The notes under the pieces were generated by a model. It was given only the letters and a program-made list of their open reading frames with translations, had not been told where the DNA came from and did not search any database. A DNA stretch of 58,273 bases from an uncultured Clostridia bacterium (GTDB lineage: Bacteria > Bacillota > Clostridia > Christensenellales > CAG-917), in the NCBI GenBank assembly GCA_949283145.1, contig CASDRL010000018.1, positions 1-58,273 on the forward strand, in the 5' to 3' direction. The translations under genes were made by a program, and so were the position numbers. Shown here one piece after another: positions 1-58,273 of the stretch (its first letter is position 1; each line of letters starts with the position of its first letter).

Positions 1-135
1 CACGGGGGAGGAAAGCCCGAATGGGGCTCCCCGCAAAATGCATGCATTTTGTGGGGTCCCCGGGTTGGAGGGGGAAATCAAGATAACCCTCGAGACGAAA
101 AGTTTGAGGGAGCGTGCCCGAGCATGACGAACACC
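1..135 (+). ncRNA. Copy A (3' part only) of the dispersed structured element
   Basis: The first bases (CACGGGGGAGGAAAGCCCGA) match positions 11055-11074 and the reverse strand near 33635-33655. They continue with the shared GAGACGA-AAG and GAGCATGACG tail. The GAA loop seen in the other copies is replaced here by a long palindrome (23-61), and the G-rich/C-rich stem is kept with different bases (GAGGG/CCCTC). Only the 3' part lies in the window. That this is RNA is inferred from comparison with copies B and C. Confidence 0.5.
23..61. repeat. Small palindrome of the CCCC...AAAAT/ATTTT...GGGG family
   Basis: Near-perfect palindrome with arms CCCCGCAAAATGCA and TGCATTTTGTGGGG, flanked by GGGG/CCCC. 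The same architecture recurs at 33480-33514, 40900-40934 and 40942-40979. Here it sits at the tip of a hairpin inside copy A of the structured element. Confidence 0.6.
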
Positions 136-189
136 CCATTCGAAGCGCCCTCGAGCGTGGCGTTGCTCCGTGAGCGGGAACTTAAACCC

Positions 190-1050
190 TCAATGCCGCG
201 CTTCGTCGGGATGGGGACCGAGACGGCCTATCGAAGAGACGGCGGAGAGGGCGGCGATGTCCTCCTCGTCAAGGGAGAAGGAGAAGACGTCCGCGTTCTC
301 GATTATGCGGGATGGAGTGGCGGATTTTGGCAGGGGCAGGATGCCGTGTTCCAGGCAGAAACGCACCAGCACCTGCGCCTCCGTTTTGCCGTGCTTTTGT
401 GCGACGGCGGCGAGGACGGGATGTCCGAAAGCCTTGCCGCGGCAGAGGGGTGCCCACCCCTCGACGACGACGCCGTGCTCCAGCGAGAAGGCGGCGGCTT
501 CGAGCTGATCGGCGTCGGTGAAGCCGAAGTGATATTCGATCTGATTCACCATAGGCGGCACTTTACACGCATCAAACAGGACGTTCAAGTGTGTTTTCAG
601 GCAATTGCACACGCCGATGGCGCGGACGCGCCCTTCCTCGTAGAGGCGCTCCATCGCGCGCCAGGTGTCGATGAAACGGGCGGGGTAGTCGTCCTTGAAA
701 TCTTTTGTGACGGGCCAATGGACGAGGTAGAGGTCGGGGGCGGTGCCCAGCCTTTTTGCGGATTCGTCAAAGGCGGCGAGAGTGGCGTAGTAGCCCTGAT
801 GCGTGTTCCAGACCTTGGTGGTGAGGAAGATCTCGTCGCGGGGGACGGAAGTCTCTTTGAGGGCTTGTCCCACGCCGTCCTCGTTGAAGTAGAATTCCGC
901 GGTGTCGATGTGGCGGTAGCCCGCGTCGAGGGCGGTGAGGACGCTCTCCCTGCAGACATCGCCGTCCGGGGTCTTGTAGGTGCCGAAGCCCACGCAGGGG
1001 ATCGTGACGCCGTTTGAAAGAGTGAATGTGTCGGTGAGTGAAGTGAACAT
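190..1050 (-). CDS. Aldo/keto reductase
   Basis: A 286-residue NADPH-dependent oxidoreductase of the AKR superfamily, a cytosolic TIM-barrel that reduces aldehydes or ketones. The catalytic tetrad is visible: Asp49 in the HIDTAEFY motif, Tyr54, Lys79 in LTTKVW and His111 in LVHWPV. The C-terminal cofactor motif LPKSATPSRIIENADVFSF is also intact. Length is normal for AKR5-type enzymes. The substrate cannot be told. It lies 5 bases after the degV-family gene on the same strand, so the two probably share the promoter at 2042-2070. Its own ribosome site is weak (GAAAG), which suggests translational coupling. Confidence 0.9.
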   Translation of the reverse strand: MFTSLTDTFTLSNGVTIPCVGFGTYKTPDGDVCRESVLTALDAGYRHIDTAEFYFNEDGVGQALKETSVPRDEIFLTTKVWNTHQGYYATLAAFDESAKRLGTAPDLYLVHWPVTKDFKDDYPARFIDTWRAMERLYEEGRVRAIGVCNCLKTHLNVLFDACKVPPMVNQIEYHFGFTDADQLEAAAFSLEHGVVVEGWAPLCRGKAFGHPVLAAVAQKHGKTEAQVLVRFCLEHGILPLPKSATPSRIIENADVFSFSLDEEDIAALSAVSSIGRLGPHPDEARH

Positions 1051-1055
1051 GGCTT

Positions 1056-1964
1056 TCAGTTTGCGGGCTTGAGCCCGGGGATGGGGACGTTGATGAAACG
1101 GGGGCGTTCCGCGCCGACGAAGAAGACGGCGAGGGCTCCGGGACCTGCGTGCGCGCCGACGAGATAGCCGACATTGCAGAATTCGATTTTCACGTCGGGC
1201 AGAGCGGCTTTTATCTTTTCCGCGAGCGCCTGCGCTCCCGCGAGGTCGTCGCCGTGTTCCACGAGGACGAAATCGTTGAGTTCGGGTTTGTAGAATTTGA
1301 CCACCTGTTCCGTGATGGCGGCGAGAGCTTTCTTTTTGCCCATCACTTTGAGGAGGGGCATGATCTTGCCGTAGTGGTTGAGTTCAAGCAAGGGTTTGAT
1401 GCCGAGCATGGTGCCCACCGCCGCTTCCAGCCTGCTCAGCCTGCCGCCGCGGTAGAGGGTGTTGAGATCCTCGACGATGAAGAAGTGGTGATAGTTCATC
1501 CTCTCCGCTTCCAGCTTGTCGGCGATGGCGTCGAGGGATATTCCTTCGTCGCGGAGGGCGAGTGCGCGCTTGACCATGAGCCCCTGCCCGCCGCAGCCGG
1601 AGAGGCTGTCCACCACGCGGATGTTGGCTTCGCGGTATTTGTAGAGCAGCTCTTTTGCTGCGCCGGAAATGTTCTCGAAGCTGCCGCTCATCCCCGATGA
1701 GAAGGAGATGTGCAGGATGTCGAAGCCATCTTTGAGCAGTGCCTCGAAGGCGTGGATGGCGGCATATGCCGAGGTCTGCGAAGTGCTGACCACGGCGCCC
1801 GCACGCAATGCGCCGTAGAATTCGGCGGGAGAGGGCAGATCGCCGTCAAAGAAATCCTTGCCGCCGAGCGTAAAAGGCATTGGCAGCACGGTGACCCCGT
1901 TGCTTTCAAAGAATCCCTGCGGCATATCCGCAGCCATATCCGTCGTGATCGCTATCTTTCTCAT
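1056..1964 (-). CDS. DegV family fatty-acid-binding protein
   Basis: A 302-residue DegV/FakB-type protein. The family binds one fatty acid and, in FakB, presents it to the kinase FakA for phosphorylation. The N-terminal strand with TTDMAADMP, the STSQTS ligand loop near residue 60, the SSGMSGS motif near residue 95 and the C-terminal HAGPGALAVFF motif are all present. No fakA-like gene is seen nearby. The ribosome site AAGGAG lies 5 bases before the ATG, and the gene leads a two-gene unit with the aldo/keto reductase. Confidence 0.9.
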   Translation of the reverse strand: MRKIAITTDMAADMPQGFFESNGVTVLPMPFTLGGKDFFDGDLPSPAEFYGALRAGAVVSTSQTSAYAAIHAFEALLKDGFDILHISFSSGMSGSFENISGAAKELLYKYREANIRVVDSLSGCGGQGLMVKRALALRDEGISLDAIADKLEAERMNYHHFFIVEDLNTLYRGGRLSRLEAAVGTMLGIKPLLELNHYGKIMPLLKVMGKKKALAAITEQVVKFYKPELNDFVLVEHGDDLAGAQALAEKIKAALPDVKIEFCNVGYLVGAHAGPGALAVFFVGAERPRFINVPIPGLKPAN

Positions 1965-2041
1965 AAAACTCCTTCGGCACGCCGTCCGAGGACGGGCGCC
2001 GCGGGACGGCGCACATCGACCGTGTCCGTTCCGCAGAAGAT

Positions 2042-2070
2042 ATCATACCACCTCGGCAGGCAATTTTCAA
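2042..2070 (-). promoter_or_regulatory. Sigma-A promoter for the DegV/AKR unit
   Basis: On the minus strand TTGAAA (2065-2070) and TATGAT (2042-2047) are separated by 17 bases. This gives a leader of about 70 bases before the DegV ATG. Confidence 0.65.
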
Positions 2071-2239
2071 CTCATTCGTGTGCGGCACGGTTACTTATCG
2101 ACAAACTTCGAGGACGGGAAGCGCCGAAGAGGATCGTTCCGAAACGAAAAATATCCTTCCGTCACAAATTAGACAAAAACAGCCGCCATCCTTCATATTT
2201 TGCCGTGCGGGGGCGCGCGGGGAGAGTTAAACTGCCGTT

Positions 2240-2989
2240 ATGAGAAAGATAGTTGTGACTTCCGGCAAGGGCGGCGTGGGGAAAACCACCGTCACCGCGT
2301 CGCTGGGAAGAAAGCTTGCGGACATGGGGTTCCGGGTCGTGCTCGCGGACGCGGACGTCGGGCTCAACAACCTCGACGTCGTCACGGGAGTGGAGAGCAG
2401 GGTGGTCTATGACATCGGCGACGTTACGGCGGGGAGATGCAGCGTCGCGCAGGCGCTCGTCCGCGACCACGAGAGCGCGGCGCGCATACTGCCTTCGGAG
2501 GGCGGAGGACACGAAATGTCCGCGCAGGCGTTCAGAGGGGTGATCGATTCTCTGCCGGACTGCGACATCGTGCTCATAGACTGCCCCGCGGGCATAGAGA
2601 ACGGGTTCCATCGCGCGGTGTCGGCGGCGACGGAGGCTTTGGTCGTCACCACGCCTTCCGCGTCCGCGATCCGTGACGCCGACAAGGTGATCTCGCTGCT
2701 TTCCGCCTATCGGCCGGAGGACATTTCCCTCGTGATCAACCGGATGCGCCCGGATATGGCGGCGCGCGGTGAGATGATGTCGGCGGGAGATATCGCACGG
2801 CTGCTTTGCACCCCCGCCGTCGGAGTCATCCCGGAGGACGACTGCGTGACCCTCTATCAGCAGCTCGGACGGGTGCCGTCGTTCGCTCTTTCGGAAAAGG
2901 CGTTTTCGCTGCTTGCCGAAAACGTGGCGTGCCGCACCAAGAAGTGCGCGGAGCTTGCGATCGGGAGGAGGAGACGCAGATGGCGCTGA
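2240..2989 (+). CDS. minD: Septum-site determining protein MinD
   Basis: A 249-residue ParA/MinD ATPase that, with MinE and MinC, keeps the division septum at mid-cell. The deviant Walker A motif KGGVGKTT is at residues 10-17, the DADVGLNNLD switch I region near 38-47, and the Walker B strand IVLIDCPAGIENGF near 112-125. The C terminus ends in a basic run (RRRRRWR) rather than the usual short amphipathic membrane-targeting helix, so membrane binding may differ. minE overlaps its end by 10 bases. No minC is seen in the window. Confidence 0.93.
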   Translation: MRKIVVTSGKGGVGKTTVTASLGRKLADMGFRVVLADADVGLNNLDVVTGVESRVVYDIGDVTAGRCSVAQALVRDHESAARILPSEGGGHEMSAQAFRGVIDSLPDCDIVLIDCPAGIENGFHRAVSAATEALVVTTPSASAIRDADKVISLLSAYRPEDISLVINRMRPDMAARGEMMSAGDIARLLCTPAVGVIPEDDCVTLYQQLGRVPSFALSEKAFSLLAENVACRTKKCAELAIGRRRRRWR

Positions 2990-3255
2990 GACCGTCCAAA
3001 CTTATGGAGGAGCGGCTGAAGGAGCTGCTCACGCGGGATAAAATGGGCGCGGGAGAAGGGTTTTCTTCCGCGATGACGAAGGATCTTGCAAGAGTGTTCG
3101 CGGACTATTTCGACCTCGTTTCTCAGCCTGTCGCGGCAGTCGTAAGAGACGAGGACGGGATGTATGAGGTCAAAGTCACGGTGCGCGCTTCCGCGGTCAG
3201 GCGCTTCCGTACTACCGAGGAGATGCAGCCGCCGGAGAGCTTTCCGACGCGCTGA
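2980..3255 (+). CDS. minE: Cell division topological specificity factor MinE
   Basis: A 91-residue protein that starts inside minD (ATG at 2980, minD stop at 2987-2989), after a GGAGGAG site. The N-terminal helix EERLKELLTRDK resembles the MinD-binding/contact-helix part of MinE. The C-terminal part (EVKVTVRASAVRR) fits the beta-strands of the topological specificity domain. It stimulates MinD ATPase and drives Min oscillation or positioning. Similarity is modest, so the call rests on sequence plus the fixed minD-minE order. Confidence 0.8.
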   Translation: MALRPSKLMEERLKELLTRDKMGAGEGFSSAMTKDLARVFADYFDLVSQPVAAVVRDEDGMYEVKVTVRASAVRRFRTTEEMQPPESFPTR

Positions 3256-3323
3256 ACATCTTTTTTGCGGGCGTGCGGCATAATCCTTTGCGCCGGCGAA
3301 TACGCTTTACGGCGAGGTGAATT

Positions 3324-3584
3324 ATGGATTTTGACCAAACCAAAAGAATCGAAGTCGAAGTCAGCGAAAACGTCATCGCCGAAAAAGCGGAGGAGGTCCG
3401 TCCCGCTCGCAAGCGCAGGCGTACGGAGCTGTTCAAGGGGATAGATCCTCTCGACGTCGCGCTTCTTCCCGTCGTGCTCGGGGTGTTTGTTTCGCTCGGA
3501 TTTCTCTTTGCGGGGCTTTTCGGCGGCACGGCGGCGGTGAGTACGGTCTCCGAGATAGGCGGCACCATAGCGTCCGTGTTCTGA
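3324..3584 (+). CDS. Small single-pass membrane protein upstream of M50 protease
   Basis: An 86-residue protein with a charged N-terminal half (many Glu, Lys, Arg up to about residue 43) and one hydrophobic segment near residues 46-68, ending in a Gly/Thr/Ser-rich tail. It overlaps the following M50 protease start by one base (TGATG), so they are translationally coupled. In Bacillus subtilis the SpoIVFB protease is preceded by the membrane regulator SpoIVFA. This protein holds that place but is far shorter and lacks a LytM domain. A partner role is inference only. Confidence 0.65.
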   Translation: MDFDQTKRIEVEVSENVIAEKAEEVRPARKRRRTELFKGIDPLDVALLPVVLGVFVSLGFLFAGLFGGTAAVSTVSEIGGTIASVF

Positions 3585-4492
3585 TGCGCTTCGGCATCCA
3601 TCCGCTCTTTTACGCGCTTGCGCTGGTGCTCGTGCTGTTCGGGCAGGCGCAGGCGCTTTTGTGGACGTTTGCCGCCGTTGCCGTGCACGAAGCGGGGCAC
3701 GCCGTAGCGGCGCGGATCAGAGGATACGTCGTCAAAGATCTCGTCGTATATCCTTACGGCGCGGCGATGGGGCTGGACGAGGAGATGGACCCCGTGTCCG
3801 GCGTGGTCGTCGGGCTCGCGGGTCCTTTTGCGAATCTGCTTGCCGCGGCGCTGCTCGTCGCGCTGTGGTGGATCTTCCCCGCCGTCTATCCCGTCACATA
3901 TCCCTTCCTTTACGCCAACCTCGGCATTGCGCTTTTCAACTTGCTGCCCGTCTATCCGCTGGACGGATCGCGCGTGGTGAGGGGGCTCGCGCGCAACCGC
4001 ATGAAAGCGGTGAGAGGGATGCAGCGCGCGGGGATCGCCGTCAGCGTACTTCTTTTTTTGCTTTTCATCATTTCCTTTGCGTTGAAGGCGGTGAGTTTCA
4101 CCCTCGGCGTGACGGCGGTGTTCCTCTTTGCGGGAGCGGCGTGGGGAGGACGGAAGGACGCCTATGCGAGCGTATTCGCGGCGCGGAGCAAGAACTATCT
4201 CGCTGGAGTCAGAGAACGGTGCGTGGAGGTGTCGCGCGATACGCCTCTCGTCAGACTTTTCCACCACGTCGACGGGCGCACCGTCACCACGTTCAGAGTT
4301 ATGGACTGCTCGGGGGAGCCGCGGGAGATCGCGCGGTGGACGGAGAGAGAGCTCGCGTCCGCGGCTGCGAGAGGAAAGCTCTCGCGTACGATGCGTGAGT
4401 GCCTGAAAGAGGATGCCGCCCGGAGAAGCATTTCCGAGGCTGATGCAAAAGAGGGGACGGCGGGGCGCCGCGCCGGCGGCGTGCAGGGTTGA
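3584..4492 (+). CDS. M50 family site-2 metalloprotease (SpoIVFB-like)
   Basis: A 302-residue intramembrane zinc metalloprotease. The zinc motif HEAGH is at residues 35-39 inside an early membrane segment, and the second metal motif NLLPVYPLDGSR is at 119-130 with Asp127 as the third ligand. Further membrane segments lie near 8-26, 72-98, 103-120 and 140-180. In spore formers such enzymes (SpoIVFB) cleave pro-sigma-K in the mother-cell engulfment membrane. The last ~100 residues are soluble and do not look like a CBS domain. It follows minDE, an order known from Clostridia. Whether this organism sporulates is not shown here. Confidence 0.88.
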   Translation: MRFGIHPLFYALALVLVLFGQAQALLWTFAAVAVHEAGHAVAARIRGYVVKDLVVYPYGAAMGLDEEMDPVSGVVVGLAGPFANLLAAALLVALWWIFPAVYPVTYPFLYANLGIALFNLLPVYPLDGSRVVRGLARNRMKAVRGMQRAGIAVSVLLFLLFIISFALKAVSFTLGVTAVFLFAGAAWGGRKDAYASVFAARSKNYLAGVRERCVEVSRDTPLVRLFHHVDGRTVTTFRVMDCSGEPREIARWTERELASAAARGKLSRTMRECLKEDAARRSISEADAKEGTAGRRAGGVQG

Positions 4493-4517
4493 CATATCGT
4501 TTTTTTTGCATTAGAAT
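4489..4517 (+). promoter_or_regulatory. Sigma-A promoter for the ROK kinase gene
   Basis: TTGACA (4489-4494) and TAGAAT (4512-4517) are separated by 17 bases. The -35 box overlaps the stop codon of the M50 protease. Confidence 0.7.
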
Positions 4518-4562
4518 AACACTCGATCAAAGCGCGTGCGCGCATACGGACACGGAGGGATC

Positions 4563-5513
4563 ATGTTGTACATAGGCGTCGACATCGGCGGCATGAGCGT
4601 AAAGGCAGGGGTCGTGGACGAAGAGGGGAAGATCCTTTTCAAAGACACCGCAGTCACCAATGCGCAGACTCCTGCGGAAGAGATCGCGGCGGACATTGCC
4701 GCGCTCATCCGTTCCGTGGCGGACAGGGGCGGGGCGCCGCTTTCTTCCGTCGGCGGCATAGGCGTGGGTTCGCCCGGGTCTGTCAACGACGCGGCGGGGG
4801 TCATCCGTTACAGCTGCAACATCAACTTCCGCGAGACTCCGCTTGCGGCGCTTCTCGCCGACAAGACGGGCGTGAGCAACGTGAAGATCAGCAACGACGC
4901 CAACTGCGCCGCTCTCGGCGAGACTCTGTTCGGCGCGGGGCGCGGGGCGAAAAACAGCGTCACCGTGACGCTCGGCACCGGAGTGGGGACGGGCATAGTG
5001 GTGGACGGCAGGCTGCTCACCGGCAATCAGTCAGCAGGCGCGGAAGGCGGGCACGTCATCATCAAGGCGGGCGGTGAAAAGTGCGGCTGCGGCAAGCGCG
5101 GCTGCTTTGAGGCTTATGCGTCCGCGACGGCGCTCATGCGGCAGACCGCGCGGGCGGCGGAAAGACACCCTGAGAGCTTGCTCGCAAAGATGGCGAAAGA
5201 GAACGGAATTGACGGCAAAACGGCGTTTATTGCCGCAAAAGCGGGTGATAAAACGGCGAAACGGGTGGTTTCCGATTATATCCGCTATGTCGGCATCGGG
5301 CTTGTCGGGTTCGCCAACGTGTTCTATCCCGAGGTGTTCATCATAGGCGGCGGCATAGGGAAGGAAGGAGACGCGCTCATCCTGCCGCTGAAAAAGTTCG
5401 TCGCGAAAAATGCGTACGGCGCGGAGTTCAATCCGCCCATAGACGTGGTGGCGGCGACCCTCGGCAACGACGCGGGCATCATCGGCGCGGCGGCACTCGC
5501 CATGCAAGACTGA
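4563..5513 (+). CDS. ROK family glucokinase
   Basis: A 316-residue sugar kinase of the ROK family, probably phosphorylating glucose with ATP in the cytosol. The N-terminal phosphate motif YIGVDIGGMSVKAG, the NDANCAALGE catalytic segment and the TLGTGVGTGIV motif are present. The ROK zinc signature CGCGKRGCFEAYAS starts at Cys174. The start at 4563 is preferred over an in-frame ATG at 4536 because GGAGGG lies just before it and the family starts with this strand. It has its own promoter. A glucokinase matches the presence of hprK and gluconeogenic pckG in the window. Confidence 0.9.
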   Translation: MLYIGVDIGGMSVKAGVVDEEGKILFKDTAVTNAQTPAEEIAADIAALIRSVADRGGAPLSSVGGIGVGSPGSVNDAAGVIRYSCNINFRETPLAALLADKTGVSNVKISNDANCAALGETLFGAGRGAKNSVTVTLGTGVGTGIVVDGRLLTGNQSAGAEGGHVIIKAGGEKCGCGKRGCFEAYASATALMRQTARAAERHPESLLAKMAKENGIDGKTAFIAAKAGDKTAKRVVSDYIRYVGIGLVGFANVFYPEVFIIGGGIGKEGDALILPLKKFVAKNAYGAEFNPPIDVVAATLGNDAGIIGAAALAMQD

Positions 5514-5529
5514 CGTCGGCATTCGTTTG

Positions 5530-7296
5530 ATGGAAAATTTCGAAGATAGATTTCTTCCCCTGCTCGCGCAGGCGGAAAAGCCCTCGCGCTATACCGGGGG
5601 CGAGTGGAACGCGGTGAAAAAGACGGGTCCCGTCCGCGCGCGTTTCTGCCTTTGTTTTCCCGACCTTTACGAGATCGGCATGAGCAACCTCGGGATGCAG
5701 ATCCTGTATTCCGAGATCAACTCGCATGAGGACTTCGCCTGCGAGCGCTGTTACGCGCCCGCGGAGGACATGGCGGCGCTCATGCGGGAGCACGGCATCC
5801 CCCTGCTTTCCCTCGAGACAAAGACACCCTTGAAAGATTTTGATGTCATAGGGTTTTCGGTGCAGTTCGAGCTGCTTTATACGGGCATACTCTACATGCT
5901 CGATCTTGCGGGCATTCCCTTCCGCGCGGAGGAGAGAGGGGAGGACTTCCCCATCCTGCTCGCGGGCGGTCCCTGTGCGGTCAACCCCGAACCTTTTGCG
6001 GACTTTTTCGACTGTGTCGTGATAGGCGAAGGGGAGGGCGTGGACGCCGCGGTGCTGGCGCTCGTCGCCGAAGGGAAGGAGAAAGGGTGGTCCAAACGGG
6101 ACATCCTCATGCGCGCGAAGGAGATCACGGGGGTGTACGTCCCCGCCTTGCACGGACAGGGCGAGACCGTCAAAAAGGCGGTCTATGCCGATTTTGAAAA
6201 CGCGCCGTACCCGGTGCGCCCCGTCGTCGCCAACACGGAGGCGGTGCATGACCGCGCCGTCATAGAGCTCTACCGCGGGTGTGCGAGCGGGTGCAGGTTC
6301 TGTCAGGCGGGCTACTATTACCGTCCCATCCGCGAGCGCTCCCCCGAAAAGTGCGCGGAGCAAGCGAAAGCCATCGTCGAAAACACGGGTTACGGCGAGA
6401 TCGCGATGTGTTCCCTTTCCACGGGGGACTATTCCGGGCTGCATACGCTCATGGACGAGCTCAGGGACTTCGTGCACGAGAAGAGGGTGAATCTCTCCCT
6501 GCCCAGTCTCAGGCTTTCGAGTTTCAGCGGGGATATCGCGCAGGAGTCAAGGCGCAGTTCGCTGACCTTCGCCCCCGAAGCGGGCACGCAGCGTCTCCGC
6601 GACGTCATCAACAAAAACGTCACGGACGCGGAGATAGACAATATCGCAAAAGCGTTCGAGGCGGGCTACGACAGCGTCAAGCTGTATTTTATGCTCGGGC
6701 TGCCCACCGAGACGGACGAGGATATCGCGGGCATCGCCGCCATCTGCGCGAGACTCAGGGAACTCTATTTCAAGACGAGGGGCAAGCGCGGTCCCAACAT
6801 CTCCGTCTCCTGCGCCGTATTCATCCCCAAGCCCTGCACCCCCTTCCAGTGGGAGAGACAGATAACCTTCGAGGAGATGCTCCGCAAGCAGAACTATCTG
6901 CGCGGGCTCCTTCGCCGCATAAAGGGCGTGTCCTTCTCATGGCACGGGGCGGAATCCTCCGTGCTGGAAGCGGCGCTCGCGAGAGGGGACAGGCGGCTCT
7001 CCCGCGTCATAGAGCGCGCGTACGCGCTGGGCGCGAAGTTTGACAGTTGGTCGGAGAAGATGAAGTGGGAGGCGTGGCAGCAGGCATTTGCAGACTGCGG
7101 CATCACCATGGAAGAATACACGGGCGAGATAGACACGGAGCGGGAACTGCCGTGGGATTTCATCGACACGGGCGTTTCAAAGCGCTATCTTCTCGCGCAG
7201 CGCAAACTTGCATATGAAGGTGTGACCACGCGCTCCTGCCGCGAAGGCTGCAACGGCTGCGGTGCGAACAGGTTCGGGAGGTGCACGATAGAATGA
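5530..7296 (+). CDS. TIGR03960 family B12-binding/radical SAM protein
   Basis: A 588-residue protein with an N-terminal cobalamin-binding-like region and a central radical SAM barrel. The iron-sulfur ligands are Cys251, Cys255 and Cys258 (CASGCRFC), preceded by ELYRG. A GYDSVKLYFMLGLPTETDED motif follows near residue 380, and the C terminus ends in a Cys-rich patch. The family is always followed by a TIGR03936 (DUF2344) protein, as here, with a 4-base overlap. The reaction is unknown. The pair is often next to RNase G or ribosomal genes L21/L27, so an RNA or ribosome modification role has been suggested but is not established. Confidence 0.9.
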   Translation: MENFEDRFLPLLAQAEKPSRYTGGEWNAVKKTGPVRARFCLCFPDLYEIGMSNLGMQILYSEINSHEDFACERCYAPAEDMAALMREHGIPLLSLETKTPLKDFDVIGFSVQFELLYTGILYMLDLAGIPFRAEERGEDFPILLAGGPCAVNPEPFADFFDCVVIGEGEGVDAAVLALVAEGKEKGWSKRDILMRAKEITGVYVPALHGQGETVKKAVYADFENAPYPVRPVVANTEAVHDRAVIELYRGCASGCRFCQAGYYYRPIRERSPEKCAEQAKAIVENTGYGEIAMCSLSTGDYSGLHTLMDELRDFVHEKRVNLSLPSLRLSSFSGDIAQESRRSSLTFAPEAGTQRLRDVINKNVTDAEIDNIAKAFEAGYDSVKLYFMLGLPTETDEDIAGIAAICARLRELYFKTRGKRGPNISVSCAVFIPKPCTPFQWERQITFEEMLRKQNYLRGLLRRIKGVSFSWHGAESSVLEAALARGDRRLSRVIERAYALGAKFDSWSEKMKWEAWQQAFADCGITMEEYTGEIDTERELPWDFIDTGVSKRYLLAQRKLAYEGVTTRSCREGCNGCGANRFGRCTIE

Positions 7297-7958
7297 TAGT
7301 GCTGCGTTATTCCCGTCTCGGGGCACACAGATTCGTTTCGCACATAGACGTCCTGAGGGAATTCGGGCGCATAGTGCGGCGCGCCGGCATACCGGTGAAA
7401 TATTCGGAAGGGTTCAATCCTCACGCGCTGCTGTTCTTTGCGCCGCCCACCCCCGTCGGAGTGGGATCCGTCGCGGAGTATGCTGCGATAGACACCTCTC
7501 TTTCCGCGGAGGAGACGATGGCGCGATTCAATGCCGCAGTCGTCGGGGAAATGCGCGCGGACGCCGCATTTTTCACGGCGAAGAACCCTAATCTTGCGGG
7601 CAGGATCGCCGCTGCGGACTATGTCTTTCCTTTCCCCGCGGGCGCGTATGACTTTGCAAAGGGGCTCACTCTCGACTATGTGAAGAAAGGGGAGAGGGTG
7701 ACCGAAAACGTCGCGGACAGGATCTTTGCCGCGGGAGAGCGGGAGGGGAAGATGCTGCTCACCCTCGCCGCAGGCAACGTCACATTGCGCCCCGACCGCG
7801 TGTTCGATGCTCTGAAAAGGGAACTCGGCGCGGCGGCGGACGTCTCGGATGTGGTCAAGACGGAGCAGTATTTCCGCACGGACGGCGCTCTCATCGCCGT
7901 GCCGGACGCAATGACGGAGTGTGCGGAACACGGGGTGCGGGATCCCGGCAGGAAATGA
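7293..7958 (+). CDS. TIGR03936/DUF2344 radical SAM-associated protein
   Basis: A 221-residue partner of the preceding radical SAM protein. The N terminus (RYSRLGAHRFVSHIDVLREF) and the segment YSEGFNPHALLFFAPPTPVG are typical of the family. The ATG at 7293 overlaps the upstream stop (ATGA) and has GGGAGG about 10 bases upstream. In some relatives the two proteins are fused, which supports a joint function. No enzymatic motif is visible. Confidence 0.88.
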   Translation: MIVLRYSRLGAHRFVSHIDVLREFGRIVRRAGIPVKYSEGFNPHALLFFAPPTPVGVGSVAEYAAIDTSLSAEETMARFNAAVVGEMRADAAFFTAKNPNLAGRIAAADYVFPFPAGAYDFAKGLTLDYVKKGERVTENVADRIFAAGEREGKMLLTLAAGNVTLRPDRVFDALKRELGAAADVSDVVKTEQYFRTDGALIAVPDAMTECAEHGVRDPGRK

Positions 7959-7995
7959 AAAACAAGATTTGCGATCATAGAGGCAGACCCAAAAC

Positions 7996-9435
7996 ATGAA
8001 AAGGCTTTTCATTGAGTACAATCCTTATTTCGTAAGGGTCGCGCTTGCGGAGGACGGCGAACTGGTCGAGTTCGGCGTGGAGCATGTCGCGGCGCGCAGC
8101 CATGTCGGCAACATCTACAAAGGGAAGGTCGAGAACGTCGTCGGCGGCATGAAGGCGGCATTCGTAAACATCGGGCTGGAACGCAACGGCTTCCTCTACA
8201 TCGGCGACGACGATGAAAATGCGGAGAAGGTCTCTGCAGGCGACATCGTGATGTGTCAGGTCGTCAAGGAGCAGATGGGCACCAAGGGCGCCAGGCTCTC
8301 CCGCGATATCTCCATCGCGGGATATGCGCTCGTGTTGCTGCCGGGCGGCGGGTTCCGCGGAGTGTCGAGAAAGATAGAAAACGACGAGGGACGCGCCCGT
8401 CTCGAACAGCTCGTCTCGGCGGCTTGTCCGCAGGAAATGGGGTTTATCGTGCGTTCTGCGGCAGTTAAAGCCTCGGATGAGGAGATCTTGGCGGAGCTCG
8501 AGGGGCTGATAGCGATCTGGCGGCGCGTGGAGGCGGACTTCAGAAAAGCCGCGCCCGGGGGCGTGGTTTTCCGCGAAGCGCAGCTTGTCGAGCGCACCAT
8601 CCGAGACAACTTTGCCGAAGAAGTGGACAAGATCGTCGTGGACGACGAAGTCCTCGCTAAGAGACTTTCCGCGCGTATGCGGGGAGTGGAAGTGGAATAC
8701 TATTCCGGTCAGCGCAACATCTTCCGCAATTTCGGGCTTTCCGCGCAGATAGACAAACTTGCGGACAGGAAAGTCACCATCGAGGGCGGGGCATATCTTG
8801 TCATCGACCGCACCGAGGCGCTCACCGTCATCGATGTCAACACGGGCAGGTTCGTGGGCGGCAAGGACCTCGAAGACACCGTGTTCAGGACGAATATCGC
8901 CGCGGCGGACGAGGTGGCGCGTCAGCTCAGGATGCGCAACATCAGCGGCATCGTCATCGTGGATTTCATCGACATGCAGTCCGACGAGCACCGCAAAGCC
9001 GTCGTGGAGAGACTGCGAGAGGACCTCAAACGCGACAGGCTCAAGACTTCCGCGGTGTCCATGACGGGGCTGGGGCTCGTTGAACTCACGCGCAAGCGCA
9101 CCCGCCTTTCCGCCGACACGTTCATGCTCGACCCCTGCGACAGCTGCGAGGGCGGGTTTGTGACGTCTGCGGTCCATATCGCGCTCAAAGTGAGAGAGGA
9201 GCTTGCGGACTATTCTCTCGAAAACAGCGCGCGCTCGATCATCGCACGCGTGCATCCGTGCGTGACCGACAGCGTGTTCCGTTACGGCATAATGGCGCGT
9301 GAGGCGGCGGAGCTGTGGCGGGGCAGAAGGGTCTATCTCATCCCCGATCCCTCTCTTCCGAGGGACGGTCTTGAAATCGTATGCAGCGACGAAAAGGTGC
9401 TCACGCTCCCGCCCGAAGCGCGGCTCGTCTACTGA
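7996..9435 (+). CDS. rng: Ribonuclease E/G family protein
   Basis: A 479-residue endoribonuclease that processes rRNA and mRNA with 5'-monophosphate preference. Near residues 35-110 lies the S1 domain (GNIYKGKVENVVGGMKAAFV). The magnesium-binding aspartates are Asp280 (VIDVNTGR) and Asp323 (VDFIDM), the same 43-residue spacing as in E. coli RNase E. A zinc-link-like Cys pair is at 381/384 (CDSC). There is no long C-terminal scaffold, so it is RNase G-length. It lies 37 bases behind the radical SAM pair, a common clostridial order. No ribosomal protein L21 gene follows here. Confidence 0.92.
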   Translation: MKRLFIEYNPYFVRVALAEDGELVEFGVEHVAARSHVGNIYKGKVENVVGGMKAAFVNIGLERNGFLYIGDDDENAEKVSAGDIVMCQVVKEQMGTKGARLSRDISIAGYALVLLPGGGFRGVSRKIENDEGRARLEQLVSAACPQEMGFIVRSAAVKASDEEILAELEGLIAIWRRVEADFRKAAPGGVVFREAQLVERTIRDNFAEEVDKIVVDDEVLAKRLSARMRGVEVEYYSGQRNIFRNFGLSAQIDKLADRKVTIEGGAYLVIDRTEALTVIDVNTGRFVGGKDLEDTVFRTNIAAADEVARQLRMRNISGIVIVDFIDMQSDEHRKAVVERLREDLKRDRLKTSAVSMTGLGLVELTRKRTRLSADTFMLDPCDSCEGGFVTSAVHIALKVREELADYSLENSARSIIARVHPCVTDSVFRYGIMAREAAELWRGRRVYLIPDPSLPRDGLEIVCSDEKVLTLPPEARLVY

Positions 9436-9441
9436 TTGTTC

Positions 9442-9470
9442 TTGCGGAACCCGCCGCAGTGTGTTATCAT
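9442..9470 (+). promoter_or_regulatory. Probable promoter for the MDR dehydrogenase gene
   Basis: TTGCGG (9442-9447) and TATCAT (9465-9470) are separated by 17 bases, 40 bases before the ATG at 9510. Confidence 0.5.
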
Positions 9471-9509
9471 CAAATTACCGCTTTCCCGCGGTAGGACAGA
9501 GGTGGAAGT

Positions 9510-10496
9510 ATGAAAGCCTGGCATATCGAGAATTTAGAACGCATCAAGCTCGTCGAGAGCGTGCTCCCCAAGCGGGAGGGCGAGGTCAAGCTCAGGGTCT
9601 CCAAGGTGGCGATCTCTTCCACCGATTTTGCCTATTTCGCGTCCGATTCTCCCAACAAAAACGCGCAGCTCACCGTGCCCGGGCACTCCGCCGTCGCGTA
9701 TATGTCCGAGGATGACGACAACCTCGTGCTCAAGATGGGCGCCAGGGTAGTGGTCAGCCCCTTTGTCAAGCACATCGAACACGGCGTGAGCAAGATCAGC
9801 GTGCTCGGCGTGGATGAGAACGGCTTGCTCTCCGACTTCGCGTCCGTGCCCGCAGAGAACGTCTACGCGCTCCCGGACGGCATCCCCGACGACGAGGCGA
9901 TCTTTGCGGAGTATATCGCGCTCGGCAACAACGTCCTCAACAGCCTGGAAGCCGGCAAGGGCGACTTTGTCGTCATCGTCGGTGCCAGCACCCTCGGGCT
10001 CATCATCGCGCAACTCGCGCTCTATTATCAGATGATCCCCATTCTCGTCGATCTCGATGCGGAGAAGCTCGCTCTTGCTGCAAGCTGGGGGGTCTATTAC
10101 ACCCTCAATCCCACCTACGACAACCTCGAACGCCGCGTGGAAGAGATCACCGGCGGAAGAATGGCGGAAAGCTCCGTCTATGTCGGCGACGGCGTGCCCT
10201 TCAACATGGCGCTCCGTCTCGTCAAGGACAAGGGCGAAGTGGTCGTCGCAGGCTATTCCGTCCGCTCCGGACACACCATCGACGTCAGCGTAGTCCTGCA
10301 AAAGCAGCTCCGCCTCATCGGCGTCGCGGACGGCTACGGCGAGATGTCCTCCGCCATCAACCTCCTCGCCAACCGCATCGTCAAGACCGACGGACTCATC
10401 AACTCCCGCATCGACTTTTCCGCCGTGCCCGAAATGGTCGTGCAGTGTGCGGAGTATCCTTATCAGTATAATAAGATCGTCGTCACCATCGACTGA
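9510..10496 (+). CDS. Zinc-independent MDR-superfamily dehydrogenase-like protein
   Basis: A 328-residue medium-chain dehydrogenase/reductase homologue. An N-terminal GroES-like fold (residues 1-130) is followed by a Rossmann domain with VVIVGASTLGLIIAQLAL near 152-169 and an acidic residue (VDLD) after the second strand, which suggests NAD(H). The catalytic-zinc Cys of alcohol dehydrogenases is replaced by Ser in AISSTD, the Glu after GHS is missing, and there is no four-Cys structural zinc loop. It is therefore zinc-free or has lost catalysis. The site AGAGGTGG precedes the ATG. The substrate is unknown. Its stop codon is built into the palindrome that follows. Confidence 0.8.
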   Translation: MKAWHIENLERIKLVESVLPKREGEVKLRVSKVAISSTDFAYFASDSPNKNAQLTVPGHSAVAYMSEDDDNLVLKMGARVVVSPFVKHIEHGVSKISVLGVDENGLLSDFASVPAENVYALPDGIPDDEAIFAEYIALGNNVLNSLEAGKGDFVVIVGASTLGLIIAQLALYYQMIPILVDLDAEKLALAASWGVYYTLNPTYDNLERRVEEITGGRMAESSVYVGDGVPFNMALRLVKDKGEVVVAGYSVRSGHTIDVSVVLQKQLRLIGVADGYGEMSSAINLLANRIVKTDGLINSRIDFSAVPEMVVQCAEYPYQYNKIVVTID

Positions 10497-10617
10497 ACGC
10501 GCTATTTCGCGAATTGCTTTGTCAGAGCGCTTGTTCCGGCTGCTCACGTACGCTTTAGTACGTTCCGCGCCTGAACCAAGCGCTCTTTCGCGCACTTCAT
10601 CGAAATATCGCGTTCAG
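10493..10617. repeat. Stop-codon palindrome, copy 1
   Basis: A 125-base imperfect palindrome starting at the TGA of the dehydrogenase. Outer stem CTGAACGCG (10493-10501) pairs with CGCGTTCAG (10609-10617). Next come TATTTCG/CGAAATA, the middle stem AGAGCGCTTG/CAAGCGCTCT, and a conserved tip GCTCACGTACG...AGTACG. Copies at 33331 and 57814 keep the same architecture with different but still complementary outer and middle stems. The middle stem is followed by T-rich sequence, so it could also act as a terminator. Confidence 0.75.
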
Positions 10618-10620
10618 CGA

Positions 10621-11140
10621 ATTAGCGTTTGTGCGGGCGTCTTGGAGCACGACGGCTCTCTTTCGGAGACGGTTTAACGAAAACTCCGAGCGTGACGTCG
10701 CTTGACACGACGCTCACTCATTCGGAGTGGAGCCGCTCCCCAACGGGCGCTTATTAGGAGCGTCTTTGAGCACGCTGTCTCTCTTTCGAAGACGGAATTA
10801 CGCGCCGCTCAGCCAAACTTGCACAGCAGGCGTTTGCGCCTGCTCTTGCAAGTCGCGGCGCGCTAAGTGAGTGCCGAGCGCTGATGAAACATTAAGTAGA
10901 CACGGGCGTTGTGCGCGAGCGCCGAATTCCTCCGCCCGTGCCGGGTTTTCAGTAAGTGCTGTTCGCCGCTTGGTTATGTCGGTGCGATATTAAAAACTTT
11001 TGTAGAGATGTCAAATTAGTCCCGCATGATGCGAGGACTGCACTCTAATCGGACACGGGGGAGGAAAGCCCGAAGGGAAGGAGGGGGAATTCTAACTCCC
11101 CGCGAGACGAGAAGTATATTCAAAGCGTCCCCGAGCACGA
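10621..11140 (+). ncRNA. Copy B (full) of the dispersed structured element
   Basis: No plausible coding frame. The 5' part (10640-10800) is two related hairpin units with NTTCG loops and the phrase GAGCACGAYG. The core (10800-11130) matches the minus strand of 33575-33905 almost base for base, except in stems. There the hairpin AGCAGGCG/CGCCTGCT (10825-10844) is replaced by CGTGGGCGA/TCGCCCACG, both inside the shared stem ACTTGCA/TTGCAAGT. Other stems are CACGGGCG/CGCCCGTG and AGTCC/GGACT. The tail is GAGACGAGAAG...GAGCACGATG. RNA nature is inferred from this paired change. It might be the guide-type RNA of an IscB/IsrB (HEARO-like) element, but I cannot confirm that, and no nuclease gene is linked. 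Confidence 0.6.
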
Positions 11141-11149
11141 TGAAGCCCC

Positions 11150-11201
11150 CCCCATCCGAGGACAGGGGCCTGACAAAGCAATTCGCAAAATAGCGCCGTC
11201 A
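11150..11201 (-). repeat. Half-copy of the stop-codon palindrome at the DUF4364 stop
   Basis: Read on the minus strand it runs from the DUF4364 TGA into GGCGCTATTTTGCGAATTGC and TTTGTCAGG. That matches the 5' arm at 10497-10526 in inverted orientation. Copy B of the structured element is thus bounded on both sides by about 27 bases of inverted repeat. The conserved GCTCACGTACG tip is missing in this half. Confidence 0.6.
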
Positions 11202-11738
11202 GTCTAAGAGGGTGTCGTGGATCAGAGCATAAGTCTGCGAAGCCTTATCCACCCAGCTCTTGTAGAGATATTTTGCAAGCTGGCGGTTAGCGACAACGAG
11301 CTTCAGCTCCATGAGCGTGGCGATGTCGCTGTTGATCTTCATGATGACGGTGTAGGTGCCGTCGGCGTTCTTGGAGTAGTCGCAGAAATAGGACTGACGC
11401 TTCTTGTAGCGCATCCTGTTTTCACGCGCGTAGGCGTTGATATCGTCGCGGACGGAGGTTGGGATGCGGGTGAAAAAGAGCGCAAGGCAGCCGATGCCGT
11501 CCTGCGTGATGTTGATATATTCGCTTTTCGGGACGCGGTAGAGGAGATTGGTGTCGATGAGTTCGCCGAGATACTGTTTGCAGTCCATATAGGTCAGCCA
11601 GTCGTTTTCGGACGTGCAGATGTCCAGCAATGCCGCTTCGGAAAGCGAGATCGCCATTCTGTCGAAAACGAAAAGGATGATCAGCTTCTGGATCTTGCTG
11701 TCCATCTGTGCAGGGATGCCGTCTTGCTCGAAACTCAC
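11199..11738 (-). CDS. DUF4364 family protein
   Basis: A 179-residue member of DUF4364, a clostridial family of small cytosolic proteins with a winged-helix-like N-terminal part (QKLIILFVFDRM...YMDCKQYLGELID). A DNA-binding role is plausible but unproven. The GTG at 11736-11738 is chosen as start because AGGAGG lies 6 bases upstream. A TTG further upstream would place that ribosome site inside the gene. The stop codon directly abuts a half-copy of the stop-codon palindrome. Confidence 0.82.
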   Translation of the reverse strand: MSFEQDGIPAQMDSKIQKLIILFVFDRMAISLSEAALLDICTSENDWLTYMDCKQYLGELIDTNLLYRVPKSEYINITQDGIGCLALFFTRIPTSVRDDINAYARENRMRYKKRQSYFCDYSKNADGTYTVIMKINSDIATLMELKLVVANRQLAKYLYKSWVDKASQTYALIHDTLLD

Positions 11739-12111
11739 AGTTTTCCTCCTCAAAAAAGTCGTCCGAACGGGCGCGCGGGCAAAAGAAAAATCCCCGCTTC
11801 ATGATCCGTTGGCGCAGAATGGAATTTTAGCACCTTCCGCGGCGCATTTCAATACTTTGCGCGAAATTTTTCGCTCGGCACAACTTGTTGTGACATGCGC
11901 CCCGCCGCAGCCCTAAGAGCACGTCGCATTCCGTGCGAGCGCGTCGCCGTTACGCCGCTCAGCGGCGGGTAGGCTCGCCTGTCGCACGGATGCTCCTTAT
12001 CACGTCGTGAAAATGCGGAGACGTTCGCTTCGCTCCTCGTTTTTTCACTCTGCTCAAAAACTATCGCGAAGCTCTCTCATTTTCACTCCGTGGGGCTCGG
12101 GGCATCAGCTC
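11739..12111. other. Gene-free stretch with an imperfect palindrome
   Basis: No coding frame is convincing. A palindrome at 11926-11993 has arms GCATTCCGTGCGA and TCGCACGGATGC around an inner GCCGC-tca-GCGGC hairpin. The GC-rich stretch 12000-12105 has no clear signal. Confidence 0.4.
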
Positions 12112-12227
12112 CATGCTTTTTATAATAACAATGCGCCGAAGGGTGCGGGCGGAGCCGCAGCCTTCGGCGCACTATTATATTAAAAAAGTTCGGGGTGCGG
12201 GGATGTCATTCCCGCCGGGGGGGCAGG
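12112..12227. repeat. Dispersed repeat, left copy flanking the lipoprotein gene
   Basis: About 115 bases matching 13529-13640: TTTTTATAATAACAATGCGC, then a hairpin with arms ATGCGCCGAAGG and CCTTCGGCGCA, then AAAGTTCGGGGTGCGGGGAT. The AT-rich flanks extend the palindrome (TATAATA/TATTATA), as in a small MITE-like element. Confidence 0.65.
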
Positions 12228-12229
12228 TA

Positions 12230-12258
12230 TTGACAACAGTGAAAAGGCGGGATAATAT
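12230..12258 (+). promoter_or_regulatory. Sigma-A promoter for the orphan lipoprotein
   Basis: TTGACA (12230-12235) and TAATAT (12253-12258) are 17 bases apart, right behind the left repeat copy. The leader is about 97 bases. Confidence 0.7.
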
Positions 12259-12361
12259 ATTAACAGAAGGCATCTTATCTTTTGCGTTTTGGCTGTCGGA
12301 GAGGGCGGCAAAAAATGCGAACGGCGGGATGATGAACGGAGCAATATAAGAGGGGGAAATT

Positions 12362-13294
12362 ATGTTGAAGAGAAACACGGGAAGATCCGCGGTGTTGCGG
12401 CGCAGTTTGATCATAGTTTTGAGCGCAGTCGTGCTGTCGGCGAGCATTTTTACACTCGGTGCGTGCAATAAGGATACGTTTCCCGATGGCGATTATATCA
12501 TTGTGGCAAACCTTGTTGCGTCTTTGTTTTGGGACGGGTATTGTCTGCCTTTGAGAGAATGCGAGGTGGAAGGCGATATATTGGACATAAGGATCGAAGT
12601 CTCGCGGGATAAAGACGATGTGGGGCATATAATCGTGGACAGGGACAGCGGCGATATACGCGACGTCTATTTGGAGTCCGGGCTGCCTTTGAACGAATAT
12701 GCGGTGTCGTATTCGGACTATCCCGCGGATGCCGTCGGCGGCGCCGACGCCGGTTTGAAAGAGACGCAGGAAAAATTCGGCTATGTGCGGTTCGGGTTCG
12801 TAGAGCCCATGATCCCGGAAGATTTTTTGGTGAAGTATTACACGGAGGACATGTGGACGCCTTTATGTTTTGCCGCGCTCGGAGGTTCTGCGGACGGCGG
12901 GTATGCCGCGGGGTATTGGTTCAGCCGCGGATATTATCACGACCCGAAAAACTACGACGATTACGGGGACATAGGCATAAATGTCGAGCGGATGCTGCAG
13001 TATAAACCTACGAACTTGCGCAAGCAGTTCATGCCTGCGGAACGATTTGAAGAGATCGCGGGTTGGATCTGCACGCCGCTTTCGGAAAGGTCGGAGTTGC
13101 GGCAGTTTGCCGCAGAGCTCATCAAGAGATTGACGGGCGATGACGAAACCTCATTGACCTATGCGTCCTATCATTACAGCCGGATAGGCGAGCGGTGCAC
13201 CGTGCTCGGTTTCTCGGTGGCAACAAGCGGGAAAGAGTTGCCGCTGCGGTTGCTGGAGCAGGATGACAATCTTTATGTCGTGGAATGGCATTAG
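12362..13294 (+). CDS. Putative lipoprotein, unknown function
   Basis: A 310-residue secreted protein with a basic N terminus, a hydrophobic segment (residues 15-32) and a lipobox LGAC with Cys35, so it should be lipid-anchored on the outer face of the membrane. The mature part is acidic and Tyr-rich with no recognised domain. The ribosome site AGAGGGGG lies upstream of the ATG. GC content is lower than in the neighbours, and the gene stands alone between two copies of the same ~115-base repeat, which suggests acquisition as a cassette. Confidence 0.75.
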   Translation: MLKRNTGRSAVLRRSLIIVLSAVVLSASIFTLGACNKDTFPDGDYIIVANLVASLFWDGYCLPLRECEVEGDILDIRIEVSRDKDDVGHIIVDRDSGDIRDVYLESGLPLNEYAVSYSDYPADAVGGADAGLKETQEKFGYVRFGFVEPMIPEDFLVKYYTEDMWTPLCFAALGGSADGGYAAGYWFSRGYYHDPKNYDDYGDIGINVERMLQYKPTNLRKQFMPAERFEEIAGWICTPLSERSELRQFAAELIKRLTGDDETSLTYASYHYSRIGERCTVLGFSVATSGKELPLRLLEQDDNLYVVEWH

Positions 13295-13423
13295 AAATCA
13301 AGCGGTAAAATCATGGGCATGTGCCATCCCGCATTGCTTTTGTCGGGCGCAAGTTTCTCTTGTGCGGCATGTGCTTCGGTCGAGCGCATAAGCACATCAT
13401 CCTTACCATTGTCATGAACGAAA

Positions 13424-13480
13424 AAAGAAACCGCCCCACCGAAACACGATACGTGTTTCGGTGGGGTGCGCTCCCCGTGG
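13424..13480. repeat. Perfect inverted repeat downstream of the lipoprotein gene
   Basis: Arms CCCCACCGAAACACG and CGTGTTTCGGTGGGG around a short ATA centre. It could end transcription of the lipoprotein gene, although no T-run follows. The rest of 13295-13528 shows nothing else clear. Confidence 0.45.
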
Positions 13481-13528
13481 GTGAATTATTTCCCCCTATC
13501 CCTTTGCGAGGGATTAAATCTCTCGCCC

Positions 13529-13640
13529 CATACTTTTTATAATAACAATGCGCCGAAGGCTGCTGGTGAAACCGCAGCCTTCGGCGCAATATTATTAAAA
13601 GTTCGGGGTGCGGGGATGACATCCCCGCCGGGGTGCAGGG
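13529..13640. repeat. Dispersed repeat, right copy flanking the lipoprotein gene
   Basis: Direct copy of 12112-12227. The hairpin is better preserved here, with arms ATGCGCCGAAGGCTGC and GCAGCCTTCGGCGCA and flanks TAATAA/TTATTA. It is followed by the same GTTCGGGGTGCGGGGATG phrase. It lies between convergent genes. Confidence 0.65.
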
Positions 13641-13680
13641 ACAGAGCCCCTGCGGGATCAAAACAGAGTTGCCGCAAAAA

Positions 13681-15156
13681 TCACTTCGCGAGCATGGTGT
13701 CGAGGCACTTGACGAAGAACTGCGTCGCCTTTTCGAGCTGATCGACGTGCAGTCGCTCGTTGATGCCGTGGATGCGGGACTGGTCGTCCAGCGAGTTGAT
13801 GAAAGGTCCGAAACGGAACACGTTGTCCGTCAGCGGATTATAAAACCTCGCGTCCGACGCCGCAATGAACATGTAAGGCGCAACCACGATGTCGTCGAAA
13901 GTGTTAACTATGGTGTCGCGCAAACGCTCGTATGCCGTGCAATGCACATCCGCTTCGGGGGACGGATCGGAGTAAGTGAGCAGGTTGACTTCCACCTTGT
14001 CGCCGAGGAGTATATTAAGGTAGCGTTTGACGTCCGCGCCCGTCTCGCCGGTGATGATGCGGAAGTTGATGTTGGCGCGCGCCTCTTTGGGGATGACGTT
14101 GCGCGCGTCGCTGCCCCAGAGCATGGTGGGCGCGAAGGTGGAACGCACCAGCGCGTTGGTCATGGGCGCGACTTTGGTGAAGACGAATTTGAGCAGCGGC
14201 GAGAAGACGTCGCGGTTGGTGAGGATGAACTTGAAGGCGCCTTTGCAATAGGGGGAGAGCGACTTGAAGGTCTCCTTGGTCATGGGCGTCCAATAGGTCT
14301 TCATGGGGTGGCTCTCCACCTTGGCGACCGCCTTGGAGAGCAGCCCGACGGCGGTGGGGGGCTTGGGGTTGGAGGCGTGTCCGCCCGCCTTTTTGACGAC
14401 GAGCTCGAGGTCGCCGTTGCCCTTCTCGCACGCGCCTATGAGCGCGACGGTGTGGGGGATGCCGAGGAGCTTGCCGTCCAGCACGGTGCCGCCCTCGTCG
14501 ATGACGAACTCCATCTCCACGCCCTTGTCTTTGAGGTGTTTGACGATGGAGGACGCGCCGACGGTGGAATTGCCGGGTTCCTCGTCGTGTCCGAAGCAGA
14601 GATAGAGGTCGCGGTCGAACTTCTTGCCGTGCGCGAGGTGATATTCCACCGCTTCCAGCAGGGCGATCATGTGGCTCTTCATGTCCTGCGCACCGCGCCC
14701 GTAAATGTAACCGTCCTCGGTGAGAACGCCCTCGAAGGGATCGTATTCCCAGCCGTCTTTGGGGGCGGGGACGACGTCGATGTGACTGAGATAACACCCG
14801 CCTTTGAGGGAAGGATCGGTGCCTTTGAGGCGGTAGATGATGGAGTAGCCCGCGATGATCTCGCGCTCCGCCGCCGCGTTGAGAAGGGGATAGGTATTTT
14901 CCAGCCAATCGCGGTAGTCGATGAAGGGTTGGATGTTGTCTACATAATCCTCCGTCATTGAGACGGTGGGGATGCGGATGGCTTCTCTCAGGTGCTGCAC
15001 GGCAGCCGCCTTGTCGATGGGGGCGAGGTCCTGTGCCTTTCCGGGAGCGACCTTGGGACGGTTGAGAACGGTGCGCACGATGAGCGCGGCGAAGAAGAGA
15101 ACGATGATCCCTGCGATGACGCCGCCTATTATCGCGCCTATGGTTTCGGGAGTCAT
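13681..15156 (-). CDS. Membrane-anchored M20 family metallopeptidase
   Basis: A 491-residue zinc-dependent amidohydrolase resembling the PM20D1/carboxypeptidase S branch of M20. An N-terminal membrane anchor (residues about 5-28) is followed by the catalytic domain: metal ligands in SHIDVVP and GRGAQDMKSH, then CFGHDEEPGNSTVGA with the catalytic Glu pair. A dimerisation domain inserts near 240-380, and the C-terminal metal His is expected near residue 460. It probably cleaves N-acyl amino acids or short peptides at the membrane. The ribosome site AGGAGG and a strong promoter precede it. It is convergent with the lipoprotein gene. Confidence 0.88.
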   Translation of the reverse strand: MTPETIGAIIGGVIAGIIVLFFAALIVRTVLNRPKVAPGKAQDLAPIDKAAAVQHLREAIRIPTVSMTEDYVDNIQPFIDYRDWLENTYPLLNAAAEREIIAGYSIIYRLKGTDPSLKGGCYLSHIDVVPAPKDGWEYDPFEGVLTEDGYIYGRGAQDMKSHMIALLEAVEYHLAHGKKFDRDLYLCFGHDEEPGNSTVGASSIVKHLKDKGVEMEFVIDEGGTVLDGKLLGIPHTVALIGACEKGNGDLELVVKKAGGHASNPKPPTAVGLLSKAVAKVESHPMKTYWTPMTKETFKSLSPYCKGAFKFILTNRDVFSPLLKFVFTKVAPMTNALVRSTFAPTMLWGSDARNVIPKEARANINFRIITGETGADVKRYLNILLGDKVEVNLLTYSDPSPEADVHCTAYERLRDTIVNTFDDIVVAPYMFIAASDARFYNPLTDNVFRFGPFINSLDDQSRIHGINERLHVDQLEKATQFFVKCLDTMLAK

Positions 15157-15188
15157 GATATATCCTCCTAGTGAGATTTCATAAAAAC

Positions 15189-15217
15189 ATTATACACGTG
15201 TGCGGGCGCAATTTCAA
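15189..15217 (-). promoter_or_regulatory. Sigma-A promoter for the M20 peptidase gene
   Basis: On the minus strand TTGAAA (15212-15217) and TATAAT (15189-15194) are 17 bases apart, about 33 bases before the ATG. Confidence 0.72.
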
Positions 15218-15931
15218 GAGCGGAAAGCAGAGAGCGGCAACGACTGTCGGAAAGTAAAAAAAAGAGGGCGCATCTCGCCTCGACATAGCGTACACGGGCG
15301 AGTCGAGCAGAAAGAAAAGAAAAGTCCGCAAAATGCCCGCCGTGCCCTTCGTCGCCCGCAAAAAGCGCAAGAGGAAGGAAAAGCCGCACGCATTGTCGCA
15401 AACGCACTTACTAGTGCGGAAACGGCAAAATCACGCGATTTTTGACCGCAATATGCAAGAAAGTGCAATTTGCGGCTTTTCGACGGCAGAAAGGGGAGAA
15501 TGTGCCGCGGATCTCCCTTTCCCGCTCTGCAAGCAGCTTTTGCCGCTCCTCGCCCGATTTTTCCACAAGAAGGAAGAAAAACTTCCGCAATTTTTCCTCC
15601 CCACTGTTTGCGTGCAAAAGTATTCTACATTTCGCGCAATGTGAGAATAATATTTTGCCGAGTGTTCTAAAAAGAGGATTTTTACAGAGAAGTCTTATCA
15701 AAATTTCCGCATTTGAGAATAGTCACCCTCACCCCTCGTCCCTCTCTCGCCCCTGCCGCCAGCCCTCCGCCGCGCTCATCCCTCACACGGCGTACCGCAG
15801 CAGCCGCGCATTTTCTCTTGCTCCCGTCCCGCCGCAACACCCGCGCCCGCCCGATTTTAGCGCAATATATGAGAAAGCAATTTTCCGCTCACTACACATG
15901 CGGCGTGCGTTTTGTGCTGTTTACGACATGA
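15218..15931. other. Gene-free stretch
   Basis: About 700 bases with lower GC from 15400 to 15720. Open frames exist on both strands, but their composition (Ser/Arg/Pro-rich, no ribosome sites) does not look like protein. I see no clear repeat or RNA here. It may be decayed DNA bordering the phage remnant that follows. Confidence 0.4.
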
Positions 15932-16084
15932 CAAGAGGTGGCGTTCCTCGGCTTGTGGTGGCTTGTGGACGAGGTGCAATATGACCTCACCTCGGTGAAC
16001 CCGCAAGCGGCGGGAATGGGCGACTTTATGAAAAACGCGGTCGTGGAAGTCACGCTTATAGGAAGCGGGCGCGCGGCGGAATAG
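15932..16084 (+). pseudogene. 3' fragment of a phage-like gene
   Basis: An open frame of 50 codons (ending TAG at 16082-16084) without its own start. It reads like protein (contains AFLGLWWLVDEVQYDLT and FMKNAVVEVTLIGSG) and ends 8 bases before the next gene. It is probably the tail of a truncated structural gene from a lost prophage. No family is recognised. Confidence 0.4.
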
Positions 16085-16092
16085 GAGAGCAT

Positions 16093-16713
16093 ATGGACAT
16101 AGGCTTTTTATTCGGCTGGGCGAAAGAGCAAGGTGTAGACCTCCCGACCAAAGCAGACGGGAGCATAAACATCCCTGCGGCGTTCGCACTATACGACGAG
16201 TGGAAGAAGAAAGGCGGGAGCGGCAAAGCGAAAGACGACAACGGCGGGACGGACAGCAAAGGCGGAGGACAAGAAGACGCGCCCGATGTGGTGGAGCTGG
16301 ACGAGAACTCGGAACTCATGAAGCGCGTGGAGGGGCTTAAAGGAAGAGAGCGGACGAAAGCTATTGCGAATTATATTGTCGAAGTTTTAGGCGGACGTTC
16401 AATGACTTTACATGATGGGATAAGTGCCGTTGTAGATAATGCAGACTTAATTAAAATGGCACAGGACGCATTCCCACATGGCAGAGGGCTACGCAGGACG
16501 ACAGAATTGGGGGAAATAGCAAAAATAATAGACAACGCGCGGTATTCACACAGCGATTACAATGCAAGGCATAACAAATTCTCTGCATTTAGGTATTATG
16601 CTGTGAAAACTCGATATAAGGGGGAAGATGAAACCATTCTGCTTAATATTGGCAAGAACAAGTTTACGGGGAAATATAACTTCTATACAATCACTGTGGA
16701 CGATGACAAATAA
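16093..16713 (+). CDS. Phage-associated protein with BECR/LPD3-like C-terminal domain
   Basis: A 206-residue protein after an AGGAGA site. Residues 1-80 are Lys/Gly/Asp-rich, as in phage minor head proteins. From about residue 90 the sequence resembles the RelE/Barnase-EndoU-ColicinE5-type domains often fused to phage virion proteins (TELGEIAKIIDNARYSH, FSAFRYYAVKTRYKGEDETI, LLNIGKNKFTGKYNFYTI). The assignment is by overall pattern and is tentative. GC content falls sharply from about 16350, inside the gene, so the C-terminal half seems to have a different origin. With the fragment just upstream, this is the relic of a prophage or conjugative element. Confidence 0.6.
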   Translation: MDIGFLFGWAKEQGVDLPTKADGSINIPAAFALYDEWKKKGGSGKAKDDNGGTDSKGGGQEDAPDVVELDENSELMKRVEGLKGRERTKAIANYIVEVLGGRSMTLHDGISAVVDNADLIKMAQDAFPHGRGLRRTTELGEIAKIIDNARYSHSDYNARHNKFSAFRYYAVKTRYKGEDETILLNIGKNKFTGKYNFYTITVDDDK

Positions 16714-16716
16714 AAA

Positions 16717-16792
16717 AACTCCCACCCATCTAATTAGATGTTTCTTGGTGCGCGACATTACTCGGTGCTTGCCAAGTCCGCTGGCGGGAGTT
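16717..16792 (+). other. Multi-branched hairpin after the phage gene
   Basis: Outer arms AACTCCC (16717-16723) and GGGAGTT (16786-16792) enclose the palindrome ATCTAATTAGAT and a second hairpin bounded by CTTGG and CCAAG. It begins 3 bases after the stop codon. It could be a terminator or a small structured RNA. No long T-run follows. Confidence 0.4.
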
Positions 16793-16799
16793 CTTACAC

Positions 16800-17313
16800 C
16801 TTCATTATATGCAAAACGGCGGAAAAGTCAAGCCTTTGTGAAAAAAGGCAGGGAAACAACATGACGACACTACAAATAATCGGGCTTGTGTTGTTTATGC
16901 CGAACGGGAGCAACACGAACCGGCTCCAAAGCAATTCTTTTCGGCGCTTTTGCGCGGGCGAAACTTGCCAATATGTAAACTATTGCCTGCGTTTTGTCCG
17001 CACTAAATCATCCGAAAATCTCTTGCTTTGAAACGCGAAACTCGATCCGTGTTGTTTCCGTTCGGCATTGGGAGGCGTGCCGGGAGGGGACCCAGCCGAA
17101 AGAATTTTCGGTGGGGAAAGGAACTGCGGACCGAATGGGCAGCATTGCCACCAATGGCGGGAATGTGCGGGCGAGGTCATGCAGCGACGCGGGCGCGCTT
17201 TTCCTTTATGTGCTTACGAACGACAAGCGGCGGGAGCGACGGGAGGCGAAGTATGACGCAAAAAAAGTTCATCCAACCGATGGCGGGGGATTTTCAGGGG
17301 GGAAAGGTTTTGA
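16800..17313. other. Gene-poor stretch before pckG
   Basis: Only a 56-codon frame from ATG 16861 is worth noting. It has a hydrophobic start (LQIIGLVLF) but no good ribosome site, and I do not call it a gene. The remainder up to the promoter at 17314 shows no clear feature. Confidence 0.35.
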
Positions 17314-17342
17314 TTGACAGAGAGGGCGGCAGGGTTTAATAT
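17314..17342 (+). promoter_or_regulatory. Sigma-A promoter for pckG
   Basis: TTGACA (17314-17319) and TAATAT (17337-17342) are 17 bases apart. The ATG is at 17851, so the leader would be about 500 bases. Confidence 0.7.
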
Positions 17343-17429
17343 CTTTATTAAGTGCAGGCGCGAGTGTGGGCGCGCGGGACGCGCGTTTATATGATGACTG
17401 CAACTTAGATAAGCGCGTATGCGCGTGTG

Positions 17430-17720
17430 AACGCAAGCGGCGGACACAAGCAAGTGCAACCGCGGGAAGGGAACGCACGGGGCGATCGTGTGAACACAGC
17501 CCCAAGGCAAGACCGGAACGGCAGGCGGGATGCGCCGACCGGGAGAGCGGAGTGCCGCAAACGGCGAGTCCCTGCGGCGGAGTGCGCGATGTGTGCGCGG
17601 CGCAAGCCGCGGATACAAGCAAGTGCGACCGCGGAAGCGGAATGCACGAGGCGGTTGCGTGAAAGCAGCCTCAAGGCAAGCCCGGAACGGTTTGCGGGTT
17701 GCGCCGACCGGGAGGGCGGG
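17430..17720 (+). promoter_or_regulatory. Tandem structured repeats in the pckG leader
   Basis: Two 110-base units (17441-17550 and 17610-17719) repeat at a distance of 169. Between them, stems keep pairing while bases change: GGGGC/GCCCC in unit 1 is GAGGC/GCCTC in unit 2. Both share ACAAGCAAGTGC, CAAGGCAAG, CCGGAACGG and GCCGACCGGGAG. The arrangement resembles tandem aptamers or duplicated protein-binding hairpins. I do not recognise a known riboswitch. Confidence 0.5.
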
Positions 17721-17850
17721 CGTCCGAGCAAGCGGCGCATGCGACAGGCAGGAGTAGCGTCCAGAGAGGGCGCGGAGGGCGCGGGCGGTCTGCCCCTAAA
17801 ACAAGAATCAAAAACTGCGCGGGCGAGTCGTCCGTGCGTCGGAGGTAGAA

Positions 17851-19620
17851 ATGAAATTCGAAAACAAAGGCCTTCAGAATTTCGTCGACGAGAGCGTCGC
17901 TCTCTGCACGCCCGATAAGGTCGTGCTCATCGACGGCAGCGAGGAACAGCTCGAAGCGTTGAGAGCGGAAGCGTGCTCCACGGGCGAGATGATCAAGCTC
18001 AATCAGGAGCTTCTGCCCGGGTGCTATCTGCATCGCACCGCGGTCAACGACGTCGCGCGCGTCGAAGGACGCACCTTCATCTGCACCGAGAAGAAAGAGG
18101 ACGCCGGTCCCACCAACAACTGGATGCAGAAGGACGAGGCTTACAAGATGCTGAAAGGCATCTTCAAAGGCTCCATGAAGGGCAGGACGATGTATGTCAT
18201 CCCCTATTCCATGGGCGCGGTGGGTTCTCCCTTCTCCAAGATCGGCATCGAGCTTACGGACAGCATCTATGTCGTGCTCAATATGGCGATCATGACGCGT
18301 GTCGGTCAGAAGGTGCTGGACACCCTCGGTCCCGACGGCGACTTCGTGCGCGGTCTGCATTCCAAGGCGGACATCGACGAGGAGAAGAGGTACATCTGCC
18401 AATTCCCGGAGGACAACACCATCATGTCCGTCAACTCCGGCTACGGCGGTAACGTGCTGCTGGGCAAAAAGTGCTTCGCGCTGCGCATAGCGTCCTATCA
18501 GGGCAGACAGGAAGGGTGGCTTGCCGAGCATATGCTCATCCTGGGCGTCGAGAAACCGGACGGCGAGACGAAGTATATCGCGGCGGCATTCCCCTCCGCG
18601 TGCGGCAAGACCAACCTGGCGATGCTCATCCCTCCCAAGGAATTTGCGGAGAAGGGATATAAGGTGTTCACGGTCGGCGACGACATCGCGTGGATCAGAG
18701 TGGGCGCGGACGGCAGGCTTTACGCCATCAACCCCGAGAACGGCTTCTTCGGCGTCGCTCCCGGCACCAACGCCAAGTCCAACCCCAACGCGCTTGCCAC
18801 CACCCGCCGCGGCACCATCTTCACCAACGTGGTGCACAACCTCGAAAACAACACCGTGTGGTGGGAAGGGCTGGATAAGAATCCTCCCAAGAACGCCATC
18901 GACTGGAAGGGCAACCCCTGGACGGAAGAGGACAGGGCGAACGGCGTGAAGGGCGCGCATCCCAACTCCCGTTTCACCGCTCCCGCGAAGAACTGCCCCT
19001 GCATCTCTCCCGAGTTCGAGAATCCGCAGGGTGTGCCGCTCGACGCCATCGTGTTCGGCGGCAGGCGTGCAAAGACCGCGCCGCTGGTTTATGAGGCGCG
19101 CGACTGGGCACACGGCGTGTTCGTCGGCTCCATCATGGCGAGCGAGACCACCGCGGCGGCGAGCGGAGCAGTGGGCGTGGTGCGCCGCGATCCCATGGCG
19201 ATGCTGCCTTTCTGCGGCTACAACATGGGCGACTACTTCGCGCATTGGCTGGAAATGGGCGAGAAAGTCACCAAGAAGCCCAAGTTCTTCAACGTCAACT
19301 GGTTCAGGACGGACGAGGAAGGGCACTTCCTGTGGCCCGGCTTCGGCGACAACCTCCGCGTGCTGGATTGGATCCTGAGACGCACCGAGGGCAAGGCGGA
19401 CGCGGTGGAGACCCCCATCGGCTATGTGCCCCGTCCCGAGGACATCGACCTCAGCGGGCTTGACATGACCACGGAGGATGTGGCGGATCTGCTCACCGTG
19501 GACAAGGAGCTCTGGAAAGAGGACGCGGAGAACATCGAAGGCTTCTACGCCAAGTTCGGCGACAAGCTGCCCAAGGCGCTCGCGGACGAACTCGCGACCT
19601 TGAAGAAGAACCTCGAATGA
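17851..19620 (+). CDS. pckG: Phosphoenolpyruvate carboxykinase (GTP)
   Basis: A 589-residue GTP-type PEPCK that interconverts oxaloacetate + GTP and PEP + CO2 + GDP in the cytosol. The kinase-1a P-loop FPSACGKTNLAM has the reactive Cys251 and Lys253 typical of the GTP enzyme. The kinase-2 motif VGDDIAWI follows, the substrate region RYICQFPEDNTIMSVNSGYG lies near 180, and NNWM and a GVFVGSIMASE segment are present. Length is normal. GGAGGT lies 7 bases before the ATG. The 500-base leader with tandem repeats suggests RNA-level control. In fermenters it may run toward oxaloacetate for succinate or toward gluconeogenesis. Confidence 0.96.
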   Translation: MKFENKGLQNFVDESVALCTPDKVVLIDGSEEQLEALRAEACSTGEMIKLNQELLPGCYLHRTAVNDVARVEGRTFICTEKKEDAGPTNNWMQKDEAYKMLKGIFKGSMKGRTMYVIPYSMGAVGSPFSKIGIELTDSIYVVLNMAIMTRVGQKVLDTLGPDGDFVRGLHSKADIDEEKRYICQFPEDNTIMSVNSGYGGNVLLGKKCFALRIASYQGRQEGWLAEHMLILGVEKPDGETKYIAAAFPSACGKTNLAMLIPPKEFAEKGYKVFTVGDDIAWIRVGADGRLYAINPENGFFGVAPGTNAKSNPNALATTRRGTIFTNVVHNLENNTVWWEGLDKNPPKNAIDWKGNPWTEEDRANGVKGAHPNSRFTAPAKNCPCISPEFENPQGVPLDAIVFGGRRAKTAPLVYEARDWAHGVFVGSIMASETTAAASGAVGVVRRDPMAMLPFCGYNMGDYFAHWLEMGEKVTKKPKFFNVNWFRTDEEGHFLWPGFGDNLRVLDWILRRTEGKADAVETPIGYVPRPEDIDLSGLDMTTEDVADLLTVDKELWKEDAENIEGFYAKFGDKLPKALADELATLKKNLE

Positions 19621-19633
19621 CAGATCCTTCCTT

Positions 19634-19660
19634 TCCGTCCGCGCCGAGCGCGCGGACGGA
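19634..19660. terminator. GC-rich hairpin after pckG
   Basis: Arms TCCGTCCGCGC and GCGCGGACGGA with a 5-base loop, 14 bases after the pckG stop. No T-run follows, so it may stabilise the 3' end rather than terminate. The rest of 19661-19946 holds a second short GC hairpin and no gene. Confidence 0.45.
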
Positions 19661-19946
19661 GGGGAGAGCGGTGCGCCGCCGTGCGCGGCGCCTTTCCGCG
19701 GAAGCGGAGAGAGGGGAAATTCCGACGGTGACGTCGAATTTTCTTTTTGCCCGCCGCAGGACGGCGGGCGACAGGCGATATAGCCGATGATCGGCGAGTC
19801 CGGGCTGTGAAAAGCGCAGGAAATGCCGAGGACATTTGCGCGAAGGCGAACGCGAGCGATCGTGCCGTGCGCAGTATGTATATAGGGGGAAAAAGAGAGA
19901 AAATCCGCGCGGCGGGAGCCGTGCAAGCAAATAATAAGGAACATTT

Positions 19947-21590
19947 ATGGAACTGTACCAAAGATTTCTGACCGAAAAAGTTGACGCAAAAGGGCTGCTT
20001 ACGGGAATAGATTTCCACGCCCCCGACAACTTCAATTTCGGCTTCGACGTGGTCGACTACTACGGCACCGAGGAGCCGGAGAGAAGAGCCATGATTTGGG
20101 TGTCATCCGAGGGAGAGGAGAGGATCTTCACTTTCGGCGAGATGATGCGCAAGTCTGCACAAGCGGCAAACTATCTCAAAGCCCTCGGCATTAGCAAGGG
20201 GGACAGGGTCCTCCTGGTCCTCCGCCGACATTGGGAATTTTGGCCGATCATCGTCGCTCTTCACAAGCTGGGCGCCATCTGCATCCCCGCCACCGACCAG
20301 CTCAAAGAGAAAGATTTCGTGTACCGTTTCAACGCCGCGGGCGTGAAAGCCATCATCTGCACCACCACGGGCACCGTCATCGAAGAGGCGGAGAGTGCCG
20401 CGGAAAAGTGCCCGCAGGTCACCGTCAAGGTGTCCGCCGTGAGCGAGAGGGCGGGGTGGCACTTCTACAACGCCGAGTGCGAAGGGTATCCCGAGGTGTA
20501 CGAGCGCCCCACGGACGGCAGCGCGCCCATGCGGGACGAGATCATGCTGATGTACTTCACCTCCGGGACGACGGCTTATCCCAAGATCGCCGCGCATGAG
20601 CACACCTATGCGCTCGCGCACTTCCTCACCGCCAAATGGTGGCACAACGTGAGGAAGGACGGCATCCATTTCACCGTCGCGGAGACGGGGTGGGGGAAAG
20701 CCGTGTGGGGGAAACTCTACGGGCAATGGCTGTGCGGAGCGTGCGTTTTCACCTACGACTTCGAGCGCTTCGACCAGGAGAAGTTGCTGGGGATGATCGA
20801 GAAATACCGCATCACCACCTTCTGCGCGCCGCCCACCATCTACCGCTTTATGATCAAGGCGGATCTGAGCAAGCACGACCTCTCGTCGCTGGAATATATC
20901 ACCACGGCGGGGGAGGCGGTCAATCCCGAGGTGTTCAACCAGCTCAAAGCCGCGACGGGACATTCCCTGATGGAGGGCTTCGGGCAGACGGAGACCACGC
21001 TCACGGTGGCGAACCTCAAAGGTATGACGCCCAAGCCCGGCAGTATGGGCAAGCCCACGCCGATCTACAAGCTCAAGCTCGTGTCCGCGGACGGCAGCGA
21101 TACGCCCATGGGCGAGCCGGGGGAGATCTGCATCGACATCTCGGAAGGGAGACCTTACGGGCTCTTCCGCGAATATTACGGCGACAGCGAGAGCACGCAT
21201 CGTGCGATGCACGACGGGCTCTACCACACCGGGGATATGGCGTACAGCGATGAGGACGGCTACCTCTTCTTTGTGGGGAGGACGGACGACATCATCAAGT
21301 CCAGCGGCTACCGCATCGGGCCGTTCGAGATCGAGAGCGTGCTGATGGAGCATCCGGCGGTGCTGGAATGCGCGGTGACGGGGGTGCCGGATCCCACGAG
21401 AGGGCAGGTGGTCAAGGCGACGATCGTGCTCGTGAAAGGGTATGAGGCGTCGGAGGAATTGAAGAAAGAGATCCAGACTTTCGTGAAAAACCTGACCGCG
21501 CCGTACAAATATCCGAGGGTGATCGAGTTCGCGGAGGAGCTGCCGAAGACGATCTCGGGGAAGATCCGCAGGACGGAACTGAGAAAATAA
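19947..21590 (+). CDS. AMP-forming acyl-CoA synthetase
   Basis: A 547-residue ANL-superfamily ligase of the medium-chain/acetyl-CoA synthetase type, activating a carboxylate with ATP to an acyl-adenylate and then to acyl-CoA. The phosphate loop is FTSGTTAYPK (from Thr205), with Ala in place of the usual last Gly. Motif A5 is EGFGQTETTLT, and YHTGDMAYSDEDGY holds the ribose-binding Asp. GRTDDIIKSSGYRIGPFEIE is the hinge, and the catalytic Lys lies in LPKTISGKIRR. The substrate is not determinable. AAGGA precedes the ATG, and a clear terminator follows. Confidence 0.92.
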   Translation: MELYQRFLTEKVDAKGLLTGIDFHAPDNFNFGFDVVDYYGTEEPERRAMIWVSSEGEERIFTFGEMMRKSAQAANYLKALGISKGDRVLLVLRRHWEFWPIIVALHKLGAICIPATDQLKEKDFVYRFNAAGVKAIICTTTGTVIEEAESAAEKCPQVTVKVSAVSERAGWHFYNAECEGYPEVYERPTDGSAPMRDEIMLMYFTSGTTAYPKIAAHEHTYALAHFLTAKWWHNVRKDGIHFTVAETGWGKAVWGKLYGQWLCGACVFTYDFERFDQEKLLGMIEKYRITTFCAPPTIYRFMIKADLSKHDLSSLEYITTAGEAVNPEVFNQLKAATGHSLMEGFGQTETTLTVANLKGMTPKPGSMGKPTPIYKLKLVSADGSDTPMGEPGEICIDISEGRPYGLFREYYGDSESTHRAMHDGLYHTGDMAYSDEDGYLFFVGRTDDIIKSSGYRIGPFEIESVLMEHPAVLECAVTGVPDPTRGQVVKATIVLVKGYEASEELKKEIQTFVKNLTAPYKYPRVIEFAEELPKTISGKIRRTELRK

Positions 21591-21607
21591 CACGCGACTA
21601 CCCAATG

Positions 21608-21637
21608 AAAACGCCGCCCGCGCGGCGTTTTTCTTTT
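21608..21637 (+). terminator. Intrinsic terminator of the acyl-CoA synthetase gene
   Basis: Stem ACGCCGC/GCGGCGT with a CCGC loop, preceded by A's and followed by TTTTTCTTTT. Confidence 0.85.
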
Positions 21638-21638
21638 G

Positions 21639-21713
21639 CAATTAAACAATTGGGGACGGGGCAAAATTGTTTAAAAATTTGACAATTTTGCCCCGTCCCC
21701 AATTGTTTAATTG
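21639..21713. repeat. REP hairpin (REPIN), upstream copy
   Basis: Perfect long hairpin with arms AATTAAACAATTGGGGACGG-GGCAAAATTGT and complement around the centre TTAAAAATTTG. The copy at 22547 has the centre CAAATTTTTAA, the exact reverse complement, so the two copies are mirror images around the transposase gene. Confidence 0.85.
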
Positions 21714-21739
21714 ACAAGGGAGAGGAAAGATTGTATGAT
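21711..21739 (+). promoter_or_regulatory. Promoter of the RAYT gene
   Basis: TTGACA (21711-21716) and TATGAT (21734-21739) are 17 bases apart. The -35 box begins in the last bases of the REP hairpin. Confidence 0.7.
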
Positions 21740-21768
21740 CGGATCAGGCAAAAGAGGAGGGCAGGGAA

Positions 21769-22536
21769 ATGTCGAGATTGCCGCGCAAAGCGTTTGAGAC
21801 CAATTATTATCATGTCATCGTTCAGGGCATAGGAAAGGAAAAGATCTTTGAGCGGGGGTGGATGAAAGCCGAGTATCTGAATGACCTTGCTCTTTACAAA
21901 GATATCCACGAGATCAAGGTGCTGACCTATGTGGTGATGGACAATCATTGCCATATGCTGTTATATGCACCGGATGCCGCATCGCTCGGCGCATACATGC
22001 GCAGGGTGAACACCCGCTATGCTCAGTTTTATAATCACGCATGTGAAAGAGTGGGCTATGTGTTCCGCGACAGGTATAAAAGCCAGGCGATCTTCGACAA
22101 TGATTATTTGATAAACTGCATGGTTTATATACACAATAATCCTGTTAAAGTCGGAATCGTGCAAAATCCCGCCGATTATGCACATTCGGGGCTGCAATGT
22201 TATTACGGCAGGGCCGGTCTCGTGGATCGAGACGCGGCGGCAGAGTTTTTCGATGTCGATGCCGCAAATGTCGAAGCGGTGATGCAGGAAAAATCGGCGC
22301 AGGCGGATGTGTGGTGCCCGGAGTGGCTGGATGTGCCCGAGGAGAGCAGGAGCGCCGAGGAGATGATCGCGGATGTGGTGGCGCGCTGCGGCGTGGCGAA
22401 GGAGCTGTTGCGTTATGACAAGGAGAGGCTCAAGAAGGTTGTTGGGCGGCTGGAGGCTGCGGGTGTAAGGCAAGGAGAGATCGCGGAAGCGATCGGGATG
22501 TCAAGGGCGTCCTTGTGGGCGATGTTGAAAGAGTGA
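21769..22536 (+). CDS. REP-associated tyrosine transposase (Y1, IS200-like)
   Basis: A 255-residue RAYT-type single-strand transposase. The HUH-type motif is in VVMDNHCHMLLY near residues 55-66. The RAYT signature YIHNNPVKVGIVQNPADYAHS is near 122-142, with the catalytic Tyr region just before it. The extra C-terminal helix-turn-helix (QGEIAEAIGMSRASLWAM) is found in many RAYTs. Length is complete and no frameshift is seen, so it is probably active or recently active. It has its own promoter at the border of the left REP hairpin. Confidence 0.88.
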   Translation: MSRLPRKAFETNYYHVIVQGIGKEKIFERGWMKAEYLNDLALYKDIHEIKVLTYVVMDNHCHMLLYAPDAASLGAYMRRVNTRYAQFYNHACERVGYVFRDRYKSQAIFDNDYLINCMVYIHNNPVKVGIVQNPADYAHSGLQCYYGRAGLVDRDAAAEFFDVDAANVEAVMQEKSAQADVWCPEWLDVPEESRSAEEMIADVVARCGVAKELLRYDKERLKKVVGRLEAAGVRQGEIAEAIGMSRASLWAMLKE

Positions 22537-22546
22537 GTTTTTTGAT

Positions 22547-22617
22547 TTTAAACAATTGGGGACGGGGCAAAATTGTCAAATTTTTAAACAATTTTGCCCC
22601 GTCCCCAATTGTTTAAA
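22547..22617. repeat. REP hairpin (REPIN), downstream copy
   Basis: TTTAAACAATTGGGGACGGG arm plus complement, about 10 bases after the RAYT stop. Its centre is the reverse complement of that in the upstream copy. Confidence 0.85.
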
Positions 22618-23249
22618 AGAGAGGGGCGGAGGGGGCGGAAGGGAAAGATTAAAAAGGGGGAGGGGGTGAGGTGACTTTGGTTAAGGGGTTGAAAGGGGTG
22701 GGGGAGGAGTGGTAAGATTAGTTTGCATAAAGTATTCTGTGCATATGCGCGCTTTGCGCGCGCGTTTGGGGAACGCTGAGGGCTCAAACACCCGAAAGCA
22801 AAAAACTGAATCGCGATGCGTCGTCGTCAAGCGGCTGCCGAGCCGAGCAGGCACCCGAGCCATAAGGCGGGAGAGGATGTCAGGTCGTCAAGCCAATTGG
22901 GGACGGGGCAAAAATGTTTCAAGTGCGCGGTGCGCCCCGAAACATTCCGCAAAGAGCTTTTCCCCCCGTCCCCCTTCACCGCGAACGGGCGGGCGAGGCG
23001 GACGAAGGACAGCCGAAGCGGCACCCCGCGCGAGAGAGACCTCTCCCGGCGGGGCAGAAAAGCCGAAGCGGCGGCACCCGTCCCCCTTCACCGCGAAGGG
23101 GCGGGCGAGGCGGACGAAGGACAGCCGAAGCGGCGGGGAGCCGCGGGGCTGAAAGCGTGACCCGATACGCGCAGGCGCATAATGTGCGTGTGAGCGGAAT
23201 ATAAAGATTTTTGAAAGCAAAAGGGAAGTTGCTTTTGAGAGGTGGGATT
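22618..23249. other. Gene-free leader region with direct repeats and one REP arm
   Basis: A possible promoter TTGAAA (22689) / TAAGAT (22713) has 18-base spacing. A single REP arm is at 22894-22920. A direct repeat of about 57 bases (CCCTTCACCGCGAA...GACAGCCGAAGCGGC) occurs at 22966-23022 and 23077-23134. No coding frame is convincing. It lies between the RAYT unit and the giant surface gene. Confidence 0.45.
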
Positions 23250-26200
23250 ATGAGAAAGAGCCGTAACGGGCAGGTAAGGGCTTTTGCCGTTGTTGCGAAA
23301 TTTTCGGTGTTGCTGATGTGCTTTGCGACGATATTCGCCTTGGTGCTGACCACGGGCGTATTTGACGTCGGCGGAAGCGACATGAGCGCGAATGTTGCGG
23401 ATGCGGAACATAGTGGCGGCAGCACAAGTGCGATCTCATTGGACAGTGCGGATAACCAGAACGCCACCGTACACAACGCCATGCACGGCAACAGCACCGC
23501 AGCGCAGACTTTCACATATGACCTGTCGAACTACGACTTCAGTGAGAAGAGCACATCGTTGTACAACGATTCCGATAGCGGAACAAACATAATTTTCTGG
23601 CATGGTCAAACTCATAAAGGTAACGTAGACAGAAACGATCCCGCAGACCTCAACGATGACGGATATGACCATGCATGGGGGGTCGGCGGTGATTCTTGGT
23701 ACGCCATTGGCCGTGGGGGAACCAACTATGCGGCGATAAATGTCACCATACCAACAATCATCCAAAATTACAGAAAAGCAGGTTTCACAGTCACGGCATA
23801 CTATACCGCGACGCTTTACGGCTATAAAGCGAAATATTCGGATAAGGATACTTATATTGGCATTTACGCATCCGACAGAGCGCAGAGCGCGAACACATAC
23901 GGAAACGGGCAGATGCAAAATAAAGCCGACAACTACGAGAACGGCATAAACAGGACTTCCGTGACGTTGACTTTGGCGGAAAACAGCACAAATCTGACTC
24001 TTTATATCGGGCGTGGGATAACTACTACTAATGCAATAGCACCCGATACAAATGGCAGTTGCCGATCAAGCATGATCTGCGCGGCGAACACGAAGGTGGT
24101 GTTCACCGTCACCCCCAAGCCGTCCTCAATGCCTTCGGACGGGAATGCGCCGAGTGTGAGTTTTATGTCGGGGACGACGAATACGTGGCTCGGGAGCGGA
24201 AATCTCGGGGGCTTTATGAGCAGCGGCAGCGCGCTCTTTGACGAAATAGCGGGTCACCTGGATTCCACGACGGACAGCTCGTGGCTCAATCCCTCCGACA
24301 ACGCGGGTTCCATCAGCCTTGCGGGCGTGGTGGCGAAGAAGAATTCGCTGGAAGTCGGAGAAGAAGGAGTCAGCGACGTCTCGTCGAAATATGCAAAGAA
24401 GGCGGTGTTCACCGTCAAGGAAAGGAATGCGAACAGCGGCGAAGCCAGCATCTATGAGCCAGGTTATTACGCGGGGCTTGCGGGCATCAAGGCGGGCAAT
24501 GCGCCGTTGACGGGCACGATCTACAACAGTTCGTATCTGTCCGGAGAGTTCACCTACACGGCTACGGGCGGAGGCACGGGCAACGGGTATTACTACTGGA
24601 AGGTCAACGACCAGGGGCGGACTGCGGGCACGCTGACGCTCTATTTCAACGATAATGCGGAAAACATCGAGGTGCTGATCTACGACTCGGGCGGGAGCTA
24701 TTTCACGCTCAACATCAAGGTGGACGGCATCAAGGACGGCGGCGACGATCTGACGGGCAGCGCGAGCATCACGGACGGCACGAGGATGAAGGACGGGAAC
24801 TCGGCGACCTTCGACGGGCTCACCTGGGAATGGAACAATCTCACGCCCGATTTCGCGAACATGGGCAGCGGGCTTAACGAGCAGATCTGGTTCTACGCCG
24901 TGGAGAGATATGACAGTGCAGACGCGGCTCTCGAAGCGCTCGGGACCGGGACAAACCTTTATCAGGGCAAAACGGGGAGCAGCGGGCTGCAACCGATAGG
25001 GTATTCCGTGGACGGGGCGCTGACGAGGTTTTCCGGCACGGGGTATGATTTCGACAGCGGGACGTTCGACGGCGCGGCGCCCATCAACGGCGGGAGCGCT
25101 ACGGGGAGCGGGTGGTACCGCTTCGAGTTCTATCCCATGAACTATGCGGGATACATCGGCAAGCCGGTGGTCAGGCTGGTGAAGGCGGATGTCGCGGTGG
25201 GCGAGGTGGAAGTCGTCCTGACCTATTCGCCCGAGGAAAGCGGCACGTTCGGCAGGTTGTGGTCGGCGGCCGACACCAAAGATTTCGGCAGGATCACTTT
25301 CGATGAGGCAGGCGCGTATGTGGGCACCGATCTCACCGCAAAGGTGACGTTTGCGCCCAACTTCTCCGGCAACAGAGTGCACGTGCTCGGTGCGGACGGA
25401 CAGAATTACATAGTTTATGTCAGCGGCGGCAAGATCACGGGCATTTACGGCGCGGACGGCATCTCGGCAGCGGACGACTGGAAGAATGCGGACGGCGTGT
25501 GGAGCATGGCGGAGGGAACCGCTTTCGGCGGAGTGAAAGTCTCTGTCGCGGAGGATGAGGACGGCAAAGTCGTGCTTTCCGCCACATACACGGGCTTGGA
25601 CCGCGCGGTGGTCGAAGAGGTCTGCGACTTCCGCGTGTACAGCAATGCGGATGACAATGGCGCGCTCGACGAAAGCGTCAGCAACATGCACAGCGAGTGG
25701 GGGAGCGGCGCGACGCTCAACATCGACCTCGCGGCTCCCGCGCAGGCTGTGAGCGGGAATGGGTTCGTCATCAAAAACGACAAGAACACCATCCCCGCGG
25801 GCACGGACAGAAAGTGGTACACCGACTCGAACTGGACGCTCGATGCGGATATGACCGTCACGGGAGAGTACGACACGCTCTATTATGTGACGCAATATTA
25901 CAAGGGAACCGTCGGGCAGACCCAGGGCAGCACCGATTTCTCGGACGGCCTTAAAAACTATCAAAACATATACAACGCCGCTTCGCTCGACCTCACCGGT
26001 TTCACGGACGAAGATCATTTTGGTAACGACGGGAAACACAGTCTCCACCTCGATTTCGGCGAGATCGCGGGCAAAGCGGAGCAGGCGGGCTATTATGTCG
26101 TGTACATCGTGGTCAAGGACCGCGCGGGCAACGTCAGTGAGCTCGGCGTGTTCGGCGTGCTGGCGGACGGGCATGAGTACAAAATCTCGGTGGAGATCGA

Positions 26201-29200
26201 TCAAGATACTCTCGATGAGCTCGGCAACAGCCCCTATGACCTGACCCGGATCGTCACCGACGAGGAAGGGAATGTGCAGACCACTTTCCGCCGCGGCGAG
26301 ACGATCAGGTTCGTGCCCAAACTCACCGACGAGTCTTACGCGGGCGCGTACGTACCTTATGAGATAAAGAAATACAACGCGGAGACGGGCGCGGTCATCG
26401 ACGCCAGCCCCATCTACTCTCATGAGGATGACGACATCACTTCCGGGTTCAATGCGGACTACATCCTTTCGGGGTATGCCTACGCGCGCCTGATCGAGGG
26501 CGGCAGCGGGCTGGAACTCGACGTCGACCGCAATTCCGTCGCGAATCTGCCCATCGCGGACGGCGGGCAGACGAAACTCGTCTTCTCCTACCGCAGGGTC
26601 ATGAAAGCGACCTACAACCTGAACGTTTCCTACACGGGCGAAGAGATCACCGCGGAAGTCACCGAATTGTTCACGGACGGCAACCCCGCACAGAGTCAGA
26701 GTCCCGACGGCCCGACGATCACCGCGAAGCCTTATAAGGTGGTGTATCCCGGCAACTTTGTCGTGGACGGCATCACCCATGCGGGCAGCTATGCGGTGCA
26801 GATCCTGCGCCAGAAATCCGAATTCTATGTGCTGAGCGCGGAAGTGACGGACAACCTCCTCACCGTCACCCCCGTCGCACTCAATGTCGCGGCTTCGATG
26901 AACCCGACCGGCGGCGCGTTCTCGTTCCATTTCGGCGACATGACGCCGGCGAATGCGCAGGGTCTGCTCGGGCTCCAGTATGACATCACGAGCGGGCTTG
27001 TCGGACAGGACAAGGACAAGGCGTTTGAAGCGCTTTATGAAGCGAACATCGCGGTCAGCATCTCCAACATGCCGGAGGGCAGCTACGTCGCCTTAGGTCC
27101 GCATACCGTCACCGCCACCCTTACCGCGAAGGACTACACCGTCACCCTCACCTGGGGGGAGAGCGGCGGCTCGTTCAACATCGTGGCAAGACCGATGTCG
27201 TTCACCGTACAAAGCCCCGCGTCGGTCACTTACGGCGACCCGATGCCCGCGGAGTACACCGTCAGGCTGCTTAAGAGCGCGTTCGCGTTCGACAGCGCGG
27301 AACAGGGCGGGCTCGAGCTCTATCAGACCGCGGAGCAGGTCAAGGCTCTCATCGGCTACGATGTGACGGACGACGGCGGCGACTACTATGAGTTCAAACT
27401 CCCGGCGTCGGCTTTCGCGGCGTTCGAGAAGAACGACGCGGGCTTGTATAACGTCGGCGATCATCCCATCGCGGACTTCAACCAGGGGAGCACCTCGGTC
27501 AACAACAGGCTGGCACTGAGAGTTGCGGAGGACAGCGAGGGCAAAGTGACCGTCACCACCCGCACCGTCGAGGTCAGCCCCGTCGGCGACGGCACGACCA
27601 TCGACATCGAGAAAGAGAGCGAGATCGCAGATCTCACCTTTAATATCTCCGCCACCGCCGAGACCGACGCATACAGAGTGACGGGCGTCTTTGTCGCGGG
27701 CGAGAGCACCGGCACGGAGAATGTGTACTACATCGTGGCAGGTCCGGACGGCTTCGGTTCCGCTCACAACGAATACGACGAGAATAATGTCGAGGTGAAG
27801 GTTGCCGACGGCGAATGGACTTTCACCGTCCATTACATCACGCCGGAAGGGCAGTTCGTCATCACGTTTAATGCGGGCATCTTCACCGTCACTTACGGCG
27901 AGCTCTTTGACGCAGACGCCATCGCGGCGGCGGGCGGCGGCTATTACACCGTCGAGTACTTCCCCAGGGACGGGGAGGGCGGCTATGCGACAGAGCCCGC
28001 CGCTATTCCCACCGGAGTCACTCTTGATGTGACGATCGGGGTCGCAAACTACAACACTTCCGATGCCTTTGCAAACAATGCAGGAAACTACAACCTCACC
28101 GTGAGCGCGCAGGCGCAGGGCGCTCCCGAGGGCGTGTTCTACACCTACGCGTACAAGACCGCGGACGGCGCTCTGCCGGCGTATGTCACCGTCAAGACTT
28201 TGCAGGCGACCGTGAAGGTCAGCGAGGGCACCCCGCTCAGCAAAGAGTACGGCGTGAACGACCCCGCCATAGATCCCGAGGCGTTCGGGTTCGATTTCTC
28301 GGACGATAACGGTCTCATCGACGAGTTCATCAAGGAGAAGGGCGAGATCTCGGTCAAGAACATCGGGGCAGGCTGGGACAGGCTCGCCAAAGTCGGTAGC
28401 GACTATAAGTATGATTGGAGCGGCTGCACATTCACCGCGGGCAATGACACGATCATCAGCTCCAACAACATCAAGTTCACCGTTGTCGACGACGGTGTGA
28501 GGTTCAAGATCACGCAAAAAGTGCTCAACATCGATGCGCTCATCGGGAACGGCGGGCTCATCGTCACCGCGGGAAACAAGCCTTATAACGGCAATTCCAC
28601 GGCGAACGCGACGCTCGAGTTCGGTTCCGTCGGTGAGAACAGCGTCATCATCAACGAGGATAAAGTCACGCTCTCTTACACCGCGGAGTACTGGAACGGC
28701 ACTCAGACGGTCTCCGACATCTCTTCCGGCGAAGGGTATCACATCATCTTCCACGGGATCGGGATCAGCGGAGCCGACGCCGGCAACTACAGGCTCGAAG
28801 GCGGCGACACCGTGGAAGGCTTCGAGGCTTTGGTGTTCATCACCCCCGAGAGCGGCTATCAGATCGACCCCAACCCCATCAACATATTGACGGAATACTT
28901 CACCGTGAGCAAGATCTACGACGGCAACACCGGTGTGACGACAGGCAACATCAAGATCACCGGGCTCTCTCTCGGCAGATGGGAGCTGCTTGAGGACGGC
29001 AGCTTTGCCGCGGCGCAGGCGGGCATCACAATGGCGAGTTTCGTCATCGTCTTCCCCGACACCGAATATCCGCAGGCGGTCCTGGACCCGGACGGCGGCA
29101 GAGGGATCGAAGATTACTACAAGTTCGACACCGCCTACTTCTCGGTGGAGCAGTCGGACGAGGGCGGCATCAAGCTCATCTGCTCAAACATCGACGCCAC

Positions 29201-32200
29201 CATCGGCAAGAAAGCCATCAACCTCGGCGACATCGAATTCAAGTTCACCGCGAAAGATATGACCAAGGAGTATGACGGCACCGCCGGCTTCGACGTGCCG
29301 TTCGGGTTCACCGACGCGTTTGCGGGCTCCGTCACCGGGTTCGTCGCCGAGAATGTCGGGCTCTCCTTCGAGGGCAGCGTGTCGAGACCGGACGTCGCCG
29401 AATATCCGCTCATCATCGACAGCATCGGCCTCGACGACGATGTCAACTATGAGATAGGCGAGACCCTCACCGCGGAGAACGCGGCATTGAGGATCAACGA
29501 CGGCCGCACGCCCTTCTCCATCACCCCGAAAAAGCTCCGTCTCGACATCGTGTTCGCGGAAGCGTCGTACAGCGGCAAGCCCGGTCCGACGACGGCATCC
29601 GACACTCCCGTGGTGATCCGCGGGCTTGAAAACGGCGAGACGGCGGTGATCAAGGACGCCACATACGAGTACGTGCGACCCGTCGTCGGCGAGGACGGCA
29701 CCGTTAAATACGAGGCTTTCCCCTACGTGCAGACGGGCGAGGGCTACTACGACGGCGCGACTTATCTCCACGACGTCCGTGCGGGCTTCGTCATCGCGGT
29801 GGGCAACGGCTTCAAGTGGGAAAACTACAAGCTTGATGTGAAATACGAGGCGACCTCGACGCCTGGCGAATACAACGTCTCAGGGCTCATCCTCGAGAAG
29901 GCTGCGGTGCTCAACCCCGCAGAGGTCACGCTCAATGTCACGGTCAGCGGCGACTATATCACGGTCAATGCCAAGACCTATGACGCGACGAATGTGGCTA
30001 CGATCACCATCGGGGAGGCGGCTTATCGCGACGAGTTCCACGGAGAGGACTTCTCGCACCTCGACTTCTCCTACACCGCGACATTCACGAGCGTGAATGC
30101 GGGCAGCGGGATCGACGTCAGCGTCTCCGAACTGGCGCTCATCGCGGAGGACGGATATGAGTATATCGCGGACAGCTACAAGATCGCGGCGGACAGCAGA
30201 TCCTTCACGCTGAAGAACGCCGGCACCATCAATAAGGCGCCCGTCAAGGTGCAGCTCAACATCCCCGAGAAGGTCTACGACGGCACCCGGTATGTCGAGC
30301 TGAGCCCCGGCGCGAACATCGGCACGCTTCTGAATGTGGACGGGTCGGCGGATTGGGCTGTCGCGGGCGAGAAGTTCGCCGGCAACTATTCCGTCCAAGC
30401 CATCGCCGCAGGCTATGACGACGCAAACGTCGCTTCCGGTGCGGGCTACGCAAAGACGGGCACCGTCATCGGGTTCAAGCTCGTCAATGACATGGGCGGC
30501 GCGGTCAACTACTACATCGTGGATGCGGACAAGAACACCGCGTACTTCAATGCGTACAGCGAGGAGGCGCTCGGCGACAAGCTCGAGGGGGCTCTCGCTT
30601 ACATCGAAGGCGTGTATTCCGACGGCGGCGAACTCCGCTACATCATCAGGAAAGATGATGTGACGGCGGCGGGCGTCGACGGCATCGATCCCGTCACGAC
30701 CTTCACGGCAAACTATGCGGAAGGCGAGGGCGCGATCGAGCCCGCTACGGTGAGCTTCTCCGTCGTCATTGTCGACAAGCCGGCGTTCAGAAAGCAGTTC
30801 GACGACACCTCCGCGCTCCCCGACCAGCCCGTTTACGGCACGAAAGGCGATGCGGAAGGGACTTACGACTTCTACATCAGGCTGTCCGACGGCGGGACGG
30901 GATTCAGCTTCCAGCAGAGCGATTTCGTCATCAGGCTCGCGGGCGCGGAAGTCGGCAACCAGGATATCATCTTCACCATCAGCAGATCCGAGATCGGCAA
31001 CTACATCTTCAACACGGACAACAGCGTCACCGTCCCCGGCGGTGAGATCACCAAAGGGAAGTCGCTCTCCGTCACCGCGACGTCGAGCTCCGGCGGCGAC
31101 ATCACCGGCACTTACGGCGATGTGGGGCTGGATCATACCGTCAAATACACCTATCAGGGCACCGGTTCCAACCCCGTGACCCTCACCGTGGCGGACGGCT
31201 ATGCCTATGTCCTCGAGGCTGATTGGAAGACGCTCTTCGAGCACAACAATGTCCCCGACGAGGTCAATGCGCGCCGCTATAACTACGCGGACGGCAAGTG
31301 GACTCAAGTCGACGACGGCGCGTATATCCGCATCACCGGCACATTCGGCACGCCCGTGCTCAGCACGGCGGGCGGCACTTCGTTCGTCGACAGGGACGGC
31401 GTCGTGACTGCGGCTGCGGGCACCTATGAGAACGCGAAACTCAGCGTGACTTCACAGAGCTTCACGCTCAACACGCCGAGCAACATCAAGGTCGTCATTT
31501 CGCCCAGGACGCTGCAAGTCTTCGTCACCAATGCGAACGAGCAGGGCAACTTCACGGCGGATTACTTCGTCGGCAAGCTTCCCAAGCCCGTCTTCGCCCT
31601 CCTGAATGAGAGTGAAGTCGCGTCCATCGACAACAAGAATGAGGTGCTCGGTTCCGTGCACGGAGTCTTCATGAACGTGAACGACGGTCAGCCCGTTGCA
31701 AACCTCAACATCAACAAGGACGGCAACTATGTCCTGGCGGTGAGCTCCGACAACGGCAACTACGCCGTCGTGCTCGTGGGCGCGGACGGCGAGAGTGCGG
31801 AGCACAAGCTCGTCGTCACCATCCCCGCACTCAGCGCCACGCAGTATAAGATCGCGAACCTGAACACCCGTCCCTATGAGCTCGATGAGGAAGGCGATCC
31901 CGTCGCGCTTGACGCGAGCGATCTGCTCGTCCGCTACGACGCTGCGATGGATGAGATTGTCGAACTCAAATGGACGACGAAAGATGGCACGGAGGTCGAG
32001 TCCGGGGCTCCCACCGACGCGGGCGAATACAAGTGGTCCATCAAGGTCCAGAGAAAGATCGGCGGCACTTATGGCTATTGCTATGACGGCGTGTTCGAAG
32101 CAGAGGGCACTTTCACGATCACGCAGCGCAAGATCAACGTCTCGCTGAGAGAGCCCGTGGACTTCACCTATGGTGACGACAAGAAGCATTCCGTCACGAA

Positions 32201-33335
32201 AGAGATGCTCGTCTCAAAAGATGTCTTGAGCGGGACGGAAATGAGCCAGTTCATCGAAGGCATCGGCATCAGCTATACCTTCAAGGGCGAGCCCGTCGAG
32301 GGCAATGAGATGATCAACGCGGGCGGCTACACCGTCGTGCTCGACTTCACCGCCAACCCGAACTATGTCATCTCGAGCAACATCACCGTCTATGTCAAAG
32401 CCAAGCCCGTCACCGTCACGGTCAACGAGAAAGAACCGATCTATGACGTCGCGGCAGGCATCACCGGCATCACGTTCTCCGCAAGCGGCGGCATGAGCAC
32501 GGAGGACTTCACCGTCGAGTACCGCAACGGCAACGGTATGGTGGTCGATTCCGTCACGACGCCCGGCGTCTACACCTACACCATCAGGAGCAACAGCTCG
32601 AACTATATCGTCAACGGCGACAGCACCGGTAAGCTCTCCATCGGCGTCTCCAAGGTGACCTACACCAAGAATGACGTCGACTATGTCACCATCGACTTCG
32701 GCGAGCTCGTCACCGTCAACTACCGCATCAACGACATCGCCGTCTCCGACAACAGCAGCTACTGGAAGGTCGTCGACAGCAATGTCAAGGCGCTCGCGGG
32801 CGAGGACGGCGATCTGATCACGAACGGCATCCTGCGCCTCGAGGTCGAGGGTGCCAACGGCATCGTCACCAACTTCTCCAAGGGCGTGACCGTCACCGCG
32901 CGCATCCCCGAGGGCGTCGGCGCAGACTTTGCGCTCTACCGCGTCACTTCGGCAGGCGGGCTCGAACTCGTCACGGACTACACCGTCGCAAACGGCACCG
33001 TCACCTACACGACCGACTACATCTCCAGCCTCGTGTTCGTCGGCAACGCTCCTGCGGCAGGGTTCACCCAGTGGTGGATCATCCCCGTCATCGCGGCGGC
33101 GCTCATCCTGCTCATCGCGGCGGCGATCCTCATCGCGGTGCTCGTCAAGCTGCATCGTGCGCCCGAGCCCATCCCCGTTGAGGTCGCGCCCATCGACTCC
33201 ATCATGCCCGCGCCTCCCGCGCCCGCAGCCCCCGTCATCGTCAACGTTCCCGCCGCCGACATCGAGCCCGTGAACTACGATGCGCCTGCGGCTGTGAGTA
33301 GGCATAGGCAGCCGCCCATCATCGGCATACGCTAA
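23250..33335 (+). CDS. Giant MBG/YDG-repeat surface protein with C-terminal membrane anchor
   Basis: A 3361-residue secreted protein. The ATG at 23250 follows GAGAGGTGGG. A TTG at 23211 has no such site. Residues about 10-40 form a signal/anchor segment. The first ~1250 residues are Gly/Ser/Asp-rich beta-type sequence. From about residue 1330 to 3000, MBG and YDG-type modules follow with the recognisable openings VTYGDPMPAEY, KEYGVNDPAI, KIYDGNTGV, KEYDGTAGF, KTYDATNVAT and KVYDGTRYV, each roughly 80-120 residues. The end has one membrane helix (about 3275-3300) and a Pro/Ala-rich cytoplasmic tail. There is no LPXTG sorting signal, so it is held by the helix. A role as a long adhesin or stalk is inferred. 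The stop codon lies in a palindrome. Confidence 0.85.
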   Translation: MRKSRNGQVRAFAVVAKFSVLLMCFATIFALVLTTGVFDVGGSDMSANVADAEHSGGSTSAISLDSADNQNATVHNAMHGNSTAAQTFTYDLSNYDFSEKSTSLYNDSDSGTNIIFWHGQTHKGNVDRNDPADLNDDGYDHAWGVGGDSWYAIGRGGTNYAAINVTIPTIIQNYRKAGFTVTAYYTATLYGYKAKYSDKDTYIGIYASDRAQSANTYGNGQMQNKADNYENGINRTSVTLTLAENSTNLTLYIGRGITTTNAIAPDTNGSCRSSMICAANTKVVFTVTPKPSSMPSDGNAPSVSFMSGTTNTWLGSGNLGGFMSSGSALFDEIAGHLDSTTDSSWLNPSDNAGSISLAGVVAKKNSLEVGEEGVSDVSSKYAKKAVFTVKERNANSGEASIYEPGYYAGLAGIKAGNAPLTGTIYNSSYLSGEFTYTATGGGTGNGYYYWKVNDQGRTAGTLTLYFNDNAENIEVLIYDSGGSYFTLNIKVDGIKDGGDDLTGSASITDGTRMKDGNSATFDGLTWEWNNLTPDFANMGSGLNEQIWFYAVERYDSADAALEALGTGTNLYQGKTGSSGLQPIGYSVDGALTRFSGTGYDFDSGTFDGAAPINGGSATGSGWYRFEFYPMNYAGYIGKPVVRLVKADVAVGEVEVVLTYSPEESGTFGRLWSAADTKDFGRITFDEAGAYVGTDLTAKVTFAPNFSGNRVHVLGADGQNYIVYVSGGKITGIYGADGISAADDWKNADGVWSMAEGTAFGGVKVSVAEDEDGKVVLSATYTGLDRAVVEEVCDFRVYSNADDNGALDESVSNMHSEWGSGATLNIDLAAPAQAVSGNGFVIKNDKNTIPAGTDRKWYTDSNWTLDADMTVTGEYDTLYYVTQYYKGTVGQTQGSTDFSDGLKNYQNIYNAASLDLTGFTDEDHFGNDGKHSLHLDFGEIAGKAEQAGYYVVYIVVKDRAGNVSELGVFGVLADGHEYKISVEIDQDTLDELGNSPYDLTRIVTDEEGNVQTTFRRGETIRFVPKLTDESYAGAYVPYEIKKYNAETGAVIDASPIYSHEDDDITSGFNADYILSGYAYARLIEGGSGLELDVDRNSVANLPIADGGQTKLVFSYRRVMKATYNLNVSYTGEEITAEVTELFTDGNPAQSQSPDGPTITAKPYKVVYPGNFVVDGITHAGSYAVQILRQKSEFYVLSAEVTDNLLTVTPVALNVAASMNPTGGAFSFHFGDMTPANAQGLLGLQYDITSGLVGQDKDKAFEALYEANIAVSISNMPEGSYVALGPHTVTATLTAKDYTVTLTWGESGGSFNIVARPMSFTVQSPASVTYGDPMPAEYTVRLLKSAFAFDSAEQGGLELYQTAEQVKALIGYDVTDDGGDYYEFKLPASAFAAFEKNDAGLYNVGDHPIADFNQGSTSVNNRLALRVAEDSEGKVTVTTRTVEVSPVGDGTTIDIEKESEIADLTFNISATAETDAYRVTGVFVAGESTGTENVYYIVAGPDGFGSAHNEYDENNVEVKVADGEWTFTVHYITPEGQFVITFNAGIFTVTYGELFDADAIAAAGGGYYTVEYFPRDGEGGYATEPAAIPTGVTLDVTIGVANYNTSDAFANNAGNYNLTVSAQAQGAPEGVFYTYAYKTADGALPAYVTVKTLQATVKVSEGTPLSKEYGVNDPAIDPEAFGFDFSDDNGLIDEFIKEKGEISVKNIGAGWDRLAKVGSDYKYDWSGCTFTAGNDTIISSNNIKFTVVDDGVRFKITQKVLNIDALIGNGGLIVTAGNKPYNGNSTANATLEFGSVGENSVIINEDKVTLSYTAEYWNGTQTVSDISSGEGYHIIFHGIGISGADAGNYRLEGGDTVEGFEALVFITPESGYQIDPNPINILTEYFTVSKIYDGNTGVTTGNIKITGLSLGRWELLEDGSFAAAQAGITMASFVIVFPDTEYPQAVLDPDGGRGIEDYYKFDTAYFSVEQSDEGGIKLICSNIDATIGKKAINLGDIEFKFTAKDMTKEYDGTAGFDVPFGFTDAFAGSVTGFVAENVGLSFEGSVSRPDVAEYPLIIDSIGLDDDVNYEIGETLTAENAALRINDGRTPFSITPKKLRLDIVFAEASYSGKPGPTTASDTPVVIRGLENGETAVIKDATYEYVRPVVGEDGTVKYEAFPYVQTGEGYYDGATYLHDVRAGFVIAVGNGFKWENYKLDVKYEATSTPGEYNVSGLILEKAAVLNPAEVTLNVTVSGDYITVNAKTYDATNVATITIGEAAYRDEFHGEDFSHLDFSYTATFTSVNAGSGIDVSVSELALIAEDGYEYIADSYKIAADSRSFTLKNAGTINKAPVKVQLNIPEKVYDGTRYVELSPGANIGTLLNVDGSADWAVAGEKFAGNYSVQAIAAGYDDANVASGAGYAKTGTVIGFKLVNDMGGAVNYYIVDADKNTAYFNAYSEEALGDKLEGALAYIEGVYSDGGELRYIIRKDDVTAAGVDGIDPVTTFTANYAEGEGAIEPATVSFSVVIVDKPAFRKQFDDTSALPDQPVYGTKGDAEGTYDFYIRLSDGGTGFSFQQSDFVIRLAGAEVGNQDIIFTISRSEIGNYIFNTDNSVTVPGGEITKGKSLSVTATSSSGGDITGTYGDVGLDHTVKYTYQGTGSNPVTLTVADGYAYVLEADWKTLFEHNNVPDEVNARRYNYADGKWTQVDDGAYIRITGTFGTPVLSTAGGTSFVDRDGVVTAAAGTYENAKLSVTSQSFTLNTPSNIKVVISPRTLQVFVTNANEQGNFTADYFVGKLPKPVFALLNESEVASIDNKNEVLGSVHGVFMNVNDGQPVANLNINKDGNYVLAVSSDNGNYAVVLVGADGESAEHKLVVTIPALSATQYKIANLNTRPYELDEEGDPVALDASDLLVRYDAAMDEIVELKWTTKDGTEVESGAPTDAGEYKWSIKVQRKIGGTYGYCYDGVFEAEGTFTITQRKINVSLREPVDFTYGDDKKHSVTKEMLVSKDVLSGTEMSQFIEGIGISYTFKGEPVEGNEMINAGGYTVVLDFTANPNYVISSNITVYVKAKPVTVTVNEKEPIYDVAAGITGITFSASGGMSTEDFTVEYRNGNGMVVDSVTTPGVYTYTIRSNSSNYIVNGDSTGKLSIGVSKVTYTKNDVDYVTIDFGELVTVNYRINDIAVSDNSSYWKVVDSNVKALAGEDGDLITNGILRLEVEGANGIVTNFSKGVTVTARIPEGVGADFALYRVTSAGGLELVTDYTVANGTVTYTTDYISSLVFVGNAPAAGFTQWWIIPVIAAALILLIAAAILIAVLVKLHRAPEPIPVEVAPIDSIMPAPPAPAAPVIVNVPAADIEPVNYDAPAAVSRHRQPPIIGIR

Positions 33336-33459
33336 ACCGCGCTATTTTGCGTGATACTGCGTCAGAGCCGCGTCCCCGATCGCTCACGTACGGAAAGTAC
33401 GCCACGCGCCCGGGAGACGCGGCTCTTCCTTGTCTGACGCTAAAATATCGCGGTTTAGC
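33331..33459. repeat. Stop-codon palindrome, copy 2
   Basis: Starts at the TAA of the giant gene. Outer stem GCTAAACCGCG (33331-33341) pairs with CGCGGTTTAGC (33449-33459). The middle stem is AGAGCCGCGTC/GACGCGGCTCT, and the tip GCTCACGTACG...AGTACG is as in copy 1. The middle stem is followed by TTCCTTGT. Confidence 0.75.
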
Positions 33460-33463
33460 AAGT

Positions 33464-33569
33464 TGAGGGCACTCGGGGACCCCACGGGAAAAATCTTTGA
33501 TTTTTCCCGTGGGGCAGATCGGCGAATAACTGCGTCAAAGCCCCCGTCATCTTCGGACGGGGGTTTTGC
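33464..33569. repeat. Partial stop-codon palindrome interrupted by a small palindrome
   Basis: TGAGGGCACT...ATCGGCGAATAACTGCGTCA and AAGCCCCCGTC match copy 3 (57815-57850). A palindrome (33480-33514) is inserted between CACT and ATCGG. The remaining stem CCCCCGTC/GACGGGGG closes on CTTCGG and is followed by TTTTG, a terminator-like hairpin pointing right. Confidence 0.6.
33480..33514. repeat. Small palindrome of the CCCC...AAAAATC/GATTTTT...GGGG family
   Basis: Perfect arms CCCCACGGGAAAAATC and GATTTTTCCCGTGGGG with a 3-base loop. It interrupts a partial copy of the stop-codon palindrome, so it appears to be the later insertion. Confidence 0.65.
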
Positions 33570-33950
33570 CATGCTCAAATGCGCTCTATCAAACTTCTCG
33601 TCTCGGGGGTGAGTTAGAATTCCCCCTCCTTCCCTTCGGGCTTTCCTCCCCCGTGTCCGAACAAGTGCAGTCCTCGCATCTTGCGGGACTAACTTTGCAT
33701 CTCTACAAAAGTTTTAAATATCGCACTGACATAACCGAGCGGAGAACTGCACTTACCGAGAACCCGGCACGGGCGGAGGAATTCGGCGCTCGCGCACGAC
33801 GCCCGTGCCTACTTAATGTTTCGTCGGCGCTCGGCACTCAGATAGCGCGCCGCGACTTGCAAGCGTGGGCGAAAATTCGCCCACGGTGCAAGTTTGGCTG
33901 AGCGGCGCGTAAGACCGTCTTCGAATGAGAGACGGCGTGCTAAGAGACAC
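33570..33950 (-). ncRNA. Copy C (full core) of the dispersed structured element
   Basis: The minus strand of 33575-33905 matches 10800-11130 throughout, but stems differ in a paired way. The hairpin at 33855-33894 is CGTGGGCGA/TCGCCCACG where copy B has AGCAGGCG/CGCCTGCT. CCGAGCG pairs with CGCTCGG here and with CGCTTGG in B (G-U pair). AAGTGCAGT/ACTGCACTT is perfect here. The GGGGG/CCCCC stem near the 3' end is longer than in B. The tail GAGACGAGAAG...GAGCATGG is shared. There is no coding frame. It points away from rpiB. Confidence 0.6.
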
Positions 33951-34116
33951 TCTATCAAGCTGTCTGGTTGCAACAGCTTGGGGTGTGTAGGTATAATATT
34001 CCCGCAAGCAAAATTTTTCGGCGCTATTCCTTGACAAAACGAGCGTATGGGGAAGAAGTAAAGCAATAGTGCGGGGGTGTGGGGGTATAATACCCCCACA
34101 AGCACGAAATTAACTC
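33951..34116. other. AT-richer spacer with a repeated palindromic phrase
   Basis: GGTATAATATTCCCGCAAG (about 33991) and GGGTATAATACCCCCACAAG (about 34083) are related phrases. The second forms the palindrome GGGGGTATAATACCCCC. No gene is seen. Confidence 0.4.
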
Positions 34117-34145
34117 TTGCGCGTCGGGGGAGAGTGGAGTATAAT
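34117..34145 (+). promoter_or_regulatory. Promoter of rpiB
   Basis: TTGCGC (34117-34122) and TATAAT (34140-34145) are 17 bases apart, about 28 bases before the ATG. Confidence 0.75.
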
Positions 34146-34173
34146 TAACTTATCAACCAATAAGGGGTGTATT

Positions 34174-34623
34174 ATGAAAATTGCAATCGGCTGTGATCAC
34201 GGCGGCATCGTGTTGAAGCCCGCTGTCAAAGAGACCCTCGAGGCTCTCGGCGCAGAGGTCGTCGACTTCGGCACTTTCACCGAGGAGTCGGTGGACTATC
34301 CCGTCTACGGGCTCAAAGTCGCGGAGGCGGTGGCTTCCGGCGAGTGTGACGCGGGCGTGCTCATGTGCGGCACCGGCATCGGCATCTCCATCTCGGCGAA
34401 CAAGGTCAAGGGCATCCGCGCCGCAGTCACCACCAACACTTTCATGGCGGAGATGACCAAGCGCCACAACAACGCCAACATCATCGCGCTCGGAGGCAGA
34501 GTGGTCACTCCCGATGAGGCGAAAGACATCGTGAAAGCGTGGTTCGAGGCGGAATATGAGGGCGGCAGACACCAGCGCCGTCTGGATATGATCGCCGACA
34601 TCGAAGCCAAATATTTCAAATGA
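34174..34623 (+). CDS. rpiB: Ribose-5-phosphate isomerase B
   Basis: A 149-residue RpiB/LacAB family enzyme that interconverts ribose-5-phosphate and ribulose-5-phosphate in the pentose phosphate pathway. The N-terminal strand IAIGCDHGG, the catalytic Cys in LMCGTGIGISISANK (residues 66-80) and the phosphate-binding RHNNANIIALGGR are intact. The length is typical. The start at 34174 is preferred to upstream codons because AAGGGGTG precedes it and the family begins with MKIAIG. A good promoter and terminator make it a single-gene unit. Confidence 0.95.
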   Translation: MKIAIGCDHGGIVLKPAVKETLEALGAEVVDFGTFTEESVDYPVYGLKVAEAVASGECDAGVLMCGTGIGISISANKVKGIRAAVTTNTFMAEMTKRHNNANIIALGGRVVTPDEAKDIVKAWFEAEYEGGRHQRRLDMIADIEAKYFK

Positions 34624-34638
34624 CCGCTATGCGGCAAT

Positions 34639-34667
34639 AAAAAAGGAGCCCTTTGGGGCTCTTTTTT
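34639..34667 (+). terminator. Intrinsic terminator of rpiB
   Basis: GGAGCCC/GGGGCTC stem with A-run before and TTTTTT after. The A/T arms make it bidirectional in form and it may also serve the facing queH gene. Confidence 0.9.
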
Positions 34668-34774
34668 GTTAGCGCAACACGATTTTGCTCCGGAGAGCGG
34701 CGGTGCCCGTCGCCGTCACTCGTGCAGGGCTCTCGTGCGTGATGATCCCTAATGGTGCCGTGCCGTGCGCGCCG

Positions 34775-35389
34775 TTATTCCGCCGCCGGGCGCGGGAAAC
34801 CGCAGCCGCAATAGTGCTGGCGGTAGAGCTCCCACTCGCGGCAGAGGCGCACCGAGGTGAGCCATCCGTCGTGTTTTTTGAAGTCAGAGGTGAGATAGCG
34901 CACGCCGAAGCGCTCCGCCGCGCGAGCGCCGACGGCGTTGATGAGAGTCGCGTTCTTTCTCGGGCTCACGGTGAGAGTGGTGGCAAAGGCGTCGTATTCC
35001 CCGCCGTGCATCGAGAGGAACTCCGCCGTTTTCCCGAGCCGCAACGAGAAACATTCCGTGCACCTTCCGCCCCCTTCGGGCAGATCTTCTTTGCCCGCCG
35101 CGACGGCAAAGAACTCCGCCGCATCCTGCTCGGGCACTATGAGCCTGGCTTCGGGAAAATGCAGAAGAAGGCGTTTAAGCGTATCTAGACGCCTGATAAA
35201 CTCCTCTTTTGGCAAAATGTTGGGGTTGTAATAAAAGAGGGTGACATCGAAATGCGGCGCGACGCGGGGGAGCACTCCCGCCGCGCACGGACCGCAGCAG
35301 ACGTGCAAAAGAAGACGGAGTTTTTCGCTGTCCTCTTCCTGCCGCGCTATCTCGCGGTCGATGTCGCACCCGAAATGTCTCTCTCTCAT
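34775..35389 (-). CDS. queH: Epoxyqueuosine reductase QueH
   Basis: A 204-residue DUF208 protein that reduces epoxyqueuosine to queuosine in tRNA, a non-orthologous replacement of QueG. The Cys ligands for the Fe-S cluster and metal are visible: HVCCGPCAAG (Cys31, 32, 35), RCTECFSLRL near residue 117 and YCGCGF near the end. SPRKNATLIN and FKKHDGW are typical. It is convergent with rpiB. It has its own promoter at 35396-35423. Confidence 0.93.
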   Translation of the reverse strand: MRERHFGCDIDREIARQEEDSEKLRLLLHVCCGPCAAGVLPRVAPHFDVTLFYYNPNILPKEEFIRRLDTLKRLLLHFPEARLIVPEQDAAEFFAVAAGKEDLPEGGGRCTECFSLRLGKTAEFLSMHGGEYDAFATTLTVSPRKNATLINAVGARAAERFGVRYLTSDFKKHDGWLTSVRLCREWELYRQHYCGCGFPRPAAE

Positions 35390-35395
35390 ACCTAT

Positions 35396-35423
35396 ATCAT
35401 ACCACTTCGCCGCCCGTTTGCAA
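35396..35423 (-). promoter_or_regulatory. Promoter of queH
   Basis: On the minus strand TTGCAA (35418-35423) and TATGAT (35396-35401) are 16 bases apart. Confidence 0.55.
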
Positions 35424-35676
35424 ACCGCTTTGTGCTTGGTATGCCTTGCCGCATCGTTCGCAAAACTGCTTTGCGCTCATCTATAAATGCTTCGCCGCCG
35501 TTTGTGGACAGGTTTTGTCAGCTTGCGGACTGCTTTGCCGCCCGTTCTACTGTCACCTGGCGAAGGGGGACGCCGCAGGCGGTTTTCTCGTCCTTTCGGG
35601 CGGGACATCTTTGCTTGTTTCGGGCGGGACGCCTTTGCGACTTTCTTTTATCAAAAGGGGTACGGTAAAGTTTGGG
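35424..35676. other. Gene-free spacer with short direct repeats
   Basis: TTTCGGGCGGGAC...CTTTGC occurs twice (35594-35614 and 35618-35638). Related GCCGCC(C)GTTT phrases occur three times between 35410 and 35550. No gene is seen. Confidence 0.4.
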
Positions 35677-35705
35677 TTGAGTTACGCGCGCGCGTATGGT
35701 ATCAT
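35677..35705 (+). promoter_or_regulatory. Promoter of the ABC-FtsX-lipoprotein operon
   Basis: TTGAGT (35677-35682) and TATCAT (35700-35705) are 17 bases apart. Confidence 0.7.
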
Positions 35706-35711
35706 ATCGGT

Positions 35712-35729
35712 GTATAGTATATACTATAC
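35712..35729. promoter_or_regulatory. Operator-like 18-base perfect palindrome
   Basis: GTATAGTATATACTATAC, a perfect palindrome covering the expected transcription start of the ABC operon. The position would give repression by a dimeric regulator (GntR/YtrA-type regulators often control such transporters). No regulator gene is adjacent. Confidence 0.6.
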
Positions 35730-35783
35730 CACAACTGCCGCCGCGTTCCGTGCGGCCGGGCATGACAGGGCACAGAGGTGAAA

Positions 35784-36461
35784 ATGGGCGACTGTATTCT
35801 CGAAGCCAAGGGCATAAGGAAATCCTACACCGTGGGCGACATCACCGCCGAGGTGTTGAAGGGCATAGACCTCTTTGTGGATGAAGGGGAGTTCGTCGCA
35901 GTGGTCGGCGAGTCCGGCAGCGGCAAATCCACTTTGCTCTACATCCTTGCGGGCATCGACAAGCCCACCGAGGGCAGCGTCACCCTTGTGGGGCGGGATC
36001 TTTCTTCCGTCTCGGATGAGGAGCTCGCCGCCATGCGCAGGAGAGAGATCTCTTTCGTCTATCAGTTCGACAACCTTGTCCCCCATCTCACCGCCTATGA
36101 GAACATCGTGCTCCCCCTACGCCTGGACGGCAAGAAGGAGCGCGACTATGCCGAGTCCGTCGCCGAGGCGTGCAGGTTCCTCGGCATCGAGGGGAGACTG
36201 CGCAACCTGCCTTCGCAGCTGTCGGGCGGCGAGCAGCAGCGCGTAGCCCTCGCCCGCGCCCTCGCCACCGATCCCAAACTCATCTTCCTGGACGAGCCCA
36301 CGGGCAGTCTGGACAGAGAGAGAGGACATCAGGTGATGGAGCTGCTCGGGCGCATCAACCGCGAAAAGGGGGTCGCCCTCGTGATGGTCACTCACTCCGC
36401 CGCCCACGCCGCATACGCGTCGCGGCAGGTGGAGATCGTTGACGGGATGATCGTAAGATGA
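35784..36461 (+). CDS. ABC transporter ATP-binding protein (LolD/MacB type)
   Basis: A 225-residue ATPase of the MacB/LolD/FtsE class. Walker A is GESGSGKST near residues 39-47, the signature [15 protein letters not shown] near 137-151, and Walker [13 protein letters not shown] near 158-169, followed by a VTHS His loop. It starts after GAGGTG and overlaps the permease gene by 4 bases, so the two form one transporter. Such complexes extrude or move substrates, or carry mechanical signals, at the membrane rather than import solutes. Confidence 0.93.
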
Positions 36462-38887
36462 CACTTTCACTCGCGCTCAAAAGTCTGAAAGCGAAACCGC
36501 TGCGCACCGTGGCGTCCGTGCTTGCGGTCGCCGTTGCCGTGGCGATGTTTTTCTGTATGTTTTCGTTTGAAAGCGCGGTTTATCGTTACGTTTTTGAGGT
36601 TGAAACTGCCGATTTCGGCGACAGCGATATCATGATCACCGCCAAGAGCGGCGGGGACAGGATCGCGCTCGTGCAGCCGCTTTACGATGTCGAGGGGGTG
36701 GAGAGCGTCACCCCCACCGTCTCCGTCTATGCGCTTGCGGCGTTCGGTGAAGAGGACGGAGAGGAGTATCTCCGTCTGAGAGGTTTCGACGAGGGCGGCA
36801 TTGCGGGGCTCGGCGGGCTCGTGATCGCGGACGGCAGCCTCGACCTGCGCTCGGACGATGTCGTCATCTCAAAGGCGACCGCGGAGAGGTTCTCTCTGCG
36901 CGTCGGCGATCTGCTCCCCGTGCGGGGGATGACTTCGGGCGGAAAACAGGTCAATTTCTATGTCGGTGCCATCGCCGAAAACAGGGGCCCCTTCGCCGCC
37001 GATTCGCCATATACCGTGCTCGGGAGCGCGTCGAGGGTGTCCTCGCTCATCATCACGGGCACCGTCTACAATGAGATTTACATCACGGCGGAGGATGGCG
37101 CAGACCTTTCCGAGCTCAGAGAGCGCATCGCCGCCATGCCGGAATATGCCTCACTCACCGTTTCGGAGTGCCTGGACGGGGAGTATATCGCGACACGCGC
37201 GCGCAACATCGCCTCACCCGTGACCATCGCGGGGGCGGCGGTGGCGCTGCTTGCCGTGGTCGCGGTGGCGCTGGTGTTCACGGCGGGGGCGAAGGACAGG
37301 CGCGCCTATGCCGCCAAACTCGCCCTTGTCGGCGCGACCAAGAAGAGGATCGCGGCGCTGTTCGCGACGGAGAGCGCGGTCACGGCTCTGCTCGGAGCGG
37401 TGCTCGGATCGCTGCTGGCGGTGGGGGTGTTCGCCCTCATGATCGCGGTGGTTCTCTCCTCCGTGACGGCGTTTGCCGTGGACGCACTGTTGCTTTTCGC
37501 TGCTGCGGTGACGGGCGCGGTCACGGCGTTTGCCGCTTCGCTCTATCCGCTGGTGAAGGTGTTCAGCTCCACCGCGAGGGAGAACCTTGTGGGCAGCGCC
37601 GGACGCCGCCGTGCGGGCGTAGTTGCCGCCTTGGTGCTCGCCGCCGTCACTCTTGTGCTGCTGCTTGTCGAGAACCTCGTGCTCGGCGCAAAAGGGGCGC
37701 TTTCAGCGGTGGATCTCGTGCTCGTCATCGCGTGTGCGGCTGCCGCCGCTCCCGTCCTCGTAAGAGCCCTCGGCAGGCTGCTTTCCCGCACGAACAGTCC
37801 CTCTCTCATGGTCGCGGGGATGTCCGCGGCGCGGGAGAGAAAGGCATCGAGCGCGTCCCAGATCCTTGCCGTCGGTATGACGGTCTCAATGCTGCTGTTC
37901 ACGGCGTGGTCGCTGACCACTTCCGTATTCTCGGGGTTCACGGCGGAATTCGAGAGGATGATCCTCGTCACCAATGTTTCGGCGGAAACGGACACTTCCG
38001 ATTTCACTTCCGTGGACGGCGTGAATTCCGCGCATCTCATGGTGTGGCGGCAGGCGACGCTCTCCGCGGATAGCATCGACTCCCGCTCCGTCAACGTGCT
38101 CGGGAGCGCGGACGCCCTCGGGCTCGTCGATTTTGAATATCTCACTTCCCGCGCGGACGCCGAACGCGCGCTCGCCGAGGGCAAAGTCGTGCTCGACCGC
38201 TCGATGTCCGAGCTTTACGGCGTCAAGGCGGGCGACACGATCCGTCTGGATGTGGACGGCACGGTGCGTGAGTTCGAGGTGGGGGCGCTCGTCAGGCACA
38301 ACCTTTTCAACGGAGGATACGTCATCGTGTCGGCGGAGGCGCTGAAAGAGGCGTACGACCTGAGCCCCGACACCGTGGTGCTCACCGCGGACGGGGACGT
38401 CGAGACCGTCGCGGAAGAGGTGCGGTCGCGCTTTGCGGACAGGAACTATTACGCTTTGCCCGCGCTCGCCGCCTATGAGTGGGACACCCGCTCGCTTGAG
38501 AATGTCTTCGACCTCATCGCGGCGCTCGCGTTCATGCTCACGGCACTGGCGTTCGCCGTTGCGCTCGCGGGCGCGGCGGCGGGCAGAGCATATGCGGGCA
38601 GGACGCGCAGCACTCTGCTTTGCGCGGGGCTTTCAAAGCGCGGACTGCTCGGGGCGGAGACTGCGGAACAGACGCTGTCCGCGGTGTGCGCGTTCGTCTT
38701 CGCGCTGCCCGCGAGCGCACTCGCGGCGCTGTGTCTTGTCAATGCGCTCAGCCTCTTCGGGCTGTATTTCGGGTTTATGTACAATGTCGGAGCCGCGCTC
38801 GCGGCGGGGCTCGCCGTGCTTGCGGCATACGCGGTCGTGCCCGTGGTGTTCGGGTTCAAACGCGGTTACGGGATGAGGAGACGCTGA
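36458..38887 (+). CDS. FtsX-like ABC transporter permease
   Basis: An 809-residue integral membrane protein of the ABC3/FtsX permease family with two FtsX-like modules. The first membrane segment is at about residues 17-37, followed by an extracellular domain (40-245). There are three segments near 248-370, a second set near 390-450, another extracellular domain (about 500-670), and closing segments near 680-705, 735-760 and 775-800. This is the long, duplicated form found in Bacillota. It is coupled to the ATPase upstream and directly followed by a lipoprotein gene. Confidence 0.9.
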   Translation: MTLSLALKSLKAKPLRTVASVLAVAVAVAMFFCMFSFESAVYRYVFEVETADFGDSDIMITAKSGGDRIALVQPLYDVEGVESVTPTVSVYALAAFGEEDGEEYLRLRGFDEGGIAGLGGLVIADGSLDLRSDDVVISKATAERFSLRVGDLLPVRGMTSGGKQVNFYVGAIAENRGPFAADSPYTVLGSASRVSSLIITGTVYNEIYITAEDGADLSELRERIAAMPEYASLTVSECLDGEYIATRARNIASPVTIAGAAVALLAVVAVALVFTAGAKDRRAYAAKLALVGATKKRIAALFATESAVTALLGAVLGSLLAVGVFALMIAVVLSSVTAFAVDALLLFAAAVTGAVTAFAASLYPLVKVFSSTARENLVGSAGRRRAGVVAALVLAAVTLVLLLVENLVLGAKGALSAVDLVLVIACAAAAAPVLVRALGRLLSRTNSPSLMVAGMSAARERKASSASQILAVGMTVSMLLFTAWSLTTSVFSGFTAEFERMILVTNVSAETDTSDFTSVDGVNSAHLMVWRQATLSADSIDSRSVNVLGSADALGLVDFEYLTSRADAERALAEGKVVLDRSMSELYGVKAGDTIRLDVDGTVREFEVGALVRHNLFNGGYVIVSAEALKEAYDLSPDTVVLTADGDVETVAEEVRSRFADRNYYALPALAAYEWDTRSLENVFDLIAALAFMLTALAFAVALAGAAAGRAYAGRTRSTLLCAGLSKRGLLGAETAEQTLSAVCAFVFALPASALAALCLVNALSLFGLYFGFMYNVGAALAAGLAVLAAYAVVPVVFGFKRGYGMRRR

Positions 38888-40702
38888 ATGAAAGCTGTTT
38901 TCGGGACAAAGAAAGGTGCGGATGTGCTCCGCGTCCTGCTCGCTGCGGTGCTGGTCGTGCTACTCATCGCATCCGTTTTTGCGCTCGCCGCATGCAATAA
39001 GAAGGACGGACCCGATCCCGCCGCGGAAAGGGCGGAGGCGGTCAACGCGCTCAAAGTCAATACGCTTGCGGCGCTGGACGCGAAATGGACTCCCGGGCTC
39101 ACGGACGCCGAAATAATCCGCTTAGCGCGCCCGGGCGGCTACATCGAAGCTACACTCTGGACGGAGATGCTCGCGGATGTGGTGTTCGCATCCCGTTTGC
39201 AGACGGGCAAGATCCGCACCGCGGCGGATTTCATAGCGTCGGAGGAGGGCAGGGAACTCTTTGCGGACGCGGCGGGCAACCTCGATTCCGCTCTGGAACT
39301 CATAGACGCGCTCGGGCTCACCACCGAAGACGTGAGCGAACTCGGCTTTGATCTGCTTTGCGCGGTGGTCTCCGAGATGCGCGCGCTGTACATCGAAACC
39401 GCGGACAGGCTGAACGCCATCGACGAAAAGGGAGTTACGGGTGATGCCAATACCGATCTCACCGCCGCGATCGAGCGTGCGGAGAGGATAGTCGCGTCCT
39501 TCGGAGAGGACGAGTCGGCAGCCGCCGAGAGTGTGGCGCAGACTCTCGAAGCGCTCGCAGATGCGGAGGAGGGCATCAAGACGGTGCTCGCCTTTGCCTA
39601 TGACGCCGAGAGGATCCTTGGCGCGGGGGAGAGCGGTGCGGGGCTGAGCGCCATCATCGGCAGCGCAGCGGGCGGGAGCGGCGCGCTCGCCGATGTGTCG
39701 GACAGCGAGATGATGGTCTGGCTGGACGGAGTGCTGGGCGGTCTGAAAGATTTTGGCGCGAGCATGACCGCGGAAAAGACCGCGAGCGTCAAAGCCGCGT
39801 TGAAAAGCGTGCGTGAGTGTTTCGCGGGATCCGCTCAGCCCGTTGGCGTCGTGAGCGACGCGCTGCAATGGCTGCGCGCGGCGGAATCGTTCGTGGATGA
39901 GATACCGACCCTTGCGGATTATGCGGTCTCCGCGTTCGACGCCATATACGAGAAGAACTCCGACGAGGTATATACCTACGATGTCGTGCAGAAGCTGCGC
40001 CTTCTTGCTGAGGAAGAGGACGAAGATGTGCGCACCGTCAACGCATATGCGCTTGCGGCAAAGCTCTTCCTTTCTTTGACGGACAGCCACGATGCGGAAG
40101 ATCTGAAGGGTTGGATCAGGAGCATGGCGGCAGACGGAGAGGGATTGAAGACCGCGCTCCTCTATGCGTTCGCGCTGATGGCGGAGGCATACGAAGGCGG
40201 CGGCACCGCCGAGGTCACTGCGGATTCCACCGCCATGATGTCGGTGCTGCTCACGGAGGTGTTCGGCGCGATCATGGAAGGGACATGGCGCAATTACGTC
40301 CTTTCGCCCGAGAAATACGAGGGACGGCTGAGCACGATCGCCGGGTTGGTGCTGAACTGTGCCGCCGCCGTCAACGAGGTCTATGCCGAAAGCGGAACGC
40401 AGGTGGAGATCAACATCACCAAAGACGGGCCCTATGACGAGGCTTGGTATAAGGAGATCACGAGGATACGCGAGGAGATCGTGAAGACGGCGGGGTCGGG
40501 CGGAGAGGCGCTGGTCGACAAGGCGGCGGCGACAATAGGCGGCTGCATCGACGAGTCCTATGCCGCGCGCGACAGTCTGCGCGCAGCGGCGGATGTGGGT
40601 TATATCACCGATGCGGATTCCGCCGAGGCGGAAGCTCTCCGCGCCGAATTGCAGCGCAACCCGCTCTTTATGGTGTTCGCCTTTTTCTTGGTGCAGAACT
40701 GA
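38888..40702 (+). CDS. Large putative lipoprotein linked to the ABC transporter
   Basis: A 604-residue secreted protein with a signal segment (residues 13-35) and lipobox LAAC at Cys36. The mature part is Ala/Glu/Asp-rich and mostly helical, with no recognised domain. The ATG directly follows the permease stop (TGAATG), so it belongs to the operon. The protein may be the outer partner or substrate of the FtsX-type complex, which is an inference from position. The acidic, helical nature would suit an extracellular scaffold. Confidence 0.8.
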   Translation: MKAVFGTKKGADVLRVLLAAVLVVLLIASVFALAACNKKDGPDPAAERAEAVNALKVNTLAALDAKWTPGLTDAEIIRLARPGGYIEATLWTEMLADVVFASRLQTGKIRTAADFIASEEGRELFADAAGNLDSALELIDALGLTTEDVSELGFDLLCAVVSEMRALYIETADRLNAIDEKGVTGDANTDLTAAIERAERIVASFGEDESAAAESVAQTLEALADAEEGIKTVLAFAYDAERILGAGESGAGLSAIIGSAAGGSGALADVSDSEMMVWLDGVLGGLKDFGASMTAEKTASVKAALKSVRECFAGSAQPVGVVSDALQWLRAAESFVDEIPTLADYAVSAFDAIYEKNSDEVYTYDVVQKLRLLAEEEDEDVRTVNAYALAAKLFLSLTDSHDAEDLKGWIRSMAADGEGLKTALLYAFALMAEAYEGGGTAEVTADSTAMMSVLLTEVFGAIMEGTWRNYVLSPEKYEGRLSTIAGLVLNCAAAVNEVYAESGTQVEINITKDGPYDEAWYKEITRIREEIVKTAGSGGEALVDKAAATIGGCIDESYAARDSLRAAADVGYITDADSAEAEALRAELQRNPLFMVFAFFLVQN

Positions 40703-40710
40703 CAATGCGG

Positions 40711-40738
40711 TTGACAATCGCCGCCATGATGGTATAAT
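40711..40738 (+). promoter_or_regulatory. Strong promoter ahead of an attenuator-like leader
   Basis: TTGACA (40711-40716) and TATAAT (40733-40738), both consensus, are 16 bases apart, 9 bases after the lipoprotein stop. Confidence 0.8.
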
Positions 40739-40744
40739 CGAATC

Positions 40745-40841
40745 GTCCCAAACGATGAGCTTTCGGAGTGCAAGACGGCAATAACGACCTCAGCGCGCAT
40801 AACGCGCGTGTTTGCCGACGCTCTCCGGGCGTCGGTTTTTT
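40745..40841 (+). ncRNA. Candidate riboswitch/attenuator leader or small RNA
   Basis: Expected transcript from the promoter at 40711. It ends in a textbook terminator CCGACGC/GGCGTCGG + TTTTTT (40815-40841). A competing helix is possible: CGGCAA (40776-40781) with TTGCCG (40812-40817), enclosing the hairpin CGCGCATAACGCGCG. That helix would use the first bases of the terminator arm. The two structures exclude each other, as in a riboswitch expression platform. I do not recognise a known aptamer. The genes downstream are a TM1266-type regulator and an ABC importer. Confidence 0.55.
40815..40841 (+). terminator. Intrinsic terminator in the leader
   Basis: Stem CCGACGC/GGCGTCGG followed by TTTTTT, 70 bases after the predicted start of transcription and about 155 bases before the next ATG. 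Confidence 0.85.
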
Positions 40842-40899
40842 GTTCCGCCAAGGTGCGGAAAGGCGGCGGGACGAAGAGCCGCAAACTGCGAAAACAAAG

Positions 40900-40934
40900 C
40901 CCGCGGGGAGAAATCCGTGATTTCTCGCGTGGGG
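40900..40934. repeat. Small palindrome of the CCCC...AAATC/GATTT...GGGG family
   Basis: CCCGCGGGGAGAAATC and GATTTCTCGCGTGGGG with a CGT loop. First of two in tandem before the TM1266-like gene. Confidence 0.55.
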
Positions 40935-40941
40935 TAATATC

Positions 40942-40979
40942 GGGGTCCCCGTCGCAAAATCTCCGATTTTGTGATGGGG
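40942..40979. repeat. Small palindrome, second of the tandem
   Basis: GGGGTCCCCGTCGCAAAATC and GATTTTGTGATGGGG with a TCC loop (two G-U pairs). It ends 7 bases before the ribosome site of the next gene and could affect its translation. Confidence 0.6.
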
Positions 40980-40995
40980 TGTAAAAGGAGTGTAT

Positions 40996-41247
40996 ATGAA
41001 AAGGATAGGTGTTGTGGGCATAGTGCTCAAAGGCGACCGTGAGACGGTGATGGAGATGCAGAACGTGCTCTCCGATTTTGCGGAGGTCATCGTGGGCAGG
41101 ATGGGCGTGCCGAGGAAGGAAGCCAACGCCATCGCCCTCATCGTGGAGGGCTCGCCGGAGCGCATCTCCGCGCTCACGGGCAGGCTCGGGAAGTTCCCTG
41201 AGCTTGCGGTCAAGTCCGCGATGACGGCGTTCGAGGTCGCGGAATAA
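40996..41247 (+). CDS. TM1266-like iron-only hydrogenase system regulator
   Basis: An 83-residue ACT-like/NikR-C-like small protein. Its beginning (KRIGVVGIVLKGDRETVMEMQNVLSDF) and FAEVIVGRMGVP match the family named putative iron-only hydrogenase system regulator. Real function is unproven, and no hydrogenase gene is in the window. The ATG at 40996 has GGAG 5 bases upstream, while a GTG two codons earlier overlaps that site. It is followed at 63 bases by an ABC importer operon. Confidence 0.8.
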   Translation: MKRIGVVGIVLKGDRETVMEMQNVLSDFAEVIVGRMGVPRKEANAIALIVEGSPERISALTGRLGKFPELAVKSAMTAFEVAE

Positions 41248-41310
41248 ACAGGGTTATATCACCGGAATAAGGTGTTTATATTGCAAAAATAAAACTTAAA
41301 GAGGCATATT

Positions 41311-42297
41311 ATGAAAAAAGTGCTCAAAACAACGGTGGCAGTCCTGATGACCGCCGCGCTCATCGCGGCGTTCGCGGTGGGGCTCGCCGCATGCAACGAA
41401 AAGGGCGACCAAGGCAGCGAGTTCGACTCTGTGTTTTACGACGCCTCCGCGGCTTCCGAAAAGGGCGGCGGCAGCGGCACTCTCGACCTTTACGTCCCCG
41501 ACGGCGCACCCGCGCTCGCGGTGGCGAAGCTCATTGCGGAAAAGGATACCCTCACCGTTGCGGGGTATAACATCGATGTCAACATCGTGCCCGCGAATCA
41601 GATCGGGACACATATGGCAAAGGGGGACGGCGACATTGTCATCATGCCCGCCAATGCCGGCGTCAACCTTGTCATGAAGGGCGCGGAGTATAAGTTCGTC
41701 TGTTCCAACACCCGCGGCATCCTTTATATGATCTCGCGGACGGAAGGTGCGGTGACGCCCGCCGACCTTGCCGGCAAGAAGGTCGGGTGCATAGGGCAGG
41801 GCGCAGTGCCGGAATACGCGCTCATGACCGTTCTTGAGGCGAACGGACTTGCGGACTCCGTCGAAGTGCGGTTCTTCGCGGACGGCGCGGGAGTGCAGTC
41901 CGCACTCACCGCCGGGACGATAGACTTCGGCATCGTGGGCGAGCCCGCGGCGACCGCAGGCGCGTCCAAGGGGTTCTTCACCGTCATGGACATCCAGGCG
42001 GAGTTCAACGCCGCGACGGACAGTAAGAGCGGCTTCCCCATGTCCTCCACCTTCGTGACGAACGAGCTCGCCTCCGACAAGACTTTCATGGACGCGCTCT
42101 TCGCGGTGTTGGAGGAGAACGTGGAGTTCATCTCCGATGCGGAGAATGCAAAGAATATGACCGTGCTCATGCAGGGTGCGGGCAGCACTTCCGCCTATCC
42201 TCCCGCAAGCATCCCCCGCTGCAACGTCGGGGTGTACACGGGCGACGATGTGAAAGCGGCTGTCAAGGATATGACGGAGTTCTTCGCGCAGGCGTAA
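41311..42297 (+). CDS. NitT/TauT-type ABC transporter substrate-binding lipoprotein
   Basis: A 328-residue lipoprotein, with signal segment and lipobox LAAC at Cys28. The mature protein resembles the NMT1/THI5-like binding fold (YVPDGAPALAVAKLI, GDGDIVIMPANAGVNL, ADLAGKKVGCIGQGAVPEY, FGIVGEPAAT). Such proteins capture small anions, thiamin precursors or similar compounds outside the membrane. The ligand is not determinable. The permease GTG starts one base after its stop, and the ATPase follows, giving a complete importer. Confidence 0.9.
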   Translation: MKKVLKTTVAVLMTAALIAAFAVGLAACNEKGDQGSEFDSVFYDASAASEKGGGSGTLDLYVPDGAPALAVAKLIAEKDTLTVAGYNIDVNIVPANQIGTHMAKGDGDIVIMPANAGVNLVMKGAEYKFVCSNTRGILYMISRTEGAVTPADLAGKKVGCIGQGAVPEYALMTVLEANGLADSVEVRFFADGAGVQSALTAGTIDFGIVGEPAATAGASKGFFTVMDIQAEFNAATDSKSGFPMSSTFVTNELASDKTFMDALFAVLEENVEFISDAENAKNMTVLMQGAGSTSAYPPASIPRCNVGVYTGDDVKAAVKDMTEFFAQA

Positions 42298-42298
42298 A

Positions 42299-43093
42299 GT
42301 GAAGACGGCGGCAAAAAAGAAAAAAATACCCGCCGCGGTCGGCAACGTGGTCTATCCCGTCGCCGCCCTCGGTGTCGTGCTTGCGGTGTGGGCTGTCGTC
42401 TCCGCCGCAAAGGACCTGCCCTTGCTCGTCCCGGGGCTCGATGAGATCTTCACCGAGCTCGGACGGGTGCTTTCCCGCGGAGAAACATGGCGGGCGATAG
42501 GTCTCACGGCGGGCAGAGTGGCGGGGAGTTTCGCGCTCTCCTTCCTCTTTGCCGCGGTGCTTGCCGCGCTCGGCACGGTGTTCAAGCCTTTGCACCGTTT
42601 TCTCTCGCCCGTGGTCACCGTGCTGCAAGCCGCGCCCACCATGGCGGTCATACTCATCGTCGCGGTGTGGCTGGACAGAGGCGAAGTGCCGCTGCTCATC
42701 GGCTTCCTCATCTGCTTCCCCCTCTTATATAACACCATGCACACCGCCATCGCGGGAGTGGATGCGGAACTTTTGCAAATGGCGGAGGTCTACCGCATCC
42801 GTCCCTTGGACAGGCTGACGGGGATATATCTCCCTTCCGTGCTGCCCGCGGTCTTTGACGGAGGACGGAGCGCGGTGTCCCTTTGCGTAAAAGTCGTCAT
42901 CGCCGCCGAAGTGCTGGCGCAGACGGCGGGGAGCATCGGCATAGAGATGCAGCGCGCGAGCGTGGTCTTCGAGATGGCTCGGCTGATGGCGTGGACGGTG
43001 GTCGCCATAGTGATGAGTTTTCTCTTTGAGGGCGTCGTCGTCCTGCTCAAAAAACTGTGGGAGGGCAGAAGAAAATGGATGCCGTCAAAGTGA
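42299..43093 (+). CDS. ABC transporter permease (BPD_transp_1, NitT/TauT type)
   Basis: A 264-residue inner-membrane permease with about six membrane segments (near 16-36, 66-90, 100-125, 130-145, 195-215, 230-250). An EAA-type loop is present near 150-175 (ELLQMAEVYRIRPLDRLTGI). It starts with GTG one base after the binding-protein stop and overlaps the ATPase gene by 19 bases, so the three products are co-translated. Confidence 0.9.
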   Translation: MKTAAKKKKIPAAVGNVVYPVAALGVVLAVWAVVSAAKDLPLLVPGLDEIFTELGRVLSRGETWRAIGLTAGRVAGSFALSFLFAAVLAALGTVFKPLHRFLSPVVTVLQAAPTMAVILIVAVWLDRGEVPLLIGFLICFPLLYNTMHTAIAGVDAELLQMAEVYRIRPLDRLTGIYLPSVLPAVFDGGRSAVSLCVKVVIAAEVLAQTAGSIGIEMQRASVVFEMARLMAWTVVAIVMSFLFEGVVVLLKKLWEGRRKWMPSK

Positions 43094-43824
43094 ACGCGGG
43101 AGAAGAAAAAGGTCTCGGCGTCCGTGTGAGCGGGCTCACCGTCGCGTACGGCGAAAAGCGGGTGTTCGACGGCTTCGACATCGCCTTTCCCGAAGGGGAG
43201 ATAAGCGTCGTCATGGGCGGTTCGGGAGTGGGGAAGAGCACCCTATTAAACGCGGTGGCGGGGCTGGTGTCTTATGAAGGCGACATCGGAAGACCCGATG
43301 GCGGGATCTCCTACATTTTCCAAAAAGACAGGTTGATCCCATCGATCAGTGTGCATAAAAACCTTGATCTGGTGCTTCGCGGGGTCATCCGCGACAAGGC
43401 GGAGCGGAATGAGCGCGTCGCCGGGATGCTGGAAAGGTTGGAGATCGGCGACAAGGCGGAGAAGTATCCGTCGGAGCTTTCCGGGGGTGAGAGCCTGCGC
43501 GTCGCGATGGCGCGGGCGTTCCTCTTCCCCTCAGACGTTCTCTTGATGGACGAGCCTTTCAGGGCTCTCGACATCGGGCTGAAATTCCGTCTCATCCGCG
43601 CCCTCGAAGGGCTGCTCGCCTCATCCCCGCGCACGGTGATCTATGTCACGCACGATGTGGACGAGTGCGTGCTCGCCGCCGACTCGTGGACGGTGCTTGC
43701 GGGGTCTCCCGCGCGCGTCGCCACGGAAGGCAGGGTGACAGCGCCGAGAGGAGAGAGATCGCTCGACGTCCCCGACATCGCCGCCGCGAGAGCGGAAATT
43801 TTTGCGCTGCTGGCTGCCGAATAG
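43075..43824 (+). CDS. ABC transporter ATP-binding protein (NitT/TauT type)
   Basis: A 249-residue ATPase. Walker A is GGSGVGKST near residues 51-59, the signature LSGGESLRVAMARAF near 134-148, and Walker B VLLMDEPFRALD near 155-166, followed by VTHDVDE. Usual LSGGQ is LSGGE here. The ATG at 43075 has GGGAGG 9 bases upstream. It energises the importer formed with the two preceding genes. Confidence 0.92.
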   Translation: MDAVKVNAGEEKGLGVRVSGLTVAYGEKRVFDGFDIAFPEGEISVVMGGSGVGKSTLLNAVAGLVSYEGDIGRPDGGISYIFQKDRLIPSISVHKNLDLVLRGVIRDKAERNERVAGMLERLEIGDKAEKYPSELSGGESLRVAMARAFLFPSDVLLMDEPFRALDIGLKFRLIRALEGLLASSPRTVIYVTHDVDECVLAADSWTVLAGSPARVATEGRVTAPRGERSLDVPDIAAARAEIFALLAAE

Positions 43825-43860
43825 CAGATCGGCTTATTCCCGTCCGTGCGGCGAATTTGC

Positions 43861-43889
43861 TTGACAGCGGCTTTCGGTGCGGATATAAT
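43861..43889 (+). promoter_or_regulatory. Consensus promoter of rpmE
   Basis: TTGACA (43861-43866) and TATAAT (43884-43889) are 17 bases apart. Confidence 0.85.
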
Positions 43890-43896
43890 AAAGAAA

Positions 43897-43995
43897 CTTT
43901 ATGTCATATGCGCGTAGCTCCTGCCCTCGAGGTGGGGACCTCGGAGGGAAACATTGGCGCGTGTGGGCGTAAAAATACGAAAACAGGAGTGAACA
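43897..43995 (+). promoter_or_regulatory. Possible L31 leader RNA
   Basis: A 100-base leader ahead of rpmE contains the hairpin CCCTCGAGGT/ACCTCGGAGGG with a GGGG loop, and possible outer pairing GCGCG/CGCGT. L31 genes in several phyla carry autoregulatory leaders. Whether this one belongs to a known class is not testable by eye. Confidence 0.4.
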
Positions 43996-44202
43996 ATGAA
44001 AGAAGGCATCCATCCGGAATATCACACCGCGACCGTGCAATGCGCTTGCGGCAATACGTTCCTGACCGGCACCACCAAGAAGACGGACGTCATCAAGGTC
44101 GAGATCTGCTCCAAGTGCCATCCCTACTTCACCGGCAAGCAGAAACTCGTTGACACCGGCGGCCGCGTCGACAAGTTCAAGAAGAGATACAATCTCGACT
44201 GA
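43996..44202 (+). CDS. rpmE: 50S ribosomal protein L31 (zinc form)
   Basis: A 68-residue L31 with the four zinc-binding Cys residues (CACG at 16-19 and [20 protein letters not shown] from about 38), so it is the C+ form expressed when zinc is sufficient. ATG follows CAGGAGTG. A strong promoter and a structured leader precede it. The rpmE - DUF1385/prmC - prfA order is standard in Bacillota. Confidence 0.96.
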
Positions 44203-44210
44203 CAAGACGG

Positions 44211-44239
44211 AGATGCAGGCTCACGCGGTCTGCATTTTC
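44211..44239 (+). terminator. Possible terminator after rpmE
   Basis: ATGCAG/CTGCAT stem with an 11-base loop followed by TTTTCATTATT, 10 bases after the rpmE stop. The stem is short, so read-through into the next gene is likely. Confidence 0.5.
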
Positions 44240-44338
44240 ATTATTGCGCGCGTGAGCGCGCGGAGAGCGGGCGCGCACGCCCATATGCGGCGCGCCGCGT
44301 GAGCCGCTCGGGGGAGACCCCGCGGCGAGGGAGAAACT

Positions 44339-46204
44339 TTGTCACATTCCGACTGCTCCGAGAGCCCGAAACGGAAAAAAGAGAAGACCGGTAAGATCGT
44401 CAGGCGCACCTACATCGGCGGACAGGCGGTGCTCGAGGGCGTCATGATGAAAGGGCGCCGTTCGCTGGCGACCGCCGTGCGCACCGAGTCCGGCGAGATC
44501 ACCGTCGAGGCGAAGCGCATCAAGGACACTTCGCAGCGCAGCGTCTTTTTCAGACTGCCCTTTGTGAGAGGGGTGGTCAATCTCGTCACGCAGCTCTTTA
44601 TGGGTGTGGGAGTGCTCATGCGCTCCGCCGAAGTTTTCGGCGATTACGCCGAGCCCACCAAGTTCGACAAGTGGGTGGGGGAGAAGTTCAAGGTCAACCC
44701 CATGCACATCCTGACCGCGGTCTCGCTCGTTCTGGGGCTTGCGCTCGCGGTGGGACTTTTCGTGTTTCTGCCCAACTTCCTCACCGGGCTCATTTTCGAG
44801 ATCCCGGGCACAAACGACCATCCCGCTTTGCTCAGCTTGTGCGAGGCTGCGATCATGCTGGTCATCTTCATAGGCTACATCCTTTCCATCACGCTGATGA
44901 AGGACATCCGCAGAGTGTTCATGTACCACGGCGCGGAGCACAAGGTGATCAGCTGCTACGAGCACGGTCTCGACCTCACGGTGGAGAACGCGAGAAAGAT
45001 GCGCACGGAACACAGCCGCTGCGGGACGACTTTCATCTTTTTCGTGGTGGCGGTGAGCATCATCGTGTTCGCCCTCGTCAACTGGCTGCTGGACGCCCTG
45101 GGCTGGACGGACTTTTCGAGCGTGGTCAACGCCCTCGTCCGCCTTGCGGTCAAACTGCTTTTCCTGCCCGTCGTGGCGGGGATATCCTATGAGATCCTGA
45201 AATTTCTCGCGCGGTCGGACTGCCTGCTGTTCAGGGTACTGCGCGCTCCCGGTATGCTCATGCAGAAGCTCACCACCAAGCAGCCGACGGACGATATGCT
45301 CGAGGTCAGCCTCACCGCGTTCAAGAAGGTGCTGGAAATGGACGCGGACGAGACCGTCCCGGAGAGTTCTTTCGAGTTTACCGTCTCCGTGAAGACGGTG
45401 CGCGAGAGGCTGAAAGAGATCGCGCCCTCCGCGGATGAGAGCGACATTGACTGGATCCTTGTCGAAGTGACGGGGAAGCAGCGCAGCGAGCTCGCCTCGC
45501 TGAAGTCCGTCACCAAGGAGCAGTTCGAGGCGGCGCGCGCCATAGCGGAAAAGATGAAAGACGGCGCGCCTTTGCAGTACGCTCTCGGCAGCACGGAGTT
45601 TTTCGGCATCCGCCTCGGCGTCAACCCCGCGGTGCTCATCCCCCGTCCGGAGACGGAGGAACTTGCGGAAAAAGTAATCGAAGAAGTGCGCTCCCGCGGC
45701 GGCGGGAGGGTGCTGGATCTTTGCACGGGGAGCGGCGCGATCGCGATCGCCGTCGCCGAAAATTCTCCCGCGGAAGTGACCGCAACGGACGTCTCCGAGG
45801 CGGCGTGCACCGTCGCCCGCGCGAATGCAACGGGCGCGGGTGCGAGCGTCAAAGTGCTTGCGGGAGATATGTTCGCCCCCGTCGCGGAGGAAAAGTTCGA
45901 CGTCATCGTGTCCAATCCGCCATACATCCCTCACGGGGACATCGCGGGTCTTCAGGACAGAGTGAAAAAGTTCGAGCCCCTTTCCGCTCTCGACGGCGGG
46001 GAGGACGGGCTGGACTTTTACCGCACGATCGCGCGTGAGGGGGCGGAGCACCTGACTGCGGGCGGCGTCATTTTCCTGGAATTCGGAGAAGGGCAGGCGG
46101 ACGCCGTAAAAGAGCTGTTCGCCGCTTTCGACACCGAAGTGTATCTCGATATGCAAGGCAAAGAGCGTATGCTCCGCGCCGCAAAGAAGGAGAGCGCGGC
46201 ATGA
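44339..46204 (+). CDS. prmC: Fusion of DUF1385 membrane protein and release-factor methyltransferase PrmC
   Basis: A 621-residue two-part protein. Residues about 20-320 are DUF1385 (YqhQ-like): [16 protein letters not shown] at the start, membrane segments near 120-145, 165-190, 225-250 and 265-285, and [17 protein letters not shown]. Residues about 345-618 are PrmC/HemK, which methylates the GGQ glutamine of release factors: [10 protein letters not shown] linker, [37 protein letters not shown] and the catalytic NPPYIP. TTG is the start, with GAGGGAG 5 bases upstream. In most Bacillota these are adjacent separate genes. The fusion would tether the methyltransferase to the membrane. prfA overlaps by 4 bases. 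Confidence 0.92.
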
Positions 46205-47286
46205 AGATGAGCGAAAAGCTGCTGGAGCGGCTGGAAAAACTCAAAGCGCGCTATCTCGAACTCGGCGAAATGCTCGCGCGTCCCGAGGTGGTGTCCGACC
46301 AGAACGCTTTCAAGGCGCTTTCCAAGGAGCACTCGGACATCCGGCCCGCGGCGGAGAAATATGAGGAATATCTCGCGCACGCGAGGGAACTTGCGGAGTG
46401 CGAGGAGATGCTCTCGTCCGAGACCGACCGCGACATGCGCGAGATGCTGAAAGAGGAGACGGAGGCTCTCCGCGGGACGCTTGATGCGGACGCGGACGAG
46501 CTCAGGATCGCACTGCTCCCCAAAGACCCCGACGAAGACAACAACGTCATCATGGAGATCCGCGCGGGCGCGGGCGGGGACGAAGCGGCGCTCTTCGGCA
46601 CCGAACTCATGAAGATGTACCGCCATTATGCCGACGGCAAGCGTTGGAAGGTGGAGGAGATCAACATGAACTACACCGAGCTCGGCGGCGCGAAGGAGCT
46701 CACCTTCATGATCACGGGCAAGGGGGCGTGGGGCGACCTCAAATTCGAGAGCGGCGTCCACCGCGTGCAGCGCGTGCCCGAGACGGAGTCGCAGGGGAGG
46801 ATCCACACCTCCACGGTGACCGTCGCGGTGCTGCCCGAGGCGAGGGACGTCGAGGTGAACATCAACGAGAACGACCTCAAGATCGACACCTATCGCAGCG
46901 GCGGCGCGGGGGGACAGCACGTCAACAAGACGGAGTCTGCCATCCGCATCACGCACATCCCCACGGGCATCGTGGTGGAGTGCCAAGACGAGCGCAGCCA
47001 GATCAAGAACCGCGAAAAGGCGATGAAGGTGTTGAAAAGCAGGCTTTATGAGCACTATCGCTCGCAGGCGGAGAAGGAGTACAGCGCGGCGCGCAGGGCG
47101 CAGATCGGCACCGGCGACCGCAGCGAACGCATCCGCACCTACAACTTTCCGCAGGGCAGGGTGACCGACCACCGCATAGGGCTGACGCTCTACACGCTGG
47201 ATCGTTTCATGCTCGGCGAAATGGACGAAATGATCGCGGCGCTCAAACTCGCGCTGCAGAACAAATTGCTCGAGAACATCGAGTGA
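46201..47286 (+). CDS. prfA: Peptide chain release factor 1
   Basis: A 361-residue RF1 that releases peptides at UAA and UAG. The GGQ catalytic loop is in [19 protein letters not shown] near residue 235. The stop-reading domain lies before it ([20 protein letters not shown] precedes). RF1 rather than RF2 is indicated by its position after prmC and by its length. ATG 46201 overlaps the PrmC stop, and a second ATG at 46207 is also possible. Confidence 0.95.
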
Positions 47287-47297
47287 GGGGAGAGGAT

Positions 47298-48689
47298 ATG
47301 ATCATCCGTTACAACAAGAATCATCACGTCATCGAGGAACACGCCTACAAACCCAATCTGCAGGACGTGCCGCACCCCAATCTCCACCGCAAGATCTTCA
47401 CTTACGGCGAGATCCCGAAGATCGCGTTCAACATGCGTCACGTCCCGATGGAGTGCCCCAAGGACATCTACATCACGGACACCACCTTCCGCGACGGTCA
47501 GCAGGCGACCAAACCCTTCGCCGTCAAGGACATCGTGGCGCTTTACAAGATGCTGCACCGCCTGGGCGGGCCCAATGGCATCATCAGGCAGAGCGAGTTC
47601 TTCCTTTACAGCGAGAAGGACCGCGAGGCGGTGGAGAAGTGTCTGGAGCTCGGCTACGACTTCCCGCAGGTGACGTCGTGGATCCGCGCCAACGAGAAGG
47701 ATTTCGAGCTGGTCAAGCAGTTCGGCATCAAGGAGACGGGCATCCTCGTGAGCTGCTCGGACTACCACATCTTCAAGAAGATGAACCTCACCCGCGGGCA
47801 GGCGATGGAGAAATATCTCACCATCGTGAAAAAGGCGTTGGAGCGCGGCATAGTGCCCAGATGCCACTTCGAGGACATCACGCGCGCGGACTATTTCGGC
47901 TTTGTAGTGCCCTTCGCCATCGAGCTCATGAAGCTCTCGGCGGAGAGCGGCATCCCCATCAAGATCCGCGCCTGCGACACCATGGGATACGGCGTGACCT
48001 ATCCCGGCACCTCTCTTCCGCGCAGCGTGCAGGGCATCATTTACGGCTTCCGTTATTACGCGGAGATCCCCTCCGAACAGCTGGAATGGCACGGTCACAA
48101 CGATTTTTACAAGGCGGTCACCAACTCCGCGACGGCGTGGCTTTACGGCTGTTCCGCAGTCAACACCACCTTGCTCGGCATAGGCGAGCGCACGGGCAAC
48201 ACCCCGCTTGAAGCGATGGCGATAGAGTACGCATCCCTGCGCGGCGGCACGGGCGGGATGGACCTTTCCGTCATCACGGAGATCGCGGACTACTTCGAGC
48301 ACGAGATGGGCTTCGACATCCCGGAGCGCACCCCCTTCGTGGGCAAGAACTTCAACGTCACCAAGGCGGGCATCCACGCGGACGGCATGCTGAAAGACCA
48401 GGAGATCTACAACATCTTCGACACCGAGAAGATCCTGCACCGTCCCGCGCGCGTCGTCGTGGACTCTTTCAGCGGCGTGGCGGGCATCGCGTTCTGGATC
48501 AATTCTTACTATTCCGTCCCCGCGGAGATGCACATCGACAAGCGCGACGACCTCATCATCAAAATGAAGGAGAGGGTGGACGCGCAGTACGCCGAGGGCA
48601 GGACCACCGTGATAAGCGACGGAGAGCTGGACGCCATGTTCCGCGAGCTCGACCCCGCGCGTCATGCGGAGTTTGCGAAATTCGCGTGA
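47298..48689 (+). CDS. (Re)-citrate synthase / isopropylmalate synthase-family enzyme
   Basis: A 463-residue HMGL/DRE-TIM metallolyase that condenses acetyl-CoA with a 2-oxo acid. The DRE-TIM start is ITDTTFRDGQQATKPF near residue 53. The helix-2 metal/His motif LEWHGHNDFYKAVTNSATAW and the CoA-side motif GERTGNTPLEAM follow. The pattern LPRSVQGIIYG with FFLYSEKDREAV resembles the clostridial Re-citrate synthase group, often mislabelled 2-isopropylmalate synthase. The ATG at 47298 has AGGGGAG 5 bases before it, while a GTG at 47283 overlaps the prfA stop. A citrate-forming role would fit the absence of other leucine genes nearby but is an inference. Confidence 0.75.
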   Translation: MIIRYNKNHHVIEEHAYKPNLQDVPHPNLHRKIFTYGEIPKIAFNMRHVPMECPKDIYITDTTFRDGQQATKPFAVKDIVALYKMLHRLGGPNGIIRQSEFFLYSEKDREAVEKCLELGYDFPQVTSWIRANEKDFELVKQFGIKETGILVSCSDYHIFKKMNLTRGQAMEKYLTIVKKALERGIVPRCHFEDITRADYFGFVVPFAIELMKLSAESGIPIKIRACDTMGYGVTYPGTSLPRSVQGIIYGFRYYAEIPSEQLEWHGHNDFYKAVTNSATAWLYGCSAVNTTLLGIGERTGNTPLEAMAIEYASLRGGTGGMDLSVITEIADYFEHEMGFDIPERTPFVGKNFNVTKAGIHADGMLKDQEIYNIFDTEKILHRPARVVVDSFSGVAGIAFWINSYYSVPAEMHIDKRDDLIIKMKERVDAQYAEGRTTVISDGELDAMFRELDPARHAEFAKFA

Positions 48690-48731
48690 ACATGAAAGGG
48701 AAATTAAATGTCCGCGAGGGGAAATCCCCTC

Positions 48732-48760
48732 TTGTAATTGCGCGGGTTTTCCTGTAAAAT
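48732..48760 (+). promoter_or_regulatory. Promoter ahead of the small P-loop protein
   Basis: TTGTAA (48732-48737) and TAAAAT (48755-48760) are 17 bases apart. A hairpin GAGGGG/CCCCTC (48717-48732) just before may end the previous transcript. Confidence 0.55.
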
Positions 48761-48776
48761 GGAATCGGAGGTGAAT

Positions 48777-49208
48777 ATGATAAAACTCATCACCGGGTCC
48801 AAAGGGACCGGCAAGACCAAGATCATCATCAACATGGCGAACGACAACGTCGAGACAGCCAAAGGCGACATCGTCTTTCTCACGGATACGGACAGATATA
48901 TGTATTCGCTGAGATACCAGATCAGAGTCATCAACACAGAGTCCCTGAAAAGGGCGGGGCAGTCCGCAGTGGACGAGAGGGAACTCATCGGGTTCATCCG
49001 CGGCATCCTTGCCGGGAACCACGACATAGAGAGCTTCTACATCGACGGAGCGCATCGCATGCTTGCCCGCCCCGTCGCCGAGATGGAGGATTTCTTCACC
49101 GACATCTACAATATAGCGAAACACACCGACACGAGGTTCATCCTCACCGTCAGCGAGAATGAGGAGAACTTCCCGGAATTCCTCAAAAAATATCAGGCAG
49201 AAGAATGA
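48777..49208 (+). CDS. Small P-loop ATPase-like protein, unknown function
   Basis: A 143-residue protein with a clear Walker A motif GSKGTGKT at residues 7-14 and an acidic strand SFYIDGAHRM near 82-91 that could be Walker B. No further domain is present. CGGAGGTG lies just before the ATG, which excludes an earlier in-frame start at 48738. It overlaps thrC by 4 bases (ATGA), so they are co-translated. The family is common in Clostridia but uncharacterised. Confidence 0.8.
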   Translation: MIKLITGSKGTGKTKIIINMANDNVETAKGDIVFLTDTDRYMYSLRYQIRVINTESLKRAGQSAVDERELIGFIRGILAGNHDIESFYIDGAHRMLARPVAEMEDFFTDIYNIAKHTDTRFILTVSENEENFPEFLKKYQAEE

Positions 49209-50695
49209 AATACGTCAGCACACGCGACCGCATGCGGACCTACACCGGTGCGGAAGCAATAGTAAAAGGCATTTCGGATGACGGCGGACTTATCGTTCCG
49301 TCGTCTTTCCCCGTTTTGAATGACGCAAAACTCCGCGAGCTTTGCGACATGGATTATCCCGAGCGCGCGGCGAGCGTGCTCCGTGAGTATCTCGACGAGT
49401 TCTCTTACGAGGAGCTTTTGGGCTATACCCGCAAAGCATATTCGCGCTTTGACGGCGACGACCCGTGTCCCCTCGTCAAAGTGGACGACGGGCTCTATAT
49501 GCTGGAACTGTGGCACGGTCCCACTTATGCGTTCAAGGATATGGCGCTCACGCTTCTGCCACATCTCATGGTGGCGTCCAAGAGGAAACTCGGCGACGAC
49601 AGCCGCACCCTCATCCTCGTGGCGACCAGCGGCGACACCGGCAAGGCGGCGCTCGAAGGTTTCCGCGATGTGGAAGGCACCGAGATCATCGTGTTCTATC
49701 CCGCGGACGGAGTCAGCGCGATGCAGAAGAGGCAGATGGTCACGCAGCAGGGCGGGAACGTGCACGTTGCGGGCATAAAAGGCAATTTCGACGACGCGCA
49801 GACCGCGGTGAAAGCGGTGTTCACCGACCCCGAGGTCATCGCAAAACTCAAAGAGCACGGCATCGAGATGTCTTCGGCAAACTCCATCAACTGGGGCAGA
49901 CTCGCGCCGCAGATCGCCTATTACATCTCCGCCTACTGCGACCTGCTCAATTCCGACGAGATCAGGCGCGGCGAAAAGGTCGATTTTGTCGTGCCGACGG
50001 GCAACTTCGGCAACATCCTTGCGGGCTATTACGCCTACCGCATGGGGCTCCCCGTGAAGAAACTCATCGTGGCGAGCAACGCCAACAACATCCTCACCGA
50101 CTTCTTCAACACCGGCGAGTACGACGTCAGACGCAAATTTTATAAGACGATGTCCCCGTCCATGGACATACTCGTCTCATCCAATCTCGAACGCCTCATC
50201 TTCGAGGTGACGGGCAGGGACAGCGCCAAGGTGCGCAAGATATACGACGACCTGAAAAAGGACGGCAGATTCGAGCTCGATCTTGACGAACTTGACCTTT
50301 CCGTGTTCGAAGCGGGCTGGGCGGACGAGGACGAGACCCGGGAGACCATCGCCACCTTCTTCGACCTCGAAGAGGGCTATGTGCTGGATCCTCACACCGC
50401 GGTCGCGGTCAGCGTCTACAACGAATATTCCGCAGAGACGGGCGACGCGGCGCCCGCCGTCATCGTGTCTACGGCGAGCCCGTACAAGTTCGCCTGCGAT
50501 GTCTATAACGCGGTCGCCGGCGCTCACGAAAAGGACACCGACAAGGCGGTGATGAAGCTGCATGCTTTCACGGCGGCGGAGTGCCCGGACGGCATCCTGG
50601 CGCTCAATTCTCTTCCCGTGCGGCATAGTTCCGTCATTCCGCGCGACGGCGTGAAACAGGCGGTCTACGACTTCGTGCTCGGGGAGAAGAAATGA
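49205..50695 (+). CDS. thrC: Threonine synthase
   Basis: A 496-residue PLP enzyme converting O-phosphohomoserine to threonine. It is the long form with the N-terminal segment YVSTRDRM...ISDDGGLIVP. The PLP lysine is in WHGPTYAFKDMALTLLP near residue 110, the phosphate-binding loop is ATSGDTGKAALEG, and GNFGNILAGYYA is near 263. The start at 49205 overlaps the upstream stop. No other threonine genes are adjacent. Confidence 0.94.
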   Translation: MKYVSTRDRMRTYTGAEAIVKGISDDGGLIVPSSFPVLNDAKLRELCDMDYPERAASVLREYLDEFSYEELLGYTRKAYSRFDGDDPCPLVKVDDGLYMLELWHGPTYAFKDMALTLLPHLMVASKRKLGDDSRTLILVATSGDTGKAALEGFRDVEGTEIIVFYPADGVSAMQKRQMVTQQGGNVHVAGIKGNFDDAQTAVKAVFTDPEVIAKLKEHGIEMSSANSINWGRLAPQIAYYISAYCDLLNSDEIRRGEKVDFVVPTGNFGNILAGYYAYRMGLPVKKLIVASNANNILTDFFNTGEYDVRRKFYKTMSPSMDILVSSNLERLIFEVTGRDSAKVRKIYDDLKKDGRFELDLDELDLSVFEAGWADEDETRETIATFFDLEEGYVLDPHTAVAVSVYNEYSAETGDAAPAVIVSTASPYKFACDVYNAVAGAHEKDTDKAVMKLHAFTAAECPDGILALNSLPVRHSSVIPRDGVKQAVYDFVLGEKK

Positions 50696-50746
50696 ACGGC
50701 GTGCGGCAGGATGTTGCCGCGCAAATCGACAGAAACAGGTGTTTAT

Positions 50747-51775
50747 ATGTCAGAAATGAACGATAAAGTGCAGAATGAACGCAAGAAAGTGGTGCTCTCC
50801 GGCATTCAGCCCACGGGCACGATCACGCTCGGCAACTATGTCGGCGCGGTGTCCAACTGGGGCAAGATGCAGGACGACTACGATTCGCTCTTCTTCATCG
50901 CGGATCTGCACGCCCTCACCGTGAGAAGGGAGCCCGCGGAGCTCAGACAGATGTGCATGAGCTTTTTCGCGCAGCTTCTTGCCTGCGGCATAGACCCCGA
51001 AAAGTCCGTGCTCTATTTCCAGTCCCACGTCCCCGCGCATTCGGAGCTGGCGTGGATCCTCAACTGCAACACCTATGTGGGCGAGGCGTCCAGGATGACG
51101 CAGTTCAAGGATAAGAGCGCGAAACACGCGGACAATATCAATATGGGGCTGATGGATTATCCCGTGCTGATGGCGGCGGACATCCTGCTTTTCCGCTCCG
51201 ATCTCGTCCCCGTGGGCATAGACCAGAAACAACATCTCGAGCTCGCGAGGGATATCGCCATCCGCTTCAACAACCGTTACGGCGACACCTTCGTCGTCCC
51301 CGACGGCTACATCCCCAAGATGGGGGCAAAGGTGTGTTCCTTGCAGGATCCCACCGCTAAGATGTCCAAGTCCGACCCCGACCCCAACGGCTGGGTGTCC
51401 GTCATAGAGGACGAGAGCTCCATCATGAAGAAGTTCAAGCGCGCGGTCACGGACAGCGGCAACGAGATCGTCGCCCGCGAGGACAAGCCCGGCATCACCA
51501 ATCTGCTCACCATCTATTCCGTCATGACGGACAAGACCGTCGAGGAGGCGGAGAGAGAGTTCGCGGGATGCGGCTACGGCACTTTCAAGATCGCCGTCGG
51601 CGAGGCGGTGGCGGCGAAGTTCAAGCCCATAAGAGAGGAATATGCGCGCTATCTTGCGGACAAGGCGTACATCGCCGAGGTCGCGAAGGCGGGCGCGGAG
51701 AAGGCGGCGAGGATCGCCTGCCGCACTCTTTCCAAAGTCAAACGCAAGGTGGGATTGGTATCCTTCGACAAATGA
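50747..51775 (+). CDS. trpS: Tryptophanyl-tRNA synthetase
   Basis: A 342-residue class I synthetase that charges tRNA-Trp. The first signature is PTGTITLGNYVGA (TLGN, residues 27-30, HIGH equivalent), and the second is AKMSKSDPD near 200. FIADLHALT and DYPVLMAADILLFRSDLVPVG are typical. The ATG at 50747 follows ACAGGTG. An earlier in-frame codon at 50711 would overlap it without a ribosome site. Confidence 0.96.
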   Translation: MSEMNDKVQNERKKVVLSGIQPTGTITLGNYVGAVSNWGKMQDDYDSLFFIADLHALTVRREPAELRQMCMSFFAQLLACGIDPEKSVLYFQSHVPAHSELAWILNCNTYVGEASRMTQFKDKSAKHADNINMGLMDYPVLMAADILLFRSDLVPVGIDQKQHLELARDIAIRFNNRYGDTFVVPDGYIPKMGAKVCSLQDPTAKMSKSDPDPNGWVSVIEDESSIMKKFKRAVTDSGNEIVAREDKPGITNLLTIYSVMTDKTVEEAEREFAGCGYGTFKIAVGEAVAAKFKPIREEYARYLADKAYIAEVAKAGAEKAARIACRTLSKVKRKVGLVSFDK

Positions 51776-51828
51776 GGTTTTAATGCCCGTTTCAACTTGC
51801 GCGGGCAGTATGAGGTGAGAAGGGACGT

Positions 51829-52689
51829 ATGTTTGGCTATGTCATCCCGGACAAGAACAATATGTACATCAAGGACTTCAATGTCTTTCAGGCGTACTAT
51901 TGCGGTCTTTGCAAGGCTCTTTCCCGTTCGGGCAGCCAGCTCTCGCGGCTGTGCACCAACTACGACACCACCTTCTACAACGCGCTCCTGCACTCCCTCA
52001 CCGATACGGAGGTGAAGTTCGAGCGCAAGCTCTGCCTCATCAACGGCAAGAAGAAACCGGTCATCGTCACGGACGATCTCACCCGCAAGGTGGCGGATCT
52101 TTCCGTGCTGCTTGTCTACCACAACGCCCTCGACGACGTTCACGACGGCAAAAAGTCGCGTGCAGCGGTGGTCGGGGTGCTGGCGGCAAGAAAACGCGCC
52201 GCGGCGAGGAGGCTCCCGGAGGCTGACGCGCTCATGAAGGAGAGTTTCCGGAAGCTCGACATCCTCGAGAAGAGGAACTCGGCTCAGCTCGACCTCGTCG
52301 CAGACTGTTTCGCCTCTCTCATGCGGGACGTGACCCGCACGCTCATCCCCACGGACGAGCACATAGACACCTTCATGTACAACCTGGGCAGGCTGGTCTA
52401 TTTCTTCGACGCGGTGGACGACGTGGAGAAGGACGCGAAGAAGGGGAGATACAATCCTCTCATCGCCGCCTACGGGAAGTGCGCCACGAAGGCGGAATTT
52501 TTGGAGAAAAACGCGCAGGAACTCGACTTTTTGCTGCGTTCGACTTATAATAAAATCGTCGGAGCATACAATCATATGCATATAGTAGTGAGCGAAGGGA
52601 TGCTGTCCAACACCGTCTACCTCGGGCTGAATATGCAGATGGAGAAGCTCCTCAAAGGAGACGACAAATGCCAAGTGACCCGTTTGTGA
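51829..52689 (+). CDS. DUF5685 family protein
   Basis: A 286-residue protein of a family found widely in Clostridia. It begins with MFGYVIPDKNNMYIKDF and has the conserved YYCGLCKAL Cys pair near residues 24-27. It is mostly helical, with FFDAVDDVEKDAKKGRYNPL near 200, which resembles the acidic motifs of isoprenoid-type helical enzymes. The function is unknown. It overlaps the J-domain-like gene by 22 bases. A small hairpin (51784-51807) lies ahead of it. Confidence 0.85.
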   Translation: MFGYVIPDKNNMYIKDFNVFQAYYCGLCKALSRSGSQLSRLCTNYDTTFYNALLHSLTDTEVKFERKLCLINGKKKPVIVTDDLTRKVADLSVLLVYHNALDDVHDGKKSRAAVVGVLAARKRAAARRLPEADALMKESFRKLDILEKRNSAQLDLVADCFASLMRDVTRTLIPTDEHIDTFMYNLGRLVYFFDAVDDVEKDAKKGRYNPLIAAYGKCATKAEFLEKNAQELDFLLRSTYNKIVGAYNHMHIVVSEGMLSNTVYLGLNMQMEKLLKGDDKCQVTRL

Positions 52690-53345
52690 TCCTCGGTGTG
52701 GAGAGAGGTGCCTCGCAGAGCGAGATCCTCGAAGCGTACAAGCAGAAGCGCGCCTACTATCAGCAGCACGTCTTTGACGAAGGTGATGCGGGCGCGGATG
52801 CCGCGCGCATGCTCGAAGTGCTGGACAACGCATATCAGGACGCGATGAGTCAGACTCACGAAGCCGCAAAGGTGAGCGGCGATCCGGACAGCGAACTGAG
52901 CCGTTATCAGGATGTCAAAGCCGCCGTTTCCGCGCGCGATTTCGAGAAAGCGCAGTCTCTTCTCGACGATATGTACTACCGCGGCGGGGAGTGGCACTAC
53001 TATCAAGCCATAATTTTCTACGAAAAGAACTGGTTGACCGAAAGCAAAAAACAGTTGGAACTCGCCGTTGACCTCGAGCCCGAAAACGAAAAATACAAAC
53101 GCGCGCTCGAGAATATGAAAAAGAAGATAGACGGCACCGGTGCATTCAAACAGAATGCTCAGCAACAGCAGACGCAGCAGAACGGGCAGTATTACAACAC
53201 CGACGACGGCTACGCCACTCAGCGCAGCTATCAGCAGCAGGCTCAGCCCACGGCGGCGGACGGATGCTGCACGGCATGTCAATGCGCCATCTGCGCGGAC
53301 TGCTGCTGCGAATGTATGGGCGGCGACCTCATCCGCTGCTGCTGA
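52668..53345 (+). CDS. J-domain-like protein with TPR-like middle and Cys-rich tail
   Basis: A 225-residue protein. Residues 1-62 look like a DnaJ J-domain (DPFVILGVERGASQSEILEAY), but the HPD motif needed to stimulate DnaK is missing (HVFDEGD in its place). Residues 75-150 fit TPR-like helices, and 155-195 are Gln-rich. The last 28 residues hold a dense Cys cluster (CCTACQCAICADCCCECMGG). It is coupled to DUF5685 upstream and to a membrane protein downstream. This trio recurs in Clostridia. DnaK stimulation is unlikely, and scaffolding is possible. Confidence 0.8.
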   Translation: MPSDPFVILGVERGASQSEILEAYKQKRAYYQQHVFDEGDAGADAARMLEVLDNAYQDAMSQTHEAAKVSGDPDSELSRYQDVKAAVSARDFEKAQSLLDDMYYRGGEWHYYQAIIFYEKNWLTESKKQLELAVDLEPENEKYKRALENMKKKIDGTGAFKQNAQQQQTQQNGQYYNTDDGYATQRSYQQQAQPTAADGCCTACQCAICADCCCECMGGDLIRCC

Positions 53346-53962
53346 TGAAACGCCGTATCTCGGCAAAAAAGACTGCATATGCGCTTGCGTTGGCGGGCAT
53401 CTCCGCCGCGCTGGCGCTTTTGTTTGTCTGGCTGGGCGTGGTGCTGCGCTATGTCACCGTCGCGATGTTCGCGGCGGCGGGAGTCGCCGTCATGGCACCC
53501 GTCACCAAACGCTATTACGTTTCCGCCGTATTTGCCTACATCGTCTCGGCGGGGCTGGGTTTCCTCGTCGGCGATGTCACCGCGGTCGTAGGTTACGCCG
53601 TTTATTTCGGACCCATGGCGCTCATCTCCGCCGTCATGTGGGAGAAGAACGTCAAGTGGTTCATCGCCTATCCCGTCAAGATAGTCTTCATCAACGCCGC
53701 TCTCGCCGCGCTCTACTACGGTTTGCAGGGGCTCGAAGTGCTCGCGCCCGACGTCGTCGCCGTGTTTGACTATTGGGCGATCGCCATCCTCGGCACCGTC
53801 GCCCTCCTTCTCATCGACCTTCTGATGAACTATGTCTACCGCACCCTCCGCCGCGTCCTCGGCAAAGTCATCCGCGACAAGCACACCGCCGAAGTGACCG
53901 CGGAGGAGATAGAGCGGGAGGATGAGGAAAACAAAAGTCCGTTTGACGAACTTGATGACTGA
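53345..53962 (+). CDS. Multi-pass membrane protein, unknown function
   Basis: A 205-residue protein with about five membrane segments (residues near 12-30, 33-48, 54-84, 98-120, 137-160) and a charged C-terminal tail rich in Glu and Asp. The topology is reminiscent of small ECF-type S components, but no signature is present. The ATG shares its A with the stop of the J-domain-like gene (TGATG), so the last three genes form one unit. Confidence 0.75.
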   Translation: MKRRISAKKTAYALALAGISAALALLFVWLGVVLRYVTVAMFAAAGVAVMAPVTKRYYVSAVFAYIVSAGLGFLVGDVTAVVGYAVYFGPMALISAVMWEKNVKWFIAYPVKIVFINAALAALYYGLQGLEVLAPDVVAVFDYWAIAILGTVALLLIDLLMNYVYRTLRRVLGKVIRDKHTAEVTAEEIEREDEENKSPFDELDD

Positions 53963-53984
53963 GCCGTATCAATAGTCATAAACG

Positions 53985-54012
53985 CAACCGCCCGCCATAT
54001 GGCGGGCGGTTG
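53985..54012. terminator. Perfect palindrome between convergent genes
   Basis: A 28-base perfect palindrome, CAACCGCCCGCCAT and complement, between the membrane protein and the arsR-type gene. Probably a shared terminator, though T-runs are weak on both sides. Confidence 0.6.
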
Positions 54013-54014
54013 TG

Positions 54015-54347
54015 TCAAAGTCCCAAAAATCTTACGCCGGCGAACATGACGTCCTCGATGCGGCGGTTCTTCAGAGAATAGTAGACGATCTTGCCGTCCC
54101 GGCGGGCGGAGACGATGTCCGCCGCGCGCAGCAGCCGCAGCTGATGTGAGCAGGTGGTCTGGTTGAGTTTCAGGATGCGCGCGAGGTCGCCCACGCACAT
54201 TTCCGAGATGGCAAGGGCGCAGATGATCTTTGCCCGCGTCGCGTCGGCACATGCCCCGAAGAACTCCGAAAGCATGTGCAGGGTGGCGTTGCGCGGGACA
54301 TAGTCACGTATGAGTGCGACCGTCTGTTCGTCCAGGAGGGTTTCCAT
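54015..54347 (-). CDS. ArsR/SmtB family transcriptional regulator
   Basis: A 110-residue winged-helix repressor. MLSEFFGACADATRAKIICALA, the recognition region CVGDLARILKLNQTTCSHQLRLLRAADIV and the wing RRDGKIVYYSLKN are typical. The Cys in EMCVGDLA is in the place of the alpha-3 metal ligand of CadC/SmtB-type sensors. The ATG at 54345-54347 fits family length. TATAAT ends 6 bases before it and no Shine-Dalgarno site is present, so the message may be leaderless. No metal transporter is adjacent. Confidence 0.88.
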   Translation of the reverse strand: METLLDEQTVALIRDYVPRNATLHMLSEFFGACADATRAKIICALAISEMCVGDLARILKLNQTTCSHQLRLLRAADIVSARRDGKIVYYSLKNRRIEDVMFAGVRFLGL

Positions 54348-54353
54348 GCGTGC

Positions 54354-54359
54354 ATTATA
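54354..54359 (-). promoter_or_regulatory. -10 box directly before the arsR-type start
   Basis: TATAAT on the minus strand, 6 bases from the ATG, which places the transcription start at or next to the A of ATG. No good -35 box is visible. Confidence 0.4.
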
Positions 54360-54528
54360 ATTCTTTTGCGCGCGCGTATGCGGGCGACATTTGGAGCAGG
54401 CGAGGGGAAAATGTCGCAGTTTGTCTAATTGCCGCCGCAGCCGCGGCACTTCCGCTTTCCGTTGCGTTCTTGCGCCCGAGCCGTCACACTTCGGGCGTGA
54501 CGGGCATAGATTGGTGCGGGAGAGAACT

Positions 54529-54708
54529 ATGGCTTTTGACGAAAATTGGTTTTTGTTTCTGCTCATCGTGATGGCGGTGTTTGCCTCGGACGGGAAGGTT
54601 TCTTCCACCGAGACCGCCGTCATGCTCTCCATCCTCTTTGCGCTCACCGTCGCAGGCCCCGTCCTCGTTCCTCGGGACGCCGATGACTCCGATGGCACCA
54701 AAAATTGA
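54529..54708 (+). CDS. Small two-segment membrane protein
   Basis: A 59-residue open frame starting at ATG after GGGAGAG. It has hydrophobic stretches at about residues 5-18 and 28-45 and a polar Asp-rich end. It lies divergent to the arsR-type gene and could be its target. No family is recognised. Codon use resembles the neighbours, and the ribosome site is good, so it is plausible though short. Confidence 0.5.
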   Translation: MAFDENWFLFLLIVMAVFASDGKVSSTETAVMLSILFALTVAGPVLVPRDADDSDGTKN

Positions 54709-54907
54709 TAAATATACTTAAATAGATAGTCAAATTTTTCCGCACATGCTATGATAACTGCGCCATGACAGGGTGAGGATACATCTGTCGTGCGGCGCAC
54801 GCAAGCGCGCGGGAGGGAAAGCTCTTGCTGTGTTGCAGCAGGCTTGTCGGAGTTTCCGGCACATATTCAACAGAGGGAAGGGCGCGGATATGTTCCGCGC
54901 TCTTCTC

Positions 54908-54936
54908 TTTACTTAATTCGCGGGGTGGGGTATAAT
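54908..54936 (+). promoter_or_regulatory. Promoter of uvrC
   Basis: TTTACT (54908-54913) and TATAAT (54931-54936) are 17 bases apart, and the GTG start of uvrC begins 6 bases after the -10 box. Transcription would start at the start codon. The stretch 54709-54907 holds no gene. Confidence 0.6.
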
Positions 54937-54942
54937 GACTTC

Positions 54943-56826
54943 GTGGACTTCAAGGCGAAACTCAAAGACGTGCCGGAGGATCCCGGCGTTTATTTGATGC
55001 TGGACAAGGACGGAGAGATCATCTACGTCGGCAAAGCCAAGCGCCTCAAAGCGCGGTTGAAGCAATATTTCTATCAGTCCGGCAACAAGACGGCGAAGGT
55101 GATGGCGATGCTCGCCCACGTCGCCGATTTTCGCTATATCATCTGCCCGAGCGAGGTGGACGCTCTCGTCACCGAGAACAACCTCATCAAAAAGCACACG
55201 CCCAAGTATAACATCCTGTTGAAGGACGACAAGTCCTATCCCTTCCTGCGCGTGGACATGCACGAGGATTTCCCCGCCGTCCGCCTGGTGAGAAGGCTGA
55301 AAAGCGACGGCGCGCAATATTTCGGACCGTACATGCAGTCCGTCAACATCCGCGACATCACCGACCTCATCCACACCGCGTTCAAGGTGCGGGACTGCTC
55401 CCGCGATCTTACAAAGCCCTCCCGCCCCTGCCTCAATTTCCACCTGGGCAAGTGCCTCGCGCCCTGCACGGGCAATGTGAGCAGCGAGGAGTATAAGGAG
55501 GAGATAAGGAAGGTCATCGCTTTCCTCAAAGGCAACGACAGGGAAGTGGAGCGCGTCCTCACCGAGCGCATGATGCAGTTCGCCGACGAGGAGAATTTCG
55601 AGGTGGCGCTGAACTATAAGCACAAACTGAAAGTGCTGGATAACCTCGTGCGCAAACAGGTCAGCGCTCTTCCCAAGGACCTCGACCTGGACATCTTCGC
55701 CTACGAGACCAACGGCGTGCTCGGCGCGGTTAATATGCTCGTCGTGCGCGCGGGCAAGCTGGTGGGCGGCGACAACCGCGTTTTCACCGCCGCGGACGAG
55801 GACATTTCGTCGTACATCTATCAATTCTACACCGCATCCCCGCCCGTGTGCAACGAGATAGTCACGGACTGCGCGGGGGACGCGGACGCGTTGGAGACGG
55901 CGGTCAATTCCCTTGCAGGACACACCGTGCGTGTGATAGAACCCAAACAGGGCGTGCGCCGTCAGCTCTTAGACCTCTCTCATTCCAACGCCCGTGACGC
56001 GCTGGAAAAATACGGCAGCCGCGAGGAGAGGAGAGTGCTCCGCACCGAAGGCGCGGTGAAACAGCTCGGCGAACTTCTCGGGCTGCACACCCTTCCCAAC
56101 CGCATCGAGGCGTACGACATCTCGCACATCTCGGGTACGGACAAGGTGGCGAGCATGGTCGTCTTCGAGGGCGGCGAGGCAAAGAAGGCGCACTACCGCA
56201 AGTTCCGCATCAAGACCGTGGAAGGCAACAACGATTTCGCGTGCATGAAAGAGGCGCTCACCCGCAGGCTGATGCGCCTGAAAGAGGGAGAGGATGAGAG
56301 CTTTGCGACTCCGCCCGACCTCATCCTGATAGACGGCGGCAAAGGGCAGCTCGCCTACGCGCTCGAAGCGTTGCGGGAATGCGACGAAGAGGGGTTGGAG
56401 ATCCTCTCCCTCGCCAAACGCGAGGAGGAAGTGTTCCTCGGCAGTTCTCCAAAGGAGTCCATCCTGCTCCCCAATGACTGCGTGGCGCTCCAGCTTTTGC
56501 AGCGCGTCCGCGACGAGGCGCACCGTTTCGCCATCACCTATCACCGCACCCTAAGGGGCAAACACATGTCCGAGACGGTGCTGATGAAGGTGCCGGGGAT
56601 AGGGAAGGAAAGGGCGGAGGAACTTTTGAAAGCCTTCGGTTCCGCAGAGAATGTACGGCACGCTTCCGCGGAGGACATCGCCGCCTTGAAGGGCTTTTCG
56701 CTCGCGTCCGCGCGCAAACTGCTCTCCGCACTCAACGAGCAGAACAGCGGTTTGAACAATACAAAAGAGCAGGATAAACCCGACGATATGCAAAATGACG
56801 AGAACGGCGGCGAGGATAAAAACTGA
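54943..56826 (+). CDS. uvrC: Excinuclease ABC subunit C
   Basis: A 627-residue UvrC that makes the two incisions in nucleotide excision repair. The N-terminal GIY-YIG nuclease begins VPEDPGVYLMLDKDGEIIYV near residue 10. A Cys group (CLNFHLGKCLAPCTG) is near 165, and the UVR motif for UvrB binding is near 205-235. The RNase H-like second nuclease has EAYDISHISGTDKVASMVVF, and the C-terminal helix-hairpin-helix has KVPGIGKERAEELLKAFGS. The GTG at 54943 matches the usual family start but has no ribosome site, consistent with leaderless translation. It is followed by hprK after 34 bases. Confidence 0.95.
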   Translation: MDFKAKLKDVPEDPGVYLMLDKDGEIIYVGKAKRLKARLKQYFYQSGNKTAKVMAMLAHVADFRYIICPSEVDALVTENNLIKKHTPKYNILLKDDKSYPFLRVDMHEDFPAVRLVRRLKSDGAQYFGPYMQSVNIRDITDLIHTAFKVRDCSRDLTKPSRPCLNFHLGKCLAPCTGNVSSEEYKEEIRKVIAFLKGNDREVERVLTERMMQFADEENFEVALNYKHKLKVLDNLVRKQVSALPKDLDLDIFAYETNGVLGAVNMLVVRAGKLVGGDNRVFTAADEDISSYIYQFYTASPPVCNEIVTDCAGDADALETAVNSLAGHTVRVIEPKQGVRRQLLDLSHSNARDALEKYGSREERRVLRTEGAVKQLGELLGLHTLPNRIEAYDISHISGTDKVASMVVFEGGEAKKAHYRKFRIKTVEGNNDFACMKEALTRRLMRLKEGEDESFATPPDLILIDGGKGQLAYALEALRECDEEGLEILSLAKREEEVFLGSSPKESILLPNDCVALQLLQRVRDEAHRFAITYHRTLRGKHMSETVLMKVPGIGKERAEELLKAFGSAENVRHASAEDIAALKGFSLASARKLLSALNEQNSGLNNTKEQDKPDDMQNDENGGEDKN

Positions 56827-56860
56827 GAACGCATGGGCGCGGCGCGCCCGAGGAGGATAT

Positions 56861-57817
56861 ATGGTCAAAGACAATGTGAGAAAGAGCGAGGAGGCGATCG
56901 CCCCCGAAAAATTTGCGGCGGATCTCGAGCTCGAGGTGGTCTTCGCACCGAAGGAAGACATCGTGTTCCGCTCCACCGCCACCAACCGTCCGGGGCTGCT
57001 GTTTGCGGGGTTCGACGAGTTTTTCCCCGAGCACAGGATCCAGATCCTCGGCAATGCGGAGATGGCTTATCTCGAGTCGCTGGATTCCGAGAAGAGGACG
57101 GAGCAGCTCGAGCGCCTGTTCTCAAAAGGCGTGCCCTGCGTCATCGTCACGCACAAGCATCCCGTCACGGAGGACATGAAGCACGTCGCCGAATGTCACG
57201 CCACGCCGCTCTTTGTCAGCAATGAGTCCACTTCCGCCATAGAGAGCGACGTGGTGCACTATCTCACCACCGCGCTCGCCGCGAGCGATACCATCCACGG
57301 CGAGCTGCTCGACATCAGCGGCATAGGCGTCCTGCTCATCGGAGACAGCGGCATCGGCAAGTCCGAGACAGCCCTCGAGCTCGTCCACCGCGGGCATATG
57401 CTCGTCGCCGATGACCTCGTCGAGGTCAAGCGCATCAAAAACAAGATCTACGGCTATCCTCCCAAGCGCATCGCCAATCTCCTCGAAGTGCGCGGCGTCG
57501 GGCTCATCGATGTCGAAGCGATGTACGGCGTCGGCGGCGTCCTCAACCAAAAGCGCATCCACCTCGTCATCGAGATGGAGCAATGGGACGACAACAAGAG
57601 CTACGACCGCCTCGGCAACGAGGACCTCACCTACGACATCCTCGGCGTCAAGTTCCAGCGCGTCGTCGTCCCCGTTTCCGCCGGCCGCAACCTCGCCGTC
57701 GTCATCGAAGCCGCCTCCCGCAATTTCCGCCTGAAGTCCATGGGCCGGGACGCCCTTGATGAGCTGTCCTATCGGTTGATGGAGAAGAATCGCCCGGAAG
57801 ACACCGACTTCGACTGA
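56861..57817 (+). CDS. hprK: HPr kinase/phosphorylase
   Basis: A 318-residue bifunctional enzyme that phosphorylates and dephosphorylates Ser46 of HPr, the switch of carbon catabolite repression in Bacillota. The P-loop GDSGIGKS is at residues 161-168, the conserved His at 146 (TIHGELLDI), and the signature ANLLEVRGVGLIDV at 205-218. ATG 56861 follows AGGAGGA, and in-frame upstream codons overlap uvrC without a site. The stop codon is part of the palindrome that follows. Confidence 0.95.
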   Translation: MVKDNVRKSEEAIAPEKFAADLELEVVFAPKEDIVFRSTATNRPGLLFAGFDEFFPEHRIQILGNAEMAYLESLDSEKRTEQLERLFSKGVPCVIVTHKHPVTEDMKHVAECHATPLFVSNESTSAIESDVVHYLTTALAASDTIHGELLDISGIGVLLIGDSGIGKSETALELVHRGHMLVADDLVEVKRIKNKIYGYPPKRIANLLEVRGVGLIDVEAMYGVGGVLNQKRIHLVIEMEQWDDNKSYDRLGNEDLTYDILGVKFQRVVVPVSAGRNLAVVIEAASRNFRLKSMGRDALDELSYRLMEKNRPEDTDFD

Positions 57818-57937
57818 GGGCACTATTCGGCGAATAACATCGTCAAAGCCCCCGTCGTGGATGCTCACGTACGTCTCTGTACGCTCCGCCTCCCGACGGG
57901 GGCTTTTCCTTGTTCTTCATCCAAATATTGCCCTCAG
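57814..57937. repeat. Stop-codon palindrome, copy 3
   Basis: Starts at the TGA of hprK. Outer stem CTGAGGGCA (57814-57822) pairs with TGCCCTCAG (57929-57937). The middle stem is AAAGCCCCCGTC/GACGGGGGCTTT, followed by TTCCTTGTTCTT like an intrinsic terminator. The tip GCTCACGTACG...TGTACG is shared with the other copies. Confidence 0.75.
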
Positions 57938-58273
57938 CGAATAAGTGCTTGAGCGGGTGTCTTTGAACACGATGTTACTCTTTCGGAGACGAAATTACGA
58001 ACAGCCGGAGCGTGACGTCGCTTGACACGATGTTATCTCATTCGGAGTGGAGCCGCTCACCAACGCGCACTCGTTCGGAGTGTATTTGAGCACGATGTCT
58101 CTCTTTCGAAGACGGTCTAACGAAAACTCCGAGCGTGACGTCGCTTAACACGATGTTATCTCATTCGGAGTGGAGCCGCTCACCAAGCGCTCACAGGGCA
58201 TAGCCCTCTTGAGCGCCGCGGCGACCGGGTTAGTGCCGAGGGCTGGACGGTAGGGCGCCGGCAATGCGCCATC
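57938..58273 (+). ncRNA. Copy D (5' part) of the dispersed structured element
   Basis: Begins GCGAATAAGTGCTT as after copy 1 of the palindrome. Two tandem units follow (about 57965-58075 and 58076-58190), each with the CTCTTTCGRAGACG hairpin and GTGACGTCGCTT...CGATGTTAT. That stem is CGTCG/CGACG-CTCAC in copy B and is kept here by G-U pairs. The core starts with CCGCTCACCAA, and its first hairpin is GCGCTCA/TGAGCGC with AGGGCATAGCCCT inside, unrelated in sequence to copies B and C but in the same place. It is then followed by CGCGGCG and AGTGCCGAG as in the others. The window ends inside it. Confidence 0.55.

What the first reader, a model, noticed from the sequence alone, without database searches (positions are those of the whole stretch)
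10621..11140. Large dispersed non-coding element with paired base changes: a candidate structured RNA family
Seen: four copies (1-135, 10621-11140, minus strand 33570-33950, 57938-58273). Linear sequence is conserved in loops, but helices are replaced as pairs. The first core hairpin is AGCAGGCG/CGCCTGCT, CGTGGGCGA/TCGCCCACG, and in the fourth copy GCGCTCA/TGAGCGC with AGGGC/GCCCT. CCGAGCG pairs with CGCTTGG or CGCTCGG. No copy has a reading frame, and all sit in intergenic DNA. Inference: a ~400-500-nt RNA, perhaps mobile or acting in trans. Guide RNAs of IscB/IsrB elements (HEARO type) are one known precedent for such copies without a gene, but I could not match the consensus.
Basis: partly seen in the sequence, partly recalled or inferred. 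Interest (0 to 1): 0.87.

Follow-up and report, generated by a model that had tools for sequence, protein, structure and literature searches.

The report
Scattered repeat with triple-helix fold
A non-coding sequence present in dozens of copies in this bacterium's genome keeps one strand foldable through paired base changes and is predicted to close into a three-stranded helix; it likely spreads as mobile DNA, which would make it a much larger relative of the small triplex repeats described from E. coli.

Summary
In this genome, of the genus Candidatus Limadaptatus (Clostridia), a covariance model matches at least 60 places (60 of 60 candidates scored). No Rfam family reaches its gathering score and no reading frame is conserved. 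Hairpin H1 and a 15-pair long-range helix (pyrimidine tract with purine tract) carry 134 double-change cells against 38.9±4.8 in shuffles. A second purine tract, reached through a CCC-GAA-GGG mini-hairpin, mirrors the first and changes with it; where it has U, it lies opposite A in 25 copies and opposite G in one. This is the base code of an antiparallel purine-motif triple helix. HEARO, TnpB, IS110 and RT readings fail. The closest known kind is the BoxC/PIT intrastrand triplex repeat, a DNA structure with loops of 1-6 nt. I favour a mobile repeat whose single strand folds, more likely DNA than RNA. A RAYT-like gene lies in the window; RAYT is in 6 of 7 element-rich and 0 of 3 element-poor Limadaptatus genomes, but in none of four sister-genus genomes with 7-23 copies. 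Whether RNA or ssDNA folds is untested.

The parts
10621..11140 (+). full copy of the dispersed element (finding)
   Evidence: model R1 matches 10913-11100, E 5.5e-59
10637..10679 (+). upstream repeat unit (GCGTC..GAGCACGACG..CTTTCGGAGACGG)
   Evidence: direct repeat D1
10760..10802 (+). second upstream repeat unit, 81% identical, next to H1
10801..10862 (+). hairpin H1 (three stacked helices; the inner two covary, the outer one hardly varies)
10927..10942 (+). pyrimidine strand Y of long-range helix P_b (TTCCTCC-g-CCCGTGCC)
11051..11066 (+). purine strand R of P_b (GG-a-CACGGGGGAGGAA)
11069..11077 (+). mini-hairpin CCC-GAA-GGG that would turn the chain back
11078..11087 (+). predicted third strand AAGGAGGGGG, mirror of R
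33593..33952 (-). second full copy (type A)
1..135 (+). 3' part of a copy cut by the contig end; hairpin insert between mini-hairpin and third strand
57938..58273 (+). 5' part of a copy cut by the contig end (repeat units, shortened H1)
10491..10525 (+). left arm of a 35-nt, 91% complementary inverted repeat around this copy (palindromic repeat neighbour)
   Evidence: only 1 of 94 copies has both arms
11170..11204 (+). right arm of that inverted repeat
21769..22536 (+). RAYT-like Y1 transposase, 255 aa; candidate mover in trans (inferred)
   Evidence: PF01797 39.8 bits over cut-off 23; NF047646 71.1 bits, below its cut-off of 80
21644..21709 (.). GGGGACGGGG..CCCCGTCCCC palindrome left of the transposase gene
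22550..22615 (.). same palindrome right of the transposase gene

Best explanation
It is a non-coding repeat with at least 60 matches in this genome, one strand of which keeps two helices by compensatory change and is predicted to close into a purine-motif triple helix; it likely spreads as a mobile element that folds as single-stranded DNA, perhaps moved in trans by the RAYT-like transposase encoded in the same window. Shown: the copies, the absence of a conserved reading frame, hairpin H1, the 15-pair helix P_b between the Y and R tracts, and a third tract that follows R by the rule G opposite G and A or U opposite A. Inferred: when a strand is exposed, Y pairs with R, the chain turns at the CCC-GAA-GGG mini-hairpin and the second purine tract lies antiparallel in the groove of Y:R (G.G-C, A.A-U, U.A-U triples). 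Inferred: this compact fold is what the moving machinery or replication reads, so that copies which fold are the ones that are copied on. The element would then be a large cousin of the BoxC/PIT repeats, with 42-191 nt between Y and R in place of 1-6 nt.
For: Copies. H1 and P_b together: 97.6% of cells paired, 134 double-change cells against 38.9±4.8 shuffled, slid controls 0-14; P_b alone 57 against 20.1±2.8. P_b holds the two best covarying column pairs of A1, comes third and fourth after the two H1 stems in a de novo stem scan of A2, and appears in single-sequence folds with RNA and DNA parameters. In the sister genus Y and R have changed together to UUCCCCUCCCACAAG/CUUGUGGGAGGGGAA and other forms. 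Third strand, 160 copies: opposite R=A: A 440, U 25, G 24, C 1; opposite R=G: G 1069, A 21, C 1, U 1 (which takes one spurious entry out); 142 of 165 entries obey the code at all of the first 8 positions; U variants are in G000, G009, G008 and sister-genus copies. Mobility: a site filled in L139 is empty in three relatives; at 5 orthologous sites two species hold the element in opposite orientations. RAYT in 6 of 7 Limadaptatus genomes with 16 or more matches, 0 of 3 with 0-1; in G005 the RAYT gene lies between two inverted copies. Strand asymmetry G-U:A-C 43:5.
Against: No RAYT in G007 (16 matches) nor in sister-genus G024, G026, G031, G038 with 23, 9, 16 and 7, so RAYT is not needed there. 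Conversely Y1 transposases occur in G013, G017, G030, G033 and G034, which have no match, and in G012, which has one. The RAYT genes of G000, G003, G008 and G012 have GGGGACGGGG palindromes at the gene, those of G004, G005 and G009 related palindromes: these, not the element, look like the cognate repeats. No ends or target duplication were defined; both-side inverted repeats occur in 1 of 94 copies. At seven other pairs of orthologous sites the orientation agrees, so shared sites need not mean movement. Long conserved unpaired stretches suit an RNA or protein target as well. 12 of 39 sister-genus copies carry a Y mismatch (TTCCCATCCC). 23 of 165 entries break the code in the first 8 positions, partly through wrong register, 4 inserts and one spurious entry. 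In the covariation test the counts of pairs with a double change and of pair types do not exceed shuffles.
Confidence: 0.48

Rival explanations
1. It is a structured RNA family, expressed from many copies and acting in trans or helping its own spread, and the triple helix (if any) forms in RNA.
For: Strand-specific fold (G-U:A-C 43:5), compensatory change, stretches that look unpaired and conserved across two genera, low folding energy (z -3.0 as RNA).
Against: In the window copy the scan gave no + strand promoter and no terminator after the element: one promoter-like site lies on the - strand inside it and one terminator-like stem upstream of H1, against shuffle means of 0.2 and 0.8. The minus strand folds no worse (z -4.5). 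Orientation to neighbouring genes is close to random. No RT in 9 of 10 genus genomes. Purine-motif triplexes are reported not to form in RNA.
Confidence: 0.3
2. It is passive cargo of other intergenic repeats (palindromic MITE-like and GGGGACGGGG repeats), and the fold is left over from an earlier role.
For: A MITE-like end lies upstream of 20 of 94 copies at 5 or fewer mismatches against 0 in shuffles; GGGACGGGG motifs are denser near copies than away from them in G000, G004, G007, G008 and G009, though near stretches are mostly intergenic; the window copy sits inside 35-nt inverted repeats.
Against: Only 1 of 94 copies has the ends on both sides; the GGGACGGGG motif is not found near copies in G003 or the sister genus (few copies there); compensatory change across copies and genera needs selection on the fold itself.
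Confidence: 0.12
3. The two purine tracts are a G-quadruplex or a protein-binding site rather than two strands of a triplex.
For: Both tracts are G-rich and nearly invariant within type A.
Against: Mirror symmetry is kept through several sequence states, U appears opposite A in 25 copies and opposite G in one, and the pyrimidine tract changes with both. A quadruplex or a binding site explains none of these.
Confidence: 0.12

Closest known systems
BoxC / PIT / TM_ECO intrastrand triplex repeats (Holder et al. 2015, PMC4666352; abstract, section 10 and found passages read)
   Same: Y, R and a reverse-Hoogsteen strand on one strand, purine motif, triplets GGC, AAT, TAT, dispersed copies, stems of about 10 nt.
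   Different: Their finder takes loops of 1-6 nt; here the first loop is 109-153 nt in Limadaptatus and 42-191 nt in the sister genus, the second 10-12 nt with a mini-hairpin, and a covarying hairpin and repeat units precede it. Theirs is treated as DNA; ours shows three-strand covariation between genera.
REP/BIME elements and RAYTs (PMC2817692 and PMC3733652; found passages read)
   Same: Intergenic, many copies, mosaic of hairpins in both orientations, narrow taxonomic range, a RAYT in most element-rich Limadaptatus genomes.
   Different: REPs are 20-40 bp palindromes tagged GTAG or CGTC; the core here is some 300 nt with a long-range helix, and RAYT is absent from the sister-genus genomes with 7-23 copies.
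HEARO (IscB/IsrB omega RNA; features recalled)
   Same: Large structured element in many copies without a gene.
   Different: No Rfam match, and no IscB or TnpB found in the genomes.

Membership tests
HEARO / IscB omega RNA | match to the Rfam covariance model | tested here: not met
   no match at gathering score over the window; not among the 5 weak matches at E up to 10 over 10400-11300
HEARO / IscB omega RNA | IscB/IsrB gene in the genome | tested here: not met
   PF14239: 0 of 16 genomes over cut-off; one sub-threshold match in a 1334-aa frame of G002, which has no copy; the control rang in 0 of 14 genomes, so no positive control
TnpB reRNA | TnpB gene in the genome | tested here: not met
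   PF07282: 0 of 16 genomes; control rings in 6 of 14
IS110 bridge RNA | IS110 transposase in the genome | tested here: not met
   PF01548: 0 of 16 genomes; control rings in 4 of 14
RT-borne element (group II intron, retron) | reverse transcriptase in the genomes that hold it | tested here: not met
   PF00078: 1 of 10 genus genomes, G005 only
BoxC/PIT intrastrand triplex | Y-R-third strand on one strand obeying GGC/AAT/TAT | tested here: met
   code read
BoxC/PIT intrastrand triplex | loops of 1-6 nt between stems | tested here: not met
   first loop 42-191 nt, second 10-12 nt; ITxF limits read
BoxC/PIT intrastrand triplex | triplex shown by CD or NMR on the isolated strand | not testable with these tools
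   needs an experiment
REP/BIME moved by RAYT | RAYT present where the repeat is abundant | tested here: inconclusive
   6 of 7 rich and 0 of 3 poor Limadaptatus genomes; 0 of 4 sister-genus genomes with 7-23 matches; Y1 genes also in 5 genomes without a match
REP/BIME moved by RAYT | RAYT gene flanked by inverted copies of the repeat | tested here: inconclusive
   seen in G005 only; other palindromes are found at the gene in G000, G003, G004, G008, G009 and G012
REP/BIME moved by RAYT | 20-40 bp palindrome with GTAG or CGTC tag | tested here: not met
   core of 295-307 nt; definition read

The most novel reading that the evidence does not exclude
This is a large natural RNA, encoded dozens of times per genome, that holds a ten-layer purine-motif (reverse-Hoogsteen) triple helix inside a long-range fold, a structure reported as impossible in RNA, revealed by three-strand covariation across two genera.
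Probability: 0.17. Interest if true: 0.93.

Novelty: new variant of a known kind. Interest (0 to 1): 0.74.

Why it matters
As far as the passages I read show, intrastrand triplexes in bacterial genomes were inferred from sequence pattern and oligonucleotide tests. Here three tracts change together over many copies and two genera, so evolution itself tests the triplex code. The family gives natural variants (A, U and G changes) for asking in the laboratory whether such a helix forms in DNA, in RNA or in both, and whether a mobile repeat is selected for folding into it. If the RNA form is real, a stated exclusion falls.

Tried and rejected
HEARO/IscB, TnpB, IS110 and RT partners: rejected (the IscB search had no positive control). 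A recurrent partner gene beside copies: none seen; the larger clusters were mostly frames inside repeats. Phage or plasmid origin: no DNA match in phages or plasmids, no viral contig with the motif. A MITE-type composite with ends on both sides: 1 of 94 copies. Wider spread: R1 over 396 genomes of the order, few candidates scored per genome, matched 17, of which 15 in the family; of the two others G091 lies in what reads as a coding frame and G370 is a short repeat with the same three-tract layout. A first third-strand count without fixed register was replaced; one search took a spurious entry out of it.

Rows dropped before counts: 4 of the 87 loci (other phyla, taken as chance) were left out throughout. 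A1: of 140 motif places 112 were picked (27 printed as without anchor, one ran off its locus), 81 after removing near-duplicates, 70 within 180-192 nt aligned; the 11 left out are 3 longer ones and 8 from the sister genus. A2: 52 of the 70, those with the H1 start inside the held DNA; 165 entries, 39 without a recognised Y and 9 with poor Y pairing dropped; 4 insert-type entries left out of its base table.

Full report
What was checked. The region 10621-11140 was used as a DNA query against its own genome (G000, 1.72 Mb, 81 contigs) and gave 49 matches. Of 100 genomes (G000 and 99 relatives) 13 match, in 2 of 59 genera. Contig lengths link G009 to CALWAF, G008 to CALVQW, G004 to CALVKQ, G003 to DVJC and G007 to DVOE; the last two are named Candidatus Limadaptatus, so the window's genus is that one. 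Several contigs of G000 end inside copies, as does the window at both ends: the repeats broke the assembly.

Copy number. Model R1 (188 positions, from alignment A1 of 70 copies) was run over the 43 genomes of the family. Seventeen have a match: G000 60 and G008 60 (all candidates scored, so lower bounds), G009 56, G005 55, G004 40, G003 26, G007 16, G001 and G006 1 each, G002 0. In the sister genus g4 G024 has 23, G031 16, G026 9, G038 7 and the others 0-3. Of G000's 60, 47 are in the printed list, all below E 1e-47. Over 396 genomes of the order, with few candidates scored per genome, 17 match, 15 of them in the family.

Helices. The stem scan on alignment A2 (52 copies) ranks first the two inner helices of hairpin H1 and then pieces of a long-range helix here called P_b; in A1 the two best covarying column pairs of all are in P_b. 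Counted with controls, H1 plus P_b have 97.6% of cells paired, 134 cells with a change on both sides against 38.9±4.8 in 500 shuffles, and a covariation score of 0.232 against 0.091±0.006; sliding the partner by 1-3 columns leaves 0-14 such cells. The number of pairs with a double change (10) and of further pair types (22) does not exceed the shuffles (55 and 426 of 500 reach them), so the strength lies in joint change, not in many types. Shuffles do not remove relatedness. The outer H1 helix hardly varies and says little. P_b in type A is UUCCUCC-g-CCCGUGCC with GG-a-CACGGGGGAGGAA. Other lineages read CCCGUGCAG/CUGCACGGG, CCCAC/GUGGG, UUCCUC-g-CCCCGCGCGG/CCGCGUGGGGGAGGAA and CUCCUC-g-CCCCGC/GUGGGGGAGGAG (read); the sister genus has UUCCCCUCCCACAAG/CUUGUGGGAGGGGAA. 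Single-sequence folding of the window copy shows P_b with RNA and with DNA parameters. Over H1 and P_b, G-U outnumbers A-C 43 to 5, which points to one strand as the selected one; this holds for RNA and for ssDNA.

Third strand. One or two bases after R comes CCC-NNN-GGG and then a second purine tract that mirrors R: AAGGAGGGGG (type A), GAGGAGGGGG (type B), AAAGAGGGGG and AAGGGGUGGG (sister genus). In 160 copies the base opposite R=A is A 440, U 25, G 24, C 1, and opposite R=G it is G 1069, A 21, C 1, U 1; part of the exceptions come from the register chosen by the script. One search lists 26 copies with U in the third strand: one of G000 (L024), one of G009 (L043), two of G008 (L116, L121) and 22 of the sister genus; the single U opposite G is one of these, in the script's register (L227). 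142 of 165 entries obey the code over the first 8 positions. G.G-C, A.A-T and T.A-T are the purine-motif triplets used by the ITxF finder. The triplex itself is therefore predicted, from three-strand covariation, not shown. Against it: 12 of 39 sister-genus copies have a mismatch in Y.

Mobility and mover. Copies lie beside varied genes in all orientations, with no recurrent partner. At one site the element, with other repeats, is present in L139 (G007) and absent from three relatives with the same flanking genes. At five orthologous sites two species carry it in opposite orientation: L002/L122, L013/L149, L015/L047, L022/L119 and L064/L155; L034/L057 is ambiguous, since L034 has a copy in each direction. 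At others the orientation agrees (L001/L113, L009/L086, L014/L076, L022/L160, L031/L151, L032/L112, L048/L090). No exact ends were found; the window copy lies in 35-nt inverted repeats, but this holds on both sides for 1 of 94 copies only. The window encodes a RAYT-like Y1 transposase (21769-22536; reading HCH and YIHNNPVK as its catalytic motifs is recalled). A relative of it occurs in G000, G003, G004, G005, G008, G009 and G012 (7 of 18 searched), thus in 6 of 7 Limadaptatus genomes with 16 or more matches and 0 of 3 with 0-1, but in none of G024, G026, G031 and G038. Y1 genes also occur in G013, G017, G030, G033 and G034, which have no match. In G005 the gene lies between two inverted copies of the element; palindromes with GGGGACGGGG or a related core are found at the gene in the others and in G005 too. 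RAYT as mover is thus a suggestion for Limadaptatus and unsupported for the sister genus.

Comparison. Holder et al. (PMC4666352: abstract, section 10 and found passages read; [quoted passage not shown] Our element shares the code and the three-tract layout but not the loop limits. My paper searches listed none whose title or shown abstract describes this family; three papers name Limadaptatus (listing only). Most subscription journals are not held. Found passages of PMC2817692 and PMC3733652 were read for REP, BIME and RAYT features.

Judgement. Structure: well supported. Triplex: likely. Mobile: likely. DNA rather than RNA: moderately favoured, because of the reported chemistry, the near-random orientation and the lack of a convincing promoter.

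Noticed in passing
L263 (G370, another family of the order), minus strand, around position 1584 of the reversed locus: A short repeat CCTCGCCCCCGTGAGGGGGAGAGG-T-GCCCGAAGGGC-GGAGAGGGG has the same layout of Y, R, mini-hairpin and mirror tract within some 50 nt: a BoxC-like motif in a distant clostridial genome.
   Followed up: partly
window 21644-21709 and 22550-22615: Near-identical palindromes on both sides of the RAYT-like gene contain CCCCGTCCCC; PMC3733652 reports no RAYT flanked by CGTC-tagged repeats. Whether these are CGTC-tagged REPs was not tested.
   Followed up: partly
window 23211-33335: Open frame of 3374 aa on the + strand, not studied.
   Followed up: no
window 1-135; L029, L044, L060; L046: In some copies a GGGGCTCCCCGCAAAATG..TTTTGTGGGGTCCCC hairpin is inserted between mini-hairpin and third strand, which then reads TTGGAGGGGG or a like start in the first four (U opposite A again) and AAGGAGGGGG in L046.
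   Followed up: partly
L002/L122, L013/L149, L015/L047, L022/L119, L064/L155: Orthologous intergenic sites hold the element in opposite orientations in two species: in-place inversion or repeated insertion.
   Followed up: partly
L265 (G002): Sub-threshold RRXRR match inside a 1334-aa frame, perhaps a Cas9-type protein (guess from size, recalled), in the genus genome without copies.
   Followed up: no
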